DNA of 64,000 nt from Pseudohongiella sp. (GTDB lineage: Bacteria; Pseudomonadota; Gammaproteobacteria; Pseudomonadales; Pseudohongiellaceae), in contig NZ_DRFV01000003.1 in NCBI RefSeq assembly GCF_011050365.1, positions 124,001 through 188,000 on the forward strand, given 5' to 3'. Positions 1 to 64,000 of this stretch are shown here, piece after piece (the stretch's first letter is position 1; every line of letters begins with the position of its first letter). The notes under the pieces were generated by a model, which saw only the letters and a list, made by a program, of their open reading frames with translations, ran no database searches and was not told the origin of the DNA. The translations under genes and the position numbers were made by a program.

Positions 1-743
1 CCGACACTGAGCCAGCTCGCCCATGGCTGTTTGCGCCCGTTGAGCGTCGTGCCAACGTGCACCCAGCCTTCATGCACTGCCAGCACCTGTAAATCAAACT
101 CGGTGAACTCTGCATCCTGATTGATTTTGATATAGTCACCACCGGCGGCTGCATCAGACACAATACCGTCGCTGAGAATGACACGAATGTCTCCGGGCTG
201 AAAATATTCGCCCAGGCGTTGCTGCAGAATGTCTACGGCGGCCGGTGCCGAAATGTGTTTCAGGTAAGGCCGTGCCAGATGTTCCGCGGCGGGCAGGGAG
301 AATATCTCACACAGTTTTTCGCCCAACTGTCGAAGCGATTTGCGGTCGCCACGCAGATGGTCGCGGGCCGAGCCGTAAAGCTCGCGGCTGTAGCGGCCAA
401 AATCGACCGTGCCACGTGTCCGCAGCAGCTCGATTACCAGCAGATACTGGTCAATGGTGTCGCACAGGATGCCTCCCAGGCCGTCTTTGCGTCCCAGTGT
501 CCGCTGAACGTCACGACGCAGGCCCAGAAACCGGTCACGCAGGATATCCGGATCAAAATCCAGTTTGATGCGCTGGTAGTAGGCCAGATCCATATCCGGC
601 ATTTTTTGACCATTGCTGGCCAGAAACTGCGACTGTGCCGATGCCGGCCACTTGATCGCATCCAGAATCCGAATCGGACGCTGCAGTTCAATCAATTGGT
701 CGGACAGGGTTTTGACACGCCGCTGATAGTCAGCAAGGCTCAT
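1..743 (-). CDS. QEGLA-motif/DUF1704 family protein, C-terminus cut by window edge
   Basis: Translating the minus strand from the ATG at 743-741 gives an open frame of about 247 codons that runs off the left edge, so the C-terminal part is missing. It begins MSLADYQRRVKTLSDQLIEL. Near residue 224 it has HEGWVHVGTTLNG, an HExxxH-type metallopeptidase motif typical of DUF1704 (TIGR02421, 'flavohemoglobin expression-modulating QEGLA motif protein'). Eukaryotic relatives are the MATCAP tyrosine carboxypeptidases, so a zinc peptidase is plausible; the bacterial substrate is unknown. The ATG overlaps the TGA of the upstream aldehyde dehydrogenase (ATGA), so the two are probably translationally coupled. 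The eponymous QEGLA stretch should lie beyond the edge. Confidence 0.8.
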   Translation of the reverse strand, partial: MSLADYQRRVKTLSDQLIELQRPIRILDAIKWPASAQSQFLASNGQKMPDMDLAYYQRIKLDFDPDILRDRFLGLRRDVQRTLGRKDGLGGILCDTIDQYLLVIELLRTRGTVDFGRYSRELYGSARDHLRGDRKSLRQLGEKLCEIFSLPAAEHLARPYLKHISAPAAVDILQQRLGEYFQPGDIRVILSDGIVSDAAAGGDYIKINQDAEFTEFDLQVLAVHEGWVHVGTTLNGRKQPWASWLSV

Positions 744-2131
744 TCGTTGTGGTCCGCCTCGCCATTGACCACGACGGCCTTGATATTAACAAACTCGTGA
801 ATGCCAAAACGGCCCAGCTCACGCCCGTAACCGGAAGCCTTGATACCGCCGAAGGGCATGCGGGGATCGGACTTCACAAAATCATTGACCGCACAGGCAC
901 CAGCCTGCAGACGTTCGGCAGCAATCTTGGCGCCGCGCCTGGTGTCCCGGGTAAATACCGCAGCCCCTAAACCAAACATGCTCTGATTGGCCAGTGTGAT
1001 GGCCTCGTCATCACTGCGAGCCCTGATCACCGCAGCCACCGGCCCAAACAGTTCATCGTCAAACGCCGGCATACCAGGCCGCACCTCACCCAGCACCGTC
1101 GGCGAGTAGAAAGTCTTGTCGCGCTCGCCGCCGCACATCAGCACCGCACCCAGACGGATACTTTCAGTCACCTGAGCGGCCAGATCTTCACATAAATCCT
1201 CACGCGCCTGCGGGCCGACATCAGTCTCCTTCGCCAGCGGGTCGCCCACCACTTTCTTGTTCATGGCCTCGGTCATTTGTGCGGCGAACTCGCCGTAAAG
1301 TTTGGTATGGACGATAAAGCGCTTGGCGGCAATACAGCTCTGGCCATTATTCAACAGACGGCTGGTGACGCACTTTTCCACTGCCAATTTAACATCGGCA
1401 TCCTCCAGTACCACGTAGGCATCACTCCCCCCCAACTCCAGCACCGTCTTTTTGAGCGCCTTGCCGGCGGTGGCGGCAATCTTGCGCCCGGCGTCGGTGC
1501 TACCGGTAAAGGTTACCGCTTTTACTACCGGATGTTCGATCAGGGCAGCCGCCCTGGAGCCAGGCACCAGCAAGGTGCGCAGCATATTCTCAGGCAGCCC
1601 GGCATCAAGCAGGAGTTTCTCTATCGCCAGCGCGCAACCGGGCACATTGGACGCATGTTTCAGCAGCGCCGCATTACCCGCCATCAAGGCTGGGGCAAGG
1701 AACCTGAACACCTGCCAGTATGGAAAATTCCACGGCATAATGGCCAGCACAACACCCAGCGGCTGATAGCACACAAAGCGCTCGACGCCATTGCTGTCCT
1801 CATCCGGCAGATATTCATCGACCAGCATGGCGGGGCCCTGCTCAGCGTAATACTCGCAAACCCAGGCACATTTCTCGACTTCGGCTTCGGCACTGACCAG
1901 GGTTTTGCCCATCTCCTCGGACGCAAGTTTAGCCAGCGCCCCCTGCTGCTTGCGTAGCTGCGCCGCCAGATCCCGCAAGGCATTCGCCCGGTCCTGCAGA
2001 CTGGTCTGTTGCCAATGTTGCTGAGCTTTATCAACGCTATCGAGCACAGAATCGAGACGGGTCAGGTCAAACGCCTCATAACTTGCCAGCGTTTTGCCGG
2101 TGTACGGATTAACACTACTGATTTTACTCAC
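740..2131 (-). CDS. NAD(P)-dependent aldehyde dehydrogenase, succinate-semialdehyde type
   Basis: 463 residues of the aldehyde dehydrogenase superfamily. Visible motifs: PWNFPYW (133-139), FTGST in the cofactor-binding region (208-212), ELGGSD with the general-base Glu232, and GQSC with the catalytic Cys266. The short form (about 460 residues) and the GGSDAYVV block resemble Sad/YneI-type succinate-semialdehyde dehydrogenases, which oxidise succinic semialdehyde to succinate; other aldehydes are possible. The start is GTG at 2131-2129, preceded by GAGGT at a good distance. It lies 55 bp after fumC and overlaps the next gene by four bases, so it is probably in an operon with acnA and fumC. The pairing suggests feeding of succinate into the TCA cycle; that link is inference. 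Confidence 0.88.
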   Translation of the reverse strand: MSKISSVNPYTGKTLASYEAFDLTRLDSVLDSVDKAQQHWQQTSLQDRANALRDLAAQLRKQQGALAKLASEEMGKTLVSAEAEVEKCAWVCEYYAEQGPAMLVDEYLPDEDSNGVERFVCYQPLGVVLAIMPWNFPYWQVFRFLAPALMAGNAALLKHASNVPGCALAIEKLLLDAGLPENMLRTLLVPGSRAAALIEHPVVKAVTFTGSTDAGRKIAATAGKALKKTVLELGGSDAYVVLEDADVKLAVEKCVTSRLLNNGQSCIAAKRFIVHTKLYGEFAAQMTEAMNKKVVGDPLAKETDVGPQAREDLCEDLAAQVTESIRLGAVLMCGGERDKTFYSPTVLGEVRPGMPAFDDELFGPVAAVIRARSDDEAITLANQSMFGLGAAVFTRDTRRGAKIAAERLQAGACAVNDFVKSDPRMPFGGIKASGYGRELGRFGIHEFVNIKAVVVNGEADHNE

Positions 2132-2186
2132 AAATACCTCATATACCTGCTTTGCAAGTTGTCATTCCGAATCAACAACGTACAGC

Positions 2187-3569
2187 TTAATCGTGTGGCG
2201 CGAGCATCTGGCGCGGATCAACCTGGGTGTCGAATTCGTCACCCGTCATCAGTGACAGGGCCAATACGGCATCCCTCAGGCTAAGCTGATGTTCATCTGC
2301 ATAGCGCGCAGCCTTGGCTGCTTTTTCATAACCTATCGCCGGGCTCAGCGCCGTCACCAGCATCAGTGAGCGCGACACATTGGTTTCCAGCTGCTCACGG
2401 TTGGCTTCCAGGCCACGCAGGCAATGCTGCTCGAAACTGAACATGGCATCCTTGAGCAATTCCATGGACTCCAGCACCGTGTGAATAATGACCGGCTTAA
2501 ACACATTCAACTGAAAGTGTCCCTGGCTACCTGCCATCGCCACCGTGGTCTGATTGCCCATGACCCGGACACATACCATGGTCAATGCTTCGGCCTGCGT
2601 GGGATTAACCTTGCCAGGCATAATCGAACTGCCCGGCTCATTCGCCGGTACCTTTAGCTCCGCCAGTCCGCAGCGCGGTCCGCTGTTCATCAGACGGATG
2701 TCACTGGCCATCTTGAACAGGGCGGTGGCCAGGGTATTGAGCCGGCCATGCAAATCCACCAGCGCATCATGTCCGGCCAGTGCCATGAATTTGTTCTCTG
2801 CCGGCGTAAATGCAATGCCGCTGAGCTCGCTGATGCGCTCAACCACCGTTGCCGACCAGTCCGGGTGCGTATTTAATCCGGTACCTACAGCACTGCCCCC
2901 CAGGGCCAGCTGCTGTATGGACGGCAAGCAAGCCAGCAACTGATCACGCGCGAATACCAACTGCGCACTGAACGCAGAAAACTCCTGCCCCAGCGTCATC
3001 GGCGTGGCGTCCATCAGGTGGGTGCGGCCACTTTTCAGGATATCGGCAAAACCATGCACCTTGTCATCGATGCCGTCTACAAGAACATCCAGCACCTCCA
3101 GTAGCTCTCGCACTGACTGGGCAGTCACCACATGCATGGTCGTGGGAAAAACATCATTGGACGATTGCGACATATTGACGTGATCGTTGGGATGCAAAGG
3201 CTGGTAGGTGCCGCGTGCGTTTCCTGCCAATTCATTGCCACGGTTGGCAATAACCTCATTCAGATTCATGTTGGTCTGCGTACCACTACCGGTCTGCCAC
3301 ACCGACAAAGGAAACTGGTCGTCATGGCGCCCTTTGACGATTTCGTCGCACACGGCAGCAATCAATTCAGCGTGTTTAGCCGGTAGTTTACCCAGTGCAT
3401 GATTGGCCTGCGCTGAGGCTTTTTTTACCAACGCAAACGCGTGAATGAAATCAATCGAAAATCGATCCCGGCCAATTTTGAAGTTGTGCAGGGAGCGTTG
3501 AGTTTGTGCCCCCCAGAGGACATCATCTGCCAGCTCAACGGCACCCAGGCTGTCATGCTCGGTTCTCAT
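2187..3569 (-). CDS. fumC: class II fumarate hydratase
   Basis: 460 residues, the normal length for FumC, the iron-independent fumarase that interconverts fumarate and malate as a homotetramer in the cytoplasm. Signature blocks: SGSGTQTNMN (94-103), SSNDVFPT (136-143), GRTHLMDA with the conserved His184, and the superfamily signature GSSIMPGKVNPTQ (313-325) carrying the catalytic SS loop. The ATG at 3569 has a clear ribosome site (GGGGAGTGAT) in the 13-bp gap after acnA, indicating co-transcription with aconitase. No Fe-S cysteines of class I fumarases are seen. The identification is secure. Confidence 0.97.
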   Translation of the reverse strand: MRTEHDSLGAVELADDVLWGAQTQRSLHNFKIGRDRFSIDFIHAFALVKKASAQANHALGKLPAKHAELIAAVCDEIVKGRHDDQFPLSVWQTGSGTQTNMNLNEVIANRGNELAGNARGTYQPLHPNDHVNMSQSSNDVFPTTMHVVTAQSVRELLEVLDVLVDGIDDKVHGFADILKSGRTHLMDATPMTLGQEFSAFSAQLVFARDQLLACLPSIQQLALGGSAVGTGLNTHPDWSATVVERISELSGIAFTPAENKFMALAGHDALVDLHGRLNTLATALFKMASDIRLMNSGPRCGLAELKVPANEPGSSIMPGKVNPTQAEALTMVCVRVMGNQTTVAMAGSQGHFQLNVFKPVIIHTVLESMELLKDAMFSFEQHCLRGLEANREQLETNVSRSLMLVTALSPAIGYEKAAKAARYADEHQLSLRDAVLALSLMTGDEFDTQVDPRQMLAPHD

Positions 3570-3582
3570 ATCACTCCCCGGT

Positions 3583-6231
3583 TCAGGACATCAACTTTTC
3601 AGCAACAAACGGCATGATGCCGCCGCTGTTGTAGTAGTGCACCTCTTCTGCTGTGTCCAGTCGGCACAACAGATCTACCCGCTCTTCAGTTCCATCGTTG
3701 CGGGTCACCACCATGGTGACAGTCATACCGGTAGAAATGGTGTCAAGACCCTCCAGGGCGATGGTTTCGCTGCCATCAATCTTCAGGCTTTTGCGATTCA
3801 CTGATTCGGGGAACTGCAACGGCAACACGCCCATGCCAGCGAGGTTGGAACGGTGAATGCGTTCGAAACTTTCCGCCACCACTGCGCGCACGCCCAGCAA
3901 GCGTGTACCCTTCGCAGCCCAGTCGCGACTGGATCCGGTGCCATATTCCTTGCCGGCAATCACCACCAACGGAATCTTGCGCTGCTGGTAAATCATCGCA
4001 GCATCATAAATGCTCGTTTGCTCCTCATCAGGCATCAGGCGGGTGACGCCGCCCTCCACGCCGTCGAGCATTTCATTGCGAATACGGACGTTGGCGAAAG
4101 TACCGCGCATCATGACTTCATGATTGCCGCGGCGCGAACCATAGGAATTGAAGTCTTCCTGCTTGATACCCTTTTCCAGCAGGTATTTGCCTGCGGGTGT
4201 GTTACGACCAATCGCGCCTGCTGGAGATATATGGTCCGTGGTGACCGAGTCGCCCAACAAAGCCAGAATGCTGGCACCTTTGATATTGCCGGGTTCCGGC
4301 AACAGGTCGGCGGAGAAAAATGGCGGATTCTGAATATAGGTCGAATCGTCATTCCACTGATAGGTAGCACCTTCTGCAGTGGGCATCGCATTCCATTCTG
4401 CATTACCGCTGAATACATCGGCATAGTCTTTCGCGAACATGTCGCGACTCACTGTAGCCACGGCGTCGGCGATGGTTTTGGTGTCTGGCCAGATGTCACG
4501 CAGATAGATGTCTTTGCCATCCTTGTCAGTACCCAGTGGCTGAGTACTCAGATCAATATCGGTGGTGCCGGCCAGCGCATAGGCAACGACCAGGGGCGGA
4601 GACGCCAGCCAATTGGCCCGGACGCGCGGATGAATCCGGCCTTCGAAATTACGGTTGCCGGACAGCACCGAAGACACCGTCAATTTACCCTTGTCGACAG
4701 CCTCCTCAATCGCCGGCGGTAATGGCCCGGAGTTGCCGATGCACGTGGTGCAGCCATAACCAACCAGGTTGAAGCCCAGGTCATCCAGCGAATCCTGTAA
4801 ACCCGCTTTCTCAAGATAGTGCGTGACCACTTTGGATCCGGGCGCCAGTGAGGTTTTCACCCACGGCCGCACGGTGAGGCCCAGGGCCAGTGCATTTTTT
4901 GCCAGCAAACCCGCTGCCATCATGACAGCCGGGTTGGAGGTGTTGGTGCAGGAAGTGATGGCGGCGATGACGACAGCCCCATCACTGAGTGACCAGTCCT
5001 CGCCAGCCACCGGCACTGTTTTCTTCTCATCCGGAAACTGGGCACGTGTTGCCTCGCCCAGCTTGGGCAGAGGTACCCGGTCCTGCGGTCGGTGCGGACC
5101 CGCCAGGCAGGGCTCCACCGTCGCCAGGTCCAGCACTACTTCGCTGGTGTAGACAGCCGTCGGCTCGTTGCTGCGCCACAGCCCCTGCTCCTTGCTGTAG
5201 CGCTCGGTCAAATCTATTGTTTCCTGATCGCGGCCGGTCAACGCCAGGTAACGCAGAGTCTCGTCATCGACAGCAAAAAAGGTGGCAGTGGCACCGTATT
5301 CCGGAGACATATTGGCGATTGTGGCTCTGTCAGCCAGTGTCAGATCGTCCAGTCCTTCCCCGAAAAATTCGACGAACTTGCCGACCACACCGTGCTTGCG
5401 CAGCATTTCTGCCACCGTCAGTACCAGATCCGTTGCAGTGACACCTTCCTGCAGATGGCCATCCAGTCGCACGCCCACTACTTCAGGGATGCGCATTGTC
5501 AGTGGCTGCCCGAGCATCGCGGCCTCGGCTTCAATGCCGCCCACACCCCAGCCCAGCACCGCCAGACCATTAACCATGGTTGTGTGACTGTCTGTTCCCA
5601 CCAGCGTGTCCGGGTAGGCCTGCCATTTGCCATCGCGCTCGCTCGACCACACACAACGTGACAGAAATTCAAGATTGACCTGATGACAGATACCGGTGCC
5701 AGGCGGCACCACACGGAAATTGTTGAACGCCTTCTGACCCCAGCGCAAAAACTCGTAGCGCTCACGATTGCGCTCCATCTCAATGCGAACGTTATCGGCA
5801 TACGCACTGTCGCTGGCAAACTTGTCAACCATCACCGAGTGATCAATCACCAGATCCACCGGATTGACCGGATTGACCCGGTCAGGATCTCCGCCTTTGC
5901 TGGCCACAGCATCGCGCATGGCGGCCAGGTCAACAACGGCCGGCACCCCGGTAAAGTCCTGCATCAGCACCCGGGCTGGCATAAATGCCACTTCATGGTC
6001 CGAGGAGCGTGTCTGCGGCCAGGCAAGCAGGGTTTTAATATCGTTTTCGCTGGCAAAACCCTGATCTACATGACGCAGCAGGTTTTCAAGCAGTATTTTC
6101 AGTGTTACCGGCAATTGTTCCACGCTGCCGTAACCGGCCTCCGTCAATGCCGGCAGGCTGAAGTATTCAAACGTTTTCCCGCCTACGTCCAGCGTTCTGC
6201 GGGTATCTGCCATTGCCTGATCTGTACTCAT
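3583..6231 (-). CDS. acnA: aconitate hydratase A
   Basis: 882 residues, the AcnA/IRP-type aconitase that converts citrate to isocitrate. The three [4Fe-4S] ligands are visible: Cys428 in AITSCTNTSNP, and Cys494 and Cys497 in YGCTTCIGNSGP. The C-terminal swivel domain is present, with DSVTTDHISPAG and the substrate-binding GSSRDWAAKG. The ATG at 6231 follows a strong ribosome site (AAGGAGG, minus strand). It heads an apparent four-gene operon with fumC, an aldehyde dehydrogenase and a DUF1704 gene, and is divergent from tamA. AcnB and PrpD-type alternatives are excluded by the domain order and motif set. Confidence 0.97.
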   Translation of the reverse strand: MSTDQAMADTRRTLDVGGKTFEYFSLPALTEAGYGSVEQLPVTLKILLENLLRHVDQGFASENDIKTLLAWPQTRSSDHEVAFMPARVLMQDFTGVPAVVDLAAMRDAVASKGGDPDRVNPVNPVDLVIDHSVMVDKFASDSAYADNVRIEMERNRERYEFLRWGQKAFNNFRVVPPGTGICHQVNLEFLSRCVWSSERDGKWQAYPDTLVGTDSHTTMVNGLAVLGWGVGGIEAEAAMLGQPLTMRIPEVVGVRLDGHLQEGVTATDLVLTVAEMLRKHGVVGKFVEFFGEGLDDLTLADRATIANMSPEYGATATFFAVDDETLRYLALTGRDQETIDLTERYSKEQGLWRSNEPTAVYTSEVVLDLATVEPCLAGPHRPQDRVPLPKLGEATRAQFPDEKKTVPVAGEDWSLSDGAVVIAAITSCTNTSNPAVMMAAGLLAKNALALGLTVRPWVKTSLAPGSKVVTHYLEKAGLQDSLDDLGFNLVGYGCTTCIGNSGPLPPAIEEAVDKGKLTVSSVLSGNRNFEGRIHPRVRANWLASPPLVVAYALAGTTDIDLSTQPLGTDKDGKDIYLRDIWPDTKTIADAVATVSRDMFAKDYADVFSGNAEWNAMPTAEGATYQWNDDSTYIQNPPFFSADLLPEPGNIKGASILALLGDSVTTDHISPAGAIGRNTPAGKYLLEKGIKQEDFNSYGSRRGNHEVMMRGTFANVRIRNEMLDGVEGGVTRLMPDEEQTSIYDAAMIYQQRKIPLVVIAGKEYGTGSSRDWAAKGTRLLGVRAVVAESFERIHRSNLAGMGVLPLQFPESVNRKSLKIDGSETIALEGLDTISTGMTVTMVVTRNDGTEERVDLLCRLDTAEEVHYYNSGGIMPFVAEKLMS

Positions 6232-6476
6232 GCGACTTCCTCCTTAAGATCCGAATGCGGTCCGTCTTACGTATCACGGACAAGGGGATTGTTCGCAGTA
6301 TACCCCACAGACTGCGATCAGGCGAACCAGCGCTGACTGGTTTGCTGCATCGATCCACGTTAAACTGTACAGTTCATAGTTGACAAACCAATTGTCGATT
6401 CTACCAGCATGTTAGTGCTGCCCTGTGCCCGCAAAACACACAGTTAACACACAGTTAGAGTACTTCGAGAAAGGCT
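6232..6476. promoter_or_regulatory. divergent acnA/tamA control region with two inverted repeats
   Basis: This 245-bp gap separates the divergent acnA and tamA genes. On the minus strand, TATACT at 6302-6297 with TTCGCC at about 6326-6321 (18-bp spacer) is a candidate acnA promoter; the -35 is poor. A perfect 12-bp palindrome AACTGTACAGTT lies at 6363-6374, and a looser one, GACAA-N5-TTGTC, at 6382-6396. Both could be operators. No known regulator motif is matched exactly; LexA sites have an eight-base spacer between CTGT and ACAG and so do not fit. Confidence 0.4.
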
Positions 6477-8282
6477 TTGAAGAACGTAGTAACCAATGTA
6501 GTGACTGGTTTAGTGACTGGCGCCGCGAGAACCGCTCTGTACTGCACCGTCATTGTCGCAGGCAACGCCTATGCGCAGTCCCCCGCACCCGCCATATCAG
6601 TGTCCGGAGCGAATGAAGCGCTGACCGACAATATACGGGTTCATGTGGGCACCCCCGAGGCGCGATGTGACAGCGGTCAGCGTCGCCTGAACCGGATGTT
6701 GCCGGCGATACGCCGGGATGTTGAACGCGCCGCTCAGGCGCTGGGTTATTATCGCGCCCGACATGAGATACAGATTACACCGGCCCCGCAAGACGGGGAT
6801 GCCGATGCCGCCAACTGCTGGACGCTGAGCATTAACGTCACGGCGGGTGAACCGGTGCTGATAGGTGAGGTCAACGTGATTCTCAGCGACCAGCGCTATG
6901 CCAACCTGTTCAATTCTGTGCTGTCCGAGATCGATATTCAGCAGGGCGACAGACTTGTGCATACACAATACGAACAGCTCAAATCGCGATTGAGCGCACA
7001 AGCGGTCGACAATGGCTTTTTCTCTGCACGATTTACCCGCTCGGAGCTGGCCATCGACCTGCAGCGCAACCGGGCCGATATCAACCTGGAATTCGAACCG
7101 GGCGAACGCTTCCGCTTTGGCCGCATCCGCATCAGTCCTCTCGACGGCCTGTCCAATACGTTTGTTTCCCGCTTTCTCACCTTCGAGGAAAGCAGTGATT
7201 ACTCAACTGATGCGCTGATCGAATTGCGCGAAAACCTGAACGACAGTCAGTATTTCAGTCAGATTTCGGTCACCCCCCAGCTGTCGCAGGCAACAGAGAA
7301 CAGGGTTCCGGTGAACGTCGAGCTGGCCTTGCGACCCAGGCGATCGTATACAGCCGGCGCTGGCGTCAGCACCGACATTGGCCCCCGACTTCGTCTGTCG
7401 TACGAGGATCGTTACATTAACCGGCGCGGTCACCGCCTGAACGCAGATCTGGGCATTTCCACTTTGCAGCAGGATCCCAGCGTCAGCTATGTTATCCCGC
7501 TTAGCGATCCGGTTAATGACAGCCTGAGAATTTCCGGAGGCTTCCAGCGCCTGGAGACCGACAGCTACATTACCAACACCTACCGCGCAGGTGTGACCTG
7601 GCGCTCCGTGGTGTGGGACAACTGGGTGCAGAATATTTTCGTCAACTACCAGGCAGAACGCTCGGAATTGACCGATATTGCAGCGGCAGACAGGGTTGAG
7701 GAGCAGGTCAACTCGACCATCACCGGCATCAACTGGGCGCGAACCCGGGCCGACGATCCAATCTACCCGACTCAAGGCTGGCGCCTGTTTGGCCAGGTCA
7801 GCGGTGCTGAGGAAAACCTGTTGTCCGACATCACATTCGCGCAGCTCTACAGTAGCGCAAAACTGATTCACAGCATCGGGCCCGGTCGCTTACTGTTGCG
7901 CGCCGAAGCAGCAACCACATTGGCTGATGAGGTGCTGGAATTGCCCCTGTCGGTGCGTTTTTTCACCGGCGGCGACCAAAGCGTCAGGGGTTATCAGTTT
8001 GGCGCCCTCGGTGCCACCAATGCAGACGGTGACGTGGTGGGTGGCAAACACCTGCTGGTTGGCAGTGTCGAGTACGATGTACCCGTTGTCGGCGGCTGGC
8101 ACGCGGCGGTGTTCTATGACACGGGTAACTCATTCGCCGATTTTAATGACATGAAACTCAGGGACAGCGCAGGCATCGGTGTACGCTGGCGCTCTCCGAT
8201 CGGCCCGATACGACTGGACGTGGCACGTGGCTTCGACGACGGCAGCTTTCGGCTGCACATCACCATGGGGCCGGACCTGTGA
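6477..8282 (+). CDS. tamA: TamA, BamA-family outer-membrane assembly protein
   Basis: 601 residues, about the usual TamA size (E. coli TamA is 577). TamA is an Omp85-type barrel that works with TamB to assemble or maintain the outer membrane. The start is TTG at 6477 behind AAGG. A signal peptide ends near AYAQSP (residues 32-37). POTRA-like repeats follow to about residue 260, then the barrel. FFTGGDQSVRGYQFG near the C-terminus carries the conserved RGY/RGF barrel-lid motif of Omp85 proteins. It overlaps tamB by four bases (GTGA), which supports TamA over BamA: bamA normally sits with rseP and skp. The N-terminus has a small internal duplication (VVTNVVTGLVTG). Confidence 0.93.
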   Translation: MKNVVTNVVTGLVTGAARTALYCTVIVAGNAYAQSPAPAISVSGANEALTDNIRVHVGTPEARCDSGQRRLNRMLPAIRRDVERAAQALGYYRARHEIQITPAPQDGDADAANCWTLSINVTAGEPVLIGEVNVILSDQRYANLFNSVLSEIDIQQGDRLVHTQYEQLKSRLSAQAVDNGFFSARFTRSELAIDLQRNRADINLEFEPGERFRFGRIRISPLDGLSNTFVSRFLTFEESSDYSTDALIELRENLNDSQYFSQISVTPQLSQATENRVPVNVELALRPRRSYTAGAGVSTDIGPRLRLSYEDRYINRRGHRLNADLGISTLQQDPSVSYVIPLSDPVNDSLRISGGFQRLETDSYITNTYRAGVTWRSVVWDNWVQNIFVNYQAERSELTDIAAADRVEEQVNSTITGINWARTRADDPIYPTQGWRLFGQVSGAEENLLSDITFAQLYSSAKLIHSIGPGRLLLRAEAATTLADEVLELPLSVRFFTGGDQSVRGYQFGALGATNADGDVVGGKHLLVGSVEYDVPVVGGWHAAVFYDTGNSFADFNDMKLRDSAGIGVRWRSPIGPIRLDVARGFDDGSFRLHITMGPDL

Positions 8283-11200
8283 CCGGGACAACGGCAACAC
8301 CGGAACAGCGCCCCCGACAGCTGCTGAAGTGGTTGCTGCGTGTCCTGGCTGCAGTATTCCTGTTAGTGCTGATAACACTCAGCGCAATCAGTGCCGCGCT
8401 CGGGACGCATCGGGGCAGCCAATGGGTGCTGGCCCAGGCCAACGCGTTCATCAACGCAAACAGTGTTAATTTCCGCTATGAGAGCGCCGAGGGCACATTC
8501 CTGCGCGGCATCGACCTGTATGGTGTCAGTTACCGCAGCGGCAACAATATGGTCAGGGTTGAGCAGATTCACAGCCGCTGGAACCCGATGACCTTACTGG
8601 AAGGGGAATTCCACCTGCAATCCCTGCGCATCGCCGGCGTGCAGATTGACTGGCACAGTGACCCGAATGCGCCGACCGCCCCGCCCATGGTTCTGGATGA
8701 TATTCTGCAGCCCATATTGCCATTGCCGATTTCGGTGCGACTGTCCAATGCCCGCCTGGATGGTGCAACCATCAATTACGATGACCTCAATTACACCATC
8801 AGTTCACTGGGCCTGAACATGTCGCTTCAGGGCCGGGCGCTGGACATTCAGGACCTGACCTTCGATGCGGCACCCGTGACGCTGGATGCCGAACTCGAGC
8901 TCGAACTGCAATCACCATACGCCCTGAGCGGCAACGCCAACTGGCAACTGGATGACAGTCTGCTTGAAGGCACCGAGGCACCATCGGGAGAGCTCACAGT
9001 AGATGGCGACCTGGACCGCCTGCAAATCGATCACGAGCTGTCGGGATTGACCGAGGTGACGTCCAGCGGCGAAGTGCAATTAGGCCTGGCACGACTGCTG
9101 AATGCGCGAAGCGATGCGCTGGACCTACGTGTCGATCTGCAGCACACGCTGGGCACACAAACCCTGCCCGGACCCGGTATGGAGATGTTTACCGTGCAGG
9201 CATTGACCCTGCGCACCCAGGGCACGCCGGAGGATCTGGCACTGTTCGCAGCAGCGCGCCTGGACATTGATCTGGCCGATGACTTTGTGCTGGAGACCGA
9301 TCTCAATTTGCGCGCTGCGCTGCGCGGTAGCCAGTTCCGGTTGGACGAGTTGGCCATGCGCACCGCCACCGGCCTGTTGGCAATACAAGGTAGAGTGAAC
9401 TGGGCCGACGGTATTGCGGTTGATTTGAGCTATGAACTCGATGAGCCGTCACCGGGCGATTATATTCCCGGCCTGCCCGAAAGCATGGCAATTCAGGATT
9501 TGCGTTCCAGTGGTCAGGTAGCCTTCAACCAGGACCCACCCTCCCCGTCAGGAGAAGCCGGGCAGATGGCCCTCGCATTCAGTACCAACGACCTGCAGGC
9601 GACCGTCAATGAATACACATTTACCGGTGATGGTGGTTTCGACTTCGACGGCATCAACTGGACAGTGGACTCATTCGTGCTGCAAACCGGTGAGAACCGT
9701 ATGGCATTGACCGCCTCACTGAACGACGGCAACATACTCAACGCTGAGGCCAGTATTGATGCCCCGACGTTGAGCGCTATCTATCCGGAACTGGGTGGCC
9801 GGCTGCACGCAGATGCAACTGTAACCGGCACACTTGAACAGCCGGTGATTGATCTGGATCTGACCGCCAATGACGTCGTGCTGGGCGCACTGAGTATCCC
9901 CGAACTTGTCGTCACCGGACAAAACCGCGGCGGCATGAACGAAATTGAGCTGACGACCTCCAACATTCAGGTTCCAGTGGGTGATACCACCGAAACCATC
10001 ACTGATGCGCTGTTGCGCTTGCGCGGGCAGCCCGACGCACACAATCTTCTGTTACGCATCGACAGCTCCCTGGTCAACCTGCGTCTGAACGCAGACGGCA
10101 GTGTCACCAATGGCGGCTGGCAAGGGCGCCTGTTGAGCAGCGAAATCGACTCCGACTACGGCCGCTGGCAGCAAACACAGACGGCAGACTTGTCGCTGAC
10201 TGCGGCTCAAATGAATCTGGATACGCTGTGCTGGGACATGGCTGCAACCAGCCTGTGTGTCGATGCAACGTTGACCGACAGTGAGCAACTTGCAGCACAG
10301 ATTATGTTGCAGGACTACCCGCTGACAGCTCTCAACGACGTCCCGTCAGAGCGGAATATTGCGCAGACGACGGGTATGGACTTCCATGCCGCCACTGCTG
10401 CCAGCGCTGACATCCGCCTGCCATTCACCCTGCCTGCGGATATGGCCCTGGAGGGAACAGTCTCACTCGACGCGACAGTGACGGGTGCCATATCTGACAT
10501 CAACGGACTGAACATTGATATCAACACCAGCAGCGAAAATGGCAACTTTTATTTACAGTCAGAGCCGTCTGTTGATGAATTGGCAGGCAATGAACTAGCG
10601 GAACCGCTGATCACTCACTTTGTCTGGTCCAATATTGCACTGCAGGCCAGTCAGCAAAACCGTGAATGGCAGGTAAGCAGCCAGATTCAGTTTGTTCAGG
10701 AAGATCCGGACAGCACTGCGGCTGCCATGCGCGGCTCAGCCAACGCCAGCCTGCGCATGACCGAGGCCCGCGAGCTGGATGGCAATGTGCAATTGGACTT
10801 TGATGACCTGGGCTGGGTTGAAGCGCTTGCGCCACAGCTGACCAACGTAACCGGCGAGCTGGACGGACGACTGAATATCGACGGCTCACTGGCATCGCCC
10901 GTGGTTGGTGGCGACATCATGCTCAGCGAAGCCGGATTCCAGATGCCCGCCTTGGGACTGGATATGCGGGCTATAGAAATCACTCTGAGTAGCGATGACG
11001 CGGATGTGTTCACGTTATCCGGCTACGCCGAGTCAGGCGTCGGCTCTCTTGAGTTCAACAGCGATATAATGCAGCCATTCAGCGACGAGCGCAGTCTGAC
11101 GTTACAGATCGCCGGCACCAATTTTGTCGTGGCAGATCTGCCCGACCTGTCTGTCGCCATCAGCCCTGACCTGCGCGGCACTGCCAGCCTCGATGGCATC

Positions 11201-12067
11201 GATATCAACGGACAACTCATTATTCCTCGCGTTGCTGCCCGCATTACGACGTTGCCGGAAAGTGCCGTGGATGTGTCCAGTGATACTGTCATTGTGGCCG
11301 CCGACGAGGACAGTGACGTCCGCAACGCGGCGCGCGTCGATCGCGGCATTCTTGCTGACATACCGCTGACCGGGGATATCCAGCTCATTCTCGGCGATAG
11401 TGTCAATATTGCCGGCTTCGGGCTCAATGCACGCCTGACCGGCCAGCTTGATATCGACCAGCGGCCAGAGGCACCGCCGCTGACCTACGGCGAACTGGAG
11501 GTGGCAGAAGGCAGTTTCGAAATTTACGGCCGAACCCTGAACATCGAACAGGGGAAACTGTTGTTCATGGGAACCTATGACAATCCCGCCATCGACATCC
11601 GCGCCGTGCGCACGGTGGAAAACATGCGTGTTGGTGTGCAGATGAACGGCACCATGCGTGATATCCGCAGCAGCCTGTTCTCTACCCCGACACTGCCCGA
11701 CGGTGACATTCTGGCAGTGATGATCACCGGCCGCCCGATCGCTGAAATCGGCACGGAGCAGGACGGCAATGCGCTGGTAGGTGCAATTACGTCTTTGGGC
11801 ATCAAACAGGGTCAGGGACTTACCGATCAGATTCAAAACCAGCTGGGGCTGGACACGTTTGCTATTAACAGCCGCGGTGATGTCAATGACAGCAGCCTGA
11901 TGCTGGGCAAGTACATAACACCGCGTATATTCATTCGCTATGCCGTCGGTCTTTTCGAAACTGAAAACAGCCTTGAGATTGATTATACGATCAATGATCG
12001 GGTCAAGCTGGAAGCGACATCAGGACAAAGCCAGAGTATCGACCTGACTTATACGGTTGAGCAGTAA
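8279..12067 (+). CDS. tamB: TamB, inner-membrane-anchored lipid-transport/translocation protein
   Basis: 1262 residues of the TamB/DUF490 family, the periplasm-spanning partner of TamA, now placed among AsmA-like bridge proteins that move phospholipids. A short cytoplasmic N-terminus is followed by one membrane segment (about residues 18-40, WLLRVLAAVFLLVLITLSAI). A very long beta-rich body comes next. The C-terminal DUF490 domain has PDGDILAVMITGRPIAEIG and ends in an IDYTINDRVKLEATSG segment. The GTG start overlaps the tamA stop (GTGA), so the pair is coupled. Its end directly abuts the end of the convergent transglutaminase gene, with no room for a terminator. Confidence 0.94.
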   Translation: MTGTTATPEQRPRQLLKWLLRVLAAVFLLVLITLSAISAALGTHRGSQWVLAQANAFINANSVNFRYESAEGTFLRGIDLYGVSYRSGNNMVRVEQIHSRWNPMTLLEGEFHLQSLRIAGVQIDWHSDPNAPTAPPMVLDDILQPILPLPISVRLSNARLDGATINYDDLNYTISSLGLNMSLQGRALDIQDLTFDAAPVTLDAELELELQSPYALSGNANWQLDDSLLEGTEAPSGELTVDGDLDRLQIDHELSGLTEVTSSGEVQLGLARLLNARSDALDLRVDLQHTLGTQTLPGPGMEMFTVQALTLRTQGTPEDLALFAAARLDIDLADDFVLETDLNLRAALRGSQFRLDELAMRTATGLLAIQGRVNWADGIAVDLSYELDEPSPGDYIPGLPESMAIQDLRSSGQVAFNQDPPSPSGEAGQMALAFSTNDLQATVNEYTFTGDGGFDFDGINWTVDSFVLQTGENRMALTASLNDGNILNAEASIDAPTLSAIYPELGGRLHADATVTGTLEQPVIDLDLTANDVVLGALSIPELVVTGQNRGGMNEIELTTSNIQVPVGDTTETITDALLRLRGQPDAHNLLLRIDSSLVNLRLNADGSVTNGGWQGRLLSSEIDSDYGRWQQTQTADLSLTAAQMNLDTLCWDMAATSLCVDATLTDSEQLAAQIMLQDYPLTALNDVPSERNIAQTTGMDFHAATAASADIRLPFTLPADMALEGTVSLDATVTGAISDINGLNIDINTSSENGNFYLQSEPSVDELAGNELAEPLITHFVWSNIALQASQQNREWQVSSQIQFVQEDPDSTAAAMRGSANASLRMTEARELDGNVQLDFDDLGWVEALAPQLTNVTGELDGRLNIDGSLASPVVGGDIMLSEAGFQMPALGLDMRAIEITLSSDDADVFTLSGYAESGVGSLEFNSDIMQPFSDERSLTLQIAGTNFVVADLPDLSVAISPDLRGTASLDGIDINGQLIIPRVAARITTLPESAVDVSSDTVIVAADEDSDVRNAARVDRGILADIPLTGDIQLILGDSVNIAGFGLNARLTGQLDIDQRPEAPPLTYGELEVAEGSFEIYGRTLNIEQGKLLFMGTYDNPAIDIRAVRTVENMRVGVQMNGTMRDIRSSLFSTPTLPDGDILAVMITGRPIAEIGTEQDGNALVGAITSLGIKQGQGLTDQIQNQLGLDTFAINSRGDVNDSSLMLGKYITPRIFIRYAVGLFETENSLEIDYTINDRVKLEATSGQSQSIDLTYTVEQ

Positions 12068-12979
12068 TCAGAACAGCGAACGTTCATTGGCGACGTCAAC
12101 AATCGGGATAACATCCACGGCTACCGTAAGTTTGTGTTCGCCGCCACCGGTCATCACGCCCTTTAACGGCGTCACATCAGCGAAATCGCGTCCCCAGCCC
12201 AGGATTATATAGCGCTCGTCCGGCACACAGCCATTGGTCGGATCCACTTCCTGCCAGCCCCAGCCGGGAATAAAAACGGCGACCCAGGCATGCGTGGCAT
12301 CAGCGCCCAGCAGTTTTTCCTGACCGGGCGGTGGCGAAGTTTCCATATAACCACTGACATAGCGCGCGGCCAGGCCGATGGAGCGCAGGCAACCAATCAG
12401 CAAATGCGCAAAGTCCTGACACACGCCACGCTTTGTCTCCAGTACTTCCTGCAACGGAGTTGCCAGCGTGGTGGAATCTTCATCGTAGGTAAACTCATCA
12501 AATATGCGCTTGTTGAGCTCGAGCAAGGCATCGCGCAACAGCCGACCGGAGGCAAAATTGACCCGGGCGTACTCCATCAACGCCGACTGCCTTGCGATAA
12601 AAGGTGAATCCAGCACGAACAGCCGGGCAGCAATACTGTCCCTGTTGCCACTGCGAACAGCGCACGACATCTCTGCCGCTGCGTCCTCCCATGCCGTGCC
12701 GGAAAAAAAATCCTGCGCTGGCCGCGGAAAGGTCTCCACTTCACTGGAAACCACCACCTCCAGACTGTTATGCACCGCTTCAATGGCAAAGTAAGTGACC
12801 CGGTTGCCAAAAAAATCCTGTCGCTCAGAAAAACCAAGCCCGCCCGGATTGATGATCAACTGAGTATTACTGCTGGTCTGCCAGGGCAATTGCCGTGGCA
12901 AAATGCGTGCCTCGTTGTGGCTGAGCGTCGCCGGCCCACTGTACTCGTAACGGGTCAGATGTTTAAGCTGATATTTCAT
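12068..12979 (-). CDS. transglutaminase-like cysteine protease-fold protein
   Basis: 303 residues: a bacterial transglutaminase N-terminal beta region (MKYQLKHLTRYEYSGPATLS) followed by a transglutaminase-like papain-fold core. The catalytic triad is visible: Cys187 in KRGVCQDFAHL, His230 in ATHAWVAVF, Asp246 in EVDPTNG. Bacterial members are thought to be peptidases or amide-bond transferases; no substrate is established. No signal peptide is seen, so it is probably cytoplasmic. Its ATG overlaps the stop of the upstream ATP-grasp/alpha-E gene by one base (TGATG). It is the last gene of the left arm of the divergent locus. Confidence 0.9.
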   Translation of the reverse strand: MKYQLKHLTRYEYSGPATLSHNEARILPRQLPWQTSSNTQLIINPGGLGFSERQDFFGNRVTYFAIEAVHNSLEVVVSSEVETFPRPAQDFFSGTAWEDAAAEMSCAVRSGNRDSIAARLFVLDSPFIARQSALMEYARVNFASGRLLRDALLELNKRIFDEFTYDEDSTTLATPLQEVLETKRGVCQDFAHLLIGCLRSIGLAARYVSGYMETSPPPGQEKLLGADATHAWVAVFIPGWGWQEVDPTNGCVPDERYIILGWGRDFADVTPLKGVMTGGGEHKLTVAVDVIPIVDVANERSLF

Positions 12980-15645
12980 CAGTGACCCACCTCCATGGTG
13001 ACCAGTTGACGTGACGCCTCCACATGGCTGAAATGACTGTGCGAAACGGCATTGGACAATTCCGCCATGGGTTCTATCAACTCATCCAGCAAATCCATCA
13101 GAATCTCGCGGGCCTCTTCCGAATGCTCAAGATCAGCAAGACTTTCGATATCAACCAGGTGCAGCGTGCTGGAGGCCTGAATAATCAGCCGGTTCTCGAG
13201 GTTGCGATAGGACGTGTTTTCGTCCGTGGACGGTAAACGTGCCACTTGACGCCCCAGTCGCTTGAGCATATACCCCACGGAGCGCGGATTGGTTTCATCA
13301 AACAACAACAGGTCCAGGATGGCGGACGGGTGCAATTGCGAGCGGTAGCGTCGACGGTAGACGGTGAAATTATCAGTGGTGGCCAGAACCACCTCCCACA
13401 AGGGAATACCCGGCTGGTTGGCGGTCAGCAGTGCCAGTTTGAGCAACTGCAGGGTACCCAGTATACGCTCTATAAAGCGTCCGATATCGAGGAACCGCCA
13501 ACCATAGTGATGGGGCATGGTCTCATTGCACAAGCCGAAAAAAGCCGCCAGATCGATCACGATCGCTTCCAGCAAGCGCTGACCGGCTACCGCGCCTTTG
13601 GTGCGGGCGATGGCATTGCAGCGTTGACGTATACTACTGACCGAGCGCCAGGCATCATCGCCCAGGTGATCGCGCACCGCCCGACTATTGCGGATAAAAT
13701 GACTGAAGGTCGCCGGCAGCCCGTCGGGTGCCTGGTCAGATAGCAGATGCAGTAGCCGATCGCGCGCCAGCAGATATTCCGCAGAAAACCGCGGGTGTTC
13801 GCCCATGGCTGCGAGCTCCTCGGCAAGCTCATCCTCATCAGGCGCGACACCCAACGCTGTGAGCAGATCCGGCAACAAAGTGACCACCGCCTCTTGTGGA
13901 CTCTCCTGCAACAACCGGCCCAGGGCTTCGCGCAGCAGTCGGGCCCGGATATCCAGACGCTCTCCGTAACGCCCCATCCAGAACAGGCTCTCTGCCACCC
14001 GACAGGGCAGATCCTTGCCGTCCCGGGTGACCAGTATCGGTCCCTGCGCCTGCCGCAGCATACTGACATGCGGTTGTGGCGATTGTGCCAGTACCCAAAT
14101 GTCCTTCACCACCCGGCTCTTCATCATGGCAGTGCCCGGCTCACCGACCCAGGCCAGGCCTCCGGGCATGATCCGGAAGGCATGATCACGCACCGGTTTG
14201 TTGATGTATTCCGCTTCGATAGCGGAGAAAAAACGTAAAGTGGTGGTTTGCCTTTCCACGGATTTACTCACCGGATTGAATCCGGGCGTCACTGCGGCCC
14301 GCAGCGGTTTCTGGGCGGTAAACAGGTGCGGCCGCGATTGCAGATCAAAACGCAGTGTCTGCACCGCTTCCAGTCCCATCTGATCGACATGGTAAGTTTT
14401 ACCGGGACGGGTGATGTCTCGCAATACCCACTCGTCCATCGAGCTCCGGATCTGCTCCAGTGCCTGCGGATCGCCGCACCAGAGCGCGTCGCGGCCACGC
14501 AGCATCAGAGTTTCGCCCAACAGCCGCTGACACAGATCCGGCAAAAAAGCGGCCAGTGCCGGGTGCTCCAGCACCCCGGCGCCCAATGCGTTGACCACAT
14601 GCACATGCCCGCTGCGCGCTGCCTGCATCAGACCCGGCACGCCGAGCAGGGAGTCCGGCCGCAGCTCCAGTGGATCACACCAGGGATCATTGATATGGCG
14701 CATGATGACATCCACCTGATGCAACCCACCCAGCGTCCGCACCGCGACCTGACCATCCCGGACCACCAGATCGTCGCCTTCCACCAGCGGAAAGTTCATG
14801 TAGTTTGCCAGCCAGGCATGTTCAAAATAACCTGGGCTACCGGGACCGGGCGTCCACAGCACGATATTGGGCTCCTGGCGCTGATTGCTTGCCAGACTGG
14901 CCAGACAACGGTGCTGGGCCTGCAGAAATCCGGCCAGACGCTTCATTGGCGCATCCCGATAAACGCCAGGTAATGCGCGTGACAGGGTTATTCGATTCTC
15001 CAGCGCATAACCCACGCCCGCAGGTGACTGAGTCCAGTCAGCCAATACCTGCCACTGCCCCTGTTCATCACGAATGACATCAGTCCCGTGAAAAATCAAC
15101 AGTGGCCGATCCACCTGTGATGGCGAATCAGCTGCGGAAAACAGGAATGCGGGATGGGTAAACACGAGCTCTGGCGGTAGCAGACCTTCATCGATGACCA
15201 GCCGCTCGCCATAAAGATCATCCAGCAAAAGCGCCAGTAATCGGCTGCGCTGTCGCAGACCGGCTTCAAGGTAAGACCAGTCGTCATCACTGATCACATA
15301 GGGCAGACAATCCAGGCGCCAGGAGCGCAACTGTCCCGGATCATCTTCATAGGGGTTAAAGGTGACACCGTTTTCGTGCAGCAGACTCTGCGCTTCTTCG
15401 CTACGGGCGACCAGGGTATCGGCGCCCATGGCGACAAATTCGGCCAGCAAGGCCTGCCAATGCGGGCGTGGCTGCTGACCGGGACCGAGCAACTCATCGC
15501 GGCCGTTGTAACCGGGATAGTCGCCCAGCAGGTCATTCAAGGCAGGATCTTTAATGCCCGAAGGCTGCATATCGTTTACCGCAGTGTGGTGTACTGCCAA
15601 TTTGGCCGGGGGAACATTATAGACCAGTGCCGGCAACACCGGCAC
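12979..15645 (-). CDS. circularly permuted ATP-grasp fused to alpha-E (DUF403) domain
   Basis: 888 residues from the GTG at 15645. Residues 40-520 form a circularly permuted type 2 ATP-grasp region (VEGDDLVVRDG, GAGVLEHPALAAFLP). Residues 545-880 form an alpha-E domain with the RVAESLFWMGRYGERLDIRA signature (Glu562-Arg563). ATP-grasp proteins of this group are predicted carboxylate-amine/peptide ligases; alpha-E domains have no known activity. The GTG start would overlap the upstream DUF2126 gene by 29 bp; an ATG at 15570 (863 residues) is an alternative, and neither has a strong ribosome site. Where the stand-alone paralogue has LEDN and KPANESGGYG, this protein has LADW and no obvious lysine motif. 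Gene fusion relative to the right arm is the notable feature. Confidence 0.88.
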   Translation of the reverse strand: MPVLPALVYNVPPAKLAVHHTAVNDMQPSGIKDPALNDLLGDYPGYNGRDELLGPGQQPRPHWQALLAEFVAMGADTLVARSEEAQSLLHENGVTFNPYEDDPGQLRSWRLDCLPYVISDDDWSYLEAGLRQRSRLLALLLDDLYGERLVIDEGLLPPELVFTHPAFLFSAADSPSQVDRPLLIFHGTDVIRDEQGQWQVLADWTQSPAGVGYALENRITLSRALPGVYRDAPMKRLAGFLQAQHRCLASLASNQRQEPNIVLWTPGPGSPGYFEHAWLANYMNFPLVEGDDLVVRDGQVAVRTLGGLHQVDVIMRHINDPWCDPLELRPDSLLGVPGLMQAARSGHVHVVNALGAGVLEHPALAAFLPDLCQRLLGETLMLRGRDALWCGDPQALEQIRSSMDEWVLRDITRPGKTYHVDQMGLEAVQTLRFDLQSRPHLFTAQKPLRAAVTPGFNPVSKSVERQTTTLRFFSAIEAEYINKPVRDHAFRIMPGGLAWVGEPGTAMMKSRVVKDIWVLAQSPQPHVSMLRQAQGPILVTRDGKDLPCRVAESLFWMGRYGERLDIRARLLREALGRLLQESPQEAVVTLLPDLLTALGVAPDEDELAEELAAMGEHPRFSAEYLLARDRLLHLLSDQAPDGLPATFSHFIRNSRAVRDHLGDDAWRSVSSIRQRCNAIARTKGAVAGQRLLEAIVIDLAAFFGLCNETMPHHYGWRFLDIGRFIERILGTLQLLKLALLTANQPGIPLWEVVLATTDNFTVYRRRYRSQLHPSAILDLLLFDETNPRSVGYMLKRLGRQVARLPSTDENTSYRNLENRLIIQASSTLHLVDIESLADLEHSEEAREILMDLLDELIEPMAELSNAVSHSHFSHVEASRQLVTMEVGH

Positions 15646-18600
15646 GTCTTAAATCCAGCGTATGCGGATAATCCTGCCCTGGCGCCTGCGGCACATGGTC
15701 GATCTTGCCGTGGCTGTGGCCATGTGCCCAGAAGCGCGCCATGCGGCGTGCCTCGGCTTCGTTGGCATTGACCGGGAAAGTCTCATAGTTACGCCCGGCC
15801 GGATGCACCACATGGTAGGTACATCCACCCATGGAGCGTTGATGCCAGGTGTCTATCAGGTCAAACACCAGCGGCGCATGTACCTTGATGCGTGGGTGCA
15901 ATGCCGACGGCGGCTGCCAGGCCCGATAACGCACAGCGGCAACGGCTACCCCCGGCATCCCGGTGGACTGCAGCGGCACTTTATAACCGTTGCAGGTCAG
16001 CACATGTCGTGACGGGTTGAAGTCGGTAAGCTTCACTTCCAGACGTTCCACGGAAGAATCCACATAACGCGCGGTGCCGCCGCCACTGGCCTCTTCCCCC
16101 AGTACATGCCAGGGTTCGATCGCCTGACGCAGGCTCAGGTGCGTACCTTCATAGCGCACCTCACCAATCATCGGGAAGCGGAACTCCAGAAACGGGGCAA
16201 ACCATGACAGATCAAAGTCAAAGCCGTGCTCGCGCAGGTCAAACAGGACATCGGCAAGATCCTGCCAGATAAAATGCGGCATCATCCATTTGTCGTGCAA
16301 TGCCGTGCCCCAGCGCACCAGCGGTTTGCGGTAGGGCTCCTTATAGAAACGCGCGACCAGCGCCCGAATCAACAATTGCTGCATCAGGCTCATTTCCGGG
16401 TGCGGTGGCATTTCGAAACCGCGTAGCTCCAGCAAACCCAGCCTCCCGGTGGCTGAGTCCGGGGAATACATCTTGTCGACACAGAACTCGGCACGATGGG
16501 TATTACCGGTAATATCGGTCAGCAGATTGCGCACCAGGCGATCCACCAGCCAAGGCTCCTTGACATCACCCCTGGGCATTTGCGACAGGGCGATTTCCAG
16601 TTCATACAGGGCCTCGTGACGGGCCTCATCCACACGCGGCGCCTGGCTGGTCGGCCCGATAAACATGCCGGAAAACAGATACGACAAACTGGGGTGGTGT
16701 TGCCAGAAAGTCAACATGCTGCCCAGCAGATCCGGACGGCGCAGGAAAGGTGACTCTTCCGGCGTGCGCCCGCCCAGAGTGACGTGATTGCCGCCGCCAG
16801 TGCCGGTATGACGCCCGTCCAGCATGAATTTTTCCGTACCCAGCCGGGTCAGCCGCGCTTCCTCGTACAGGATACGCGTATTGTTAACCAGATCCGGCCA
16901 TGACGAGGCCGGCATGACGTTAACTTCAATAACTCCCGGGTCCGGCGTAATCATGAACTTTTCCAGACGCGGATCGGCCGGCGGCGAGTAGCCCTCAATA
17001 CATACCGGCAGATTCAGTGCTGCCGCCGTATGTTCAACGACCGCCAGCAAGCTCAGATAGTCCTCCAGAAGTGGCAGCGGCGGCAGGAATACAAACAGTT
17101 TCCCCTCGCGTGCTTCGATGCACAGCGCGGTGCCGATGACGCCTTCGTCGGCGGCATCCACCAACTGTTCCTGCCAGTTCTGTCCGGCTGCCAGGTGATG
17201 GTGCCCGGGCGTACCCGAGACTTCAGTCGGCACATGGTTATACATGCGCGCCACCTCCCCCGCCTGTGTATGCAGATCATCCAGATCGGGCAACTCTGCA
17301 AATGGCGAACGCGGCTGGATCTCTTCTCGCTTTTTGATTGGCAACGAAGACAGCGGCAGCCTCAAACCCATCGGCGAGTCACCCGGAATCAGGAACAGAT
17401 GGTCACGTTTCAGCGGCCAGTGCCCAGTCATCCAGCGATCCTTCTCGCGCGTCAGCGGCAGCGTCAGTCCCACGGGTTTATCCAGACCGCGCTCCAGTAC
17501 CCGCGCCAGCCGCGCGCGATTGATATCATCGCTCAGATCTTCAGCGTGCAGGTCGAGATCCGCTGGCTGCTGTTGCTCCAGCCACAGATAGTAGTAGGCA
17601 TCTTCGTAACACGGTATCAGGAAACGACCGGGCACCTTGAGCGCAGTTACCAGAGCGTTGGCAAAGCCCCTGGCCTCTTTTTCGCCATAACCATAGTCCC
17701 TGTCGATGTCAGCCAGCCACTGGTCGTCACGCCACATGGGTTTGCCATCCCGGCGCCAGTAGCAGGCCAGTGCCCAGCGTGGCAGAACCTCACCCGGATA
17801 CCATTTACCCTGTTGATACTGCAATAAGGAGTTGGGCGCGTAATGCGGGCGCAAGCGCTGCATCAACTGTTCTGACAATTTACGTTTGGTGGGCCCCTGC
17901 GCGGCAATGGTCCATTCTGGTGCATCCATATCATCAACTGACACAAATGTGGGCTCGCCGCCCATGGTCAACCGGACATCCAGCGCGTCCAGTTCACTGT
18001 CCACGACATTACCCAGTTCTTCAATATCCGACCACTGCGCATCGGTATAAGGTTTGGTGACGCGCGGATCTTCGTGCACCCGGGTCACGCTCATGTCAAA
18101 GCCAAAGGTCACTTCCGTGGGTTCGGTAGCACCGGTAATCGGGGCCGCACCCGCCGGGTCCGGCGTCGCCGCCAGCGGCAAATGGCCTTCGCCGGCAAAC
18201 AGACCCGAGGTCGGGTCCAGACCTATCCAGCCTGCACCCGGAATAAACACTTCACACCAGGCATGCAGATCGGTGAAATCCTTGTCGGTACCGGACGGAC
18301 CGTCCAGCGCCTTCACATCGGCGGTCAATTGCACCAGGTAGCCCGAGACGAAGCGTGCGGCCAGACCCAGTCGGCGCAGGATATGCACCAGCAACCAGGT
18401 CGAGTCGCGACAGGACCCACGAGCCAGCTTCAGTGTTTCCTGTGGCGATTGCACGCCGGGCTCCATACGAATCAGGTATTCGATATCCTGTGCCAGGCGT
18501 TGATTCAGGCCCACCAGGAAACCGGTAATATCTGTTTTTTCTCGCTTGACGCTGCTCAGCCACTTATCCAGCAGCGGCCACGACTGGTTACTTTCCAGAT

Positions 18601-18949
18601 AAGGTGCCAGCTCTTTACGCAGATCAGGTGGGTAATCGAAGGGAAAATGCTCGGCATACTCTTCCACAAAAAAGTCAAACGGGTTCACCACCGTCATCGG
18701 GGCAATGAGTTCAACTTCGATATGCAGGCGGGAGATTTTTTCCGGAAATACCAGGCGCGCGATGTGGTTGCCAAAGGGGTCCTGTTGCCAATTGATGAAA
18801 TATTCACCCCCGGTTATTTTGAGGCTGTACGCATCAATGGGCGTGCGGCAATGCGGTGCCGGCTTCAGCCGGACCTGATGTGGACCAACCTCAATAGGCC
18901 GGTCAAAATCATAACGGGTGGAATGTTTCAGTGCTACGCGGATGGTCAT
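15617..18949 (-). CDS. transglutaminase-like domain fused to DUF2126 putative amidoligase
   Basis: 1110 residues. The N-terminal 270 residues are a transglutaminase-like domain with Cys180 (ARGSCRDS), His229 (DLHAWCEVF) and Asp245 (GLDPTSG). The remaining 800 or so residues match DUF2126, which Pfam describes as a putative amidoligase. Its conserved blocks include LTMGGEPTFVS and, further on, GTGGGNHVTLGG, SPFLRRPDLL and HPSLSYLFSG. The protein thus joins a possible amide-cleaving or transfer domain to a possible amide-forming one. It is the first gene of the left arm; the ATG at 18949 has only a weak upstream GGAAG. No signal peptide is seen, so a cytoplasmic role is likely. Substrate unknown. 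Confidence 0.9.
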   Translation of the reverse strand: MTIRVALKHSTRYDFDRPIEVGPHQVRLKPAPHCRTPIDAYSLKITGGEYFINWQQDPFGNHIARLVFPEKISRLHIEVELIAPMTVVNPFDFFVEEYAEHFPFDYPPDLRKELAPYLESNQSWPLLDKWLSSVKREKTDITGFLVGLNQRLAQDIEYLIRMEPGVQSPQETLKLARGSCRDSTWLLVHILRRLGLAARFVSGYLVQLTADVKALDGPSGTDKDFTDLHAWCEVFIPGAGWIGLDPTSGLFAGEGHLPLAATPDPAGAAPITGATEPTEVTFGFDMSVTRVHEDPRVTKPYTDAQWSDIEELGNVVDSELDALDVRLTMGGEPTFVSVDDMDAPEWTIAAQGPTKRKLSEQLMQRLRPHYAPNSLLQYQQGKWYPGEVLPRWALACYWRRDGKPMWRDDQWLADIDRDYGYGEKEARGFANALVTALKVPGRFLIPCYEDAYYYLWLEQQQPADLDLHAEDLSDDINRARLARVLERGLDKPVGLTLPLTREKDRWMTGHWPLKRDHLFLIPGDSPMGLRLPLSSLPIKKREEIQPRSPFAELPDLDDLHTQAGEVARMYNHVPTEVSGTPGHHHLAAGQNWQEQLVDAADEGVIGTALCIEAREGKLFVFLPPLPLLEDYLSLLAVVEHTAAALNLPVCIEGYSPPADPRLEKFMITPDPGVIEVNVMPASSWPDLVNNTRILYEEARLTRLGTEKFMLDGRHTGTGGGNHVTLGGRTPEESPFLRRPDLLGSMLTFWQHHPSLSYLFSGMFIGPTSQAPRVDEARHEALYELEIALSQMPRGDVKEPWLVDRLVRNLLTDITGNTHRAEFCVDKMYSPDSATGRLGLLELRGFEMPPHPEMSLMQQLLIRALVARFYKEPYRKPLVRWGTALHDKWMMPHFIWQDLADVLFDLREHGFDFDLSWFAPFLEFRFPMIGEVRYEGTHLSLRQAIEPWHVLGEEASGGGTARYVDSSVERLEVKLTDFNPSRHVLTCNGYKVPLQSTGMPGVAVAAVRYRAWQPPSALHPRIKVHAPLVFDLIDTWHQRSMGGCTYHVVHPAGRNYETFPVNANEAEARRMARFWAHGHSHGKIDHVPQAPGQDYPHTLDLRRAGVAGTGL

Positions 18950-18970
18950 CGGGTTAGGCTTCCAGAGAGT

Positions 18971-19000
18971 ATGTTAAGAGGATAGCAACGCCTGTGCCAA
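18971..19000 (-). promoter_or_regulatory. candidate promoter for the left (DUF2126) arm
   Basis: Read on the minus strand, TTGGCA (19000-18995) and TAACAT (18976-18971) are separated by 18 bp and lie just upstream of the DUF2126 start. The -35 matches five of six consensus bases and the -10 matches four, so this is a moderate candidate only. If correct, the 5' leader would be very short. Confidence 0.35.
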
Positions 19001-19032
19001 AAGCAAGTTATCATAATTTTATTAGCAAACAG

Positions 19033-19056
19033 TTGTCAGCTCGCGCGAGCCGTGAA
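19033..19056 (+). promoter_or_regulatory. palindrome beside a candidate -35, right (ATP-grasp) arm
   Basis: A perfect 12-bp palindrome, GCTCGCGCGAGC, at 19039-19050 directly follows TTGTCA (19033-19038), a near-consensus -35. The matching -10 would be the weak AAAGAT near 19056. A dimeric regulator bound here would block or guide RNA polymerase. This is a sequence observation; the regulator is unknown. Confidence 0.35.
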
Positions 19057-19108
19057 AAGATAGATGCAGAGAACAGACTTTCCAAAGCTGGTACACAGAT
19101 TGCTTCAC

Positions 19109-19192
19109 TGTGTTCATACAACCTGGTTTGACTGAACTGGTTTATACAGGTTGGTTTAAACAAATTGGTTCGCACAGAACGGGTTCAGACTG
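19109..19192 (+). repeat. degenerate 14-bp tandem repeats upstream of the ATP-grasp operon
   Basis: Four contiguous 14-base units are clear: CTGGTTTGACTGAA (19123), CTGGTTTATACAGG (19137), TTGGTTTAAACAAA (19151) and TTGGTTCGCACAGA (19165). A fifth, weaker unit starts at 19179, and a shifted partial one at 19109. The shared core is YTGGTTNNNAC. The array lies between the candidate promoter and the start codon at 19222, so it would be in the leader or promoter. It may be a multi-site operator or an RNA element. Confidence 0.6.
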
Positions 19193-19221
19193 ATCAAGAC
19201 ACAAAGCCAAAACGAGGGTGA

Positions 19222-20712
19222 ATGAGCAACATCAACTGGGAAGAATACAAAGCTACCGGATTCTACGACGAACTGATCGCTGCTGACGGCAAACCACGCC
19301 CGGAAGCCGACAAGTTATGCCAGTATCTCGCCAACCTCGACGCCCGGGAACTTCAGGAGCACAAGACCGCTGCCGACGTTGCCATTCAGCTGATGGGCAT
19401 CACCTTTACTGTATACACCGAAGGCGCCATGATCGACCGCGCCTGGCCCTTTGATATCGTGCCGCGCATCATACCGCTACAGGAATGGCAAAAGACCGAA
19501 GCCGGCCTGAAGCAACGCGTACAGGCCCTGAACATGTTTATCAATGACCTGTATCACGATCAGAAAATCATCAAAGATGGTATTTTCCCCAGGGAACTGC
19601 TGACTCACTCGGTCAATTTCCGGCCCCAGTGCGTGGGTATCAAAACACCGCATAATGTCTGGGCTCATATATGTGGCTCAGACCTGGTGCGCGACAAGGA
19701 TGGCACTCTGTATGTGCTGGAAGATAACCTGCGGGTACCGTCGGGTGTGTCCTACATGCTGGAAAACCGCAATGTGACCAAACGCGTGATGCCAGAACTG
19801 TTTGCCTCCGGTCAGATCCAGCCAGTGGACGATTATACCTCCCAGCTTTATGACATGCTGGCATCAATGTCACCACGCCCCGGAGATGATCCATCCATCG
19901 TCATCCTGACACCCGGCATTTATAACTCCGCCTACTACGAGCATGCCTACCTGGCACAACAGATGGGCGTGCAGCTGGTGGAAGGCTCGGACCTCGTGGT
20001 GGGTGACGACGACTGCGTCTACATGCGTATGGTAGACGGCCTGTCACGGGTTGATGTGATCTACCGCCGTGTTGATGACATGTTTCTGGATCCCGAAGTT
20101 TTCAACCCCGAGTCTACACTGGGCTGCCGGGGCCTGATGCGCGCCTGGCGCAAAGGCAATGTCGCACTCGCCAATGCGCCCGGCGCTGGCGTCGCGGACG
20201 ACAAGGTGGTGTACGCCTTTGTGCCCAAAATCATCAAATACTATCTTGATCAGGAAGCGCTGTTGCCTAACGTGCCCAGTTACCTGTGCATGTTTGAAGA
20301 TGACCGTAATTACGTGCTCGACAATCTGGACAAACTGGTCGTTAAACCCGCCAATGAGTCCGGCGGTTACGGCATGATGATCGGCCCGCACGTAAGCAAA
20401 AAGGAGCGTAAGAAATTTGCCGAACTGATCAAGGCAGATCCGCGCAACTACATGGCACAGCCGACACTGGCGCTGTCCACCTCACCCACCTTGATTGACC
20501 ATGGCATGGAATCACGCCACGTGGATTTACGCCCCTTTATTCTGTCGGGCGAATCGACTTTCGTAACCACCGGCGGGCTGACGCGCGTGGCGCTGACCAA
20601 GGGTTCACTGGTGGTGAATTCATCCCAGGGTGGCGGCAGCAAGGACACCTGGATAGTCGACATCGACGGCCTGACCAATAGCCCCGGACTTTCACAGAGA
20701 GCAGGTAACTAA
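19222..20712 (+). CDS. stand-alone circularly permuted type 2 ATP-grasp protein
   Basis: 496 residues, a full-length circularly permuted ATP-grasp protein (older Pfam names DUF404/DUF407). Key blocks are intact: VLEDNLRVPSGVSYMLENR starting at residue 165 (acidic metal-binding residues), VEGSDLVVGDD (253-263) and KLVVKPANESGGYG (371-384) with the presumed ATP-contacting Lys375. Iyer, Aravind and colleagues predicted that such proteins are peptide or amide ligases working with transglutaminases and alpha-E proteins; no reaction is established. The ATG follows GAGGGTGA. The next gene, alpha-E, begins one base after this stop, showing an operon. Confidence 0.93.
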   Translation: MSNINWEEYKATGFYDELIAADGKPRPEADKLCQYLANLDARELQEHKTAADVAIQLMGITFTVYTEGAMIDRAWPFDIVPRIIPLQEWQKTEAGLKQRVQALNMFINDLYHDQKIIKDGIFPRELLTHSVNFRPQCVGIKTPHNVWAHICGSDLVRDKDGTLYVLEDNLRVPSGVSYMLENRNVTKRVMPELFASGQIQPVDDYTSQLYDMLASMSPRPGDDPSIVILTPGIYNSAYYEHAYLAQQMGVQLVEGSDLVVGDDDCVYMRMVDGLSRVDVIYRRVDDMFLDPEVFNPESTLGCRGLMRAWRKGNVALANAPGAGVADDKVVYAFVPKIIKYYLDQEALLPNVPSYLCMFEDDRNYVLDNLDKLVVKPANESGGYGMMIGPHVSKKERKKFAELIKADPRNYMAQPTLALSTSPTLIDHGMESRHVDLRPFILSGESTFVTTGGLTRVALTKGSLVVNSSQGGGSKDTWIVDIDGLTNSPGLSQRAGN

Positions 20713-20713
20713 A

Positions 20714-21676
20714 ATGCTTTCACGTGTTGCAGAAAATATTTACTGGCTTGCACGCTATATTGAACGTGCCGAAGACACCGCACGACTGTTGAGCGTTAAC
20801 AGCAACCTGATGCTGGACCTGCCGCGTGCCACACAGCTGGGCTGGTCGGAGATTATCGCCATTACCGGACACGGCGAGTTGTTTGATGAGCTGTACCCCA
20901 ACCGTGACGAAGTCAGCGTCCTGTCCTTTATCTGCAGCGATCGACGCTATTCCGGCTCCATCATCAGCTCCCTGTCTGCGGCCCGTGAAAATCTGAGGAC
21001 CACGCGCGATGTTATTCCGCGCGAAATATGGGAAGAGATCAACCAGCTTTATCTGGGCGTGCGCGACCTGGTCGAATCCGGTGTGACGCCGCGCAAGCGC
21101 GATGCTTTCCTGCGCCGGGTCATTCACAGCTGCCAGACCGTCAACGGACTGATTGAGGGCTCGCTCAGCTACACCCAGGTACGCACTTTCCTGATGCTTG
21201 GCCGCCAGCTGGAGCGCGCCGACATGACCACCCGTATTATTGATGTGCGCTCCGCCAATCTGCTGCCACGCAGTCCGGGCGAACTGACCCCGTTTGAAAA
21301 CCTGCAGTGGATGAGTGTGCTCAAATCACTCACCGGGTACCAGATGTATCGCCAACATGTGCGCCTGCGGATTCGCGGGCCGGACGTGCTAAGCTTTCTG
21401 CTGCAGAACCGGAATTTTCCGCGAGCAGTTGCCTGCAGCCTGGAGCGGCTGGCTAATGCCTTGCTGACATTGCCACGCAACGAAACCGCGCTTAACGAAG
21501 TGGAAACCTGCCGCCAGCACCTGGCAGATGCCGAAATCGCGGTACTGGCGGCAGAGCCGGATCGACTTCACGCTTTCGTGGATGAAATTCAGGTCGATTT
21601 TACCGACCTGCATGAAGCCATCCGACAAACCTATTTCGACGGCCCGACAGAAATTTCCCGGCAGCAGAGCGAATAG
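20714..21676 (+). CDS. alpha-E domain protein (DUF403)
   Basis: 320 residues, all helical by composition, matching the alpha-E family. Its N-terminus MLSRVAENIYWLARYIERAE carries the defining Glu-Arg pair at residues 17-18, and the RMVA-like helices repeat through the protein (LGRQLERADMTTRIIDVR). The activity is unknown; the family nearly always sits beside circularly permuted ATP-grasp genes, as here. The gap to the ATP-grasp stop is one base, and the next gene begins immediately after this stop. It is the separate counterpart of the C-terminal half of the 12979-15645 fusion. Confidence 0.93.
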   Translation: MLSRVAENIYWLARYIERAEDTARLLSVNSNLMLDLPRATQLGWSEIIAITGHGELFDELYPNRDEVSVLSFICSDRRYSGSIISSLSAARENLRTTRDVIPREIWEEINQLYLGVRDLVESGVTPRKRDAFLRRVIHSCQTVNGLIEGSLSYTQVRTFLMLGRQLERADMTTRIIDVRSANLLPRSPGELTPFENLQWMSVLKSLTGYQMYRQHVRLRIRGPDVLSFLLQNRNFPRAVACSLERLANALLTLPRNETALNEVETCRQHLADAEIAVLAAEPDRLHAFVDEIQVDFTDLHEAIRQTYFDGPTEISRQQSE

Positions 21677-22798
21677 GTGCAAAAATTGACAGGCACATCA
21701 TACGGGCATGTTCATCAATGTCAGTGCGGCCAACTGCTTTTTTTTGACAACTCAGTCTGTTTGCGCTGCGGCGCTGCGGTGGCCTATCAGCCCAATATTG
21801 GCCAGGTAATAAGCCTGGAACCCGCCGAAACGCAAGAGCAATGGTACATTCACGGCGAAGACACCAATACCCGTCGCAGCTATGCCCGATGCGCCAACCT
21901 CCACTCCCCTGCGCAGTGTAACTGGCTCGTGACTGACGTGCGCACTGGCATTCTGTGCACCGCCTGCGCCCTCAACATCACCATCCCCGACCTGAGCCAG
22001 GCTGACAATGCCGAGTATTGGCAGACCTGCGAAGGTGCCAAACGTCAACTGATCGCCCAGCTTATAATTCTTGGACTGCCAGTCAACAATCGCAACATTG
22101 ATCCCTACCGCGGCCTCGGTTTCGAACTGCTGCGCTGGCAACAGGGGGAGCCGCCGGTGATGACCGGACATGAAGACGGCGTCATCACACTCGATATTAT
22201 GGAAGCCGACCCTGCCCACCGCGAGCAGCTACGCCAGCAGATGCACGAACCTTACCGCACACTGCTCGGCCACTTCCGCCATGAGTCCGGTCACTATTAC
22301 TGGGACCTGCTGGTCCGCGACACGCCCTGGTTGACCGTCTGCCGCCAATTCTTTGGTGACGAACGTCTGGACTACGGCACTGCCTTGCAGCAGCACTACC
22401 AGAATGGCCCGCCCGCCAACTGGCAGCAAACTTACATCAGCAGTTATGCCGCCTCCCACCCCTGGGAAGACTGGGCAGAAACCTGGGCGCACTACCTTCA
22501 CATGACCGACACCCTAAACGCCGCAGAAGAGTTTGGCATCAATCCCAGGACCATCGCCATACAAACCGACCCTTTCACCCGGAACCGACTGGAAGACAAC
22601 AGGTTCCCTGTCGATAATACCGACAGCGAAACCGACCCCGACTCATTCCTGGACATGGTCAATCGCTGGGTGCGACTCAGCAGCGTGCTGAATGTACTGG
22701 CGCGAAGCATGGGTCAACCGGACAGTTATCCCTTTGTGCTGACCGTGGAGAGCTTACGCAAGCTGTATTTGGTGCACCGGGTAGCAACAAAAAAATAA
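21677..22798 (+). CDS. putative zinc-binding metallopeptidase with twin zinc ribbons
   Basis: 373 residues of the DUF2248/'putative zinc-binding metallopeptidase' family. The N-terminus holds two cysteine clusters typical of zinc ribbons: Cys15, 17, 28, 31 and Cys72, 81, 94, 97. The active-site motif is HESGH (202-206, HExxH), and a downstream ETWAHYLH segment probably supplies further ligands. The GTG start is the codon directly after the alpha-E stop, so translation is likely coupled; a later start cannot be excluded. An 8-T run near 21738-21745 lies in the first zinc ribbon and is a possible slippage site. It is the last gene of the right arm and is predicted to process whatever the ligases make. 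Confidence 0.88.
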   Translation: MQKLTGTSYGHVHQCQCGQLLFFDNSVCLRCGAAVAYQPNIGQVISLEPAETQEQWYIHGEDTNTRRSYARCANLHSPAQCNWLVTDVRTGILCTACALNITIPDLSQADNAEYWQTCEGAKRQLIAQLIILGLPVNNRNIDPYRGLGFELLRWQQGEPPVMTGHEDGVITLDIMEADPAHREQLRQQMHEPYRTLLGHFRHESGHYYWDLLVRDTPWLTVCRQFFGDERLDYGTALQQHYQNGPPANWQQTYISSYAASHPWEDWAETWAHYLHMTDTLNAAEEFGINPRTIAIQTDPFTRNRLEDNRFPVDNTDSETDPDSFLDMVNRWVRLSSVLNVLARSMGQPDSYPFVLTVESLRKLYLVHRVATKK

Positions 22799-22864
22799 GA
22801 CGTTGATCCAACTGGAGTCCACTCACGCCAGCAAGCCGGGCCTGATGATGCACTGCGCAATCGT

Positions 22865-23503
22865 TTACTCTTGAGAGAGTTCTTTGCGCCCACCGGGCAC
22901 CAGCCGCTGTATGGCAAGTACCAGCAGGGCTGCCAGCACAGATTTTACCAAAGAACCCAGGTAGAACGGTGCAATGCCATTCTCGTACGCTGCCTGGGGC
23001 CCCATGAGAACACTCATCCATGACCATCCACACACCAGGATAACAACGTGCCCGAGCAGCATGCCCGGTACTGCCGTCACGGGCGTTCGCATTAGCCCGG
23101 CGTTACGCCATAGCCCCATTGCCCCGGCCGCGATCACGAAGCCTATCAGGTAACCCCCACTGGGACCTGACAGCACCTGCGCGCCAGAGGCACCTTCACT
23201 GAATACTGGCAGGCCGGCGATACCGAGCACAAGATACAGCCCTACACTGGCGGCCCCCAATAGCGGGCCAAGCAAAGCGCCAGCGCACAGGACCGCGATG
23301 GTCTGCCCTGTCTGCATGATCGTGGTTCCGGGAAGAGGAAACTCGAAAATAGTGCCAATGAAAATTGACACGCTAAACAATACTAACAGCACTGCGTTTT
23401 GCATAAAATGTTTGACCTGGCTCTGACAGCCTGTACAAGAGACACAATAGTTGATCTGAACGGCAAGCTGCGTCAGATCCCGGTCAGCCGGATTAAATAT
23501 CAT
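22865..23503 (-). CDS. bioY: BioY-family biotin transporter (ECF S component)
   Basis: About 212 residues from the ATG at 23503; an in-frame GTG at 23536 would overlap the upstream gene and is less likely. BioY is the substrate-binding membrane subunit of biotin uptake, working alone or with EcfA/EcfT ATPase modules; none of those are in this window. Family blocks seen: GTIFEFPLPGTTIMQTGQT, GPLLGAASVGLYLVLGIAGL and LSGPSGGYLIGF, with about six membrane segments. It follows, and slightly abuts, the permuted NlpC/P60 gene on the same strand. Two Cys in the N-terminus (SCTGC) are unusual. Confidence 0.9.
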   Translation of the reverse strand: MIFNPADRDLTQLAVQINYCVSCTGCQSQVKHFMQNAVLLVLFSVSIFIGTIFEFPLPGTTIMQTGQTIAVLCAGALLGPLLGAASVGLYLVLGIAGLPVFSEGASGAQVLSGPSGGYLIGFVIAAGAMGLWRNAGLMRTPVTAVPGMLLGHVVILVCGWSWMSVLMGPQAAYENGIAPFYLGSLVKSVLAALLVLAIQRLVPGGRKELSQE

Positions 23504-23513
23504 GGACACATAC

Positions 23514-24284
23514 TTATTCCGACTGTGGCGGAGCACTCAGGGAAAAACCGTGCTCAATGGTCGGCTTGATGATACTAAAATAAGGTGACAGATCAAAATC
23601 TCCGGGCACGTAGTGGGTGAAATGCCGCGCCATGGAAACTGCTTCTCCCTTCTTATTCTCGACCCTGATAAATTCCGGCAGGATCGGATAGCCAACTTCC
23701 TGGTATGCCTCGGCAATCAGCGTTGAACAGATGGCCCGGGTCGGCTCACCGCTACCAAAGGTGATCAGGTCCCGACGATACCTGACCGGCACGGCGGGAC
23801 TCTGGATCAGATACCGGGCAAGATCAAAAATATTCTTCAGGTCATAAACATGTCCTACCCTGGCCCGGGCAAACGCAATGATGGAGGCCTTGTCCTCAGC
23901 ACTTAGCCCTACCGGGCGGCAGATACGCAGGTTGAATTGCTCATATTTGCGCAACGGCACCTGAGTGACGCCATCATTGAGATCAGCTTCTATCAAGCTG
24001 GGCTGCTCCACGTCCGCCTTCTCGGCACCGACATAAAGACAGGCGTGCGACCAGGTTGACTGGGTCAGGTACTTGATAGCGGTGCTGATATGGCTGTTAC
24101 CATCTACCAGCACAATGTCGGCTGGCTGCAGCGTATCCATGATATCCTGCAATGGCAGGCGACTCAGGCGTTCATAGCCCGGGCGGGGCTTACTCAGGTA
24201 GGCGGCCAGTCGGCGCCCGATCGCGCGTGGGATGGATTCCATAATGCATAAATCTCGTGCTTGAAGTGACTCAGCGTGGTTCAT
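23514..24284 (-). CDS. YiiX/NlpC-P60-type permuted papain-fold hydrolase
   Basis: 256 residues. The permuted NlpC/P60 (YiiX/YebB-like) pattern is visible: ADIVLVDGNSHISTAIKYLT and STWSHACLYVG with the His early, then AICSTLIAEAYQ with the catalytic Cys later. Such proteins are predicted amidases or acyl-transferases acting on lipids or peptides; the substrate is not known. The start may be the ATG at 24284 or the internal ATG at residue 15 (MESIPRAIG). No signal peptide is evident. It lies next to the amidoligase locus, but on the other side of a convergent junction. Confidence 0.78.
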   Translation of the reverse strand: MNHAESLQARDLCIMESIPRAIGRRLAAYLSKPRPGYERLSRLPLQDIMDTLQPADIVLVDGNSHISTAIKYLTQSTWSHACLYVGAEKADVEQPSLIEADLNDGVTQVPLRKYEQFNLRICRPVGLSAEDKASIIAFARARVGHVYDLKNIFDLARYLIQSPAVPVRYRRDLITFGSGEPTRAICSTLIAEAYQEVGYPILPEFIRVENKKGEAVSMARHFTHYVPGDFDLSPYFSIIKPTIEHGFSLSAPPQSE

Positions 24285-24386
24285 ATTGTTACGCTGTCAG
24301 GGTCTGGATTATGGCATTCTTACACGCAAGGCTCCAACAACTCGCTGGGTCCTTGCCACCTAGCAAAAACCAGGAGGTGCATCGCT

Positions 24387-24575
24387 ATGCTGACTGAACT
24401 TGCCACTCTGCAATGTCCATACTGCTGGGAGTCCATAGAGGTTGTCGTTGACTGCTCGGTCACGGAGCAGGAGTATACTGAAGATTGCAGCGTCTGTTGT
24501 CGGCCCATCATAATCTCTGTTTATGCCGATGGCGGTGAGCTGCAGACAGTTGAGGCCAGATCCGAGGACGACTGA
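24387..24575 (+). CDS. CPXCG-motif cysteine-rich small protein
   Basis: 62 residues from the ATG at 24387, chosen because CAGGAGG (24371-24377) sits at the right distance; the open frame extends further upstream without a ribosome site. Six cysteines (10, 13, 23, 34, 37, 38), with CPYC and CSVC pairs, form a probable zinc ribbon. It matches the conserved gammaproteobacterial CPXCG family of unknown function. It is divergent from the YiiX-like gene. Confidence 0.85.
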   Translation: MLTELATLQCPYCWESIEVVVDCSVTEQEYTEDCSVCCRPIIISVYADGGELQTVEARSEDD

Positions 24576-24651
24576 TACGTCATCCGTCCTGCGACAGTGC
24601 CCCATCTTTTGATGTTCACAGCCCTTACCAAATTACACCAGGAGAGCCAGC

Positions 24652-25242
24652 ATGCTTGCAGGACAACGTTCGCTCACGGGATTCATGGCGCTACTCGCCA
24701 TGACATTGATTTTCAGCTCCACTGTCCAGGCGCAGGGTAACTTTGTCCTCACCGTCGACGGCTTTGAAGACGGGGGTAACATACCGGTGCGCTTCTCGCA
24801 GGCCGCAGAAGATGCCCGACCAGGTGGCGGAACGTCGCCTGCCCTCAGTTGGGTTAACGCGCCGGAGGGCACCCGCAGTTTTGTCATCAACATGATGGAT
24901 CTGGACTTTGCGCCCAACCGCGGCACGCGCACCCAGGTGCACTGGGTGGTGTGGAATATCCCCGGCACAGTGGACGGGCTGGCGGAAAACCAGCCCGAAG
25001 GCAACCAGCTACCCAATGGTGCCTCCCAGATCAGCGCCACCGGTCGCGTCTACCGCGGGCCCGGTGCACCGGCCACGCGCCCCAGACATCATTACCTGTT
25101 TGAGGTTTATGCGCTGGACACCGAACTGAACATCGGTGCGACAGACGATCCGCTGGAAACCCGCGATGCGGTGATGGCGGCAATGGACGGGCATGTGCTG
25201 GGCAAGTCAGTCTACATGGGGCGATTCAATCGCCCGCAGTGA
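24652..25242 (+). CDS. secreted YbhB/YbcL-type PEBP protein
   Basis: 196 residues with a signal peptide (MLAGQRSLTGFMALLAMTLI, cleavage after VQAQ). The mature part is a phosphatidylethanolamine-binding/Raf-kinase-inhibitor-like domain: GGNIPVRFSQ, NAPEGTRSFVINMMD, VHWVVWNIP and HHYLFEVYALD. E. coli homologues YbhB/YbcL have no settled function. The ATG follows CAGGAGAG at a good distance. The gene faces the amidohydrolase lipoprotein convergently across 43 bp. Confidence 0.9.
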   Translation: MLAGQRSLTGFMALLAMTLIFSSTVQAQGNFVLTVDGFEDGGNIPVRFSQAAEDARPGGGTSPALSWVNAPEGTRSFVINMMDLDFAPNRGTRTQVHWVVWNIPGTVDGLAENQPEGNQLPNGASQISATGRVYRGPGAPATRPRHHYLFEVYALDTELNIGATDDPLETRDAVMAAMDGHVLGKSVYMGRFNRPQ

Positions 25243-25285
25243 CTCGCGCGCTCAGCAGCACTAGCACAGCGACCGCCGTTGGCAG

Positions 25286-27004
25286 TCACCTGCCTTGATA
25301 GGTGACCTCGCCGCCGACCACGGTCAGCACCGTTTGTGCGGTCAGAATATCCTGGGGATCAACCGTCATGAAGTCCCGGTTGAACACAGTGAAATCAGCA
25401 TATTTACCGACCTCCACTGAACCGCGCAGGTGTTCCTGAAACGCCCCGTGCGCTGGCCACAAAGTAAACATCTTGAGCGCAGTTTCACGCGAGACTGCCA
25501 GCTCCGGGTGCCAGCCGGCGCCATCGGTGCCATCCAGACGCTTGCGGGTAATGGCGGCATAAAACTCGATGCGCGGATCGCCGGCTTCCACCGGCGCATC
25601 GGAACCACCCAGAATCATCAGGCCCTGCTCCACCAGCTGCTGCCAGGGGTAAGCGTAACCGAGGCGATCCGGGCCCAGCCGATCAGGAGCGAAATTCAGG
25701 TCACCGATACCGTGACTGGGCTGCATGGATGGCAGCACGCCCAGGTCAACAAAACGTTGCTGGTCACTGGGCGGAATAATCTGAGCGTGTTCCATGCGCC
25801 AGCGCAGGTCCTCACTGGCCCATTCATTGCGTGGCACTGCCGCATAAGCCTCGTCATACCAATCCAGCAGCGTGCGTACGGCACGGTCCCCGATCACATG
25901 GGTCTCAATCTGAATACCCTGTCGCAAGGCAGCGTGCAGCACCGGCACCAATTCTTCTTTGGTGGTACGATTCATGAAACCGTTGTGGTCGGCATCCGAA
26001 TAATTTTCGATCAGGGCTGCGCCACGAGAGCCCAAAGTGCCGTCTATGAATACCTTGATGCCACGCACATCAAACATGTCGTCTGCTGTTGTTTCACGCC
26101 CGCGCTCTAGCATTTCGTCGGCCTCAGCAATGGGTATGGCCGCGTATATACGGTGCGCCATATCACCTTCAGCGTGAATCTCTTTCATCAGATCCACCAG
26201 CCGATAGGACATACCTGCGTCCTGGGTCTGCGTCCAGCCCATGGCAGCATTCGCCTGCAGACCACGCAGCAGATTGTCCTTCAGATAGTCGTCGGTCTCC
26301 GGCGGCAAAATATCACGGAAGACGTTCATGGCATTGGCCAGCACATAACCGGTCGGATTGCCGTCCAGATCCCGTTCAAAACGGCCACCTTCCGGATCAG
26401 GGGTGTCACGTGTCACCCCTGCCAGTTCCAGGGCCCGCGAGTTGACCAACGCCGACACGCCGTCCGCTCGCGGCATGTACAAAGGCTTGTTGGCAGTAAA
26501 TGAATCGACGTCGGCCTTGTTCAGAAACCGACGCTCATCGGTCCATTCACGCTCAATCCAGCCGCGACCCAGAATCCAGTCGCCTTCGGGAATGGTCTGT
26601 GCCCACTGCTCAATGGTCTGCACGGTTTGCTGCAGGGTGGCAATGCCGAACAGACTCAGAGTCTTGGTTCGGCGCCCTACGCCTTCGAGATGCTGGTGAC
26701 TGTCAGTGAAACCGGCATAAACAGTATTGCCCGCCATGTCCATGACATTGGCGGAGCCACACATGTAAGCTTCGGCATCGGCATTGCTGCCGACAAATAC
26801 AATCCTGCCATCCCTGCTGGCTACGGCCTCAGCCGTCCACTGAGCGTCATTGGCGGTATAGACAGTCGTATTATGAAGCACGAGATCGGCCTGCAGACAG
26901 GGCTCATCGTCGGCAACCACGGCGGGCGCGGTCGTTGATGCGTTATCACTGCAGGCAGCTGCCAGCACACTGACACCAAAGGCAAGAAGGACTAGCTTGT
27001 TCAT
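25286..27004 (-). CDS. YtcJ-like amidohydrolase lipoprotein
   Basis: 572 residues from the ATG at 27004, where a lipoprotein signal (MNKLVLLAFGVSVLAAAC, lipobox Cys18) begins. The open frame extends to 27328 but this extension overlaps serB on the other strand and has no protein-like character. The mature enzyme is an amidohydrolase-3/YtcJ family protein: GFTDSHQH (metal ligands), ETHVIGDRAVR, HAQIIPP and GGSDAPVEAGDP are all present. Members hydrolyse C-N bonds of unknown small molecules. The signal places it on the periplasmic side of a membrane. Confidence 0.88.
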   Translation of the reverse strand: MNKLVLLAFGVSVLAAACSDNASTTAPAVVADDEPCLQADLVLHNTTVYTANDAQWTAEAVASRDGRIVFVGSNADAEAYMCGSANVMDMAGNTVYAGFTDSHQHLEGVGRRTKTLSLFGIATLQQTVQTIEQWAQTIPEGDWILGRGWIEREWTDERRFLNKADVDSFTANKPLYMPRADGVSALVNSRALELAGVTRDTPDPEGGRFERDLDGNPTGYVLANAMNVFRDILPPETDDYLKDNLLRGLQANAAMGWTQTQDAGMSYRLVDLMKEIHAEGDMAHRIYAAIPIAEADEMLERGRETTADDMFDVRGIKVFIDGTLGSRGAALIENYSDADHNGFMNRTTKEELVPVLHAALRQGIQIETHVIGDRAVRTLLDWYDEAYAAVPRNEWASEDLRWRMEHAQIIPPSDQQRFVDLGVLPSMQPSHGIGDLNFAPDRLGPDRLGYAYPWQQLVEQGLMILGGSDAPVEAGDPRIEFYAAITRKRLDGTDGAGWHPELAVSRETALKMFTLWPAHGAFQEHLRGSVEVGKYADFTVFNRDFMTVDPQDILTAQTVLTVVGGEVTYQGR

Positions 27005-27173
27005 CGCGGGAATTCCGTTCAATTGATTCGCACCGGAGTATACCTGCCTTTGCTCATGCTGCAAGACTGGGCAATGCATCGGCATCTGTGAGGGATGCAC
27101 TTTTACGGGTACAATACGCGCCTTACGTTGCCGACCCCCAGTCGCAGTTCCCAGGATTCCGGAGCGCCTGACC

Positions 27174-28385
27174 TTGAAACAGATTGTCCTGATCAACATT
27201 ACCGGCCCTGATCGCCCCGGCTTGACCGCTGCCATTACCGGCATACTGGCGCGATCCGACGTCAGCATTCTGGACATCGGCCAGGCTGTCATCCATGACA
27301 CGCTGTCATTTGGTATTCTGGTAGACATAGATACCCAGCACGAACAATCCCATGTGCTGGATGATGTGCGTACACGCGCGTCCCAGCTCGACCAACAGGT
27401 GCGTTTTACGCCGGTGAGTGCAGATGATTACGAGCAATGGGTTACCGGCCAGGGTAAATCGCGTCACATCGTCACCTTGCTGGCGCGCCGGGTAACGGCC
27501 GACCATATTGCCCGCGTGAGCTCCATCACCGCACAGCACGGCCTCAATATCGATCACATTGACCGCCTGTCCGGCCGCATGGCGCTGGGGCTGGCCGATG
27601 ATCAGGGCAAAGGCTGCATCGAGTTCTCTGTCCGTGGCGAACCGGAAGACGCGGACGCCCTGCGCGCTGAGTTTCTGACCATTGCCCAAGAGCTGAATGT
27701 CGACATCGCTTTCCAGCAGGACAGTATTTTCCGGCGCAACCGTCGCCTCGTGGTCTTTGATATGGACTCCACACTGATTGACGCCGAAGTCATCGATGAA
27801 CTTGCCAAGGCCGCCGGCGTTGGTGATCAGGTCGCCGCCATCACCGAGCGTGCCATGCGCGGCGAACTGGATTTTCAGGCCAGTTTCCGGGAGCGCATGG
27901 CGTTGCTGAAGGGGCTGCCCGAGTCCACCCTGGAAACGATTGCAGAGCAGCTCCGGCTGACCGAAGGCGCTGAAACCCTGATCAACCAGCTTCGCCGCCT
28001 CGGTTACAAAACCGCCATCCTGTCAGGCGGCTTTACCTATTTTGCTGAACGCCTGCAAAAAACGCTCGGCATCGACTACGTCTATGCCAATACCCTGCCC
28101 ATCATCGATGGCAAGGTCACCGGCGAGGTCGTCGAACCCATTGTTGACGGCCAGCGCAAAGCCGATCTGCTGCGCGAGCTGGCGCAACGCGAGGGCATCA
28201 GCCTGGAACAGACCATTGCCGTGGGTGACGGCGCCAATGATCTGCCCATGCTGTCTATCGCGGGTCTGGGCGTGGCCTTCCGTGCCAAGCCGCTGGTCAA
28301 AAAATCTGCCAAACAGGCTATCTCTACGCTGGGCCTTGACGGCATTCTGTATTTGCTCGGTTTTCGCGACCGTGACGGCTTCTGA
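27174..28385 (+). CDS. serB: phosphoserine phosphatase
   Basis: 403 residues. The last step of serine synthesis: phosphoserine to serine. Two N-terminal ACT-type regions (about 1-75 and 95-175, starting MKQIVLINITGPDRPG) precede the HAD domain. Catalytic motifs: DMDST with Asp196 and Asp198, LSGGFTYFAERL (motif II), AKPLVKKSAK (lysine) and VGDGANDLPML (motif III). The TTG start at 27174 has GGAG eight to nine bases upstream. It is longer than E. coli SerB (322) because of the doubled ACT region, as in Pseudomonas and mycobacterial enzymes. Divergent from the amidohydrolase. Confidence 0.96.
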   Translation: MKQIVLINITGPDRPGLTAAITGILARSDVSILDIGQAVIHDTLSFGILVDIDTQHEQSHVLDDVRTRASQLDQQVRFTPVSADDYEQWVTGQGKSRHIVTLLARRVTADHIARVSSITAQHGLNIDHIDRLSGRMALGLADDQGKGCIEFSVRGEPEDADALRAEFLTIAQELNVDIAFQQDSIFRRNRRLVVFDMDSTLIDAEVIDELAKAAGVGDQVAAITERAMRGELDFQASFRERMALLKGLPESTLETIAEQLRLTEGAETLINQLRRLGYKTAILSGGFTYFAERLQKTLGIDYVYANTLPIIDGKVTGEVVEPIVDGQRKADLLRELAQREGISLEQTIAVGDGANDLPMLSIAGLGVAFRAKPLVKKSAKQAISTLGLDGILYLLGFRDRDGF

Positions 28386-28499
28386 ATTTGTTCAATTTTG
28401 TCACAACCGATCTGAACCTACTTTACAAGCGCGGTCGACAGGGATACCGTTGGGATCAGAACGACTACAGCTTAACTGAACAATATCAGGAGTCCGGAC

Positions 28500-29531
28500 A
28501 TGATCAAGGCACGTCAGCACGTCGCTAAATACACCCTGCTTGGCCTGTCATTGGCGATGGCATCAACGCTCAGCGCCCAGGACGCAGAACGCCCCGATTT
28601 AAGCGGCCTGTGGACCAATGCGTCGCTGACCAGCCTGAACCGCCCGCAAGGCGTGGACCAGCTGGTGGTAACGCCAGAGGAAGCCCAGATGATCGTGGCC
28701 AACACCTCGGTTGCGGGCCTGCCCATTGACGAAGTTGATGCGGCGGACTCCAGCAGTGGCGAGGCGCCACCGGCAGGCAGCTTCGACTTCGGACTGCGAG
28801 GTTACAATGACTTCTGGATCGATCCCGGCTCCAATCTGGCACTGGTCAAGGGCGAGTTCCGTACCTCCTACGTTATCGACCCGGAAAACGGTCGTGTACC
28901 ACGACTGGAAACCCCGAAAGTAGAGATTGCCCGCAGCTTTGGGGCACGTTATGTCACCGGCCAGGGCAACGCTGATGGTCCGGAAGCACTGCCACTGTCA
29001 GAGCGCTGTTTTATCGGTTTCGGTAATACCGCCGGACCCGGCATGATGGGCACGCTGTACAACAGCACCTATCAGTTCGTGCAGACCGACGATTACTTCA
29101 CCATTCTGGTCGAGATGAACCACGACGCCCGTATCATTCCGCTGTATGACAGCGCTGAGGAAGCACGCGCCAATGCCCGCCCGACGGAACTGAACCAGTG
29201 GTTCGGCGACTCACGAGGCTGGTACGAAGACGGCTGGCTGGTGGTGGAGACCATCAACATTAATCCCCTGCAAATTGCTGAAAGTTCGGTGCCAATCACT
29301 GCAGATGGCGTGATTACTGAACGATTTATGCGCCATTCGGACACAGAGATTGTCTACCAGTTCACCGTCGACGATGACAACCTGTACAGCCAGCCGTGGA
29401 CAGCCGAGCTGAGTTATCATGCCACTGAAGGCCCCATGTACGAATATGCCTGTCACGAAGGCAACTATGCCATGCCCGGCATTCTGGCAGGAGCCCGACG
29501 TGCTGAGGCCGAGGCTGCGGGCGAGCTGTAA
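28500..29531 (+). CDS. conserved secreted protein of unknown function
   Basis: 343 residues with a signal peptide (MIKARQHVAKYTLLGLSLAM, cleavage near LSAQD). The ATG follows a good TCAGGAG. I recognise the pattern DLSGLWTNASL ... LVKGEFRTSY ... GDSRGWYEDGWLVVETININ ... YEYACHEGNYAMPGILAGAR as that of a large unnamed family found in many environmental proteobacteria and other phyla, often in multiple copies; I know of no assigned function. It has no recognisable active site. It sits between serB and a secreted alpha/beta hydrolase on the same strand. Confidence 0.7.
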   Translation: MIKARQHVAKYTLLGLSLAMASTLSAQDAERPDLSGLWTNASLTSLNRPQGVDQLVVTPEEAQMIVANTSVAGLPIDEVDAADSSSGEAPPAGSFDFGLRGYNDFWIDPGSNLALVKGEFRTSYVIDPENGRVPRLETPKVEIARSFGARYVTGQGNADGPEALPLSERCFIGFGNTAGPGMMGTLYNSTYQFVQTDDYFTILVEMNHDARIIPLYDSAEEARANARPTELNQWFGDSRGWYEDGWLVVETININPLQIAESSVPITADGVITERFMRHSDTEIVYQFTVDDDNLYSQPWTAELSYHATEGPMYEYACHEGNYAMPGILAGARRAEAEAAGEL

Positions 29532-29579
29532 AGCGTCACTAAAACCCTGTATTTGCTGTCGATGTGCTGGCCAGTGAAG

Positions 29580-29593
29580 GTGATCCGTATCAC
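29580..29593 (+). promoter_or_regulatory. possible CRP/Vfr-type site upstream of the alpha/beta hydrolase
   Basis: GTGATCCGTATCAC has the GTGA-N6-TCAC core of CRP-type sites, perfectly symmetric. The flanking bases (G and G) differ from the TGTGA/TCACA consensus. It is 160 bp upstream of the hydrolase start. No partner promoter is clear, so this is a weak candidate. Confidence 0.25.
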
Positions 29594-29754
29594 GTTTGCT
29601 GGCCCGCTGAGACCTTCGCAATCACTCCCCACTCAAGTCGTTAATCCAGATTCCGGTACCTGACCCCGGCAATGGATGTCTGGCGCCTGTCACCGAGCTG
29701 ACGTATGGTACGGGGCTTGGACGCCACTCGCGTATTTTTACAATGGAGGAAATC

Positions 29755-30759
29755 ATGACAACAATTCCGCGCCGACTGGTGCACCGTAGTCTTATTATCC
29801 AGATTCTGTCCGGAATGCTGCTGACACTGCTCGCGCTTAACCCGGCACTTGCCCAGGAGCGCCGCCAGGCCCCGGAGGATTTGCAAGCCACCAGTATCAA
29901 TCTGGAAGATGTACCCTACCCCTATCCGGTGCATACGCTTGAGCTGACACTTTATGGCAATGATATTCGCATGGCCTACATGGATGCCCGGCCGCAGGGC
30001 CGGTCAAATGGAAAAACCGTGGTGTTGTTGCACGGCATGAACTGGTATGCGGAGTATTGGGGCGAAACCATGGCACGATTGACGGCTGAAGGCTACCGTG
30101 TCGTCGCACCCGATCAGATAGGTTTCGGTCGCTCCTCCAAACCCATCATGCCTTACAGTCTGCACGACCACGTAGCAAACACCCATGCTGTGCTGGATGA
30201 ACTGGGCATTGAAAAAGCGATCATACTGGGCCATTCCATGGGCGGCGTAATGGCCACACGGTTTGCCTTCTCCTATCCCGAGACCACTGAAAAACTGGTG
30301 CTGGTCAACCCCATTGCCCTCACTGACTGGCGCATGGGCAGGGGCTGGACGCGCTTGCAGGACAGTTATGAATCACGCCGCGACAACCGCGACTATGAAG
30401 CTGTTCGTCGCAACTTCGAGCGTTATTTCGTAACCTGGGACCCGCGCTTCGAACGCTATATCAACATCAATTATGGCTGGACACTGAGCAGCGAGTGGCC
30501 ACGGCTGGCCAAGGTGCTGGCACTCAATTCCCAGTGGCTGTATCAGGACCCTACTGTGTATGACCGGCCCCATATCGAGGCGCCAACACTGTTCCTGAGT
30601 GGGGCAGAGGATGGCGCAAGCTTTCGCGAAGATGCACAGCAAGTGGTAGCAGACATACCCGATGCACGCCTGCACCTGATCGAACAGGCAGGGCATATGC
30701 CGTTCTTCGAGAAGCCCGCTGAATTCTATCCGGCGCTGCTTGAGTTTCTGTCAGAGTAA
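29755..30759 (+). CDS. secreted alpha/beta-fold hydrolase
   Basis: 334 residues from the ATG at 29755, preferred over the ATG at 29743 because GGAGG (29745-29749) lies between them. A signal peptide ends near NPALAQ. The mature enzyme has the alpha/beta hydrolase nucleophile elbow GHSMGG, the oxyanion region VVLLHGMNW, a late Asp (LSGAEDG) and the catalytic His in QAGHMPFFEKP. Related proteins hydrolyse esters, epoxides or halides; the substrate cannot be told. It converges on the TonB-dependent receptor, 15 bp apart. Confidence 0.85.
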   Translation: MTTIPRRLVHRSLIIQILSGMLLTLLALNPALAQERRQAPEDLQATSINLEDVPYPYPVHTLELTLYGNDIRMAYMDARPQGRSNGKTVVLLHGMNWYAEYWGETMARLTAEGYRVVAPDQIGFGRSSKPIMPYSLHDHVANTHAVLDELGIEKAIILGHSMGGVMATRFAFSYPETTEKLVLVNPIALTDWRMGRGWTRLQDSYESRRDNRDYEAVRRNFERYFVTWDPRFERYININYGWTLSSEWPRLAKVLALNSQWLYQDPTVYDRPHIEAPTLFLSGAEDGASFREDAQQVVADIPDARLHLIEQAGHMPFFEKPAEFYPALLEFLSE

Positions 30760-30774
30760 TAGCGCTGACAACGC

Positions 30775-32988
30775 TCAGAACGTCGTCTGCACCCGCAAGG
30801 TCAGGCGACGATAGCGGCTGCTGCAGGAATCCTCAATTTCACTGATATTGCCATTGATGGTAGTACCGTCATAACGGCGGCGCTCACGGCAACGTGACTG
30901 ACCCAGGGTATTGTCGGACTCCAGACGCACGGTAATGTCGTCAAAAAACACCTTGGACACAAACATGTTCAGCGATGGCTGCTGGTCATTGCGGGTCACC
31001 GTGGTGATATCTATTTCGTATTCGCCGCCGTGAAAAGGATAGTTGTATTCCATGCCGTAGTTAAGTGCATACTCGGTGACATCCTGACGGAACGCCAGTG
31101 ACGCGTCACCACGGCGATTGATGCGTTGATCGGTCCCCAGAAACGGATCGCTGATACTTGAATCAAACACACGCAATTCCCCTGACACGATTGCATCAGG
31201 CAAGTCGAAATAGCTCAGCCGCGTACTGAACTCATTGAACACGCCCCAACGTTGCGCGGAGCCCACATTGCCGACAGCAGAAAGCGGTTGCGCCGGATCA
31301 CGGGTCGCATTGATCCTGCCAATATAGTCTTCGATATCACGGTAGAAGAACCGCGTGTTCAATACCCCATTGTCATTGGGCAGGCGATATTCAAAACCAA
31401 GTTCGTAGCGGGTCTCCTGTTCCGGCTCCAGCTCTGGATTTCCGGCAGAAGCGTCCTGATCACGATCAGAATTATTGGCAGTGGCCGCAAAGTTGGCAAA
31501 GCTCAGTTGCGACACATCACGCTCAATAGTCGCGCGGATCTGGAATGACTCAGTGAGATTGAAACGATAATCCACGCCCGGCCGGACAAAGTTGAATCGG
31601 CGGCTGTTGTTGACCACACCGGATTGGGAGATTTCCGAACTCTCATAAACAACACTGCTTTCCAGGGTCATCCGATCGCTGAGTGTCCAGTTGTGGAATA
31701 CAAAGCCTTCGTACCGGATCTCCTGCACCTCAGTGCCGGGGTTGGAGATATCGCGCAGCGGTGGCAGTCCGCCATAGCGATCCGAGGCCGGCGCCGAACC
31801 GCCTGAACTACCAATAAAAAGGCTGGAATCGAGCCGGGTGTCAGCACTCTCAAGACCCATCCGCAAGTCCTGGCTCACGCCCAGAGGAAAACTGTAATTG
31901 CCCTGAACAATACGCTCACGGGTGCGTTGATTGGATTCTATGTAGAGATTTTTGTCGCGCGGCACGGCGCCACCGCCTGTCGGTGTGACAGCAAAGCGTT
32001 CGCGCACAGAGTCACGCGTTTGATCATTGACGATAAATAACACTTGCAAGCGGTGCTCATTGGCAAAGCTGTACTCGTAGTCGCCGCCGACTTCCCAATT
32101 AAAATGATCATTGGCGATAGCTTCAGCTTCAGTGCGGGCCACAGTCTCATTGTCGCCGAACTCAAGGAATTCACGCCGAATTCGCCGGGGATGCCCCGAG
32201 TCACTGTACAACGCATTAAGTTGCATGCGGTGCGAACCCGTCCGGTAGCTGGTATTGCCACTGAGCTCCATTATATCCTGATCGCGGATGTTGGTTTCGA
32301 ACAGTGAGCCGACGACCAGTCCTGCGGCATTCAATTGGGTTTCCCGGCTTTCGCGGTTTTCATAGTTGGGCCGCGCCAGCGCGCTGATCAGCGCCTGAAA
32401 ATTACCGATCTGGCGGCTGTGTGAAATTTCCGCACCGGTTTCGAACAAATCATCGTGGTTCAGGCGGGCAACCAGCTCCGCCGACGTGCTGGCGCGGCTG
32501 CCAACATCGGTAAGCACAATATTGACCACCTGACCGGCACCGCGCACAGCCAGGTCCCCCGAGGTGCCACGAATAATTTCGATGCGGAGTACTTCCTGTG
32601 CCGGGATCCGGCTGAGCTGGGCGCGCGGAGAGTTGTCTTTGCCGGCAATACGTTGCCCATTGATCAGCAGGTCGCCGCCGGTGCCCAGGCCGCGTCCCCC
32701 ACCACCGCCACCGTCCACATCGACCCCGGGAATACGATCCAGCATGTCGTTGGCAGAAACCGGACTGTAGGGCTCGAAGAATGTCGCCGGATACACAACG
32801 GTAGAGCTATCAACGTCATCGACATCAACACTGGGCTCGGTCTCGACGATCGACAGTGCAGGGCTTTGCTGACTGCCCGCGCTGTCTGCATCCTGTGTCG
32901 TTGCCGTCTGATGCGCTTTGCCCGCCATGGCTGCTGACGACACCAGCGTCAGCAGCCATGTTGCGTTAAGTTTTGTGACTGCTCTCAT
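30775..32988 (-). CDS. TonB-dependent outer-membrane receptor
   Basis: 737 residues with a signal peptide (MRAVTKLNATWLLTLVSSAA) and strong ribosome site GGGGAGA. The plug domain has PVSANDMLDRIPGVDVDGGGGGGRG, LLINGQRIAG and RIEIIRGTSGDLAVRGAGQV; the barrel ends in a C-terminal Phe typical of outer-membrane proteins. It resembles plug-barrel importers; the ligand is not apparent and no TonB, ExbBD or inner-membrane transporter is adjacent. A run of six glycines in the plug is unusual. Divergent from opgG across 263 bp. Confidence 0.9.
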   Translation of the reverse strand: MRAVTKLNATWLLTLVSSAAMAGKAHQTATTQDADSAGSQQSPALSIVETEPSVDVDDVDSSTVVYPATFFEPYSPVSANDMLDRIPGVDVDGGGGGGRGLGTGGDLLINGQRIAGKDNSPRAQLSRIPAQEVLRIEIIRGTSGDLAVRGAGQVVNIVLTDVGSRASTSAELVARLNHDDLFETGAEISHSRQIGNFQALISALARPNYENRESRETQLNAAGLVVGSLFETNIRDQDIMELSGNTSYRTGSHRMQLNALYSDSGHPRRIRREFLEFGDNETVARTEAEAIANDHFNWEVGGDYEYSFANEHRLQVLFIVNDQTRDSVRERFAVTPTGGGAVPRDKNLYIESNQRTRERIVQGNYSFPLGVSQDLRMGLESADTRLDSSLFIGSSGGSAPASDRYGGLPPLRDISNPGTEVQEIRYEGFVFHNWTLSDRMTLESSVVYESSEISQSGVVNNSRRFNFVRPGVDYRFNLTESFQIRATIERDVSQLSFANFAATANNSDRDQDASAGNPELEPEQETRYELGFEYRLPNDNGVLNTRFFYRDIEDYIGRINATRDPAQPLSAVGNVGSAQRWGVFNEFSTRLSYFDLPDAIVSGELRVFDSSISDPFLGTDQRINRRGDASLAFRQDVTEYALNYGMEYNYPFHGGEYEIDITTVTRNDQQPSLNMFVSKVFFDDITVRLESDNTLGQSRCRERRRYDGTTINGNISEIEDSCSSRYRRLTLRVQTTF

Positions 32989-33251
32989 GTCTCTCCCCGA
33001 TTGTGCCTGGGTTCCGTGACCCTGATAATTGACTTAAACATCTGACGAACATAACAAATACGACATCCCCAGTCATCCGGACCGACAATCGCAGCGTAAC
33101 CCCGTGTGAACGTTTAACACCCCGAATACGGTCTATAGTCAAAGGTCAGACCACGTCGGACAGGATTATTTTATCCGGCCCATAGTTAATTCTTGCATTT
33201 CTGTTACCTTAGCGACGCCAAACTCGGAATACGGTTCAAACGGAGTGAATC

Positions 33252-34784
33252 ATGCAGTTAAGGCTCCCCGCCTCCCCCTATAGTAGTGCTGTAAACACTG
33301 GCATCCCTGCGCTTTTTGCCGCTCTGGTCCTGCTGCTATTGCCTTTCGGGTCATCAGCCCAGGAGGCACGCTTCTCACACAATGTGGTTATTGAAGCCGC
33401 ACGCGCATTAGCTGAAACCCGATTTCAACCGCTGGAAGCCGTGCCCGACGAACTGCTGTCATTGAACTATGATCAATATCGCAGCATCCGCTATCGAAAA
33501 GGTGCTGCCATTTGGGGCGGAACACCCACCCGGTTTTCCATTGAATTCTTTGCCCCCGGCAGTCTGTACGACACCGGCGTTGATATCTCCATCGTGGAGA
33601 ACGCCAGGGCGCTGCCCATCCCGCTTGATGAGGACGCGTTTGAAGGAGTCTCTGACGAGATCGGTGAAATACTGGCGTCCATTGCCAAAGTGGCAGGTTT
33701 TCGTCTGCACTATTCGTTCAACGAAGACTATCAGGATGAGTTCATTGTATTTCAGGGCGCCAGCTACTTCCGCGCAGTATCTGAGGGACAATCCTATGGC
33801 CTGTCCGCGCGCGGCCTTGCTATTGATGTAGCAGAACCGACCGGGGAAGAGTTCCCCATCTTCCGTGAGTTCTGGATCGAGCGACCTTCATCACGGGCGG
33901 ACAGTATCGTTGTCCATGCCCTGCTCGACAGTCCTCGGGTGACCGGCGCCTACCGGTTTGGTATTTACCCTGGTGCTCCGACAAGGATGGATGTTGAGGC
34001 CACCCTGTTCGCTCGTAGCGAGCTGCGTCACATTGGTATCGGCACGCTGACCTCAATGTATACGTTTGGCAGTATGGATACCTCGGATCGCCCTGATTAT
34101 CGTAGCGCTGTGCACGACTCCGATGGCCTGGCCATCCTCAATGGCAAGGGTGAGTATATCTGGCGCCCACTGAACAACCCGCGTGCGTTGCAGATCAGCG
34201 CCTTCATGGATTACAACCCGCAAGGATTCGGCCTCATGCAGCGGCAACGCTCGCTGGAGGATTACCAGGATCTTGAGGCAAACTATCACAGTCGGCCTTC
34301 CGCGTGGATACGGCCGGTGGGAAACTGGGGCGAAGGTCATGTGACACTGGTGGAAATTCCGACACCATCGGAGTTCAATGACAATATCGTTGCCTATTGG
34401 CAGCCCGCTACACCTCTGGTGCCGGGTGAACCGTTCCGGTTCGCTTACCATATGAGCTGGCCGGACGAGCGGCCTCTGCCTGAGGGGTTCGGACGGGTGA
34501 CCCGAAGTGCTTACGGCCTGAAACTGGCGCAACCACATCCGCAAATGGTCATTGACTACAGTGACCTGCCTGCAGGCATCAACCTGAATGATGTCAATTT
34601 CGACGTAACGGTCAGTGCCGGCACCGTGCTGGAAACCATTGCTCAACCCAATCACCTCGACGGTGCACGCTTCATCGTCACCTTCGATCCACGCGGCGCC
34701 GAGTTGATCGAAATCCGGGGCAAGCCGGTATTGCAGGGCCAGCCCATCGGTGAGACATGGCTCTATCGCTGGACAGGGAACTGA
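33252..34784 (+). CDS. opgG: periplasmic glucan biosynthesis protein G
   Basis: 510 residues, like E. coli OpgG (511). A signal peptide runs to about residue 37 (SSAQEA). OpgG acts in the periplasm in making osmoregulated periplasmic glucans, with OpgH. Family blocks include YDQYRSIRYRKGAAIWGG, FRLHYSFN and GASYFRAVSEGQSYGLSARG. The ATG follows GGAGTG. opgH begins four bases after this stop, so the pair forms an operon. OpgD, a paralogue, is less likely because of the opgH neighbour. Confidence 0.95.
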   Translation: MQLRLPASPYSSAVNTGIPALFAALVLLLLPFGSSAQEARFSHNVVIEAARALAETRFQPLEAVPDELLSLNYDQYRSIRYRKGAAIWGGTPTRFSIEFFAPGSLYDTGVDISIVENARALPIPLDEDAFEGVSDEIGEILASIAKVAGFRLHYSFNEDYQDEFIVFQGASYFRAVSEGQSYGLSARGLAIDVAEPTGEEFPIFREFWIERPSSRADSIVVHALLDSPRVTGAYRFGIYPGAPTRMDVEATLFARSELRHIGIGTLTSMYTFGSMDTSDRPDYRSAVHDSDGLAILNGKGEYIWRPLNNPRALQISAFMDYNPQGFGLMQRQRSLEDYQDLEANYHSRPSAWIRPVGNWGEGHVTLVEIPTPSEFNDNIVAYWQPATPLVPGEPFRFAYHMSWPDERPLPEGFGRVTRSAYGLKLAQPHPQMVIDYSDLPAGINLNDVNFDVTVSAGTVLETIAQPNHLDGARFIVTFDPRGAELIEIRGKPVLQGQPIGETWLYRWTGN

Positions 34785-34788
34785 TGCC

Positions 34789-36927
34789 ATGAACACCAGG
34801 CCTGACCTTGCGCTGCCCCCGGAGCAACCATTGGACATGCCGCGCCAGCATCAACACGCGGCGGGTATAGCATTGCGCAGTGGCTGGTCTGCATTCCGCG
34901 CACGAACGTGGTTCATGCGGCTGTTATTGACCATCATCACGCTGGCAGTAACCAGCTACGGCGTGTATGAAATGTATGCTGTGCTCAATCGCAGCATCAC
35001 TACTGTGCAGTGGGTATTCCTGATCCTGTTTTCGATTAATTTCGCATGGATAAGTTTTGCTGGCAGCCAGGCCCTGCTCGGTTTCCTGTTGTTGATGTTT
35101 CGCGATATCCGCGGACGCCGTTATCTTCATGACCGACCACCGGCCATCCGTACAGCGGTTCTGGTGCCCGTTTACAATGAAGACCCTGTTCGTGTAGCGG
35201 CAGCAATAGAGACCATGGCTGCCGGGCTTGCGGACGACGCACCTGGCCGGTTTGCGTTTTTCATTCTCAGTGATACCAACAATGCTTCTGCCTGGATCAA
35301 CGAGGAACGAACATTCCGCCAACTGATCATCAACAGCAACAGAGTTTGTCCCGTTTACTACCGTCACCGTCGCGACAACAGCGAGCGAAAAGCCGGTAAT
35401 ATTGCCGACTGGGTGACGCACTGGGGTGGCGGTTATGAGGCCATGCTGGTGCTTGATGCGGACAGCGTCATGGGCACTGACACCATGATCGAACTGGCCC
35501 GGCGCCTGGAAGCAGAGCCCGGACTGGGGTTGTTGCAAACGGTACCCGCGATTGTCTGGGGTCACACACTCTATGCACGACTGCAACAATTTGCCAACCG
35601 ACTCTACGGGCCTATTTTCAGCCATGGGCTGTCGATCTGGCATGGTGAAGGCAGCAACTTCTGGGGTCACAACGCCATCATCCGCACCGAAGCATTTGCG
35701 GCCTCTGCCCACCTGCCAATACTCAAAGGCAAGCCGCCCTTCGGCGGGCATGTCATAAGCCATGACTTCATCGAAGCGGCGCTACTCAGACGCAATGGGT
35801 GGGGAGTCAAGCTGGCAACCGATCTGAATGACAGTTTCGAAGAGCCACCACCGTCGATCACCGATGTCATGGTGCGCGATCGACGCTGGTGTCAGGGCAA
35901 TCTGCAACATTCGCGTTTCCTGTTCGCCAGAGGTCTGGCGATGACCAGCCGACTGCACATTCTTTCGGGCATCATGGCGTACATGAGCGCAGTATTCTGG
36001 CTGATGCTGGTCGCTACCGGTCTGCTGCTGGCCGTGCAGGCCGACATGACGCGACCGGAGTACTTTACCCAACCGTCGCTGTTCCCGACCTGGCCGGTGT
36101 TCGACTCCGAGCGTGCCATCAATCTGTTTGTGGCATCCATGGCCATCGTGCTGCTGCCCAAGTTTCTGGGCTGGGCCAGCGCCATCATCAATCTGCGCCG
36201 GTGTTTCCGTTATGGCGGCCCCGTGCTGGTGACCCTCAGCGTTCTGGTCGAGATTCTGCTGTCTGCCCTGGTAGCTCCAATCATGATGCTGGCGCAAAGC
36301 CGAATGGTCTGGGAGATCTTTACCGGCGGTGACAGCGGCTGGAAACCTCAACGCAGGGATGATGGTTCCATCCCATTGATGGATGCCTGGCGCCGACACA
36401 AATGGCATACCGTGGTGGGCATCGTGGTATCAGGCCTCACATTTTATCTGCACCATGATCTGTTTTTGTGGACGTTGCCGGTGACCGCTGGCCTGTTATC
36501 ATCAGCGCTGCTGTCATGGGCCAGCGGCAAGCGCGGGCCAGGGCAGGCACTGAAATTGTTTGGCATTTTGCGAACACCGGAAGAAAGACGTCCCAACAGA
36601 ATTTTGACAGACGTCACCCGGCGGCTGGAAAGCACACGCGGGGACAATTCTGCCAATGCGCAACCGGGGCTGGCTCTGATGCTGCATGATGCTGCTTTTT
36701 GTGAGTGGCATTGTGCGCAGTTACCGCAGACGCCTGCGGACAAAAATCGTTTTGACCCCGCGCAGGTCCTGGCAGCCGCCAAGGCGGAACGCTCACCATC
36801 AATGGACGCACTGGAAGCCTGGCTGACACCCGCAGAGAGCATGGCGTTTCTGCACAACCCTGAGCTGATCCACATTGTCGCCAGGCTCGCAGCAGGCAGC
36901 GCCAGGTTGCAGCTTGCCACAAAATAA
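34789..36927 (+). CDS. opgH: OpgH, glucans biosynthesis glucosyltransferase
   Basis: 712 residues from the ATG at 34789. OpgH is the inner-membrane family-2 glucosyltransferase that makes the linear beta-1,2 glucan backbone from UDP-glucose. Membrane segments flank the catalytic loop. Motifs: VPVYNEDPVRVAAAIETM, LDADSVMG (DxD) and DRRWCQGNLQH (QxxRW-like). The protein is shorter than E. coli OpgH (847), the difference lying at both termini. An upstream ATG at 34750 overlaps opgG and is unlikely. Confidence 0.94.
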   Translation: MNTRPDLALPPEQPLDMPRQHQHAAGIALRSGWSAFRARTWFMRLLLTIITLAVTSYGVYEMYAVLNRSITTVQWVFLILFSINFAWISFAGSQALLGFLLLMFRDIRGRRYLHDRPPAIRTAVLVPVYNEDPVRVAAAIETMAAGLADDAPGRFAFFILSDTNNASAWINEERTFRQLIINSNRVCPVYYRHRRDNSERKAGNIADWVTHWGGGYEAMLVLDADSVMGTDTMIELARRLEAEPGLGLLQTVPAIVWGHTLYARLQQFANRLYGPIFSHGLSIWHGEGSNFWGHNAIIRTEAFAASAHLPILKGKPPFGGHVISHDFIEAALLRRNGWGVKLATDLNDSFEEPPPSITDVMVRDRRWCQGNLQHSRFLFARGLAMTSRLHILSGIMAYMSAVFWLMLVATGLLLAVQADMTRPEYFTQPSLFPTWPVFDSERAINLFVASMAIVLLPKFLGWASAIINLRRCFRYGGPVLVTLSVLVEILLSALVAPIMMLAQSRMVWEIFTGGDSGWKPQRRDDGSIPLMDAWRRHKWHTVVGIVVSGLTFYLHHDLFLWTLPVTAGLLSSALLSWASGKRGPGQALKLFGILRTPEERRPNRILTDVTRRLESTRGDNSANAQPGLALMLHDAAFCEWHCAQLPQTPADKNRFDPAQVLAAAKAERSPSMDALEAWLTPAESMAFLHNPELIHIVARLAAGSARLQLATK

Positions 36928-36930
36928 AGG

Positions 36931-36959
36931 TTAACAACCGTTCGGCAGGGCTATACAAT
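36931..36959 (+). promoter_or_regulatory. sigma-70-type promoter for the sodium:solute symporter
   Basis: TTAACA (36931-36936) and TACAAT (36954-36959) are separated by exactly 17 bp. Each matches five of six consensus bases. It starts four bases after the opgH stop and precedes the symporter ATG by about 100 bases, so the symporter has its own promoter. Confidence 0.6.
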
Positions 36960-37057
36960 CCCTGCGCGTTGCTTGCTCAGGGCAGAACATCATGCCGCGC
37001 GACAAGCGCAAGCGCTATCAAAATCATTAGAACAGGTAAATTCCGGGGGGAATTACA

Positions 37058-38524
37058 ATGAATCTGGCTGGCGTGACGATTATCGTCTATCTGGCACTTA
37101 TCGCACTGGTAAGTGTTTACCTGACCAAACGCAACAAAAACTCCGCCGACTGGGCCATCGGCGGCGGCGGCATGGGATTGTGGCTGATTGCCGCCGGTAT
37201 TGCCGGCACCCGTATCGGTGGCGCCGGTACCTACGGCGTAGCTGGCGACACCATGAACACCGGCGTCTGGAACATGTGGTACGGCGTCAACTCCTTTCTT
37301 GCCCTGGCCCTGGTGGGCCTGTTGTTCGCGGTTCCCTATCGTCGCCTGCGTCTTACCACTATCAGTGAACTATTCGTCAAGCGTCACAACAGTTCCCGCA
37401 ACGGCTGGCTGACCAGTCTGTGCGTACAGACCGAATACCTGATCATCAATATTCTGGAACCATTGCTGGTGGGCATCATTATCAGTGCCGTGTTTGGCAT
37501 CAACCGCGAAGTGGCCATCATGCTCGGCGCCGTCATCATTATCATGTCGACCACATTCTCCGGGCTGCGCGGCGCCTCGGCCACCAATGTGATACATGTA
37601 CTGGTAGTGATGTTCGGACTGGGCGCAGTCGCCATCATTGCCGGTAACGAACTGGGTGGCATCAGCGGCATCCGGGAGAAAGTTGATATCGCTTTGCTGA
37701 ACTCGGATATTGCACCCACAAGCTGGTGGAGCTTTGTTGGCCTGGGCTGGTTCCCGATCATCGCCATGTTCTTCTCGGCGGTCATTCACACGCCAGCGGC
37801 GTCAGTGTATGTTAACTACTCCAGTTCTGCCCGCAGCGAGAACCTGCTGATACCGGCATTTTTGATCGCCGGTGTACTGGCAGCCATCATGCCTATTCTG
37901 GCGTCCATTATTGGCATAGAAGCGGTCGCCCGCTACGGCACCGAAAGCGGCATCAGCAGTTACGCCACTATCACCCAGATAGCCACGGATACAGGTCCAA
38001 TCATCGGGGGGGTTGCGATTGCTGCCGTGCTGGCCGCGCTGATCTCATCCGGCGGGCCAATCCTGTTGTCCAGCGCCACGTTGTTTGTCAACGACTGGAT
38101 TCCGGGCTCGGCTGACTTCGAACCCAAACGAAAACTTAAAACCTACCGCATCACCAGTGTGGTCTACGGCCTGTTTGCCGGTGCGCTGGCGTGTGTGCTG
38201 CCGATTACGTCGGTGCTGCAACTATTGCTGCTGGGCTTCGCCATGGTGGTGCCGCCTGCGCTGGCCATCGCGTTTATTTTCTACTGGCGCAAGACGACGG
38301 AACAGGGAGTCTTCTGGGGGATTGCCCTGGGTTATGGTCTGGGCCTGCTGGCCTGGGCAGTAAACACCTTCTTCCTGCATCTGGAAAATGACGTTGCTGC
38401 CTACTTCACAACACTGGTGCCGCTCGTTGTCATCCCGGTTGTATCGCTGCTGACACAGTCGCCGGAAAACCAGGGTGAGAAGTGTGAGAGTTTTTATCGA
38501 CAACTGAAAACACCACTGTCCTGA
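37058..38524 (+). CDS. sodium:solute symporter family protein
   Basis: 488 residues, about 13 membrane segments by hydrophobicity, starting MNLAGVTIIVYLALIALVSV. Conserved SSS features: DWAIGGGGMGLWLIAAGIAG and GAGTYGVAGDTMNTGVW near the N-terminus, and ASVYVNYSSSARS in the middle. These carriers use the sodium gradient to import sugars, amino acids, nucleosides or organic acids; the substrate cannot be told. The ribosome site GGGGGGAA is strong. Own promoter and terminator make it a single-gene unit. Confidence 0.93.
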   Translation: MNLAGVTIIVYLALIALVSVYLTKRNKNSADWAIGGGGMGLWLIAAGIAGTRIGGAGTYGVAGDTMNTGVWNMWYGVNSFLALALVGLLFAVPYRRLRLTTISELFVKRHNSSRNGWLTSLCVQTEYLIINILEPLLVGIIISAVFGINREVAIMLGAVIIIMSTTFSGLRGASATNVIHVLVVMFGLGAVAIIAGNELGGISGIREKVDIALLNSDIAPTSWWSFVGLGWFPIIAMFFSAVIHTPAASVYVNYSSSARSENLLIPAFLIAGVLAAIMPILASIIGIEAVARYGTESGISSYATITQIATDTGPIIGGVAIAAVLAALISSGGPILLSSATLFVNDWIPGSADFEPKRKLKTYRITSVVYGLFAGALACVLPITSVLQLLLLGFAMVVPPALAIAFIFYWRKTTEQGVFWGIALGYGLGLLAWAVNTFFLHLENDVAAYFTTLVPLVVIPVVSLLTQSPENQGEKCESFYRQLKTPLS

Positions 38525-38531
38525 TGCCTTC

Positions 38532-38564
38532 AAACCGGGGGCAGCGCAACGCTGCTTCCGGTTT
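38532..38564 (+). terminator. intrinsic terminator after the symporter
   Basis: A 15-bp stem (38532-38546 with 38550-38564, including two G-U pairs) closes a three-base loop, CAA, seven bases after the stop. The following TTTGTTAAC gives a modest U-tract. Confidence 0.7.
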
Positions 38565-38665
38565 GTTAACTGCAGGCAGGCTGCCGCAAGCATGATGATG
38601 GCGACGCTTGACCCTATGCGCCACAGGCAGTAATCTGATGATCAGACCATGTACAAGGTACCGAG

Positions 38666-38920
38666 ATGATCAACTCGACAATGCAAGCTGGCCTGAACGG
38701 CATGCAAGCCGCTTATCAGGGCATGGCTAATTCAGCAAACGACATTGCGCGCCTCAATGTCCGGACCAATGATGCCGGTGCCGATATCAATGCTGCAGTG
38801 ACGGGCTTTGCGCAACCACTGGTCGAGCTCCGCATGAATCAGACCCTGTTTGATGCCTCCGCCAACGTGGTCGGGACTTCCGACGCCATGGTGGGTTCAC
38901 TGCTGGACGTGACTGTTTGA
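38666..38920 (+). CDS. small flagellar-rod-like protein
   Basis: 84 residues (MINSTMQAGLNGMQAAYQGM). The N-terminal amphipathic helix and the C-terminal FDASANVVGTSDAMVGSLLD resemble the conserved ends of flagellar rod/hook proteins (FlgB/FlgC/FlgE), joined directly without the middle domain. The usual ANNIANxxT is replaced by ANDIARLNVRT. Similar mini-proteins occur in Pseudomonas and relatives; the role is unknown. No flagellar gene is adjacent. The stop overlaps the DUF1853 start. Confidence 0.65.
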   Translation: MINSTMQAGLNGMQAAYQGMANSANDIARLNVRTNDAGADINAAVTGFAQPLVELRMNQTLFDASANVVGTSDAMVGSLLDVTV

Positions 38921-39843
38921 CGCTGGCCCCCGGGCTGCTCACTCCCCGTGTCGCAGCCAGCTTTCAGACACCTGCCGTCCGCCACCTGGCCTGGCTTTGC
39001 CAAACGCCTCAGCTTATCAACAGCCCCATCAGCTTCAGACCCAATGACTGGTTACCAACAGGTTCGCTGACCACCCTTAGACATTGGGACCGTCATCCGG
39101 AAGACGGACCCGACGTGTTGACCGAGACACCACACTACCGCTTGGGACTCTACGCCGAACGGCTTTACGAATGCCTGATGCGCGACCTTCTGGGATGGAC
39201 TGTCGTCGCCAGAAATCTGCCTATCCGGGATGCTGGCATCACGTTGGGTGAACTGGATTTTATCGTCCACAATCCGCATACCGGACACAATGAACATCAT
39301 GAAATCGCCGTTAAGTTCTATCTGGGATATATGGCCCGTAATGACCTGGAGATACGCTGGTACGGCCCCAATGCACGCGACCGTCTGGATCTCAAATCCA
39401 GCCGCATGCTCCGGGAACAAAGTCAGCGGTGCCGGCTGCCCGAGACCATTGCTACCTTGTCGGCATCCGGCATCACGCCCCCCGTAACGAGTCGGATATT
39501 CATGCCCGGCTACCTGTTTTATCCACGTGATAGTGCACTGACGGCACCTGCTTCAGCCGATTCCGGCCACTTGCGCGGCTATTGGCTGCGATTGCCGGAT
39601 GCCCGCAAGCGCGCACAATCAGATATGTCGGAGACCTGGGTGGTCTTGCGCAAACCGCACTGGCTGGGGCCTTGGTCACAGACCGGGACTCCCGAAGCAG
39701 AAGCGTTGTCATCAGTGTTTGCAGAGATAGAAAGTAGCGACACGCCACGGCTGTTTGCGTCACTGGCTCATGACAAAGCATCCGCTTCGTGGCGCGAGGT
39801 TCAGCGTTTTTTTGTGGTGCCCGACAGTTGGCCAGGGTGTTAA
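38917..39843 (+). CDS. DUF1853 family protein
   Basis: 308 residues. The start TTG at 38917 overlaps the previous stop (TTGA). Blocks PAVRHLAWLCQTPQLI, LGLYAERLYECLM and GELDFIVHNPHT match DUF1853, found in gammaproteobacteria with unknown function. The GELDFIV...AVKFYLGY region resembles a restriction-endonuclease-like core (E-D-xK), which I note as a speculation only. Cytoplasmic by composition. Confidence 0.8.
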   Translation: MTLAPGLLTPRVAASFQTPAVRHLAWLCQTPQLINSPISFRPNDWLPTGSLTTLRHWDRHPEDGPDVLTETPHYRLGLYAERLYECLMRDLLGWTVVARNLPIRDAGITLGELDFIVHNPHTGHNEHHEIAVKFYLGYMARNDLEIRWYGPNARDRLDLKSSRMLREQSQRCRLPETIATLSASGITPPVTSRIFMPGYLFYPRDSALTAPASADSGHLRGYWLRLPDARKRAQSDMSETWVVLRKPHWLGPWSQTGTPEAEALSSVFAEIESSDTPRLFASLAHDKASASWREVQRFFVVPDSWPGC

Positions 39844-39860
39844 GAGTAACGGGTTAAGCG

Positions 39861-40769
39861 CTAGGATCCGTCGAGGACAACGCGCAAGGTCTGACCAATT
39901 CTGAGCAGATCTCCGGCCAGATCGTTCTGGCTGCGCAGTACATCGACACTGGTCTCGTAGCGGCTGGCGATACGCCACAGGGTTTCCCCGCGCTGGACGC
40001 GATGCGTGACTTCGCGAATCACGGGCGCAGATGAGGCACTGGCAATGGTCGAAGCGGTGTCACCGGGTACCGTCAGACGCTGACCGATATGAATCAGGTC
40101 GCTACGCAGGCCATTGGCTGCACGCAATTGCGCCACCGTGGTATTCATCCGCGCTGCGACGGCTGTCAGCGTATCACCACGCCTGACGGTATATTCGCGG
40201 CTGTCTCCGGTGATCGTGGCGAGGTAATTGATATAGGTTTCCGGAAACACGGCAACATGGTAATGCGGTGGTCGTCGCTCGCGAGTAACATCCAGCACAT
40301 AATTTTTCTCCAGCGACAACAGGGTGTTTTCCAGCCAGGCTCGGCACCGACCGTTCGACGGAATGCGAAGATCTACCGCCATGCCGGCAGGATGCACCGA
40401 ATCGTCAGAGGCATTCGCCGGCTGACGGGCAATGGGCCGGGTCAGACTGGTGACCGTGAGTTTTTCGCCACAGGCGTTGAAATATTGGGCGCTCAGGCGT
40501 TCGATCAGGGTTTTAACGGGAGGCCGTGCATACGGATAAGACACGTTGTGCAGAACCATGGTGCGAGTTGCGCCGACCCGGACCAGCTCGCCCGTATTGA
40601 CCAGGTCAGTCACCTGACTGGAGGTCTGAACGAACGTATAGCCATGCGTCACCGCATGCTGATTCTGTTGTGTGATGGACTCGCGCGAGCCTCGCAGGGT
40701 CTGTGCCTGCGCCGTACTGACCGCTGCAATCAGGAGTATCGCTACAAGTGCTGGTGTCAGGTTCCGCAT
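39861..40769 (-). CDS. DUF5715/M15-like protein with two LysM repeats
   Basis: 302 residues from the ATG at 40769, chosen because it starts a clean signal peptide (MRNLTPALVAILLIAAVSTA, cleavage near AQAQ); an ATG at 40796 adds nine residues. The N-terminal domain has SVHPAGMAVDLR and HYHVAVFP, the His-Asp-His arrangement of M15-type D,D-carboxypeptidase folds as in DUF5715. Two LysM repeats follow (REYTVRRGDTLTAVAARMNT; THRVQRGETLWRIASRYET). It probably binds and perhaps trims peptidoglycan in the periplasm. Confidence 0.82.
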   Translation of the reverse strand: MRNLTPALVAILLIAAVSTAQAQTLRGSRESITQQNQHAVTHGYTFVQTSSQVTDLVNTGELVRVGATRTMVLHNVSYPYARPPVKTLIERLSAQYFNACGEKLTVTSLTRPIARQPANASDDSVHPAGMAVDLRIPSNGRCRAWLENTLLSLEKNYVLDVTRERRPPHYHVAVFPETYINYLATITGDSREYTVRRGDTLTAVAARMNTTVAQLRAANGLRSDLIHIGQRLTVPGDTASTIASASSAPVIREVTHRVQRGETLWRIASRYETSVDVLRSQNDLAGDLLRIGQTLRVVLDGS

Positions 40770-40971
40770 ACCGTCTGCCCCACTAAATTTGGTCATTATT
40801 TTTCTGCTACCGCCGCATTCTCACGTTAATTGTTCAGTTTGTCCAGCACTTACATGATTTTATTAATAAATATTTTGACATTTTATAGTTAACTCCGCAT
40901 CCGCCACACTCGCACCCGCCCCAACGGGGAGAAGATAATGTTAGAGTAGGCTTCCAAAAGGAGGTTTTGCC

Positions 40972-42594
40972 ATGAATAGTCAGCTTAAATCGCTTACTGC
41001 TGCTGTGTTCACCCTTACGCTGAGCTCAGTTGCGGCCGCTCAACACTCAGGACAGAATACACCGGATGCCAGTCAGGTGGGCAGTGCAAATGTTGAATTC
41101 ACCACCTCCTGCGCCGAGTCGACCCGGGATGATTTCAATCGCGCGATCGCCCTGATGCACTCATTCTGGTTCGCAGAGGCAATTGACGTTTTTAATGACG
41201 TGCTGGCAGAGGATACGAACTGTGCCATGGCACACTGGGGCATAGCCCTGAGCCATTGGGGCAATCCATTTGCCGGTCAACGCAATGCCCAACAACTGCA
41301 GCGCGGGCAGGCAGCCGTGACACTGGCGCAGCAGACCGGCTCCCCGACACCAAGAGAATCGCTGTACATAGACGCTGTCGCCGAACTGTTTGCCGACGAT
41401 CAGCCCGGCAACCAGTATCAGCGCACGATGGCTTATGAAAATGCCATGCAAACACTGACTACTCGTTATCCGGACGACAGGGAAGGCAAAATATTCTATG
41501 CCCTGGCCATTAACCAGAATGCCCGGGCCAGTGACAAGACCTACGCGCAGCAATTAAAAGCCGCGGGCATTCTGGAGCCCCTGTTTGAACAATACCCGGA
41601 ACATCCCGGGCTGGCGCACTACATTATTCACGCTTACGACCACCCGCCGCTGGCTGAACGCGCATTGAATGCCGCTCAGGTCTACGCGTCGCTGGCGCCG
41701 GACGCTCCGCATGCCTTGCATATGCCGTCACACACCTTCACCCGGGTGGGCATGTGGGAGGAATCGGTGAATACCAATCTGCGCGCGGCACAAGCTGCCC
41801 GTAACGATAACGATGCAGGTTCTGAATTGCATGCGCTGGATTATCTGACTTACGCCTATTTGCAAATGGGACGGGATCAGGCGGCGGCGGGCGTCGTAGA
41901 GCGCGCGCTGTCCCTGACTGAACAGGTCAATATTACCGCGGTGGGCGCCACTCAGGCAGGCGCATTCGCAATAGCTGCCATTCCGGCTCGGTATGCACTG
42001 GAGAGAGAGGATTTTACTGCCGCAGCCGGTCTTACCGTGAATCCCGCTGACACGCCGCATACCCAGGCCATGACGCATTTCGCCCGCGCCCTGGGTGCGG
42101 CTCGAAGCGGCAACCCTGACGCTGCCAGTACCGATATCGATATGCTGCGAACCCAGAAGCAACGTGCAGAACAAAACAGTGACGCCTACTGGACCGAGCA
42201 GATTGACATCCAGTTGCAGGTCTCGAGCGCCTGGGTGACATTTGCACGGGGAGAGCAGGAGCAGGCTATCGCTGATTTGCGGGCGGCAGCACTGGTCGAG
42301 GACGGTACCGACAAATCGGCAGTTTCGCCAGGACCGTTGGCGCCTGCTCGCGAATTGCTGGGCATGATGTTGCTGGCTGCCGAACTGCCGGAACTGGCAC
42401 TGGTCGAATTCGAGGCCACCATGGCGAAAGAACCCAACCGTTTTCTGGCACTCAAGGGCGCCGCTCAGGCAGCCCATGATGCCGGCGATACGGAAGCGGC
42501 CCGGGGTTATTATCGGGAGCTTTTGACCGTGGCCGCGACCGCTGACTCTGATCGTCCGGCACTGAGACGTGCCCGCGCCTATCTGGTCAACTAG
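40972..42594 (+). CDS. secreted TPR-rich protein
   Basis: 540 residues with a signal peptide (MNSQLKSLTAAVFTLTLSSV, cleavage near AAAQ) and a strong ribosome site AAAGGAGG. Several TPR-like pairs occur, for instance around residues 50-95 (FAEAIDVFNDVLAEDTNCA) and near the C-terminus (ELALVEFEATMAKEPNR). The block CAMAHWGIALSHWGNPF and HAYDHPPLAERAL are typical of a widespread family of unknown function. It is probably periplasmic, acting as a scaffold; no partner is adjacent. Confidence 0.8.
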   Translation: MNSQLKSLTAAVFTLTLSSVAAAQHSGQNTPDASQVGSANVEFTTSCAESTRDDFNRAIALMHSFWFAEAIDVFNDVLAEDTNCAMAHWGIALSHWGNPFAGQRNAQQLQRGQAAVTLAQQTGSPTPRESLYIDAVAELFADDQPGNQYQRTMAYENAMQTLTTRYPDDREGKIFYALAINQNARASDKTYAQQLKAAGILEPLFEQYPEHPGLAHYIIHAYDHPPLAERALNAAQVYASLAPDAPHALHMPSHTFTRVGMWEESVNTNLRAAQAARNDNDAGSELHALDYLTYAYLQMGRDQAAAGVVERALSLTEQVNITAVGATQAGAFAIAAIPARYALEREDFTAAAGLTVNPADTPHTQAMTHFARALGAARSGNPDAASTDIDMLRTQKQRAEQNSDAYWTEQIDIQLQVSSAWVTFARGEQEQAIADLRAAALVEDGTDKSAVSPGPLAPARELLGMMLLAAELPELALVEFEATMAKEPNRFLALKGAAQAAHDAGDTEAARGYYRELLTVAATADSDRPALRRARAYLVN

Positions 42595-42826
42595 CGCCCC
42601 GGCTCTTCAGACTGGCGTGGGTCCGACTGGCATGGCCAAAATGACCGGCAACACTGCCAAACACGCCAACTGTTGGTTTCTGATGCCACCAATGGCTCAC
42701 AAAGCGAACTAAAAGTAGTTGTTTATCAATGGCTTGAAAACTGGCACAAACACTGCTTGAGTATTTGCACGGAGATCGTCATGTTGGCGGTCTTGTTGTC
42801 ACACCCCAAGCCTCAGGAGCGTGTTT

Positions 42827-43177
42827 GTGCATCTACCCACACCACAATTCAACCCACTGCCACTCTATGCCAAAGTCATTGCCCTGGTCGTGATAGTTGG
42901 TTTTGTGCTGCTTGGTATTATCGGGCTCATTCTGCCTATTATACCCGGCGTGCTTTTCCTGTTTCTGGCGGCGCTCCTGTTAACCCGGGTATCGCGTCGG
43001 GCCTCTGCCTATGCCCACAATCAGCCCTGGTTCCGCAAACAGCTGCAATCCTGGCATGCAACTGCCGGCCTGTCCTGGGGACAGCGTGCCCGTCTGTCCT
43101 TCTGGGTAGCGGCAAAAGCTGTGGTCCAGGGTGTGGCGGCAGGCGCCAGATTTACCTGTCGCTCCTTGCGCCGCTGA
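42827..43177 (+). CDS. DUF454/YbaN-like inner-membrane protein
   Basis: 116 residues. The GTG at 42827 is chosen because CAGGAGC (42814-42820) sits six bases upstream; a GTG at 42821 directly abuts it. Two hydrophobic segments (KVIALVVIVGFVLLGIIGLI and PGVLFLFLAALLL) separated by a proline-rich turn, LPIIPG, match the DUF454 pattern. Function unknown. A longer overlapping frame (42673-43188) has no protein character. Confidence 0.75.
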   Translation: MHLPTPQFNPLPLYAKVIALVVIVGFVLLGIIGLILPIIPGVLFLFLAALLLTRVSRRASAYAHNQPWFRKQLQSWHATAGLSWGQRARLSFWVAAKAVVQGVAAGARFTCRSLRR

Positions 43178-43206
43178 GACAGTGTTAGGCCGGAAGACAG
43201 CAACCC

Positions 43207-43225
43207 GGCCGTTACAGTAACGGCC
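43207..43225. terminator. hairpin between convergent genes
   Basis: GGCCGTTA-CAG-TAACGGCC is a perfect 8-bp inverted repeat covering the stop of the minus-strand gene. A second GGCCGG...CCGGCC pair overlaps it upstream. No U-tract follows, so termination is only possible. Confidence 0.35.
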
Positions 43226-43601
43226 ATCGCAGCCGCACCAGCACCGCCCCGCGATTTTCTTCCTCGAATGCCAGCACGATGCCCTTGCTGTTCAGAAAAA
43301 ACAATTCACCCAGCACCGCGTCCCTGATGAGACCGCCACCTACAATAAGGCGCAAATGCTCTGCATGGCTGCGCTGCCAACTCCGGCTCAATGCCTCTTT
43401 GAATTTGCCCAATGCCTGTGCCACGGTCTCCCGTTGATGCGCGATATCAACCGTCACTGTGGAACCATCACTCTGGCTCCACAACGGGGTGTCGCACTTG
43501 ACGCAAACCGGCTCCAGATGGCGGTCGGCAATCTCGCCGGGAGTTCGCGAGTCAAGCAGGCCACAAAACAGACACTGTCGGGAATTTGGTTTCACAAACA
43601 A
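43212..43601 (-). CDS. zinc-ribbon/Smr-like small protein
   Basis: About 129 residues. The start is uncertain: TTG at 43601 (just after the AI-2E stop), GTG at 43595, or an ATG at 43646 that would overlap. A four-cysteine zinc-ribbon-like element (CLFCG ... CVKCD) is followed by a segment that resembles an Smr domain (VDIAHQRETVAQALGKFKEA ... LRLIVGGGLIRDAVLGEL). Smr domains act as nucleases on DNA or RNA; the usual LDLHG start is altered to VDIAH, so activity is doubtful. Confidence 0.5.
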   Translation of the reverse strand: MFVKPNSRQCLFCGLLDSRTPGEIADRHLEPVCVKCDTPLWSQSDGSTVTVDIAHQRETVAQALGKFKEALSRSWQRSHAEHLRLIVGGGLIRDAVLGELFFLNSKGIVLAFEEENRGAVLVRLRWPLL

Positions 43602-43602
43602 C

Positions 43603-44742
43603 TCATGCGCGGGTTTCGATAATCCGAATCCAGTGACCCGGAACATTGAGCTCACTGGCAGCCAGCTTGATGCATACCAGCAATGGTACCGCCAGCAATA
43701 CACCCACCACACCCCACAACCAGGCCCAGATTATCAGCCAGATCATTAACACCAGCGGGTTGAGGCGCATATGATTGCCCAGCACGGTGGGTGTCACAAA
43801 CTGCGCTTCGATGCCATTAATGCAAAAGTAGACGAGCGCCGGTACCATGGCAAACGGCACAAAACCATATTGTGCCAAACCGGCCAGCGAGAGCAGACTC
43901 AAACCGATAAACATACCCACGTACGGGGCGAAATTGAGCAGAGCAACCAGAGCCCCCCACAGCAAGGCATCCTCGACACCTAAAAGCCAGAATACGCCGG
44001 CAGTGGTCATGCCAAGCAGGGAGTTGATGATACTGACCGTCAATATGTAGCGGGACAACTCAAGCTCTATGGTATCAATCAGCCCATGAGCCCCCTCCTT
44101 GTCGGTCACTCGTGGCAGATACCTGATAGCAGAATCGAACAGCCGGGCACCAAACACCAACAGAAAAACGGTCAGCGTCAGGCATGTTACCAATTGCGCC
44201 AGAAAGATTGGTGTTGCCGCCAACATGTAAATCATCAGTTCGACGCCACCCTGAGTAATGCGCTCGGTTACCGCATTGCTGTCATCAACAAGCTCGGGGG
44301 GGGCCTCGTCATCGCCGCCGAATAATCGGGAGAAGAATGCCCGCGATGGGTCCTCCTGCTCTGTCTCTGGCTCGGCACTCCAGGCGGAGGTCATGATATC
44401 AATCTGTTGCGTAAACGTGGCTGACAGTTCCGGCAGACGCTGTGCCCACTTTTGTACCGGACCCGCCAACTCCATGCCCAGCAGGGTGAACGGCACAGCA
44501 ATGCTGCACATCAGCAATATTGCCGAAAGCGCCCGAGGCACGTGATAGCGGCGGAAAAAGTTAACGGCGGGAATCAGCAGCAAGGTCAGCAACAACGCCA
44601 CCACGATAGGCACCAGCAGGGTTTTGGCGAAATACAGGGTGTACAACAAGGCCAGTGCGAGCAAGCCCTGCAGCATTCTTGTGATCAACGTAACTGGCAA
44701 CTCTGTCTGCCGACTCTGTTTTTGTTCTGCGTCTGGGTTCAT
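43603..44742 (-). CDS. AI-2E family permease
   Basis: 379 residues from the ATG at 44742; a TTG at 44757 is an alternative. Around eight membrane segments, with the conserved C-terminal block LLNFAPYVGMFIGLSLL, FVTPTVLGNHMRLNPLV and WLWGVVGVLLAVPLLVCIKL, define the AI-2E/PerM/UPF0118 family. Members export autoinducer-2 or act as Na+/H+ antiporters; specificity cannot be told. A periplasmic-looking acidic loop (PETEQEDPSR) is present. It follows the YqjK-like gene on the same strand by about 55 bp. Confidence 0.9.
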   Translation of the reverse strand: MNPDAEQKQSRQTELPVTLITRMLQGLLALALLYTLYFAKTLLVPIVVALLLTLLLIPAVNFFRRYHVPRALSAILLMCSIAVPFTLLGMELAGPVQKWAQRLPELSATFTQQIDIMTSAWSAEPETEQEDPSRAFFSRLFGGDDEAPPELVDDSNAVTERITQGGVELMIYMLAATPIFLAQLVTCLTLTVFLLVFGARLFDSAIRYLPRVTDKEGAHGLIDTIELELSRYILTVSIINSLLGMTTAGVFWLLGVEDALLWGALVALLNFAPYVGMFIGLSLLSLAGLAQYGFVPFAMVPALVYFCINGIEAQFVTPTVLGNHMRLNPLVLMIWLIIWAWLWGVVGVLLAVPLLVCIKLAASELNVPGHWIRIIETRA

Positions 44743-44796
44743 CCCTGCGGTACTCAAGTCCTGCTGTGGTCGTTTGCTGTTTTGCCCGAAGGCAAA

Positions 44797-45060
44797 CTAG
44801 ATAATTTTAAGAAATCGGACCACATACGGTTGCAATCGAATCGCAGCGAATCCTGTGGACAATAACGCTGATACCGAAGCACGGCCGGACGCACTGCCCG
44901 CAATAGCGCCGGCGGTAAATCCACACAGCGGAATAACCCAGCCTCGGTGACGTCTGAACGTATTGATCGGCCGCAATCCCAGTCGCTGGCTGCGCAATTG
45001 CTCCAGCTCGACTGTTATCGCCGCCGCCTTGATTCTGAGCACCAGGTCGTCACGGGCCAT
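44797..45060 (-). CDS. small YqjK-like protein
   Basis: 87 residues (MARDDLVLRIKAAAITVELE). A basic N-terminal helix precedes a glycine/alanine-rich segment, IPLCGFTAGAIAGSASGR. By position after the YqjD- and YqjE-like genes it could be the YqjK equivalent; sequence support is slight. It overlaps the YqjE-like stop by 11 bp. Confidence 0.5.
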   Translation of the reverse strand: MARDDLVLRIKAAAITVELEQLRSQRLGLRPINTFRRHRGWVIPLCGFTAGAIAGSASGRASVSALLSTGFAAIRLQPYVVRFLKII

Positions 45061-45478
45061 GTTTTATGTCCTCAATGATCTCATCCAGGTAGCGGCGGGT
45101 CGTTGGCAACGTCAAACTGCGACGGTACTTTTTGAACAAAAGCCACATATAAACCACAGCGGCTGCCTGCACCACAAAAAAGGTAAAAAAACCGGCGCCG
45201 GGCAGACCACTCTGACTGTACACCAGCCAGGAAATACAAACTGACAGACCCAACCAGGCAAAAACAACGATGGGTAGAAAAAATAAAACCAGAAAAAATA
45301 ATCGACGCAAATCGGCGCTGGCAAGCCTGATTTCTGCCGTCGCCAACACCGACAAGGCGCTGGCCAATGCTGCCAGCTGCCGGAACCAGGCAAGCCAGGC
45401 ATTCAGCTCATCCTGCGCTTTGCCGCTGTCTTTTTCGGGGCCAGGCAGTTTCAGCGGCTCGCGATGATCGTCGCTCAT
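45050..45478 (-). CDS. YqjE/phage-holin-superfamily membrane protein
   Basis: 142 residues from the ATG at 45478, ten bases after the previous gene. Two strong membrane segments (LFFLVLFFLPIVVFAWLGLS and GFFTFFVVQAAAVVYMWLLF) follow a soluble N-terminus, the YqjE pattern. The role is unknown; the family is part of the stress-linked yqjDEK operon in enterics. Confidence 0.75.
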   Translation of the reverse strand: MSDDHREPLKLPGPEKDSGKAQDELNAWLAWFRQLAALASALSVLATAEIRLASADLRRLFFLVLFFLPIVVFAWLGLSVCISWLVYSQSGLPGAGFFTFFVVQAAAVVYMWLLFKKYRRSLTLPTTRRYLDEIIEDIKHGP

Positions 45479-45488
45479 GCTACCCGCT

Positions 45489-45779
45489 TCAATTTCTGGA
45501 GAATATTTTCGATAGCACATACCCGCCCACAAACGCGATAGCAAGCGCCTGTGCAGGCTTTTCCTTTACGTATTCGATTGCCGAGCCAGTCAGGTCATCG
45601 GCTTTGTCCTTACCTTTGACCAGTTGATCCAACGCTTCCGCCTTCACATCAAGGCCGGCAATTTCTGCCGCATGACGGAAATGATCTTTTGCCTCCAGCA
45701 ACTTGTCCAGCGCCTCCCGGGCCGATTGTTTACTTGCTTCCAGTTCCGCTTCCGATCCCTGTTTCTTTGCAGTTGCCAT
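45489..45779 (-). CDS. YqjD/ElaB-like (DUF883) protein
   Basis: 96 residues. The second ATG (45779) is used because AGGAGA is six bases upstream. A charged coiled-coil body (EAELEASKQSAREALDKLLE) ends in a C-terminal membrane anchor, PAQALAIAFVGGYVLSKIF, as in YqjD/ElaB, which are inner-membrane ribosome-binding proteins of stationary phase in E. coli. It heads the operon with the YqjE-like and YqjK-like genes. Confidence 0.75.
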   Translation of the reverse strand: MATAKKQGSEAELEASKQSAREALDKLLEAKDHFRHAAEIAGLDVKAEALDQLVKGKDKADDLTGSAIEYVKEKPAQALAIAFVGGYVLSKIFSRN

Positions 45780-45800
45780 AACCATTCTCCTGTTGCGGTG

Positions 45801-45809
45801 AGTATAACA
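45801..45809 (-). promoter_or_regulatory. extended -10 promoter of the YqjD-like operon
   Basis: On the minus strand, TGTTATACT fits the extended -10 (TGnTATACT). No good -35 is present, which extended -10 promoters tolerate. It lies about 22 bases upstream of the start codon. Confidence 0.5.
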
Positions 45810-45871
45810 GTCTTATCCTCAAACCTTGTCTAATACTAAAGAAACTCCTCTGCACTGGCAAATGCCCGCCA

Positions 45872-46507
45872 TCACATCAGGTTGGCCACGATTATCGCCA
45901 GCACGCCACCCGACAGGCAGTACCCAAGCAACGCCACAAAACCATCATCAGTGATCAATGCCAGGCCAAACAATGTCCAGATCAACCCCGCACCATTGGC
46001 GCTGAACGGGATAAACTCCATAGCCGGTGTCATCATCGCGGTGACACCACAGGCCAACGCCACGGCATATCTCGTGGCGCCGCGCACCAAAACCGTCAGG
46101 CGAGGTTTCAGCAAACGATCGATAAAGCGCGACGGTTTCCTCATTGCCGACACCGCCTTGCGCATCTTTTCTGATGACACTGAACGGGCCAACAACCAGT
46201 CAGGCAGCCAGAAATGTCGGGCCTGCAGGACGATCTGCGCGACGGTCAGCAACACAATCGATCCCATAATGGTAGGCATTCCCGGCACATCACCAACCAC
46301 CGGCGCCAGCGTCACCAGCCCGGCAAACAATACGACCGGGCCAAAGGAGCGTCTGCCGATAGTGTCAAAAACATCATTCAGGGAGACCTCATCGCCATCC
46401 GAGGCCACGTCATGAAGAAGATCCAGCATGGCTTCCAGATTCTCCGGCTGCCTGCCTGTGGTGCACTCATCCGCACGTTCACCGCGCTGTTCCGGATTGT
46501 CACTCAC
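45872..46507 (-). CDS. ExoD-family exopolysaccharide synthesis protein
   Basis: 211 residues from the GTG at 46507 (GGAG six bases upstream); a TTG at 46519 is an alternative. Soluble N-terminus, then several membrane segments with the ExoD block VSLNDVFDTIGRRSFGPVVLFAGLVTL and LAPVVGDVPGMPT. ExoD was linked to exopolysaccharide and alkaline tolerance in Rhizobium; the mechanism is unknown. It lies 88 bp after the TPR lipoprotein, and may be a separate unit. Confidence 0.87.
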   Translation of the reverse strand: MSDNPEQRGERADECTTGRQPENLEAMLDLLHDVASDGDEVSLNDVFDTIGRRSFGPVVLFAGLVTLAPVVGDVPGMPTIMGSIVLLTVAQIVLQARHFWLPDWLLARSVSSEKMRKAVSAMRKPSRFIDRLLKPRLTVLVRGATRYAVALACGVTAMMTPAMEFIPFSANGAGLIWTLFGLALITDDGFVALLGYCLSGGVLAIIVANLM

Positions 46508-46595
46508 AAAAAACTCCAATGTCCTTTTGGTTACCCGAATACCACTGACAAACCCGATTCAATAAAGCATTGTACCGGTGTAATGGCGCCTCCTA

Positions 46596-47084
46596 TCAAA
46601 GACGATTCAGTTGTTCAATAAAATCACTGATCTGTTGTCGCAATAGCGCATCAGAACCCGCATAACTGAGTGCCCTTCTGGCCAGCCCCCTGGCATCAGC
46701 GTACTGTTGTTGCCGGTAGCGGACATCGGCTAGCCGGTACCAGATTATCGCGTCCCGCGGGCTGATTCTTAAGGCCCGTTCACTGACGGCGGCTGCGCGC
46801 TCCAGGTCACCCGCAGCGATCGCGGCATCCACCGATGCCAACAGGGTTGATGATGCAGTTGCCGGTACCGTGTCCCGCGGCGATTCAGGTGACGGCGAGG
46901 ACGGTGTCGACGCTCTCGGCACTGATTGCCCAGACGACGGCGGCGGCGGTCCTACCAGAGCCGGCGTGTTTACCGTGTCGGGCTCGCTACGCTCGACTGG
47001 CGCCGGCTGCTGGCTGACCGGCTGGTATCCGGCGCAGGCCGTCAACAGGCCTGAAGTGATCAGTAACAACACTCGCAACATCAT
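46596..47084 (-). CDS. TPR-containing lipoprotein
   Basis: 162 residues. The lipobox is LLTAC (Cys17). A proline/serine-rich linker (residues 20-80) leads to TPR-like helices (AAAVSERALRISPRDAIIWY). Its ATG overlaps the PBP1B stop (ATGA), so it is coupled to PBP1B and may act as its lipoprotein partner in the way LpoB does; no LpoB similarity is visible and this is inference. Confidence 0.8.
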   Translation of the reverse strand: MMLRVLLLITSGLLTACAGYQPVSQQPAPVERSEPDTVNTPALVGPPPPSSGQSVPRASTPSSPSPESPRDTVPATASSTLLASVDAAIAAGDLERAAAVSERALRISPRDAIIWYRLADVRYRQQQYADARGLARRALSYAGSDALLRQQISDFIEQLNRL

Positions 47085-49402
47085 GGATTCTGACTCCGAA
47101 ATCGGTCAAATACCCGTTCCAACAATGATTCGCTCTGCAGACAATGGGTCACCGCGACAGGCAACTGTCCGGCGCGAAAGGGCAACAATCGGGTGTTACG
47201 GCAATCGTCATCAGCCGGGCGTGCAGTTGCCTGAACAGGTACTTCATGCCATACAATAGCATTTGGCGCGCGCGTTTGTCTGGGCTGAATATTCAATTGT
47301 TGCATAACTGCGGTCCATACCCGCAAAGCACCCGTTGCGCCGGTCAGGCCAGTACTTCTGTTATCGTCGTAGCCCAGCCATACCACACCCGTCAGATCAT
47401 CTCCATAGCCGGCAAACCAGCTATCCCTGAAGTCATTAGTGGTGCCGGTTTTCCCGGCCAGCGGTAACTTGTCCGCCAGATCGTCTGCGACGCTGCGCGC
47501 AGTGCCCTGCGCGAAAACATCCTGCAGCGCCTGTTCCAGCAGGAAAACAGAAGATGCATCAGCGACCTGTTCAGTTTCAAAGCCATAACGCTGCAGCCGC
47601 TCGCCGGTACCCGTTGTCACCGCCTCGACCGAGCGCAATGGCGAGTAAAAGCCGTTACTGGCCAGAGTCTGGTAGAATCGGGCCACCTCAAGAGGTGCCA
47701 TGTCTACCGCACCAAGCAACAGCGACAGATACTCGGGTACCGGCCGTGTATGACCCAGTTTTGCCAGCATATCTATCACCGTATCGACGCCGATTTTAAT
47801 GCCCAGGTCGACAGTAGCCAGATTCAGGGAACGCGCCAGCGCATCGTGCAGATAAACATCACCGAACATCTGGTCATCGTAGTTGCGCGGCGACCACTGC
47901 TGACCGCCCTCTGCCAACAAGTCAACCGGACGATCCGACAACACCGTGGCCAGCGTGTTGTTGCCCGACTCCAGTGCTGCCAGATAGACCGCCGGCTTTA
48001 CCAGCGACCCGATCGGACGAACGGCATTAAGTGCCCGGTTAAAGCCGACCGCGCCGGACCGGCGCGCGCCCGCGAGTGCTCTGACTTCACCTGTATTGCT
48101 ATCGGTAATAACCATCGCGGCCTGCAACGCTGTGCCATCATCTGCAGTCACCTCGACAGCCGCTACCGCCGGTTCCAGCGCCGAGTCCATGGTGTCCTGC
48201 ACACGCAGATCCAGGGTAGTAAAAATCCGCAGCCCCTCCGAACGCAAGGCATCAGCGTCATAATCCCGGGCCAGGTCCGCCCGCACCAGCTCCATAAACG
48301 CCGGATAGGCCCGGTTGCGACGGGTGGGCCGCTGACTGGTCCGTAAATCTGCGACCCGTGCGCTATCGTAGTCAGCCGCAGAGATATATCCCTGCTCAAA
48401 CATGTTGCGCAATACCGTATTGCGACGATTCATGGCGCGTTCGGGATTGCGTCGTGGATTGTAATAGGATGCACCGCGGGGCAGGCCCGCCAACAGTGCG
48501 AGCTCGGCCAGTGACAGCTCCGCCAGGGGCCGCGCAAAGTAAAATTGCGCGGCCAGTGTGAAACCATGGATGGCACGGTTACCGTCCTGGCCCAGAAACA
48601 CTTCATTCAGATAGGCCGCGAGGATCTCGTCTTTACTGAAATGCAGCTCAAGCGCCAATGCCATGACCGCTTCTTCGATCTTGCGACGCAACGTACGGTC
48701 TTGTGTCAGGTAGAGATTCTTGACCAATTGCTGCGTCAGGGTACTGCCACCCTGAGCGACCTCACCCCGGCGCAGATTAACCCACAATGCTCGCAGAATA
48801 CCTTTGGGATCAACGCCCCAGTGCTGATAGAAACGCTGATCTTCCACAGCAATAATGGCATTGACCAGAGCATCCGGCACCTGCGTCAGGGACACCGGCA
48901 ACCGGTCTTCACCGGTATCGGGATTGATCTGCGCAATTTCGACAGGCTCCAGCCGCACCAAAGGCACATCACCCTCAAACGCACCACCCACCGCGCTGGC
49001 GCTGACCCGGGCAATACGGGATCCGGCAAACTCGATTTGCGCCATGACACCCGGCTCACTACCGTCCCAGAAACGAAAACCACGGGTTTGCAGACGCAGT
49101 TGTTGTCCCTGCCGGGTGAATTCGCCGGCACCGGAAACAGTGTCCACCTGCCGGTAACCCAGTCGCTGCAGATGATCAGTCAGGTCAGTGATACTGAGGT
49201 GCGCTCCGGTATACAGCTCGGCTGGGCGGGCGTAGATACGCGCTGGCAACGCCCATTGCAAGGCTTCAAAATCGCGGCGCACCTGATAGTCTACCCAAAC
49301 CAGCCAGACCAGTATCAGAGCAATGCCTGAACCCAGTACCCAGGTCAAACCACGACGCCAGGACTGCCTGCTGTGTACACGCTTTACTTCCGGCTCTGTC
49401 AT
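47081..49402 (-). CDS. mrcB: penicillin-binding protein 1B
   Basis: 773 residues from the ATG at 49402; a TTG at 49429 is possible. Bifunctional peptidoglycan glycosyltransferase/transpeptidase. In order: short cytoplasmic tail, membrane anchor (LTWVLGSGIALILVWLVWV), UB2H-like region (LTDHLQRLGYRQV), GT51 with the catalytic Glu188 (VEDQRFYQH) and GGSTLTQQLVKN, then the transpeptidase with Ser466-x-x-Lys (SLVK), SLN at 525-527 and KTGT at 651-654. All catalytic motifs are intact. It is 54 bp after a hybrid sensor kinase on the same strand. Confidence 0.95.
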   Translation of the reverse strand: MTEPEVKRVHSRQSWRRGLTWVLGSGIALILVWLVWVDYQVRRDFEALQWALPARIYARPAELYTGAHLSITDLTDHLQRLGYRQVDTVSGAGEFTRQGQQLRLQTRGFRFWDGSEPGVMAQIEFAGSRIARVSASAVGGAFEGDVPLVRLEPVEIAQINPDTGEDRLPVSLTQVPDALVNAIIAVEDQRFYQHWGVDPKGILRALWVNLRRGEVAQGGSTLTQQLVKNLYLTQDRTLRRKIEEAVMALALELHFSKDEILAAYLNEVFLGQDGNRAIHGFTLAAQFYFARPLAELSLAELALLAGLPRGASYYNPRRNPERAMNRRNTVLRNMFEQGYISAADYDSARVADLRTSQRPTRRNRAYPAFMELVRADLARDYDADALRSEGLRIFTTLDLRVQDTMDSALEPAVAAVEVTADDGTALQAAMVITDSNTGEVRALAGARRSGAVGFNRALNAVRPIGSLVKPAVYLAALESGNNTLATVLSDRPVDLLAEGGQQWSPRNYDDQMFGDVYLHDALARSLNLATVDLGIKIGVDTVIDMLAKLGHTRPVPEYLSLLLGAVDMAPLEVARFYQTLASNGFYSPLRSVEAVTTGTGERLQRYGFETEQVADASSVFLLEQALQDVFAQGTARSVADDLADKLPLAGKTGTTNDFRDSWFAGYGDDLTGVVWLGYDDNRSTGLTGATGALRVWTAVMQQLNIQPRQTRAPNAIVWHEVPVQATARPADDDCRNTRLLPFRAGQLPVAVTHCLQSESLLERVFDRFRSQNP

Positions 49403-49456
49403 GGCGTGTATTATGACACTATCGGGCAAGCCCCCGCCATGGCATTGTCGCGGGCG

Positions 49457-51931
49457 TCAGCTATCCAGGATTTCACGCACTTTGCGCGCCAGGTCGGCGG
49501 TGCGGAAGGGTTTGCTGAGAAGATTCACACCCGGGTCCAGACGACCATGATGCACAATCGCATTTTCTGCGTAGCCGGACATGAACAGCAATTTCATGTC
49601 AGGATCGATGGCGGCCGCTGCGGTCGCCACTTCTTTGCCGGATATGCCGCCGGCGAGCACAACGTCTGACAGCAGCAATGCGAACGGACAGGCCTTGTCA
49701 ACGGCGTCACGCAGTGCCCCGAGCGCCTGCGCACCGTCGCCGAAGTCACTGACCTGATAACCCAACTGGCGCAGACTGGAGACGGCATAACGCCGCACCA
49801 GCTCATCATCCTCAACCAGCAGGATACGCTCATCGCCGCCCGCCATCGTTGACGCTGCCGATACCCCCTGATATCGACTGCTGCTACCCTCACTGGCACG
49901 CGGCAGATAGAGTCTGACCGTGGTGCCCTCTCCCGGTTCACTGTAAATTCTTACCTGGCCACCGGATTGATTGGCAAAACCGTATACCATGGCCAGCCCC
50001 AGTCCGGAACCTTTGCCTTCCTCCTTGGTCGTAAAAAAGGGGTCGAACGCCTGCGCAGCGACATCCGCCGGCATACCACAACCGGTATCTGAAACTGCAA
50101 CCATGATGTAGTCGCCAGCCACCATGGCGTGGTCATCCGCGTACCCCTGCTGAATGACAGCGTTGCCGGTTTCAATGGTGAGTTTTCCACCCTGAGGCAT
50201 GGCATCACGCGAGTTCAGCGCCAGATTAAGAATGGCATTGTGCAATTCATTGGGGTCAACGATGGCCGACCATAAACCCTCGCCGCAGACCAGCTCAATG
50301 CTGACGTCTTCACCCACGGTACGCGCCAGCAACTGCCTGGCTTCCGAGACCAGCGCATTGATATCCGTCTGTTGCGGATTGAGCGGCTGTCGCCGGGCAA
50401 ACGCCAACAGCCGATGGGTCAGCTCGGCCGCACGCTCTCCGGCAATACGGATGACCTCAGCCTGAGTTCTGACATCCTCAGGCGCCGTTTCCAGATGCGA
50501 TTTGAGCAAATCCACATTTCCGAGGATAACCGTCAACAGGTTGTTGAAATCGTGCGCGATACCGCCCGTCAGTTGTCCCAGCGCGTCCATTTTCTGCGCC
50601 TGGCGCAAGCGCTCTGCCATCTCCTTCTGTTGCGTGAAGTCCTGCAGATAAACGGTCATACCATCTTTATGCGGGTAGGCCTTGATCACAAACCATTTCT
50701 TCAGCGGTGGGTAGTAGCGCTCCATAGAGACCGCGGTATTGGTCGCCCTGGCCTCCTTGTAGCGCTCGTAAAAACCGGTCTCGGTCAACTCCGGAAACTC
50801 TTCCCATATTATTTTGCCCAACAACTCCTCAGCGGAGCGTTCCAGGACCCGCTCAGCTTCAGCATTGAGGAAGGCAAACTGCCATTTTCGATCCAGCGAA
50901 AACACGGCATCGGAGATGGCTGAGAACACCGTTTCCATTTCCGCTTTGGCGGCACTGACGTAGTCCTGTGCCCGTTGCTGGGTGTGTAGCGTCTGCTCGG
51001 CGAAGTCTTGCTCACGCTGCACCAACACCACGGTTGCCACCGAGCAACCGGAAAAGGTCAGCATCACCAGCAGACCAATGCTGACCTTGGACAGCACACG
51101 TCCCCGCCACCCGGCCAATGCTTCGGCTTCGGTGATATTGGCATAGGCAATCAGGCGATTGTTCCAGGTGTAGCTGAAAGCGGACAGGCGCGACATGTCG
51201 TTCTCGGCAGACAGGTCCGCGACGCGCCCGCCATCGACGGAACCCCGGACATTACGGAATTGCGAGTCCTGCGAAAAATCCACCCCCATCAGTGCTGCTG
51301 CAAACGGACTCCGGGCTATCACCCTGCCTTCTGCTGACAACAATCCCAGAGCGCTCTGCTCGCCTGCACGCAGGGCGTCGTAGAAATCACTCAGATAATC
51401 GAGCGACATCGCCGCCGCAACCACACCAGCAAAACTGCCATCAGGCGCCGATATCCGGCGACTGACATTAACGATCCATTGCCCTTCAGCCAGGCCAACG
51501 GTTCCCAGCCGGGGTGTGGCAACATACATGCCATTGTCGTTTCCGTCCCGGTGCACAAAAAACTCGGGATACTCCGAAAAATCAACAGGTTCCGGATCAG
51601 GTGTGCGTGAGCTGGCAATCAGCCGTCCGTCGCGGTCAAGCACATAGAAAGCATAGGTGTTGACCGCGGCCGACTGACGGTTGACCAGCTCTCCGTTCAG
51701 TGCTGCCAGATCGGCGATATCTTCTTCGCCAGTCAGGGCTACTGCAACAAGTCCCAGATCAAGTGCCATCAGGGTTTGCTGTGTATGTTCAGCCAAGGCG
51801 TCAGTGGCGTTCTCAAGCCCACGATACGTGGTCTCAATAACCTGTGCGCGATCCACCAGAACACTGTAGGTAATAATTGTAATTAGAACCAATGCCACTA
51901 ACACATTGGCGAGGAGAAATACCTTCTTCAT
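49457..51931 (-). CDS. hybrid sensor histidine kinase with Cache-like sensor, PAS and REC
   Basis: 824 residues. Membrane segment 1 (about 5-25), a periplasmic double-Cache-like sensor (30-275; FYVLDRDGRLIASS), membrane segment 2 (283-304), PAS (335-435), HisKA with phospho-acceptor His460 (GGIAHDFNNLLTVILGN), HATPase (DTGCGMP, GSGLGLAMVYG) and a C-terminal receiver with Asp756 (LLLSDVVLAGG). The ATG has the site AGGGAG. The internal receiver suggests a phosphorelay; no HPt is adjacent. It is followed by mrcB, suggesting a cell-wall link. Confidence 0.93.
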   Translation of the reverse strand: MKKVFLLANVLVALVLITIITYSVLVDRAQVIETTYRGLENATDALAEHTQQTLMALDLGLVAVALTGEEDIADLAALNGELVNRQSAAVNTYAFYVLDRDGRLIASSRTPDPEPVDFSEYPEFFVHRDGNDNGMYVATPRLGTVGLAEGQWIVNVSRRISAPDGSFAGVVAAAMSLDYLSDFYDALRAGEQSALGLLSAEGRVIARSPFAAALMGVDFSQDSQFRNVRGSVDGGRVADLSAENDMSRLSAFSYTWNNRLIAYANITEAEALAGWRGRVLSKVSIGLLVMLTFSGCSVATVVLVQREQDFAEQTLHTQQRAQDYVSAAKAEMETVFSAISDAVFSLDRKWQFAFLNAEAERVLERSAEELLGKIIWEEFPELTETGFYERYKEARATNTAVSMERYYPPLKKWFVIKAYPHKDGMTVYLQDFTQQKEMAERLRQAQKMDALGQLTGGIAHDFNNLLTVILGNVDLLKSHLETAPEDVRTQAEVIRIAGERAAELTHRLLAFARRQPLNPQQTDINALVSEARQLLARTVGEDVSIELVCGEGLWSAIVDPNELHNAILNLALNSRDAMPQGGKLTIETGNAVIQQGYADDHAMVAGDYIMVAVSDTGCGMPADVAAQAFDPFFTTKEEGKGSGLGLAMVYGFANQSGGQVRIYSEPGEGTTVRLYLPRASEGSSSRYQGVSAASTMAGGDERILLVEDDELVRRYAVSSLRQLGYQVSDFGDGAQALGALRDAVDKACPFALLLSDVVLAGGISGKEVATAAAAIDPDMKLLFMSGYAENAIVHHGRLDPGVNLLSKPFRTADLARKVREILDS

Positions 51932-52061
51932 CCGAACTCCCTGACAACCTGTTTTTTACTCTTTAGTACAGGCAGGTGATAATCTAGCATGTAATGTCAG
52001 ACTTCAGAAACCGTCCGGCTTTGATAATACAATTGCGCACCTGTCCCGTTCGGAGAAAACC

Positions 52062-52295
52062 GTGGAAGCCATGCAACACATTCTCGCTGAAACGCTCAGC
52101 CAGACCATGCCTTTTGGCAAGTACAGGGGGAAAAAACTGATTGACCTGCCCGAGCCTTACCTGGTCTGGTTCCACCGGCAGGGTTTCCCGAACAGCAAAC
52201 TGGGGCGTCAGCTCGCGTTGATGTACGAAATCAAGGTAAACGGGTTGGAAGGCATGTTACAAGGCCGGGGCAGTCAGGACCCTGGCAAGTACTGA
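52062..52295 (+). CDS. DUF3820 family small protein
   Basis: 77 residues, GTG start with GGAG six bases upstream. TMPFGKYRGKKLIDLPEPYL matches DUF3820, a family thought to be related to nucleic-acid-binding or exonuclease-associated modules; function unsettled. Monocistronic, divergent from the sensor kinase and convergent with the EAL protein. Confidence 0.83.
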   Translation: MEAMQHILAETLSQTMPFGKYRGKKLIDLPEPYLVWFHRQGFPNSKLGRQLALMYEIKVNGLEGMLQGRGSQDPGKY

Positions 52296-52322
52296 CCGGC
52301 ACTGCAATTCCGGCGCCGCCGA

Positions 52323-54539
52323 TCAGTCGCGGGCCGTATCACTGGCCAGGCCCTGAGCCGCCGTAATGTGCTTGCTGTAGGGATAACGGATAACCACATC
52401 AGCCAGCGAGGTTGCTTCACCAAACAGATAGCCCTGCACAATATTGCAACCCAGCGAGCGCAGGTAGTTGAACTGAAACATGTGCTCTACGCCTTCGGCA
52501 ACTATGTTCATTTTCAGTCCCTGCGCCATGGATACAATCGCACTGACGATACAGGCGTCCTCTGACTCGTTGTGCAGTTTCTGCACAAAGCTGCGATCTA
52601 TTTTCAGGGTGTTGATCGGAAATTTGTGCAAATAACTCAGTGATGAGAAACCCGTGCCAAAATCATCAATCGCCAGATTTATACCAGAGCGGGTCAGCTG
52701 TAACAGCTTGTCGACAATATCTTTTCTGTCATTCAGCAACAACCCTTCGGTAATTTCCAGTTGCAGCTTGTGTGGCGGAAATGCGGTGCTCTGCAAAGTA
52801 TCAAAGATATGCTTTACAAAGTCTTCCCTTTCCACCATGACCGGCGACAGGTTTATGGACAAACTAAGCTCCGGGTGGCCCTTTTGATGCAGCGCACCAA
52901 CATGCAGGCAGGCTTCGCGCATGGTTTGCCGGTCGATTTCCACAATCAGACGACTGTCTTCGGCAATCGGGATAAATTCGGCCGGAGACAATCTCCCGTA
53001 TTTCGGATGGTTCCAGCGAATAAGAGCCTCTACACCGTAGAGATTGGTATTCACCGTGTCCACCAGCGGCTGATAACAAATTTCAAGCTCATTCAGTTGC
53101 AGGGCCTTGCGCAGATCCTGTTCCAGCGAATGCCGGCGGGTGACGCTGCCGTTCATTTCCGCATTGAACAGGACGGAGCCATTTTTACCGCTGCTCTTTA
53201 TGCGGTACATGGCTATATCGGCATTCTTGATCAATGCTTCAATGTCATCCCCGGCATCGGGATAGACGGCAATACCAATGCTTGCACCGATGTAGATTTC
53301 GTGGCTGGCGATGTCAAACGGCGCCTTGATGGACTCCAGCATTTTTTCCGCGACCTGCAAGGCCGTGGTTTCGCTTTTGATATCCGGCAGCAACAGCGTG
53401 AACTCATCCCCCCCAAAGCGGGACAAGGTATCGCCTTTGCGCACACATGACAGCAGACGCTGACTGACCGCTTGCAGCAGACGGTCGCCCATGGTGTGAC
53501 CCAGCGAGTCGTTGATGACTTTAAAGCGATCCAGGTCGATGAACATCACCGCCAGTTTTTCCTGATTGCGATGTGCCTGGGTTATGGCCACACTCAGGCG
53601 ATCCTTGAACAGGGAACGATTCGGCAGGCGGGTCAGAATATCATGGTACGCCTGAAAATTTATGAACTCCTCAGCTTCGATCTGATCACTGATATCCCTG
53701 GCAGTGCCGTAAATCTCGTAACGGCGACCGACACCCGCTTCCGGCACTTCGCCGTCGCCAATGACGGACATGGTCAATTCAAAATGACGCTTGCGTGACT
53801 CACTGGTATTGGCTGAGCGGCTGACCAGTGCCATATTGATAGCTCGTTCACTGTCGCTGGAGGTATGCGCGTGCTCAAAAAAGTAACGGGCCTTTTCCTG
53901 GTCTTCCGCGTCAACGATGGCCGTGATGTGCTCGCCCAGCAGATCGCTGCGCCGATAGCCCAGCAGGATTTCGACTTTACTGTTGATAAAACTGAAGCAT
54001 CCTTGCTGGTCCAGAATAAAAATAATGTCCGGCGAGTTGTTGACCAGAAACCGGTGCAAACGCTCGGACTTGGTCAGCCGTCGCTGCATGTCTCCGTGAC
54101 TGTCTTCCAGACGTTTTTTCCGAATCGCATTACTGACCGTTGTCATCAGTTCGTCAGCGACGTAAGGCTTCTTGATGTAATCATGTGCACCCTGACGCAG
54201 CGCTTTGCTGACATGATCAACGGCACTTTCACCACTGACCACAATCGCCAGCGATTTGAGCCTGGCCGACCGCATGTACTGCAGCACCTGATGTCCGTCC
54301 ACTTCCGGCATCGCCAGGTCCAGCAACACGACATCAAAAGTCGACGACTGCAATCGGTTGATGGCCTGCTGCCCGCCAAAAACCATGTCAACAGTGTAAC
54401 CTCTCAGCGATAACAGATTGTGCAGACTTTCAGCCAGACGTCGATCATCATCAACGATGAGTATACGTCCCGTCTTTGTCGTATCGCTGTTGTCATTGAA
54501 ACGCGACAAATTATTCCCTGATTTCAATACTGCGCTCAA
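52323..54539 (-). CDS. REC-PAS-GGDEF-EAL c-di-GMP protein
   Basis: About 738 residues from the TTG at 54539, just after the upstream stop; later TTGs are possible, and the frame beyond 54541 overlaps the previous gene. Receiver: ILIVDDD and VVLLDLAMP (phospho-acceptor Asp). PAS: NNSPDIIFILDQQG. GGDEF: RFGGDEFTLL, intact. EAL: YGVEALIRWNHP, DDFGTGFSSLSYLHKF and KIDRSFV, consistent with a working phosphodiesterase. The receiver suggests control by the HDOD-histidine kinase encoded immediately upstream. Confidence 0.92.
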   Translation of the reverse strand: MSAVLKSGNNLSRFNDNSDTTKTGRILIVDDDRRLAESLHNLLSLRGYTVDMVFGGQQAINRLQSSTFDVVLLDLAMPEVDGHQVLQYMRSARLKSLAIVVSGESAVDHVSKALRQGAHDYIKKPYVADELMTTVSNAIRKKRLEDSHGDMQRRLTKSERLHRFLVNNSPDIIFILDQQGCFSFINSKVEILLGYRRSDLLGEHITAIVDAEDQEKARYFFEHAHTSSDSERAINMALVSRSANTSESRKRHFELTMSVIGDGEVPEAGVGRRYEIYGTARDISDQIEAEEFINFQAYHDILTRLPNRSLFKDRLSVAITQAHRNQEKLAVMFIDLDRFKVINDSLGHTMGDRLLQAVSQRLLSCVRKGDTLSRFGGDEFTLLLPDIKSETTALQVAEKMLESIKAPFDIASHEIYIGASIGIAVYPDAGDDIEALIKNADIAMYRIKSSGKNGSVLFNAEMNGSVTRRHSLEQDLRKALQLNELEICYQPLVDTVNTNLYGVEALIRWNHPKYGRLSPAEFIPIAEDSRLIVEIDRQTMREACLHVGALHQKGHPELSLSINLSPVMVEREDFVKHIFDTLQSTAFPPHKLQLEITEGLLLNDRKDIVDKLLQLTRSGINLAIDDFGTGFSSLSYLHKFPINTLKIDRSFVQKLHNESEDACIVSAIVSMAQGLKMNIVAEGVEHMFQFNYLRSLGCNIVQGYLFGEATSLADVVIRYPYSKHITAAQGLASDTARD

Positions 54540-54540
54540 C

Positions 54541-56658
54541 TCAATTCCCCCGCGAACTGTCGCCACTGGGGCGGGTGACGGGGAACAGTAAACGGAACTG
54601 CGCACCCTGGTCACTGTTGCTACACATAATCTGGGCATTCATCGCATCCAGCAACTTTTTCACCACACTCAAACCCAGACCGGCATGCGCAGCGCCCTTG
54701 CTGCTCACACCCGGCGCGAACAGGCTGGACATGACCTGCTCTGACAGCCCGCCACCGGTGTCCTCAATGGTCAGCGCGAGATGCGGACGACCGTTGACCA
54801 TCACCCGCCCCTGTGATCGTAATGTCAGTGTGCCGCCGGCGGACATCGCCTCCACGGCGTTCTTGATCAGATTGGTCAATACCTGCTTCAGTTCTGCTTT
54901 ATTCAGCAACATAGGTTGCAGCGATACATCCAGCTCCAGACTGACCTTGATGTCGCGCGCGGCGCACATGGATTCGCGGAAAATTCTCGCCAGGTCATCA
55001 ATCACGGCATTAACATCAACCCACTCGGACTCCGGCTGCTGGTCGGGTTTATTCAGTCTGAGCAGAATACTGCCGACCCGGTCTATTTCTTCGCGCAGAA
55101 TCGCGAACTCCTTGTCGGTATCCTTACTGTCTCCCAGCTTCAGGCGCAAAATTTCCAGGTAATTATTGATGACGCTGAGCGGGTTGCTGGCTTCGTGCAC
55201 TGCCTCGCTGATGCGCGCTGCCTCACTGCCATGAGCCGGTTTTCCGGGCTCCTCGCTGTTCGCCGTGCTGCCAAACAGGGCAGTGACCTCATGCAGCAAT
55301 GTTTGCCACAAATCCGAGTTTTTCTGCTGTTGGGAAACCGTTACCGGACTGGCACCGGCCACCAGCACACCACGCTGGCCATTACCTTTGAATGGCAGGC
55401 AAATCAGCCCGGGCTGGCGACAGTAACGCAGGAGTTGCTCATCGACCATGCTCAGGGCATGACCGCCGGCCTGATCACTGCCTGTCACTTGCTGACCGGC
55501 AAAGCTGCGCTGAACAAGGCTGTCATTGCCATCGACATTGAGAACAAAGTCGGCAACGCCGGGCTTGTCAGCGGCTTCGCCCAGACTTGCCTCCAACGCA
55601 CCCTGCTCCTCTCGCAGATGGAAAATCACATATTTTTCGAAACCAAAGCTCAGATACAGGGCCCGTCCGATCGCATCCGACCCCATGAGACCGCCAGAAT
55701 CCGCAGCGGCGTCTCTGGGCAGCGTCTGACGCAGGGCCTGTAGCTGGGTAAGTTGGCCCAGCTTCTCGCCCAGCGCGCGATTGGCCTGCTGCGCCATCGC
55801 CAGGTCTTCCTGCTCTCCCGAAGCCACGCCCAGGCCACCGGCTATGCGCCGGACATCAGCTTCAATACGGCTATGCAATTCGCGTAATAAATCTTCATTA
55901 AAACCAAAAAGATCATTGGCTACAGCCAGTACCCTGTCATCCAGCTCTGTCTGACCACTGAGCAGGCTACTGAGATTAACGATCTTGACCAGGTGATGAG
56001 CGTGCTTGATCTCAGCGCCAGCGGCATGGTGATAACGCAAGGCATCGGCCATGAAGTTATCCATCTGCCAACTATCCAGCAGCGTTGCGCCCAGCTCCGG
56101 GTGCGTCATATCAAATGCGTGACGCTCGGCCTCCAGTAACTGCAGATCATCCCGAGCAGTCGCCGCCAGCAGCGGCAAATATTCGCTATCGTTCTCCGCC
56201 AGCAGGCACAGCTGGCCGACATCCATCAACAGACCGCACAGATATGCCTGCGACTGGGCCTGATAACCGGTCAGACTGGCAAAGGTTTGCGCGCTATGCG
56301 CTGACACCAGTGACCGGTGCCAGAAACGACGCATGAATTGTTGATGGTCTTTATCAAAGTAGCTGAAGTACTGCTTTACCGCCGCGGTTATTACGAGCGT
56401 TCTGACCGTATCGATCCCCAGGCACATGAGCGCCCGGTCGACGGTATCACAGCTATGCTGGCGACGATAAAAACTTGAGTTGGCGACGGCAATCAGCCGG
56501 GCGGACATGGCACTGTCCTGGCGAATAATACTGCCAAGATGTTGAAAATCAGCAGATTCCTGACTGACAGCGTCAAGGATGCGAACCAGTACCTGCGGCA
56601 GACTGGGGAGTTTGTTCAGGGTCAAATGGGTGGGTACTCGTTGTTTTTCCACCGTCAT
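54541..56658 (-). CDS. HDOD domain fused to a histidine kinase
   Basis: 705 residues from the ATG at 56658; an in-frame ATG at 56787 would add 43 doubtful residues. An N-terminal HDOD domain (LPSLPQVLVRILDAVSQES ... YLCGLLMDVGQLCLL) is followed by a GAF-like region (360-480) and a C-terminal kinase: ISEAVHEASNPLSVINNYLE with the His, NLIKNAVEAM (N box), EDTGGG and HAGLGLSVVKKLL. No membrane segment, so cytoplasmic. The stop almost touches the start of the REC-GGDEF-EAL gene, making it a likely cognate pair. Confidence 0.9.
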   Translation of the reverse strand: MTVEKQRVPTHLTLNKLPSLPQVLVRILDAVSQESADFQHLGSIIRQDSAMSARLIAVANSSFYRRQHSCDTVDRALMCLGIDTVRTLVITAAVKQYFSYFDKDHQQFMRRFWHRSLVSAHSAQTFASLTGYQAQSQAYLCGLLMDVGQLCLLAENDSEYLPLLAATARDDLQLLEAERHAFDMTHPELGATLLDSWQMDNFMADALRYHHAAGAEIKHAHHLVKIVNLSSLLSGQTELDDRVLAVANDLFGFNEDLLRELHSRIEADVRRIAGGLGVASGEQEDLAMAQQANRALGEKLGQLTQLQALRQTLPRDAAADSGGLMGSDAIGRALYLSFGFEKYVIFHLREEQGALEASLGEAADKPGVADFVLNVDGNDSLVQRSFAGQQVTGSDQAGGHALSMVDEQLLRYCRQPGLICLPFKGNGQRGVLVAGASPVTVSQQQKNSDLWQTLLHEVTALFGSTANSEEPGKPAHGSEAARISEAVHEASNPLSVINNYLEILRLKLGDSKDTDKEFAILREEIDRVGSILLRLNKPDQQPESEWVDVNAVIDDLARIFRESMCAARDIKVSLELDVSLQPMLLNKAELKQVLTNLIKNAVEAMSAGGTLTLRSQGRVMVNGRPHLALTIEDTGGGLSEQVMSSLFAPGVSSKGAAHAGLGLSVVKKLLDAMNAQIMCSNSDQGAQFRLLFPVTRPSGDSSRGN

Positions 56659-56908
56659 GGGCTTAACCGTGTCAACAGATCCTGCGTTATTGTCAGTGTC
56701 CTTGAATTCGTATATCACTACGTGGCTGACGCAGCCTGCGCCGAGTATACTCAATGAATCGCCTACTGACCACTGCAAGCCTGTCATTAGTATGGAAATT
56801 CTTGTTGCACGGGGAGACTTGTCGCTTTATGCTTGGTGGCTTGAACAAGTGTCCGGCAGCAAACGGTTTCAAACCAACTGAAAACGCACCAATCACCACG
56901 TGAAGCTA

Positions 56909-58351
56909 ATGGCTACCGTCGAATTACCTCTGGATAATTCTGCTAAAAAAAGCCTGACTCAGGCCCGCACCACTGCCCCCCATGTCATCGCAATCACTAG
57001 CGGCAAGGGTGGCGTCGGCAAATCCAGCATCTCCGTTAACCTGGGCATCGCGCTATCCCGGATGGGCCGCAAAGTCTGTCTGTTTGATGCCGATACCGGC
57101 CTGGCCAATATCAACATCCTGCTGGGACTGACACCAAAACTCAGCCTCGAGCATGTCCTGTTCGGCAACAAGTCCATTAACGATGTGATGCTGGAGGGTC
57201 CGCACGGCCTGAAAGTCATTCCCGGCGCCAATGGCATCGTTGAGTGCGTCAGGTTGCAACCCAGACAGCACATGCAGCTGACCCGCCAGTTGGCAGAGGT
57301 AGAAGGAGAGTACGATTATCTGCTGGTAGATACCGCTGCCGGTATCGGCGATGACACCATGGATTTTGTGCGCGCTGCGCAGCAGACCATTATTGTTGTG
57401 ACCACCGAGCCGACGTCGCTTACCGATGCATTTTCCATGATAAAACTGCTACGCAGGCGCGGCAAAAAAAGCCATTTCCATGTCATCGTCAATATGTGCG
57501 CCAGCACCAAACAGGCACGTGAGGTTTTCCATCGCTTCTCCGGCGCAGTAGAAAAATATATCGGTATAAAACTGAACTACCTGGGATTTATCCTGCAGGA
57601 CGAGAGTCTGCGCGCCGCCGTCACCATGCAGTCTCCGGTCACGCTTTTCCCCGAAACAGACCCTTCGTGTAAAAATTTTTTCCGCCTGGGACAGGCCCTG
57701 GAGGACTCACTGGGCGCTCTCACCCCCAAAGCATCTTTCAGCGCGTACTGGCAAAGCCAGTATCGCCAACAACAGCACTCCCGGCCTATGCAGAACCGTT
57801 TATCCGCGACAGCATCCGATCACAATCAGCGTCGGGCCACTCACCGTAACCACAGTGGCAACGGATCACGGAGCAATGAGACCCAGCAGGAGTCATTGAG
57901 CAAACTGAGAACGCGGCTACTGACCCTGATTGCCCAGCGCGATATGCCGGCATCGGCCTTCATCGCGCTCATTAATGAACTGAACAAGGCCGTGCAACAC
58001 GTCTATCCTGACACCCGGAACGCCACACCGGCGCGGAGCAACCCTGAGCAGGTCATCAGCCCTGAGCCCATAAACAGCCATAAGCGTGTAAACAGTCCTG
58101 AGCCGATAAACAGCCCTGAGCCCATAAACAGCCCTGAGCGCACAAAAAGCCCTGAGCCAACAACAAACCCTGAACAGAACAGCGCCCCGGCGCCGGCAGA
58201 CCCGCGCCCCTGCAACCCGGACACAACACTAAAACATCACTACAATGAACACCGCTTTGGCTCCCAACAACAACTCCTGGCCAGGCTACGCCAGCACACC
58301 GGGCAGCCGTTGTTACATGTGCTAAATGACCTGGCCGGCACCTCATCATGA
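56909..58351 (+). CDS. FlhG/FleN-like MinD-family ATPase with repeat tail
   Basis: 480 residues from the ATG at 56909; a GTG at 56900 adds three. A deviant Walker A, SGKGGVGKSS, sits near residues 31-40. FDADTGLANINILLGL and LLVDTAAGIGDDTMDFV match FlhG/FleN, ATPases that set flagellar number. After residue 280 or so the protein departs from the family: a polar linker, eight hexapeptide repeats (58040-58183) and a short conserved-looking C-terminus (RFGSQQQLLARLRQHTGQP). It lacks flagellar neighbours. Overlaps the next gene by ATGA. Confidence 0.87.
   Translation: MATVELPLDNSAKKSLTQARTTAPHVIAITSGKGGVGKSSISVNLGIALSRMGRKVCLFDADTGLANINILLGLTPKLSLEHVLFGNKSINDVMLEGPHGLKVIPGANGIVECVRLQPRQHMQLTRQLAEVEGEYDYLLVDTAAGIGDDTMDFVRAAQQTIIVVTTEPTSLTDAFSMIKLLRRRGKKSHFHVIVNMCASTKQAREVFHRFSGAVEKYIGIKLNYLGFILQDESLRAAVTMQSPVTLFPETDPSCKNFFRLGQALEDSLGALTPKASFSAYWQSQYRQQQHSRPMQNRLSATASDHNQRRATHRNHSGNGSRSNETQQESLSKLRTRLLTLIAQRDMPASAFIALINELNKAVQHVYPDTRNATPARSNPEQVISPEPINSHKRVNSPEPINSPEPINSPERTKSPEPTTNPEQNSAPAPADPRPCNPDTTLKHHYNEHRFGSQQQLLARLRQHTGQPLLHVLNDLAGTSS
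58040..58183 (+). repeat. eight in-frame 18-bp repeats (hexapeptide SPEPIN)
   Basis: Eight consecutive 18-base units at 58040, 58058, 58076, 58094, 58112, 58130, 58148 and 58166 encode NPEQVI, SPEPIN, SHKRVN, SPEPIN, SPEPIN, SPERTK, SPEPTT and NPEQNS. Units two, four and five are nearly identical at DNA level, suggesting recent slippage or unequal exchange. They lie in the ATPase linker and stay in frame. Confidence 0.9.
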
Positions 58352-58608
58352 ACAACAGCCTCGCCTACAAATTCCTGGCTGCCGCAGTCATTGGCCTCTT
58401 GCTGCTGGTGCTGCTGGGCCTGGTGTTCATCGGCCTGACCGATCGGACGCGGGAAACAGTCAGCACTGCGCCCCCGCAGGAAGAAGTGCGCCAGCCACGG
58501 GCGCCGGAACCGGCGACCAGCACCGCACCCGGTGCTCAACGCAACACCGCGCCACCACCGATATTCGCAACTGACGTTGCAGATCCCGAAACAGGAAACA
58601 GACCGTGA
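58348..58608 (+). CDS. small single-pass membrane protein
   Basis: 86 residues. One strong membrane segment (AAAVIGLLLLVLLGLVFIGL) near the N-terminus, then a Pro/Ala/Thr-rich tail (TAPPQEEVRQPRAPEPATS) likely in the periplasm. No family recognised. It is embedded in an operon by overlaps at both ends: ATGA with the ATPase and GTGA with the GNAT gene. Confidence 0.7.
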   Translation: MNNSLAYKFLAAAVIGLLLLVLLGLVFIGLTDRTRETVSTAPPQEEVRQPRAPEPATSTAPGAQRNTAPPPIFATDVADPETGNRP

Positions 58609-59273
58609 GCAAGATTCGTATACGCCAGACCCGTCACGACGACATCCCCGCACTGATTGCATTGCAGACACGCATCTACCCCACGATCCCGCCCTGGAAC
58701 AAAATTGATCTGCTGACACAACTGGAGATGTTCCCGCAGGGACAGATTGTCGCAGAGGATGAATCCGGCCTGCTGGGCTGCGCCAGCTCCATCATGGTTG
58801 TGTGGGACGACTGGGCTGAAGAGCATAACTGGTACGAAATCACCAGCGCCGGTACATTCGACAACCACAACTCTGCTGGTCGCACACTTTACGGCGTCGA
58901 GGTTTTTGTTGACCCTGAGTCACAGGGCCAGGGTGTCGGGCACCTGCTTTATGAGGGTCGCCGACAACTGTGCCGTGCCATGAACATGAAACGCATCATT
59001 GTTTGTGGTCGACTGCCTGGATATCAGGCCAATGCTGCGGAAATGAGCGCCGAATATTATGTCCGCAAAGTCATCTGGGGAGATTTTAATGACCCGGTGC
59101 TGAGTTTCCAGTTGCGCGAAGGTTTCAGCTATTGTGGGGTGATGCCGGACTATATCCCCGAAGATGTTGAGTCTTGCGGTTTTGCGTCACTGCTGGTCTG
59201 GCTGAATCCGGACTACGAATCCGATCAACCTACTGTTATTCGCGATGGCATCAGTTTTCAGATCAAAACCTGA
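58605..59273 (+). CDS. GNAT-family N-acetyltransferase
   Basis: 222 residues, GTG start overlapping the previous stop. The acetyl-CoA-binding motif is SQGQGVGHLLYEGRRQLC (Q-x-x-G-x-G), with the beta strand GVEVFVDPES before it. The C-terminal block ESCGFASLLVWLNPDY is typical of a longer GNAT subfamily found beside amidohydrolases in other bacteria. Acceptor unknown. Its end overlaps the convergent GGDEF gene by 16 bp. Confidence 0.85.
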   Translation: MSKIRIRQTRHDDIPALIALQTRIYPTIPPWNKIDLLTQLEMFPQGQIVAEDESGLLGCASSIMVVWDDWAEEHNWYEITSAGTFDNHNSAGRTLYGVEVFVDPESQGQGVGHLLYEGRRQLCRAMNMKRIIVCGRLPGYQANAAEMSAEYYVRKVIWGDFNDPVLSFQLREGFSYCGVMPDYIPEDVESCGFASLLVWLNPDYESDQPTVIRDGISFQIKT

Positions 59274-60448
59274 TCGACTGACGTCAACGCTTTATCGCGA
59301 TACATCATGACATCGGCGCGCCCCAGCATTTCATCAGAACTGTCCCCATCTTCCGGCCATAGTGCGACACCAATACTGACCACCACATCAACTTCCCGGT
59401 GGCTCACCAGCATGGGACCGTTCAAAGAATCACGCAAACGCCGCACAAATTCACCGAGCCTGATCTCAGACGAGACTGCTTCCGGCGCGTCTGTTTCACC
59501 GGCAAAACCACGGGCAATCACAACAAACTCATCACCGCCCAGGCGCCCGGCAAAATCAGCACCGCGGATCGCCTGCCCCAAACGCCCGGCAATGCCAGCA
59601 AGCAATTCATCACCAGCGCTGTGCCCGAAATCATCATTGACCCGCTTGAATCCATTAACATCGATCAGCATGACTGCAAATGGCGCCTCAGTGCGGCGAC
59701 TTTCAATCAGCGTCTGACCCAGGTTCTCGTCAATGCTGCGACGATTAGGCAGCCCGGTCAGGGCATCCTCCCGCGCCATTTGCATCACCTGACGATTGGA
59801 ACGAAAATAACACGCTACTCCCAGGCCGTAAGTCCAGCCAATGGTGAACAGTATCAATCCCAATATCAGGCTCTGGTTGCCTTCTATTTCCAGAGGCGCA
59901 GTACTCACTTCCGTTGCCAGCAACGCGTATCGCCAACGCAGCAGCAGTGCTACTGCAACCAGAACTGCCGAAAAAGCCGCCAGGGAATTGGCCTGAAACT
60001 CATAACGATCCTCTGTACGCCAGCACATGATGATGCCTGCCAGCAACATACCCATGGCCGCAAACGCATCATGAAACAGGAAACGCGCTTGCGGGTAATC
60101 CTTGTTCAGCCAGGCCATCAGCACGATTACCGGCATCGTCATCAACATCAAACGCCACCGCCGCGCCGAGTGATAACCGCGGAACCGCAAACTGCCTTCA
60201 ATGATGTAAAGGACCGCGGACAAACTCATGGAATTGCTCAAAAACGGCCCCAGATTTCCGGGTGCCTGAAGCAGGGTGGCAAAAAACACTGACAGAAAGG
60301 CCAGCACAATAAGAAAGCCTCCGATAGTCCAGTGCAGGACGCCGGGGAGGCTCTTGTTGATACGCCAAAAAATGAACAACACCAGCACCGAGGTTACTGA
60401 TACCAGCGCCAGCGTTATGGCCAAGGTCATGAGATCAAGGTTAATCAT
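59258..60448 (-). CDS. membrane diguanylate cyclase (GGDEF)
   Basis: 396 residues from the ATG at 60448; an in-frame start at 60511 is less likely. About seven membrane segments over residues 1-220 (for example LAITLALVSVTSVLVLFIFW) form an MHYT/7TM-like sensor, then a GGDEF domain with RLGGDEFVVIARG, intact, and the ALTGLPNRRSID entry motif. It should make c-di-GMP from GTP. It follows the iminopeptidase by 34 bp on the same strand. Confidence 0.9.
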   Translation of the reverse strand: MINLDLMTLAITLALVSVTSVLVLFIFWRINKSLPGVLHWTIGGFLIVLAFLSVFFATLLQAPGNLGPFLSNSMSLSAVLYIIEGSLRFRGYHSARRWRLMLMTMPVIVLMAWLNKDYPQARFLFHDAFAAMGMLLAGIIMCWRTEDRYEFQANSLAAFSAVLVAVALLLRWRYALLATEVSTAPLEIEGNQSLILGLILFTIGWTYGLGVACYFRSNRQVMQMAREDALTGLPNRRSIDENLGQTLIESRRTEAPFAVMLIDVNGFKRVNDDFGHSAGDELLAGIAGRLGQAIRGADFAGRLGGDEFVVIARGFAGETDAPEAVSSEIRLGEFVRRLRDSLNGPMLVSHREVDVVVSIGVALWPEDGDSSDEMLGRADVMMYRDKALTSVDQVLI

Positions 60449-60482
60449 GTCAGCGTGGGTTACTCTGCGGGAACTGCCCGCA

Positions 60483-61439
60483 TCAATCAGACCATTTGTC
60501 AGTATATTCAATCATTCTGGCGGTAATGCCGGGCTCCGAGAGGGAATGACCGGCATCAGCGACTATGTGTAGCTCTGACCGAGGCAATGCCTTGTGAAGC
60601 TGCCAGGCGTTTTCCACGGGACATATTACGTCATAACGCCCGTGAACGATCACCGTCCGGATGTTTTTCAGGGCGTCAGCATTATCCAGCAAATAGTTAT
60701 CGTTGGGGAAAAAACCTTTATTGGTAAAATAGTGACACTCGATACGTGCGAACGCATCAGCGAACTGCTCATTGCCGAATTTATCACTCGATGCCGGATC
60801 GAACAGCAGCCTGGAAGTCGAGCCCTCCCAAACCGACCAGGCTTTGGCTGCCCGTTGCCGGATGGCTGCATCGGTGGAAGTCAGACGTCGATAATAGGCT
60901 GCCACCAGATCATCGCGTTCGTCTTCCGCTATCGGCTCGAGATAGGACTGCCAGAGGTCCGGAAACAGTCTCGAACAGCCTTCCTGATAAAACCAGTCTA
61001 TCTCCTTTTTCCTGAGCAGGAAAATACCGCGCAGGAACAGATCAGTGCACACATCGGGGTGAGTAATGGCATAGGACAAAGCCAGTGTCGAGCCCCAGGA
61101 GCCACCAAAAACCGCCCACTGCGGCAGTCCCAGATGTGTGCGCAGCTTCTCGATATCCGCCACCAGATCCCAGGTCGTGTTGTCTTCAATATCGGCGAAC
61201 GGTCGACTATGCCCGCAACCACGCTGGTCAAACAGGATGACGTGCCACTTCTTCGGATCGAAGTAGCGACGATAGTCAGGCATCAAGCCGCCACCAGGGC
61301 CACCATGCAGAAACACAACAGGTTTACCGGCAGGATTGCCAACTTGCTCGTAGTAAAGCGTGTGGCGTTCGGAGACTGGCAAAAAATCGCTGTTAAACGG
61401 TTCAATGGCTGGATACAGATCTGCAGATGGGCCTGTCAT
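60483..61439 (-). CDS. pip: proline iminopeptidase
   Basis: 318 residues, an alpha/beta-hydrolase peptidase of family S33 that removes N-terminal proline. HGGPGGG (45-51) at the oxyanion site, FDQRGCGHSRP (70-80), the nucleophile Ser114 in GGSWGS, then the Asp in GRYDVICPV and the His in ADAGHSLSEPG complete the triad. Length matches the family. Flanked by EAL and GGDEF genes on the same strand. Confidence 0.96.
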   Translation of the reverse strand: MTGPSADLYPAIEPFNSDFLPVSERHTLYYEQVGNPAGKPVVFLHGGPGGGLMPDYRRYFDPKKWHVILFDQRGCGHSRPFADIEDNTTWDLVADIEKLRTHLGLPQWAVFGGSWGSTLALSYAITHPDVCTDLFLRGIFLLRKKEIDWFYQEGCSRLFPDLWQSYLEPIAEDERDDLVAAYYRRLTSTDAAIRQRAAKAWSVWEGSTSRLLFDPASSDKFGNEQFADAFARIECHYFTNKGFFPNDNYLLDNADALKNIRTVIVHGRYDVICPVENAWQLHKALPRSELHIVADAGHSLSEPGITARMIEYTDKWSD

Positions 61440-61482
61440 GGTGCTTGAGTCCAGGTGTGTTGGCGATGATTGAAAATGTCGG

Positions 61483-63039
61483 TCAACTCAGTTTGGCGAT
61501 CAGTTCGGACGGCGCTATCGCCTTGCTGAACAGCCAGCCTTGTGCATATTCGACATCATGTTCACTTAAGTACCGCGCCTGGGCTTCGGTTTCAACACCC
61601 TCGGCAATCAATTTCAGATTCAGGGTTCGTGCCATCTTGATGATGTGCAACACAACCCGATTGGTCGCCGCCTCAGTATCAATGGCCTCAACAAACAACC
61701 GATCAATCTTGAGACAGTCGAACTGCATGGTCTCAAGATAGGACAGGCTGCAGTATCCGGTACCAAAATCATCTATCGCCACCCGAATACCCTGATTGCG
61801 CATCGCCGCAATGACCGACTTGGCAGCGCTGGCATCCACCAGCATGCGCTCAGTCAGCTCCACCACAATCTGCCCCCCTTTGACCCCACTGCCCTGCACC
61901 ATGGTCATCAAACTGTCCAGGGTCTTGCCCGTCTGCAGGTCTTTGGCGGAGAGATTAAGAGTGAGAAAGAAGTCCGGGTTGTTACGTAATGTCGCCACCA
62001 TATCCCGGCTGGCAAGCTCAATGACTTTTTCTGTTAACAGGCCGATCAGGCCACTGTGCTCGGCAACCGGAATAAATTCATCAGGCTGCATGATGCGGCC
62101 GTCTTTGCGACGCCAGCGTACCAGGGCTTCAGCACCAACCCATTGCCGGGTGCGCAGATCCACCACAGGCTGGTATTCCAGATAGAACTCGTTTTGACGC
62201 AGCCCTTGCCGAATCTGCACCGGCAACGACACCTGCATGCGCGCAACATAGATGACTGATCCGGTCAGGATAGCAGCGGTGGCCAGTCCGATAGGCAACA
62301 ATACCCAAATGAAAGTCCATACGCGCTCACCAAGATAACGGGCAGGGATTGCCGCGATCGCGGCGGTCTGGGCGACCTGCTCCGAGCGCACCACGCCAAC
62401 GATAAAACCATTGCTGATAAATGCGGCCTCTGGCAAGTCATCGACCGCGGACATCCACTGAGGATCAACGTCGCCACTTGAGGTTCTGAGCTCGCCGCTG
62501 GCCGGGTCGAAGGTCGCAAACAAAACACCCTCTTGATCCACCACCAGATCTACCGCCTGACTGCGGTGTGCCATGGCGATAAATCCGTCACGCTCAATGG
62601 AAATGTAGGGGGTCTGTGACGATAGCGGCATCGGTGCATTCAGGCGCAACCGCGATCCCGTTGGGGTAATACTGTCGGGCGGGCCCAAAGCCAGTCCGTC
62701 TCCATGCAGGCCCAACGTTGAGCAGATCATGGACTCTCCACTCACCGCGCCGACAACTTTCATGAACTCCATGCTGATGCCCAACTGTCGCATCTGGTTG
62801 AGCATGGTATCCGAACACGAGTCCCCCGTGTTTTCGGCAATAAGGGAGTCGATGGCTTCCTGCATCTGGTCTACAGCGCGATCCGAGCGGGCAGCCACAG
62901 AGCGTGCGTAGCTGATAACTCTGTCAAATTCGGCAGCCAGACCCTGTTGTTGTGCCAGATAGATTGCAGCTAAAACAGGGCCGATCGCAGTGACAAGAGC
63001 CACTGCAATGATGAATTTCAAAGCTCTGGATCGACGCAT
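61483..63039 (-). CDS. CSS-motif EAL phosphodiesterase (PdeC-like)
   Basis: 518 residues from the ATG at 63039 (AAGG upstream). Membrane segment near residues 8-26, a periplasmic CSS-like sensor with Cys in GDSCSDTM and MICSTLG, a second membrane segment (WVLLPIGLATAAILTGSVIY), then an EAL domain: VGAEALVRWRRKDG, VELTERML, DDFGTGYCSLSYLETM and KIDRLFV, all consistent with c-di-GMP hydrolysis. In E. coli the paired Cys of PdeC control activity by disulfide state. First gene of a minus-strand run with pip and the GGDEF gene. Confidence 0.92.
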   Translation of the reverse strand: MRRSRALKFIIAVALVTAIGPVLAAIYLAQQQGLAAEFDRVISYARSVAARSDRAVDQMQEAIDSLIAENTGDSCSDTMLNQMRQLGISMEFMKVVGAVSGESMICSTLGLHGDGLALGPPDSITPTGSRLRLNAPMPLSSQTPYISIERDGFIAMAHRSQAVDLVVDQEGVLFATFDPASGELRTSSGDVDPQWMSAVDDLPEAAFISNGFIVGVVRSEQVAQTAAIAAIPARYLGERVWTFIWVLLPIGLATAAILTGSVIYVARMQVSLPVQIRQGLRQNEFYLEYQPVVDLRTRQWVGAEALVRWRRKDGRIMQPDEFIPVAEHSGLIGLLTEKVIELASRDMVATLRNNPDFFLTLNLSAKDLQTGKTLDSLMTMVQGSGVKGGQIVVELTERMLVDASAAKSVIAAMRNQGIRVAIDDFGTGYCSLSYLETMQFDCLKIDRLFVEAIDTEAATNRVVLHIIKMARTLNLKLIAEGVETEAQARYLSEHDVEYAQGWLFSKAIAPSELIAKLS

Positions 63040-63198
63040 TGTACCTTGTTCCTGATCGGCGATGCCGCACGTCGTTGTCATTATGATTCTGGGAGTGCAA
63101 CACCTGACCGGCATAAACCTGCCGGTACTTGAAGACTACACGTTTCCGGAAAAAGGTCAATTATCAATGGCATCGGTGAACTGAAACTGTGCCGGGTA

Positions 63199-64000
63199 TC
63201 ACAACGCAGTGCTGCGCGCCTGCAGATAGGAAACGGCCCCCCTGCCGGCCACCCGGCCACTGGCCAGGCAGGCGTTCAGCAAATAACCACCGGTGGGCGC
63301 ATCCCAGTCCAGCATCTCTCCGGCACAGAATACGCCGGGCAGTTGATGCAGCATCAATGCATCGTTCAGCTCGGCAGCCACAATGCCACCGCCGGTGCTG
63401 ATCGCCTCGTCCAGAGGACGCGATGAATGCAGACGTTGTGGTAAACATTTTATGGCGCTGGCCAGTGCCTCCGGGTTATCTGCGGACCGCGGCGCCAGTT
63501 CGTGCAGCAAGGCGGCCCTGGCGCCACTGAAGGCAAGACGCTTGCGCAGGAAGTTGGCCTGCGACTGTTTGCCCCGGGGCTGTGCAAGGATATGCCTGAT
63601 GTCCGTGAGTGAGCGGTCCGGCATCAGGTCCCAGTAAATCTGCGCGTAGCCGTCACGCTCCAGTTGCTGCATTAACGCGCGTGATGCCTGATAGATCAGC
63701 CCGCCCTGCACGCCGTGCCGGCTGATCATGGCCTCGCCCGGTAGCCAGCCTGACGCACTGGCATCGAGCGACAACGCCACCGACTTCAGGGGCTGGCCGG
63801 CAAAGCGCTCACGCATGAATTCGCTCCACGGATAGTCAAAGCCGCAGTTAGACGGAGAAAACGGCGCCACCTTGATCCCGGCCTGCAACAGGACAGGCAG
63901 CCAGTGGCCATCCGAACCCAGACGCGACCAGCTGCCACCACCCAGCGCCAGCACCACCGATCTCGTGGTGATTTCCCTGGAGTATGCCGCATGACCTGGT
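63199..64000 (-). CDS. TIGR03862/HI0933-like flavoprotein, N-terminus cut by window edge
   Basis: The frame continues past 64000; about 266 residues are visible. The protein has VVLALGGGSWSRLGSDG, PSNCGFDYPWSE, RFAGQPLKSVALSLDA, ISTGGGIVAAELND and GVFCAGEMLDWDAPTGGYLL, which match the HI0933/YhiN flavoproteins of the TIGR03862 subgroup (putative FAD-dependent oxidoreductases). The dinucleotide-binding N-terminus should lie beyond the edge. A GTG within the frame is not the true start. Confidence 0.88.
   Translation of the reverse strand, partial: PGHAAYSREITTRSVVLALGGGSWSRLGSDGHWLPVLLQAGIKVAPFSPSNCGFDYPWSEFMRERFAGQPLKSVALSLDASASGWLPGEAMISRHGVQGGLIYQASRALMQQLERDGYAQIYWDLMPDRSLTDIRHILAQPRGKQSQANFLRKRLAFSGARAALLHELAPRSADNPEALASAIKCLPQRLHSSRPLDEAISTGGGIVAAELNDALMLHQLPGVFCAGEMLDWDAPTGGYLLNACLASGRVAGRGAVSYLQARSTAL

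Follow-up and report, generated by a model that had tools for sequence, protein, structure and literature searches.

Gene content and layout

The window analysed here, a stretch of 64,000 nucleotides on contig NZ_DRFV01000003.1 of Pseudohongiella sp., contains a locus of six genes in two divergent operons (arms), with coordinates and strands confirmed. Within the arms, gene junctions range from overlaps of as much as 29 bases to spacers of at most 1 base, and a gap of 272 bases separates the minus arm from the plus arm. Domain assignments are Pfam matches above cut-off. The features are:

12068-12979, minus strand: transglutaminase-like protein (Bact_transglu_N and Transglut_core; triad C187/H230/D246), from Pfam and alignment
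12979-15645, minus strand: circularly permuted ATP-grasp (CP_ATPgrasp_2) fused to a C-terminal Alpha-E domain, from Pfam, alignments and tree
15617-18949, minus strand: N-terminal transglutaminase-like domain (Bact_transglu_N and Transglut_core; C180/H229/D245) fused to DUF2126, from Pfam, alignment and predicted fold
18984-18999, minus strand: sigma-54-type promoter of the minus arm, TGGCACAGGCGTTGCT, 11/12 consensus positions, from a site scan
19089-19104, plus strand: sigma-54-type promoter of the plus arm, TGGTACACAGATTGCT, 10/12 consensus positions, from a site scan
19222-20712, plus strand: standalone circularly permuted ATP-grasp (CP_ATPgrasp_2), from Pfam, PDB sequence match and alignments
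20714-21676, plus strand: standalone Alpha-E protein, from Pfam and predicted structure
21677-22798, plus strand: Zn_ribbon_DZR_6 and Peptidase_Mx metallopeptidase with HExxH, from Pfam and alignment

A preliminary description of this DNA had proposed six genes in two tightly packed divergent operons, and the coordinates, strands, joints and 272-base gap bear this out. Its two alpha-E domains match Pfam at the C-terminus of 12979-15645 and in 20714-21676, its HExxH metallopeptidase is the Peptidase_Mx match at 21677-22798, and its two transglutaminase-like domains with intact Cys-His-Asp triads are likewise found by Pfam, the triads being invariant in 53/53 aligned sequences for 12068-12979 and 78/78 for 15617-18949. 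Iyer and colleagues reportedly predicted in 2009 that such gene sets make or process peptides, and the assignment of the locus to this type is supported.

The two ATP-grasp proteins

E-x-N is the metal-binding motif of ATP-grasp ligases. In the standalone ATP-grasp, E167-x-N169, K375 and the glycine-rich loop are intact, and E167, N169, K375, G381, G382 and G384 are present in all 36 standalone ATP-grasps aligned. Its only PDB sequence match is 3n6x (E 3e-157, sequence search), annotated as a putative glutathionylspermidine synthase. A homologous Yersinia ATP-grasp released phosphate from ATP, with no stimulation by glutamine or glutamate (PMC6376114).

The fused family differs sharply. With positions taken from the alignment, E-x-N is absent from the region in 51/51 fused ATP-grasps and present in 36/36 standalone paralogues; the equivalent of N169 is Asn in 0/51, the equivalent of E167 is Glu in 1/51, and the three loop glycines occur together in 0/51, versus 36/36 standalone proteins. 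The window's own protein (12979-15645) has Arg at the position of the ATP lysine. The family collection comprises sequences within set length limits. In a rapid tree, on which SH-aLRT gave the support values and several long branches were flagged, the fused and standalone families form separate groups with a support of 100. Members of each come from several phyla, and a duplication of core modules within the locus, as proposed earlier, is rejected on this tree.

The three predicted ligase modules of the preliminary description are thus reduced to two with intact motifs, since the fused ATP-grasp lacks both E-x-N and the glycine-rich loop. Judged by these motifs, the catalytic candidates would be the standalone ATP-grasp and DUF2126, and the fused ATP-grasp is probably an old non-catalytic partner. 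The earlier choice between two substrates and two steps of one pathway shifts accordingly: as the two ATP-grasp families are separate and one is predicted to be non-catalytic, two substrates appear less likely, and a single pathway, in which one ATP-grasp is catalytic and its paralogue is not, is favoured.

DUF2126, transglutaminase-like, alpha-E and peptidase proteins

The DUF2126 part of 15617-18949 scores 1308.8 bits in Pfam and has no match in a PDB sequence search. Predicted models were judged by pLDDT/pTM and Foldseek. For the DUF2126 model (pLDDT 78.8), Foldseek ranks 1-28 are all glutamine synthetases, GmaS (ranks 5 and 6) or a predicted glutathione synthase (1tt4), at a best E of 0.025, with none reaching 0.001 and TM-scores of at most 0.36. 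Ranks 29-50 include antibody fragments, and the glutamine synthetase signal therefore rests on the run of top ranks. Conserved acidic residues are also shared with glutamine synthetase and GmaS, whereas the lack of a PDB sequence match and the transglutaminase fusion set DUF2126 apart. By this weak likeness of predicted fold, it is probably a glutamine-synthetase-like amide ligase domain.

The transglutaminase-like domains may either form or hydrolyse amides, as sequence does not tell the direction. The alpha-E protein 20714-21676 yields an all-helical model (pLDDT 92.8) with no PDB fold match by Foldseek (best E 0.5), so no function could be borrowed for it. Finally, the HExxH motif of Peptidase_Mx lies at residues 202-206 and is conserved, together with E264/E268, in 6/6 aligned sequences. 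No signal peptide was seen by eye in the system proteins.

Paired sigma-54-type promoters and probable nitrogen regulation

Sigma-54 is a factor often used in nitrogen starvation, and the shared 272-base gap carries two back-to-back sigma-54-type promoters, one per arm. The minus-arm site TGGCACAGGCGTTGCT is the only one in the window that scores 11 with GG-N10-GC, while the plus-arm site TGGTACACAGATTGCT is one of seven scoring 10; in shuffles of the gap, these scores occur at frequencies of 0.0012 and 0.0089, respectively, and both together in 0/20000. Sites scoring at least 9 precede the plus arm in 12/13 and the minus arm in 11/13 same-genus loci. Among loci from the best 80 of at least 589 matches, sites scoring at least 10 precede the standalone ATP-grasp gene in 19/33, versus 52/872 control ORFs, and the operon-internal fused gene in 1/50. 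The control ORFs, used for the promoter and NtrC-box scans, are all ORFs of at least 300 aa in the 80 loci, taken from the first ATG/GTG; genes of the system itself and some spurious frames are among them. Such a site is lacking in two loci from other genera (L041, L042), and within the window's own clade only 3/5 relatives (L048, L051, L103) reach 10/12 on both arms.

The genome encodes RpoN and NtrC. No clear NtrC box was found in the 272-base gap (the best, 9/12, lies in the leader outside the inter-promoter stretch, and 24% of controls reach 9), and for this reason NtrC is only a candidate activator here. Nitrincola L048 and Halopseudomonas L051 do have NtrC boxes of 10/12 in the inter-promoter stretch, and there is no enrichment of such boxes before the transglutaminase-DUF2126 gene (6/76, p 0.28) among loci from the best 80 of at least 589 matches. 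An element, TTGYCR-N17-(TGATACAAC in part), lies between the promoters and by eye resembles a sigma-70 promoter or an activator site.

Homologous operons of P. putida rise in nitrogen limitation (PMC7801951, PMC3325844), and one of B. cenocepacia is an NtrC/sigma-54 target (PMC5491218). The P. putida operon rose in an rpoN mutant too, and PP_2685 (Anbu) was nearly flat in the wild type (1.12, one data set; PMC7801951). From the paired sites, both arms of the Pseudohongiella locus are probably switched on together by sigma-54, most likely with nitrogen limitation as the signal.

Co-occurrence of the arms

The survey covered the best 80 of at least 589 matches, many of them from Pseudomonas. Both arms lie within 10 kb of each other in 24/80 of these loci, and 22/54 loci with full flanks, mostly Pseudomonas, carry the fused arm only. 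A second alpha-E is present elsewhere in all 22 genomes checked whose DUF2126 locus has the fused arm alone; in 21 of them it lies on another contig. The situation that the preliminary description named as refuting, arms that are unlinked in other genomes, applies only in part: many genomes keep the arms unlinked, yet they retain both. Among 114 genomes sampled in the class, alpha-E is present in 20/20 with DUF2126 (Fisher p 1e-15) and in 13/13 with a Peptidase_Mx match above 200 bits (p 1.6e-9). A second alpha-E occurs in 9/10 class genomes with alpha-E in a frame of at least 850 aa; G120 holds a single alpha-E, in a long frame. By this pattern, the two arms look tied.

Three survey loci (L047, L116, L118) repeat genomes G012, G008 and G023, respectively. 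They were left out of the standalone ATP-grasp, transglutaminase-DUF2126 and fused rows of the promoter and NtrC-box counts, the neighbour clustering, the ATP-grasp tree and the residue, triad and E-x-N alignments, and are counted in the 80-locus arm survey, the first residue table and the control ORFs.

Anbu and other neighbours

An Anbu gene lies on the same contig, 13,970 bases to the left of the minus arm and outside the window; gap lengths to Anbu use coordinates entered by hand for 16/21 Anbu genomes. In other genera Anbu adjoins the plus arm, and in G016, G018, G022, G023 and G027 it is adjacent to the system. No other neighbour family beyond the six genes recurs as often: Anbu was found in 13/77 loci (one a 75-residue fragment) from the best 80 of at least 589 matches. 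No sigma-54-type site was found upstream of the window genome's Anbu. Because the gene is not in the same operon as the locus genes, and is absent in 2/14 same-genus genomes with DUF2126 (G008, G010), the term "Anbu-type system" is used here in place of "Anbu operon". In the available text of PMC6376114, the Yersinia operon proteins showed no detected specific binding to Anbu, and purified Anbu cleaved none of the substrates tested; in the available portions of two 2017 Anbu papers, this one included, no confirmed function is reported.

No room exists inside the arms for an acceptor or carrier gene. Neighbour clustering took in 852 ORFs of at least 60 aa, no more than 6 kb from system genes, in 77 loci from the best 80 of at least 589 matches, and the 22 largest clusters include no recurrent small protein (median lengths at least 218 aa). 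In agreement with the preliminary description, no dedicated acceptor was found at the locus or in recurrent neighbours, which makes a metabolite (peptide or amine) or a general protein of the cell the probable substrate.

Several other candidates were set aside. A 91-residue acidic ORF before Anbu, considered as tag or acceptor, occurs in 18/37 relatives, including G013 and G019, which have neither DUF2126 nor Anbu. TamA/TamB and a C92 protein adjoin the system in only part of the same-genus loci, BioY does so in 0/20, and all are taken as bystanders. A role in anti-phage defence was dropped with PADLOC matches in 0/7 proteins.

A proposed pathway and its alternatives

We give an even chance to the reading that the locus encodes a cytosolic, sigma-54-controlled, amide-forming and amide-breaking system, with one pathway divided between two divergent operons. 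ATP would be used by the standalone ATP-grasp (together with alpha-E), and likewise by the glutamine-synthetase-like DUF2126 domain, to activate a carboxylate and then join it to an amine. The fused ATP-grasp, its metal- and phosphate-binding motifs lost, would act as a non-catalytic partner presenting substrate or alpha-E, most likely to the adjacent transglutaminase-DUF2126 protein. Trimming, transfer or removal of the groups attached by the ligases would fall to the Anbu Ntn-hydrolase, the zinc peptidase and the transglutaminase-like domains, and expression would follow engagement of sigma-54, most likely when nitrogen is limiting. We infer these reactions and the pairing of the fused protein with DUF2126, along with the cytosolic location and the nitrogen signal in this organism, from what the sequences themselves show: the domains, the retained or missing motifs, the promoter-like sites, the co-occurrence and the linkage to Anbu.

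Should the fused ATP-grasp be catalytic after all, its active site would have to be a rebuilt one, which we consider quite improbable: equivalents of R99, R183, E240, D257, D290 and N318 are unchanged in 51/51 fused proteins, that of D154 is kept in 45/51 and the K375-equivalent lysine in 40/51, yet E-x-N and the full set of loop glycines are found in 0/51 (the glycines in 36/36 standalone), and in the clade of the window R432 (6/6) and K375 (5/6) are gone as well. Two independent pathways with two substrates, sharing a promoter region by chance, were the first alternative raised earlier. The arms are indeed apart in many genomes, with the fused arm only in 22/54 full-flank loci and the second alpha-E on another contig in 21/22 (both from the best 80 of at least 589 matches), and G120 has its single, long-frame alpha-E; nevertheless, the retention of a second alpha-E in 22/22 fused-arm-only genomes from that set and in 9/10 long-frame class genomes, the missing catalytic motifs of the fused ATP-grasp and the paired promoters in the shared gap make so complete a division quite unlikely.

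Within the single-pathway reading, the nature of the substrate divides two further explanations, each of them tentative. With a protein substrate, the reading becomes one of protein tagging for degradation or regulation. The ligases would modify cellular proteins with a peptide or with amino acids, and the tag would be removed, or the tagged protein degraded, by Anbu, Peptidase_Mx and the transglutaminase-like proteins, as in pupylation or RimK/RimB glutamylation. Anbu's rank as top outside neighbour (13/77 loci from the best 80 of at least 589 matches) and its place beside the plus arm in other genera suit this idea, which recurs in the available text of two 2017 Anbu papers, including PMC6376114. 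It is nonetheless doubtful: no tag gene was found, the locus has no free space, the 91-residue ORF is also found in genomes without the system, Anbu is missing in G008 and G010, and the purified protein had no peptidase activity on the substrates tested in the available text of PMC6376114. With a small-molecule substrate, the system would instead scavenge nitrogen: amines or polyamines would receive glutamate or a peptide from the ligases, and their nitrogen would later be freed by the hydrolases, a possibility we rate as equally doubtful. The gamma-glutamyl-putrescine route is a model for amide tagging followed by nitrogen release. The GmaS hits of DUF2126 (Foldseek ranks 5 and 6) and the putative glutathionylspermidine synthase as the ATP-grasp's only PDB sequence match point this way, as do the nitrogen-limitation or NtrC/sigma-54 regulation of homologues (PMC5491218, PMC7801951, PMC3325844) and, in marine metagenomes, a correlation between these domains and those of urea metabolism (PMC3597751). 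However, it is protein names and a weak fold match that suggest the substrate, neither glutamine nor glutamate stimulated the homologous ATP-grasp (PMC6376114), and the identified neighbour clusters (7 of the 22 listed) include no recurrent amine oxidase or amine transporter, one cluster (5 loci) being an ABC-transporter ATPase with unassigned cargo.

The single-pathway reading can be extended, speculatively and with limited confidence, to a conjugation-deconjugation cycle in nitrogen starvation, in which an active ATP-grasp and its ancient inactive paralogue, each joined to an alpha-E and complexed with a glutamine-synthetase-like ligase, would conjugate cellular substrates with amines or amino acids, which a proteasome-like particle would then take away.

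Relation to known systems and significance

The locus is a new form of the Anbu/alpha-E/transglutaminase systems. Adjacent circularly permuted ATP-grasp and alpha-E genes and a transglutaminase-like partner with an intact triad, which an Anbu/alpha-E system requires, are both present. With the Anbu operon (P. putida PP_2685-2688, Yersinia bercovieri) it shares the ATP-grasp and alpha-E core, a transglutaminase-like protein, Anbu in the same genome region and the nitrogen link of homologues. It differs in that the plus arm has Peptidase_Mx in place of Anbu and a transglutaminase, Anbu being about 14 kb away, and in the second, divergent arm. The minus arm has the gene order of the transglutaminase-DUF2126, fused ATP-grasp-alpha-E and transglutaminase operons that are seen on their own mostly in Pseudomonas, but here the two arms are linked divergently and their sigma-54-type promoters are paired. 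In B. cenocepacia, DUF403 and DUF404/407 genes of I35_5080-83 accompany a "large protein containing transglutaminase-like domain" (PMC5491218). The pairing of ligase and peptidase recalls RimK/RimB and RloABC (ATP-grasp with a retropepsin-like peptidase; PMC12239564), whereas the ATP-grasp here belongs by Pfam to another family, the peptidases are others, and no retropepsin match was found in the locus.

The Anbu/alpha-E gene set occurs in many bacteria, and these results narrow the search for its function to two modules with intact motifs, the fused ATP-grasp as their partner, nitrogen limitation, and both arms together. Should the fused protein prove to be a conserved pseudo-ligase, the two ATP-grasps would make an unusual pair, one active and one inactive, kept in several phyla.

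Gene Content and Conserved Residues

An ORF check confirmed the coordinates and strands of the six genes in the preliminary description, along with their tight packing; within each arm, genes overlap or are separated by at most one base, and 272 bases lie between the two divergent arms. All Pfam domain calls exceed the curated cut-off.

Domain content of the six ORFs (Pfam)
12068-12979, minus strand: Bact_transglu_N and Transglut_core
12979-15645, minus strand: CP_ATPgrasp_2 and Alpha-E (the fused gene)
15617-18949, minus strand: Bact_transglu_N, Transglut_core and DUF2126 (1308.8 bits; Tg-DUF2126)
19222-20712, plus strand: CP_ATPgrasp_2 (548.9 bits; the standalone ATP-grasp)
20714-21676, plus strand: Alpha-E
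21677-22798, plus strand: Zn_ribbon_DZR_6 and Peptidase_Mx

The two alpha-E matches and single DUF2126 match of the genome all fall within the locus, and a second Peptidase_Mx lies away from it. That gene (contig 2, 287345-288043; L130:5316-6281) adjoins a carboxylesterase gene.

The active sites of the transglutaminase-like domains and the peptidase hold up in alignments. The Cys-His-Asp triads of the two transglutaminase-like domains are intact in 53/53 sequences for 12068-12979 (C187/H230/D246) and 78/78 for 15617-18949 (C180/H229/D245), and the HExxH motif of Peptidase_Mx, with two downstream Glu residues, is present in 6/6. At each of six acidic positions inspected in DUF2126, 77 or all 78 of the 78 aligned sequences have Glu. 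A structure model of the DUF2126 part (pLDDT 78.8, pTM 0.81) found no PDB match at E <= 0.001 with Foldseek; ranks 1-28 are weak (best E 0.025) and are all occupied by glutamine synthetases, by GmaS, or by 1tt4, a predicted glutathione synthase. The alpha-E model is all helical (pLDDT 92.8, pTM 0.91) with no PDB match (Foldseek; best E 0.5), and PDB 3n6x matches the standalone ATP-grasp (E 3e-157).

A Predicted Pseudo-Ligase

ATP-grasp enzymes bind metal and phosphate through an E-x-N motif and a glycine-rich loop. Three ligase modules had been proposed for the locus, and the two ATP-grasps fare differently; the standalone protein (plus strand) keeps its catalytic motifs, with E167, N169, K375, G381, G382, and G384 retained in 36/36 sequences, whereas the fused protein (minus strand) lacks both E-x-N and the loop glycines. 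The equivalent of E167 is Glu in 1/51 fused sequences, that of N169 is Asn in 0/51, and no E-x-N occurs in the corresponding region in any of the 51. The three glycines occur together in 0/51 fused (two of three in 1/51) versus 36/36 standalone sequences. Within the window's own clade (the window and loci L048 of Nitrincola, L049 of Vreelandella, L050 of Salinicola, L051 of Halopseudomonas, and L103 of Halovibrio), the fused protein has lost K375 in 5/6 members (by deletion in two) and R432 in 6/6. In two Halomonadaceae loci (L049:13416-15824 and L103:13259-15670), one ORF of ~800 aa encodes the fused protein, and the glycine-loop region has been deleted from it entirely.

We therefore predict, from residue patterns, that the fused protein is a maintained but non-catalytic ATP-grasp, or pseudo-ligase. 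Since the equivalents of R99, R183, E240, D257, D290, and N318 are unchanged in 51/51 sequences and the K375 lysine is retained in 40/51, the domain is under constraint and catalysis through a rebuilt active site is thinkable, but the uniform loss of E-x-N and of the glycine trio makes this unlikely. No inactive, pseudo-, or degenerate ATP-grasp was met in the accessible portions of literature pairing ATP-grasp with alpha-E (including PMC3597751, PMC5666114, PMC7764037, and PMC8407117); Iyer et al. 2009 may mention one.

Ancestry and Co-Occurrence of the Arms

In a quick tree covering both ATP-grasp families (36 standalone and 51 fused sequences), with several long branches flagged, the two families fall on opposite sides of one branch (support 100). 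Because either side contains several phyla, the two ATP-grasps are, on this sequence evidence, old paralogues, and the suggested duplication of core modules is not borne out as an ATP-grasp duplication within the locus. The six-member clade of the window is recovered with the same branching on both sides, and the arms therefore stayed together in this clade; the stem of this clade is long among the fused sequences (0.89) but short among the standalone ones (about 0.1).

A survey of arm co-occurrence, as the preliminary description had recommended, gave a mixed answer. Among 80 loci centred on Tg-DUF2126 (the best 80 of at least 589 matches), both arms lie within 10 kb in 24, the fused arm stands alone in 32, the standalone pair alone in 14, and neither is present in 10; restricting the set to the 54 loci whose flanks are complete gives 20, 22, 9, and 3. 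A second alpha-E is nevertheless found in all 22 full-flank, fused-only genomes, on a different contig in 21 and about 7 kb off in one. In G153, this second alpha-E is not clearly standalone, because its open frame is 652 aa. The fused gene and Tg-DUF2126 share a strand and lie <400 bases apart in 45/56 fused matches (54 loci). Some arrangements are divergent, as here, and others have every gene on one strand (Marinomonas, Marinobacterium, Halioglobus, and a planctomycete MAG), and the divergent ATP-grasp/Tg-DUF2126 pair, seen in 14 of these best 80 loci (including L071, L074, L077, L082, L095, and L121), is not exclusive to the window's clade.

In a class sample of 114 genomes, DUF2126 occurs in 20, alpha-E in 29, and Peptidase_Mx above 200 bits in 13 (any match, 19), with all 20 and all 13 falling within the 29. 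DUF2126 lies near an alpha-E on the same contig in 18/20 (exceptions G085 and G137), and 9 of the 10 genomes with alpha-E in a frame of at least 850 aa have another alpha-E (G120 does not).

A family of mostly 400-440 residues lies beside or inside the gene set in 7/77 loci (the best 80 of at least 589, three repeats dropped): L063:6656-7909, L069:2692-4002, L074:8463-9788, L078:8767-9999, L082:9560-10363, L097:16763-17983, and L106:18648-19889. The single member searched had no Pfam match, and the family is a possible further component.

Linkage to Anbu

Anbu, a proteasome-like Ntn-hydrolase, is encoded 1.9 kb left of the window (contig 3, 121334-122101; PDB 5loy match, E 1.9e-72), 13,970 bases from the minus arm. 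Among 37 relatives, Anbu occurs in 21, DUF2126 in 22, and both in 19 (p 1.9e-5), and Anbu and the locus share a contig in 13/16 genomes compared. Eight of these 13 belong to the same genus and have a distance of 9.3-14 kb; the remaining five have distances of -1 to 643 bases. In G018, of another genus, the same Anbu block adjoins the plus-arm Peptidase_Mx; ATP-grasp-alpha-E is within about 80-650 bases of Anbu in G016, G021, and G027; and in G026, the two are separated by a transglutaminase-like stretch. These positions, adjacent in other genera and distant in this one, suggest that Anbu is an old partner standing apart in this genus. It is dispensable, since G008 and G010 possess a two-armed locus but no Anbu.

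Next to Anbu, this genome and eight same-genus genomes examined encode an M48 peptidase and a MATCAP/QEGLA-family protein (window 1-744, minus strand, and the contig leftwards; L129:9407-10744 and L129:8515-9396), forming a small, peptidase-rich neighbourhood.

Promoter-Like Sites and Possible Nitrogen Regulation

Sigma-54-type sites between the arms
18999-18984, minus strand: TGGCACAGGCGTTGCT, 11/12, the window's only site scoring 11 with GG-N10-GC
19089-19104, plus strand: TGGTACACAGATTGCT, 10/12, one of seven window sites scoring 10

Dinucleotide shuffles of the 272-base gap reached these scores at frequencies of 0.0012 (minus, 11) and 0.0089 (plus, 10), and jointly in 0/20000. Counting the window, sites scoring at least 9 are kept in 12/13 same-genus loci on the plus side (exception L038) and 11/13 on the minus side (exceptions L034 and L039); L041 and L042, from other genera, have neither. 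Across the named loci (the best 80 of at least 589, minus three repeats), sites scoring at least 10 within 250 bases upstream were compared with control ORFs (52/872) by Fisher test; they precede 19/33 standalone ATP-grasps (p 3e-14), 16/77 Tg-DUF2126 genes (p 4e-5), and 1/50 operon-internal fused genes (p 0.35). In the same best-80 set, NtrC-like boxes of at least 10/12 precede 9/33 ATP-grasps versus 44/867 controls (p 6e-5) and 6/76 Tg-DUF2126 genes (p 0.28). In Nitrincola and Halopseudomonas, such boxes are found in the inter-promoter stretch, where the window has none reaching 10/12. The genome encodes one NtrC above cut-off and one RpoN. The two arms are probably regulated together.

Two further features of the gap were noted. 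Between the sigma-54-type sites (window 18950-19221), a TTGYCR-N17-TGATACAAC-like element recurs by eye in the genus and is a candidate sigma-70 promoter or activator site. The plus-arm leader (19115-19205) contains extra sequence with imperfect CTGGTTT-like repeats, spaced about 17-18 by eye, that is mostly absent in the 12 aligned relatives.

Published excerpts point to nitrogen. In B. cenocepacia, the listed common targets of NtrC and sigma-54 include I35_5080-83, which encode DUF404/407 and DUF403 proteins and two proteins with transglutaminase domains (PMC5491218), and marine metagenomes show a correlation of DUF403/404/407 with urea domains (PMC3597751). In P. putida under nitrogen limitation, PP_2686-2688 have values of 11 to 37, the rpoN mutant included, which counts against strict sigma-54 dependence there, and PP_2685 has 1.12 in wild type (PMC7801951); a second nitrogen-limited data set has PP2685-2687 up 6.6- to 11.1-fold (PMC3325844). 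For Caulobacter, the accessible part of an NtrC study yielded only hvyA, a transglutaminase homologue, for such terms (PMC10274813).

Proposed Role

The system would combine two ligation chemistries, ATP-grasp and GS-like, with a non-catalytic fused subunit beside Tg-DUF2126, hydrolases as partners of the ligases, and control by a nitrogen signal. A Yersinia homologue of the ATP-grasp liberates phosphate from ATP, according to the portion of the report available (PMC6376114), a result that fits ligation and hydrolysis alike. Protein tagging and amine scavenging would each be compatible with the data as the system's role, both as tentative readings.

The case made here is sequence-based, drawn from gene content, motifs kept or lost, promoter-like sites, and linkage. 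The locus is a real, recurrent gene set, a variant of the Anbu/alpha-E/transglutaminase kind, to which it adds a predicted pseudo-ligase, paired sigma-54-type promoters, and the link to Anbu.
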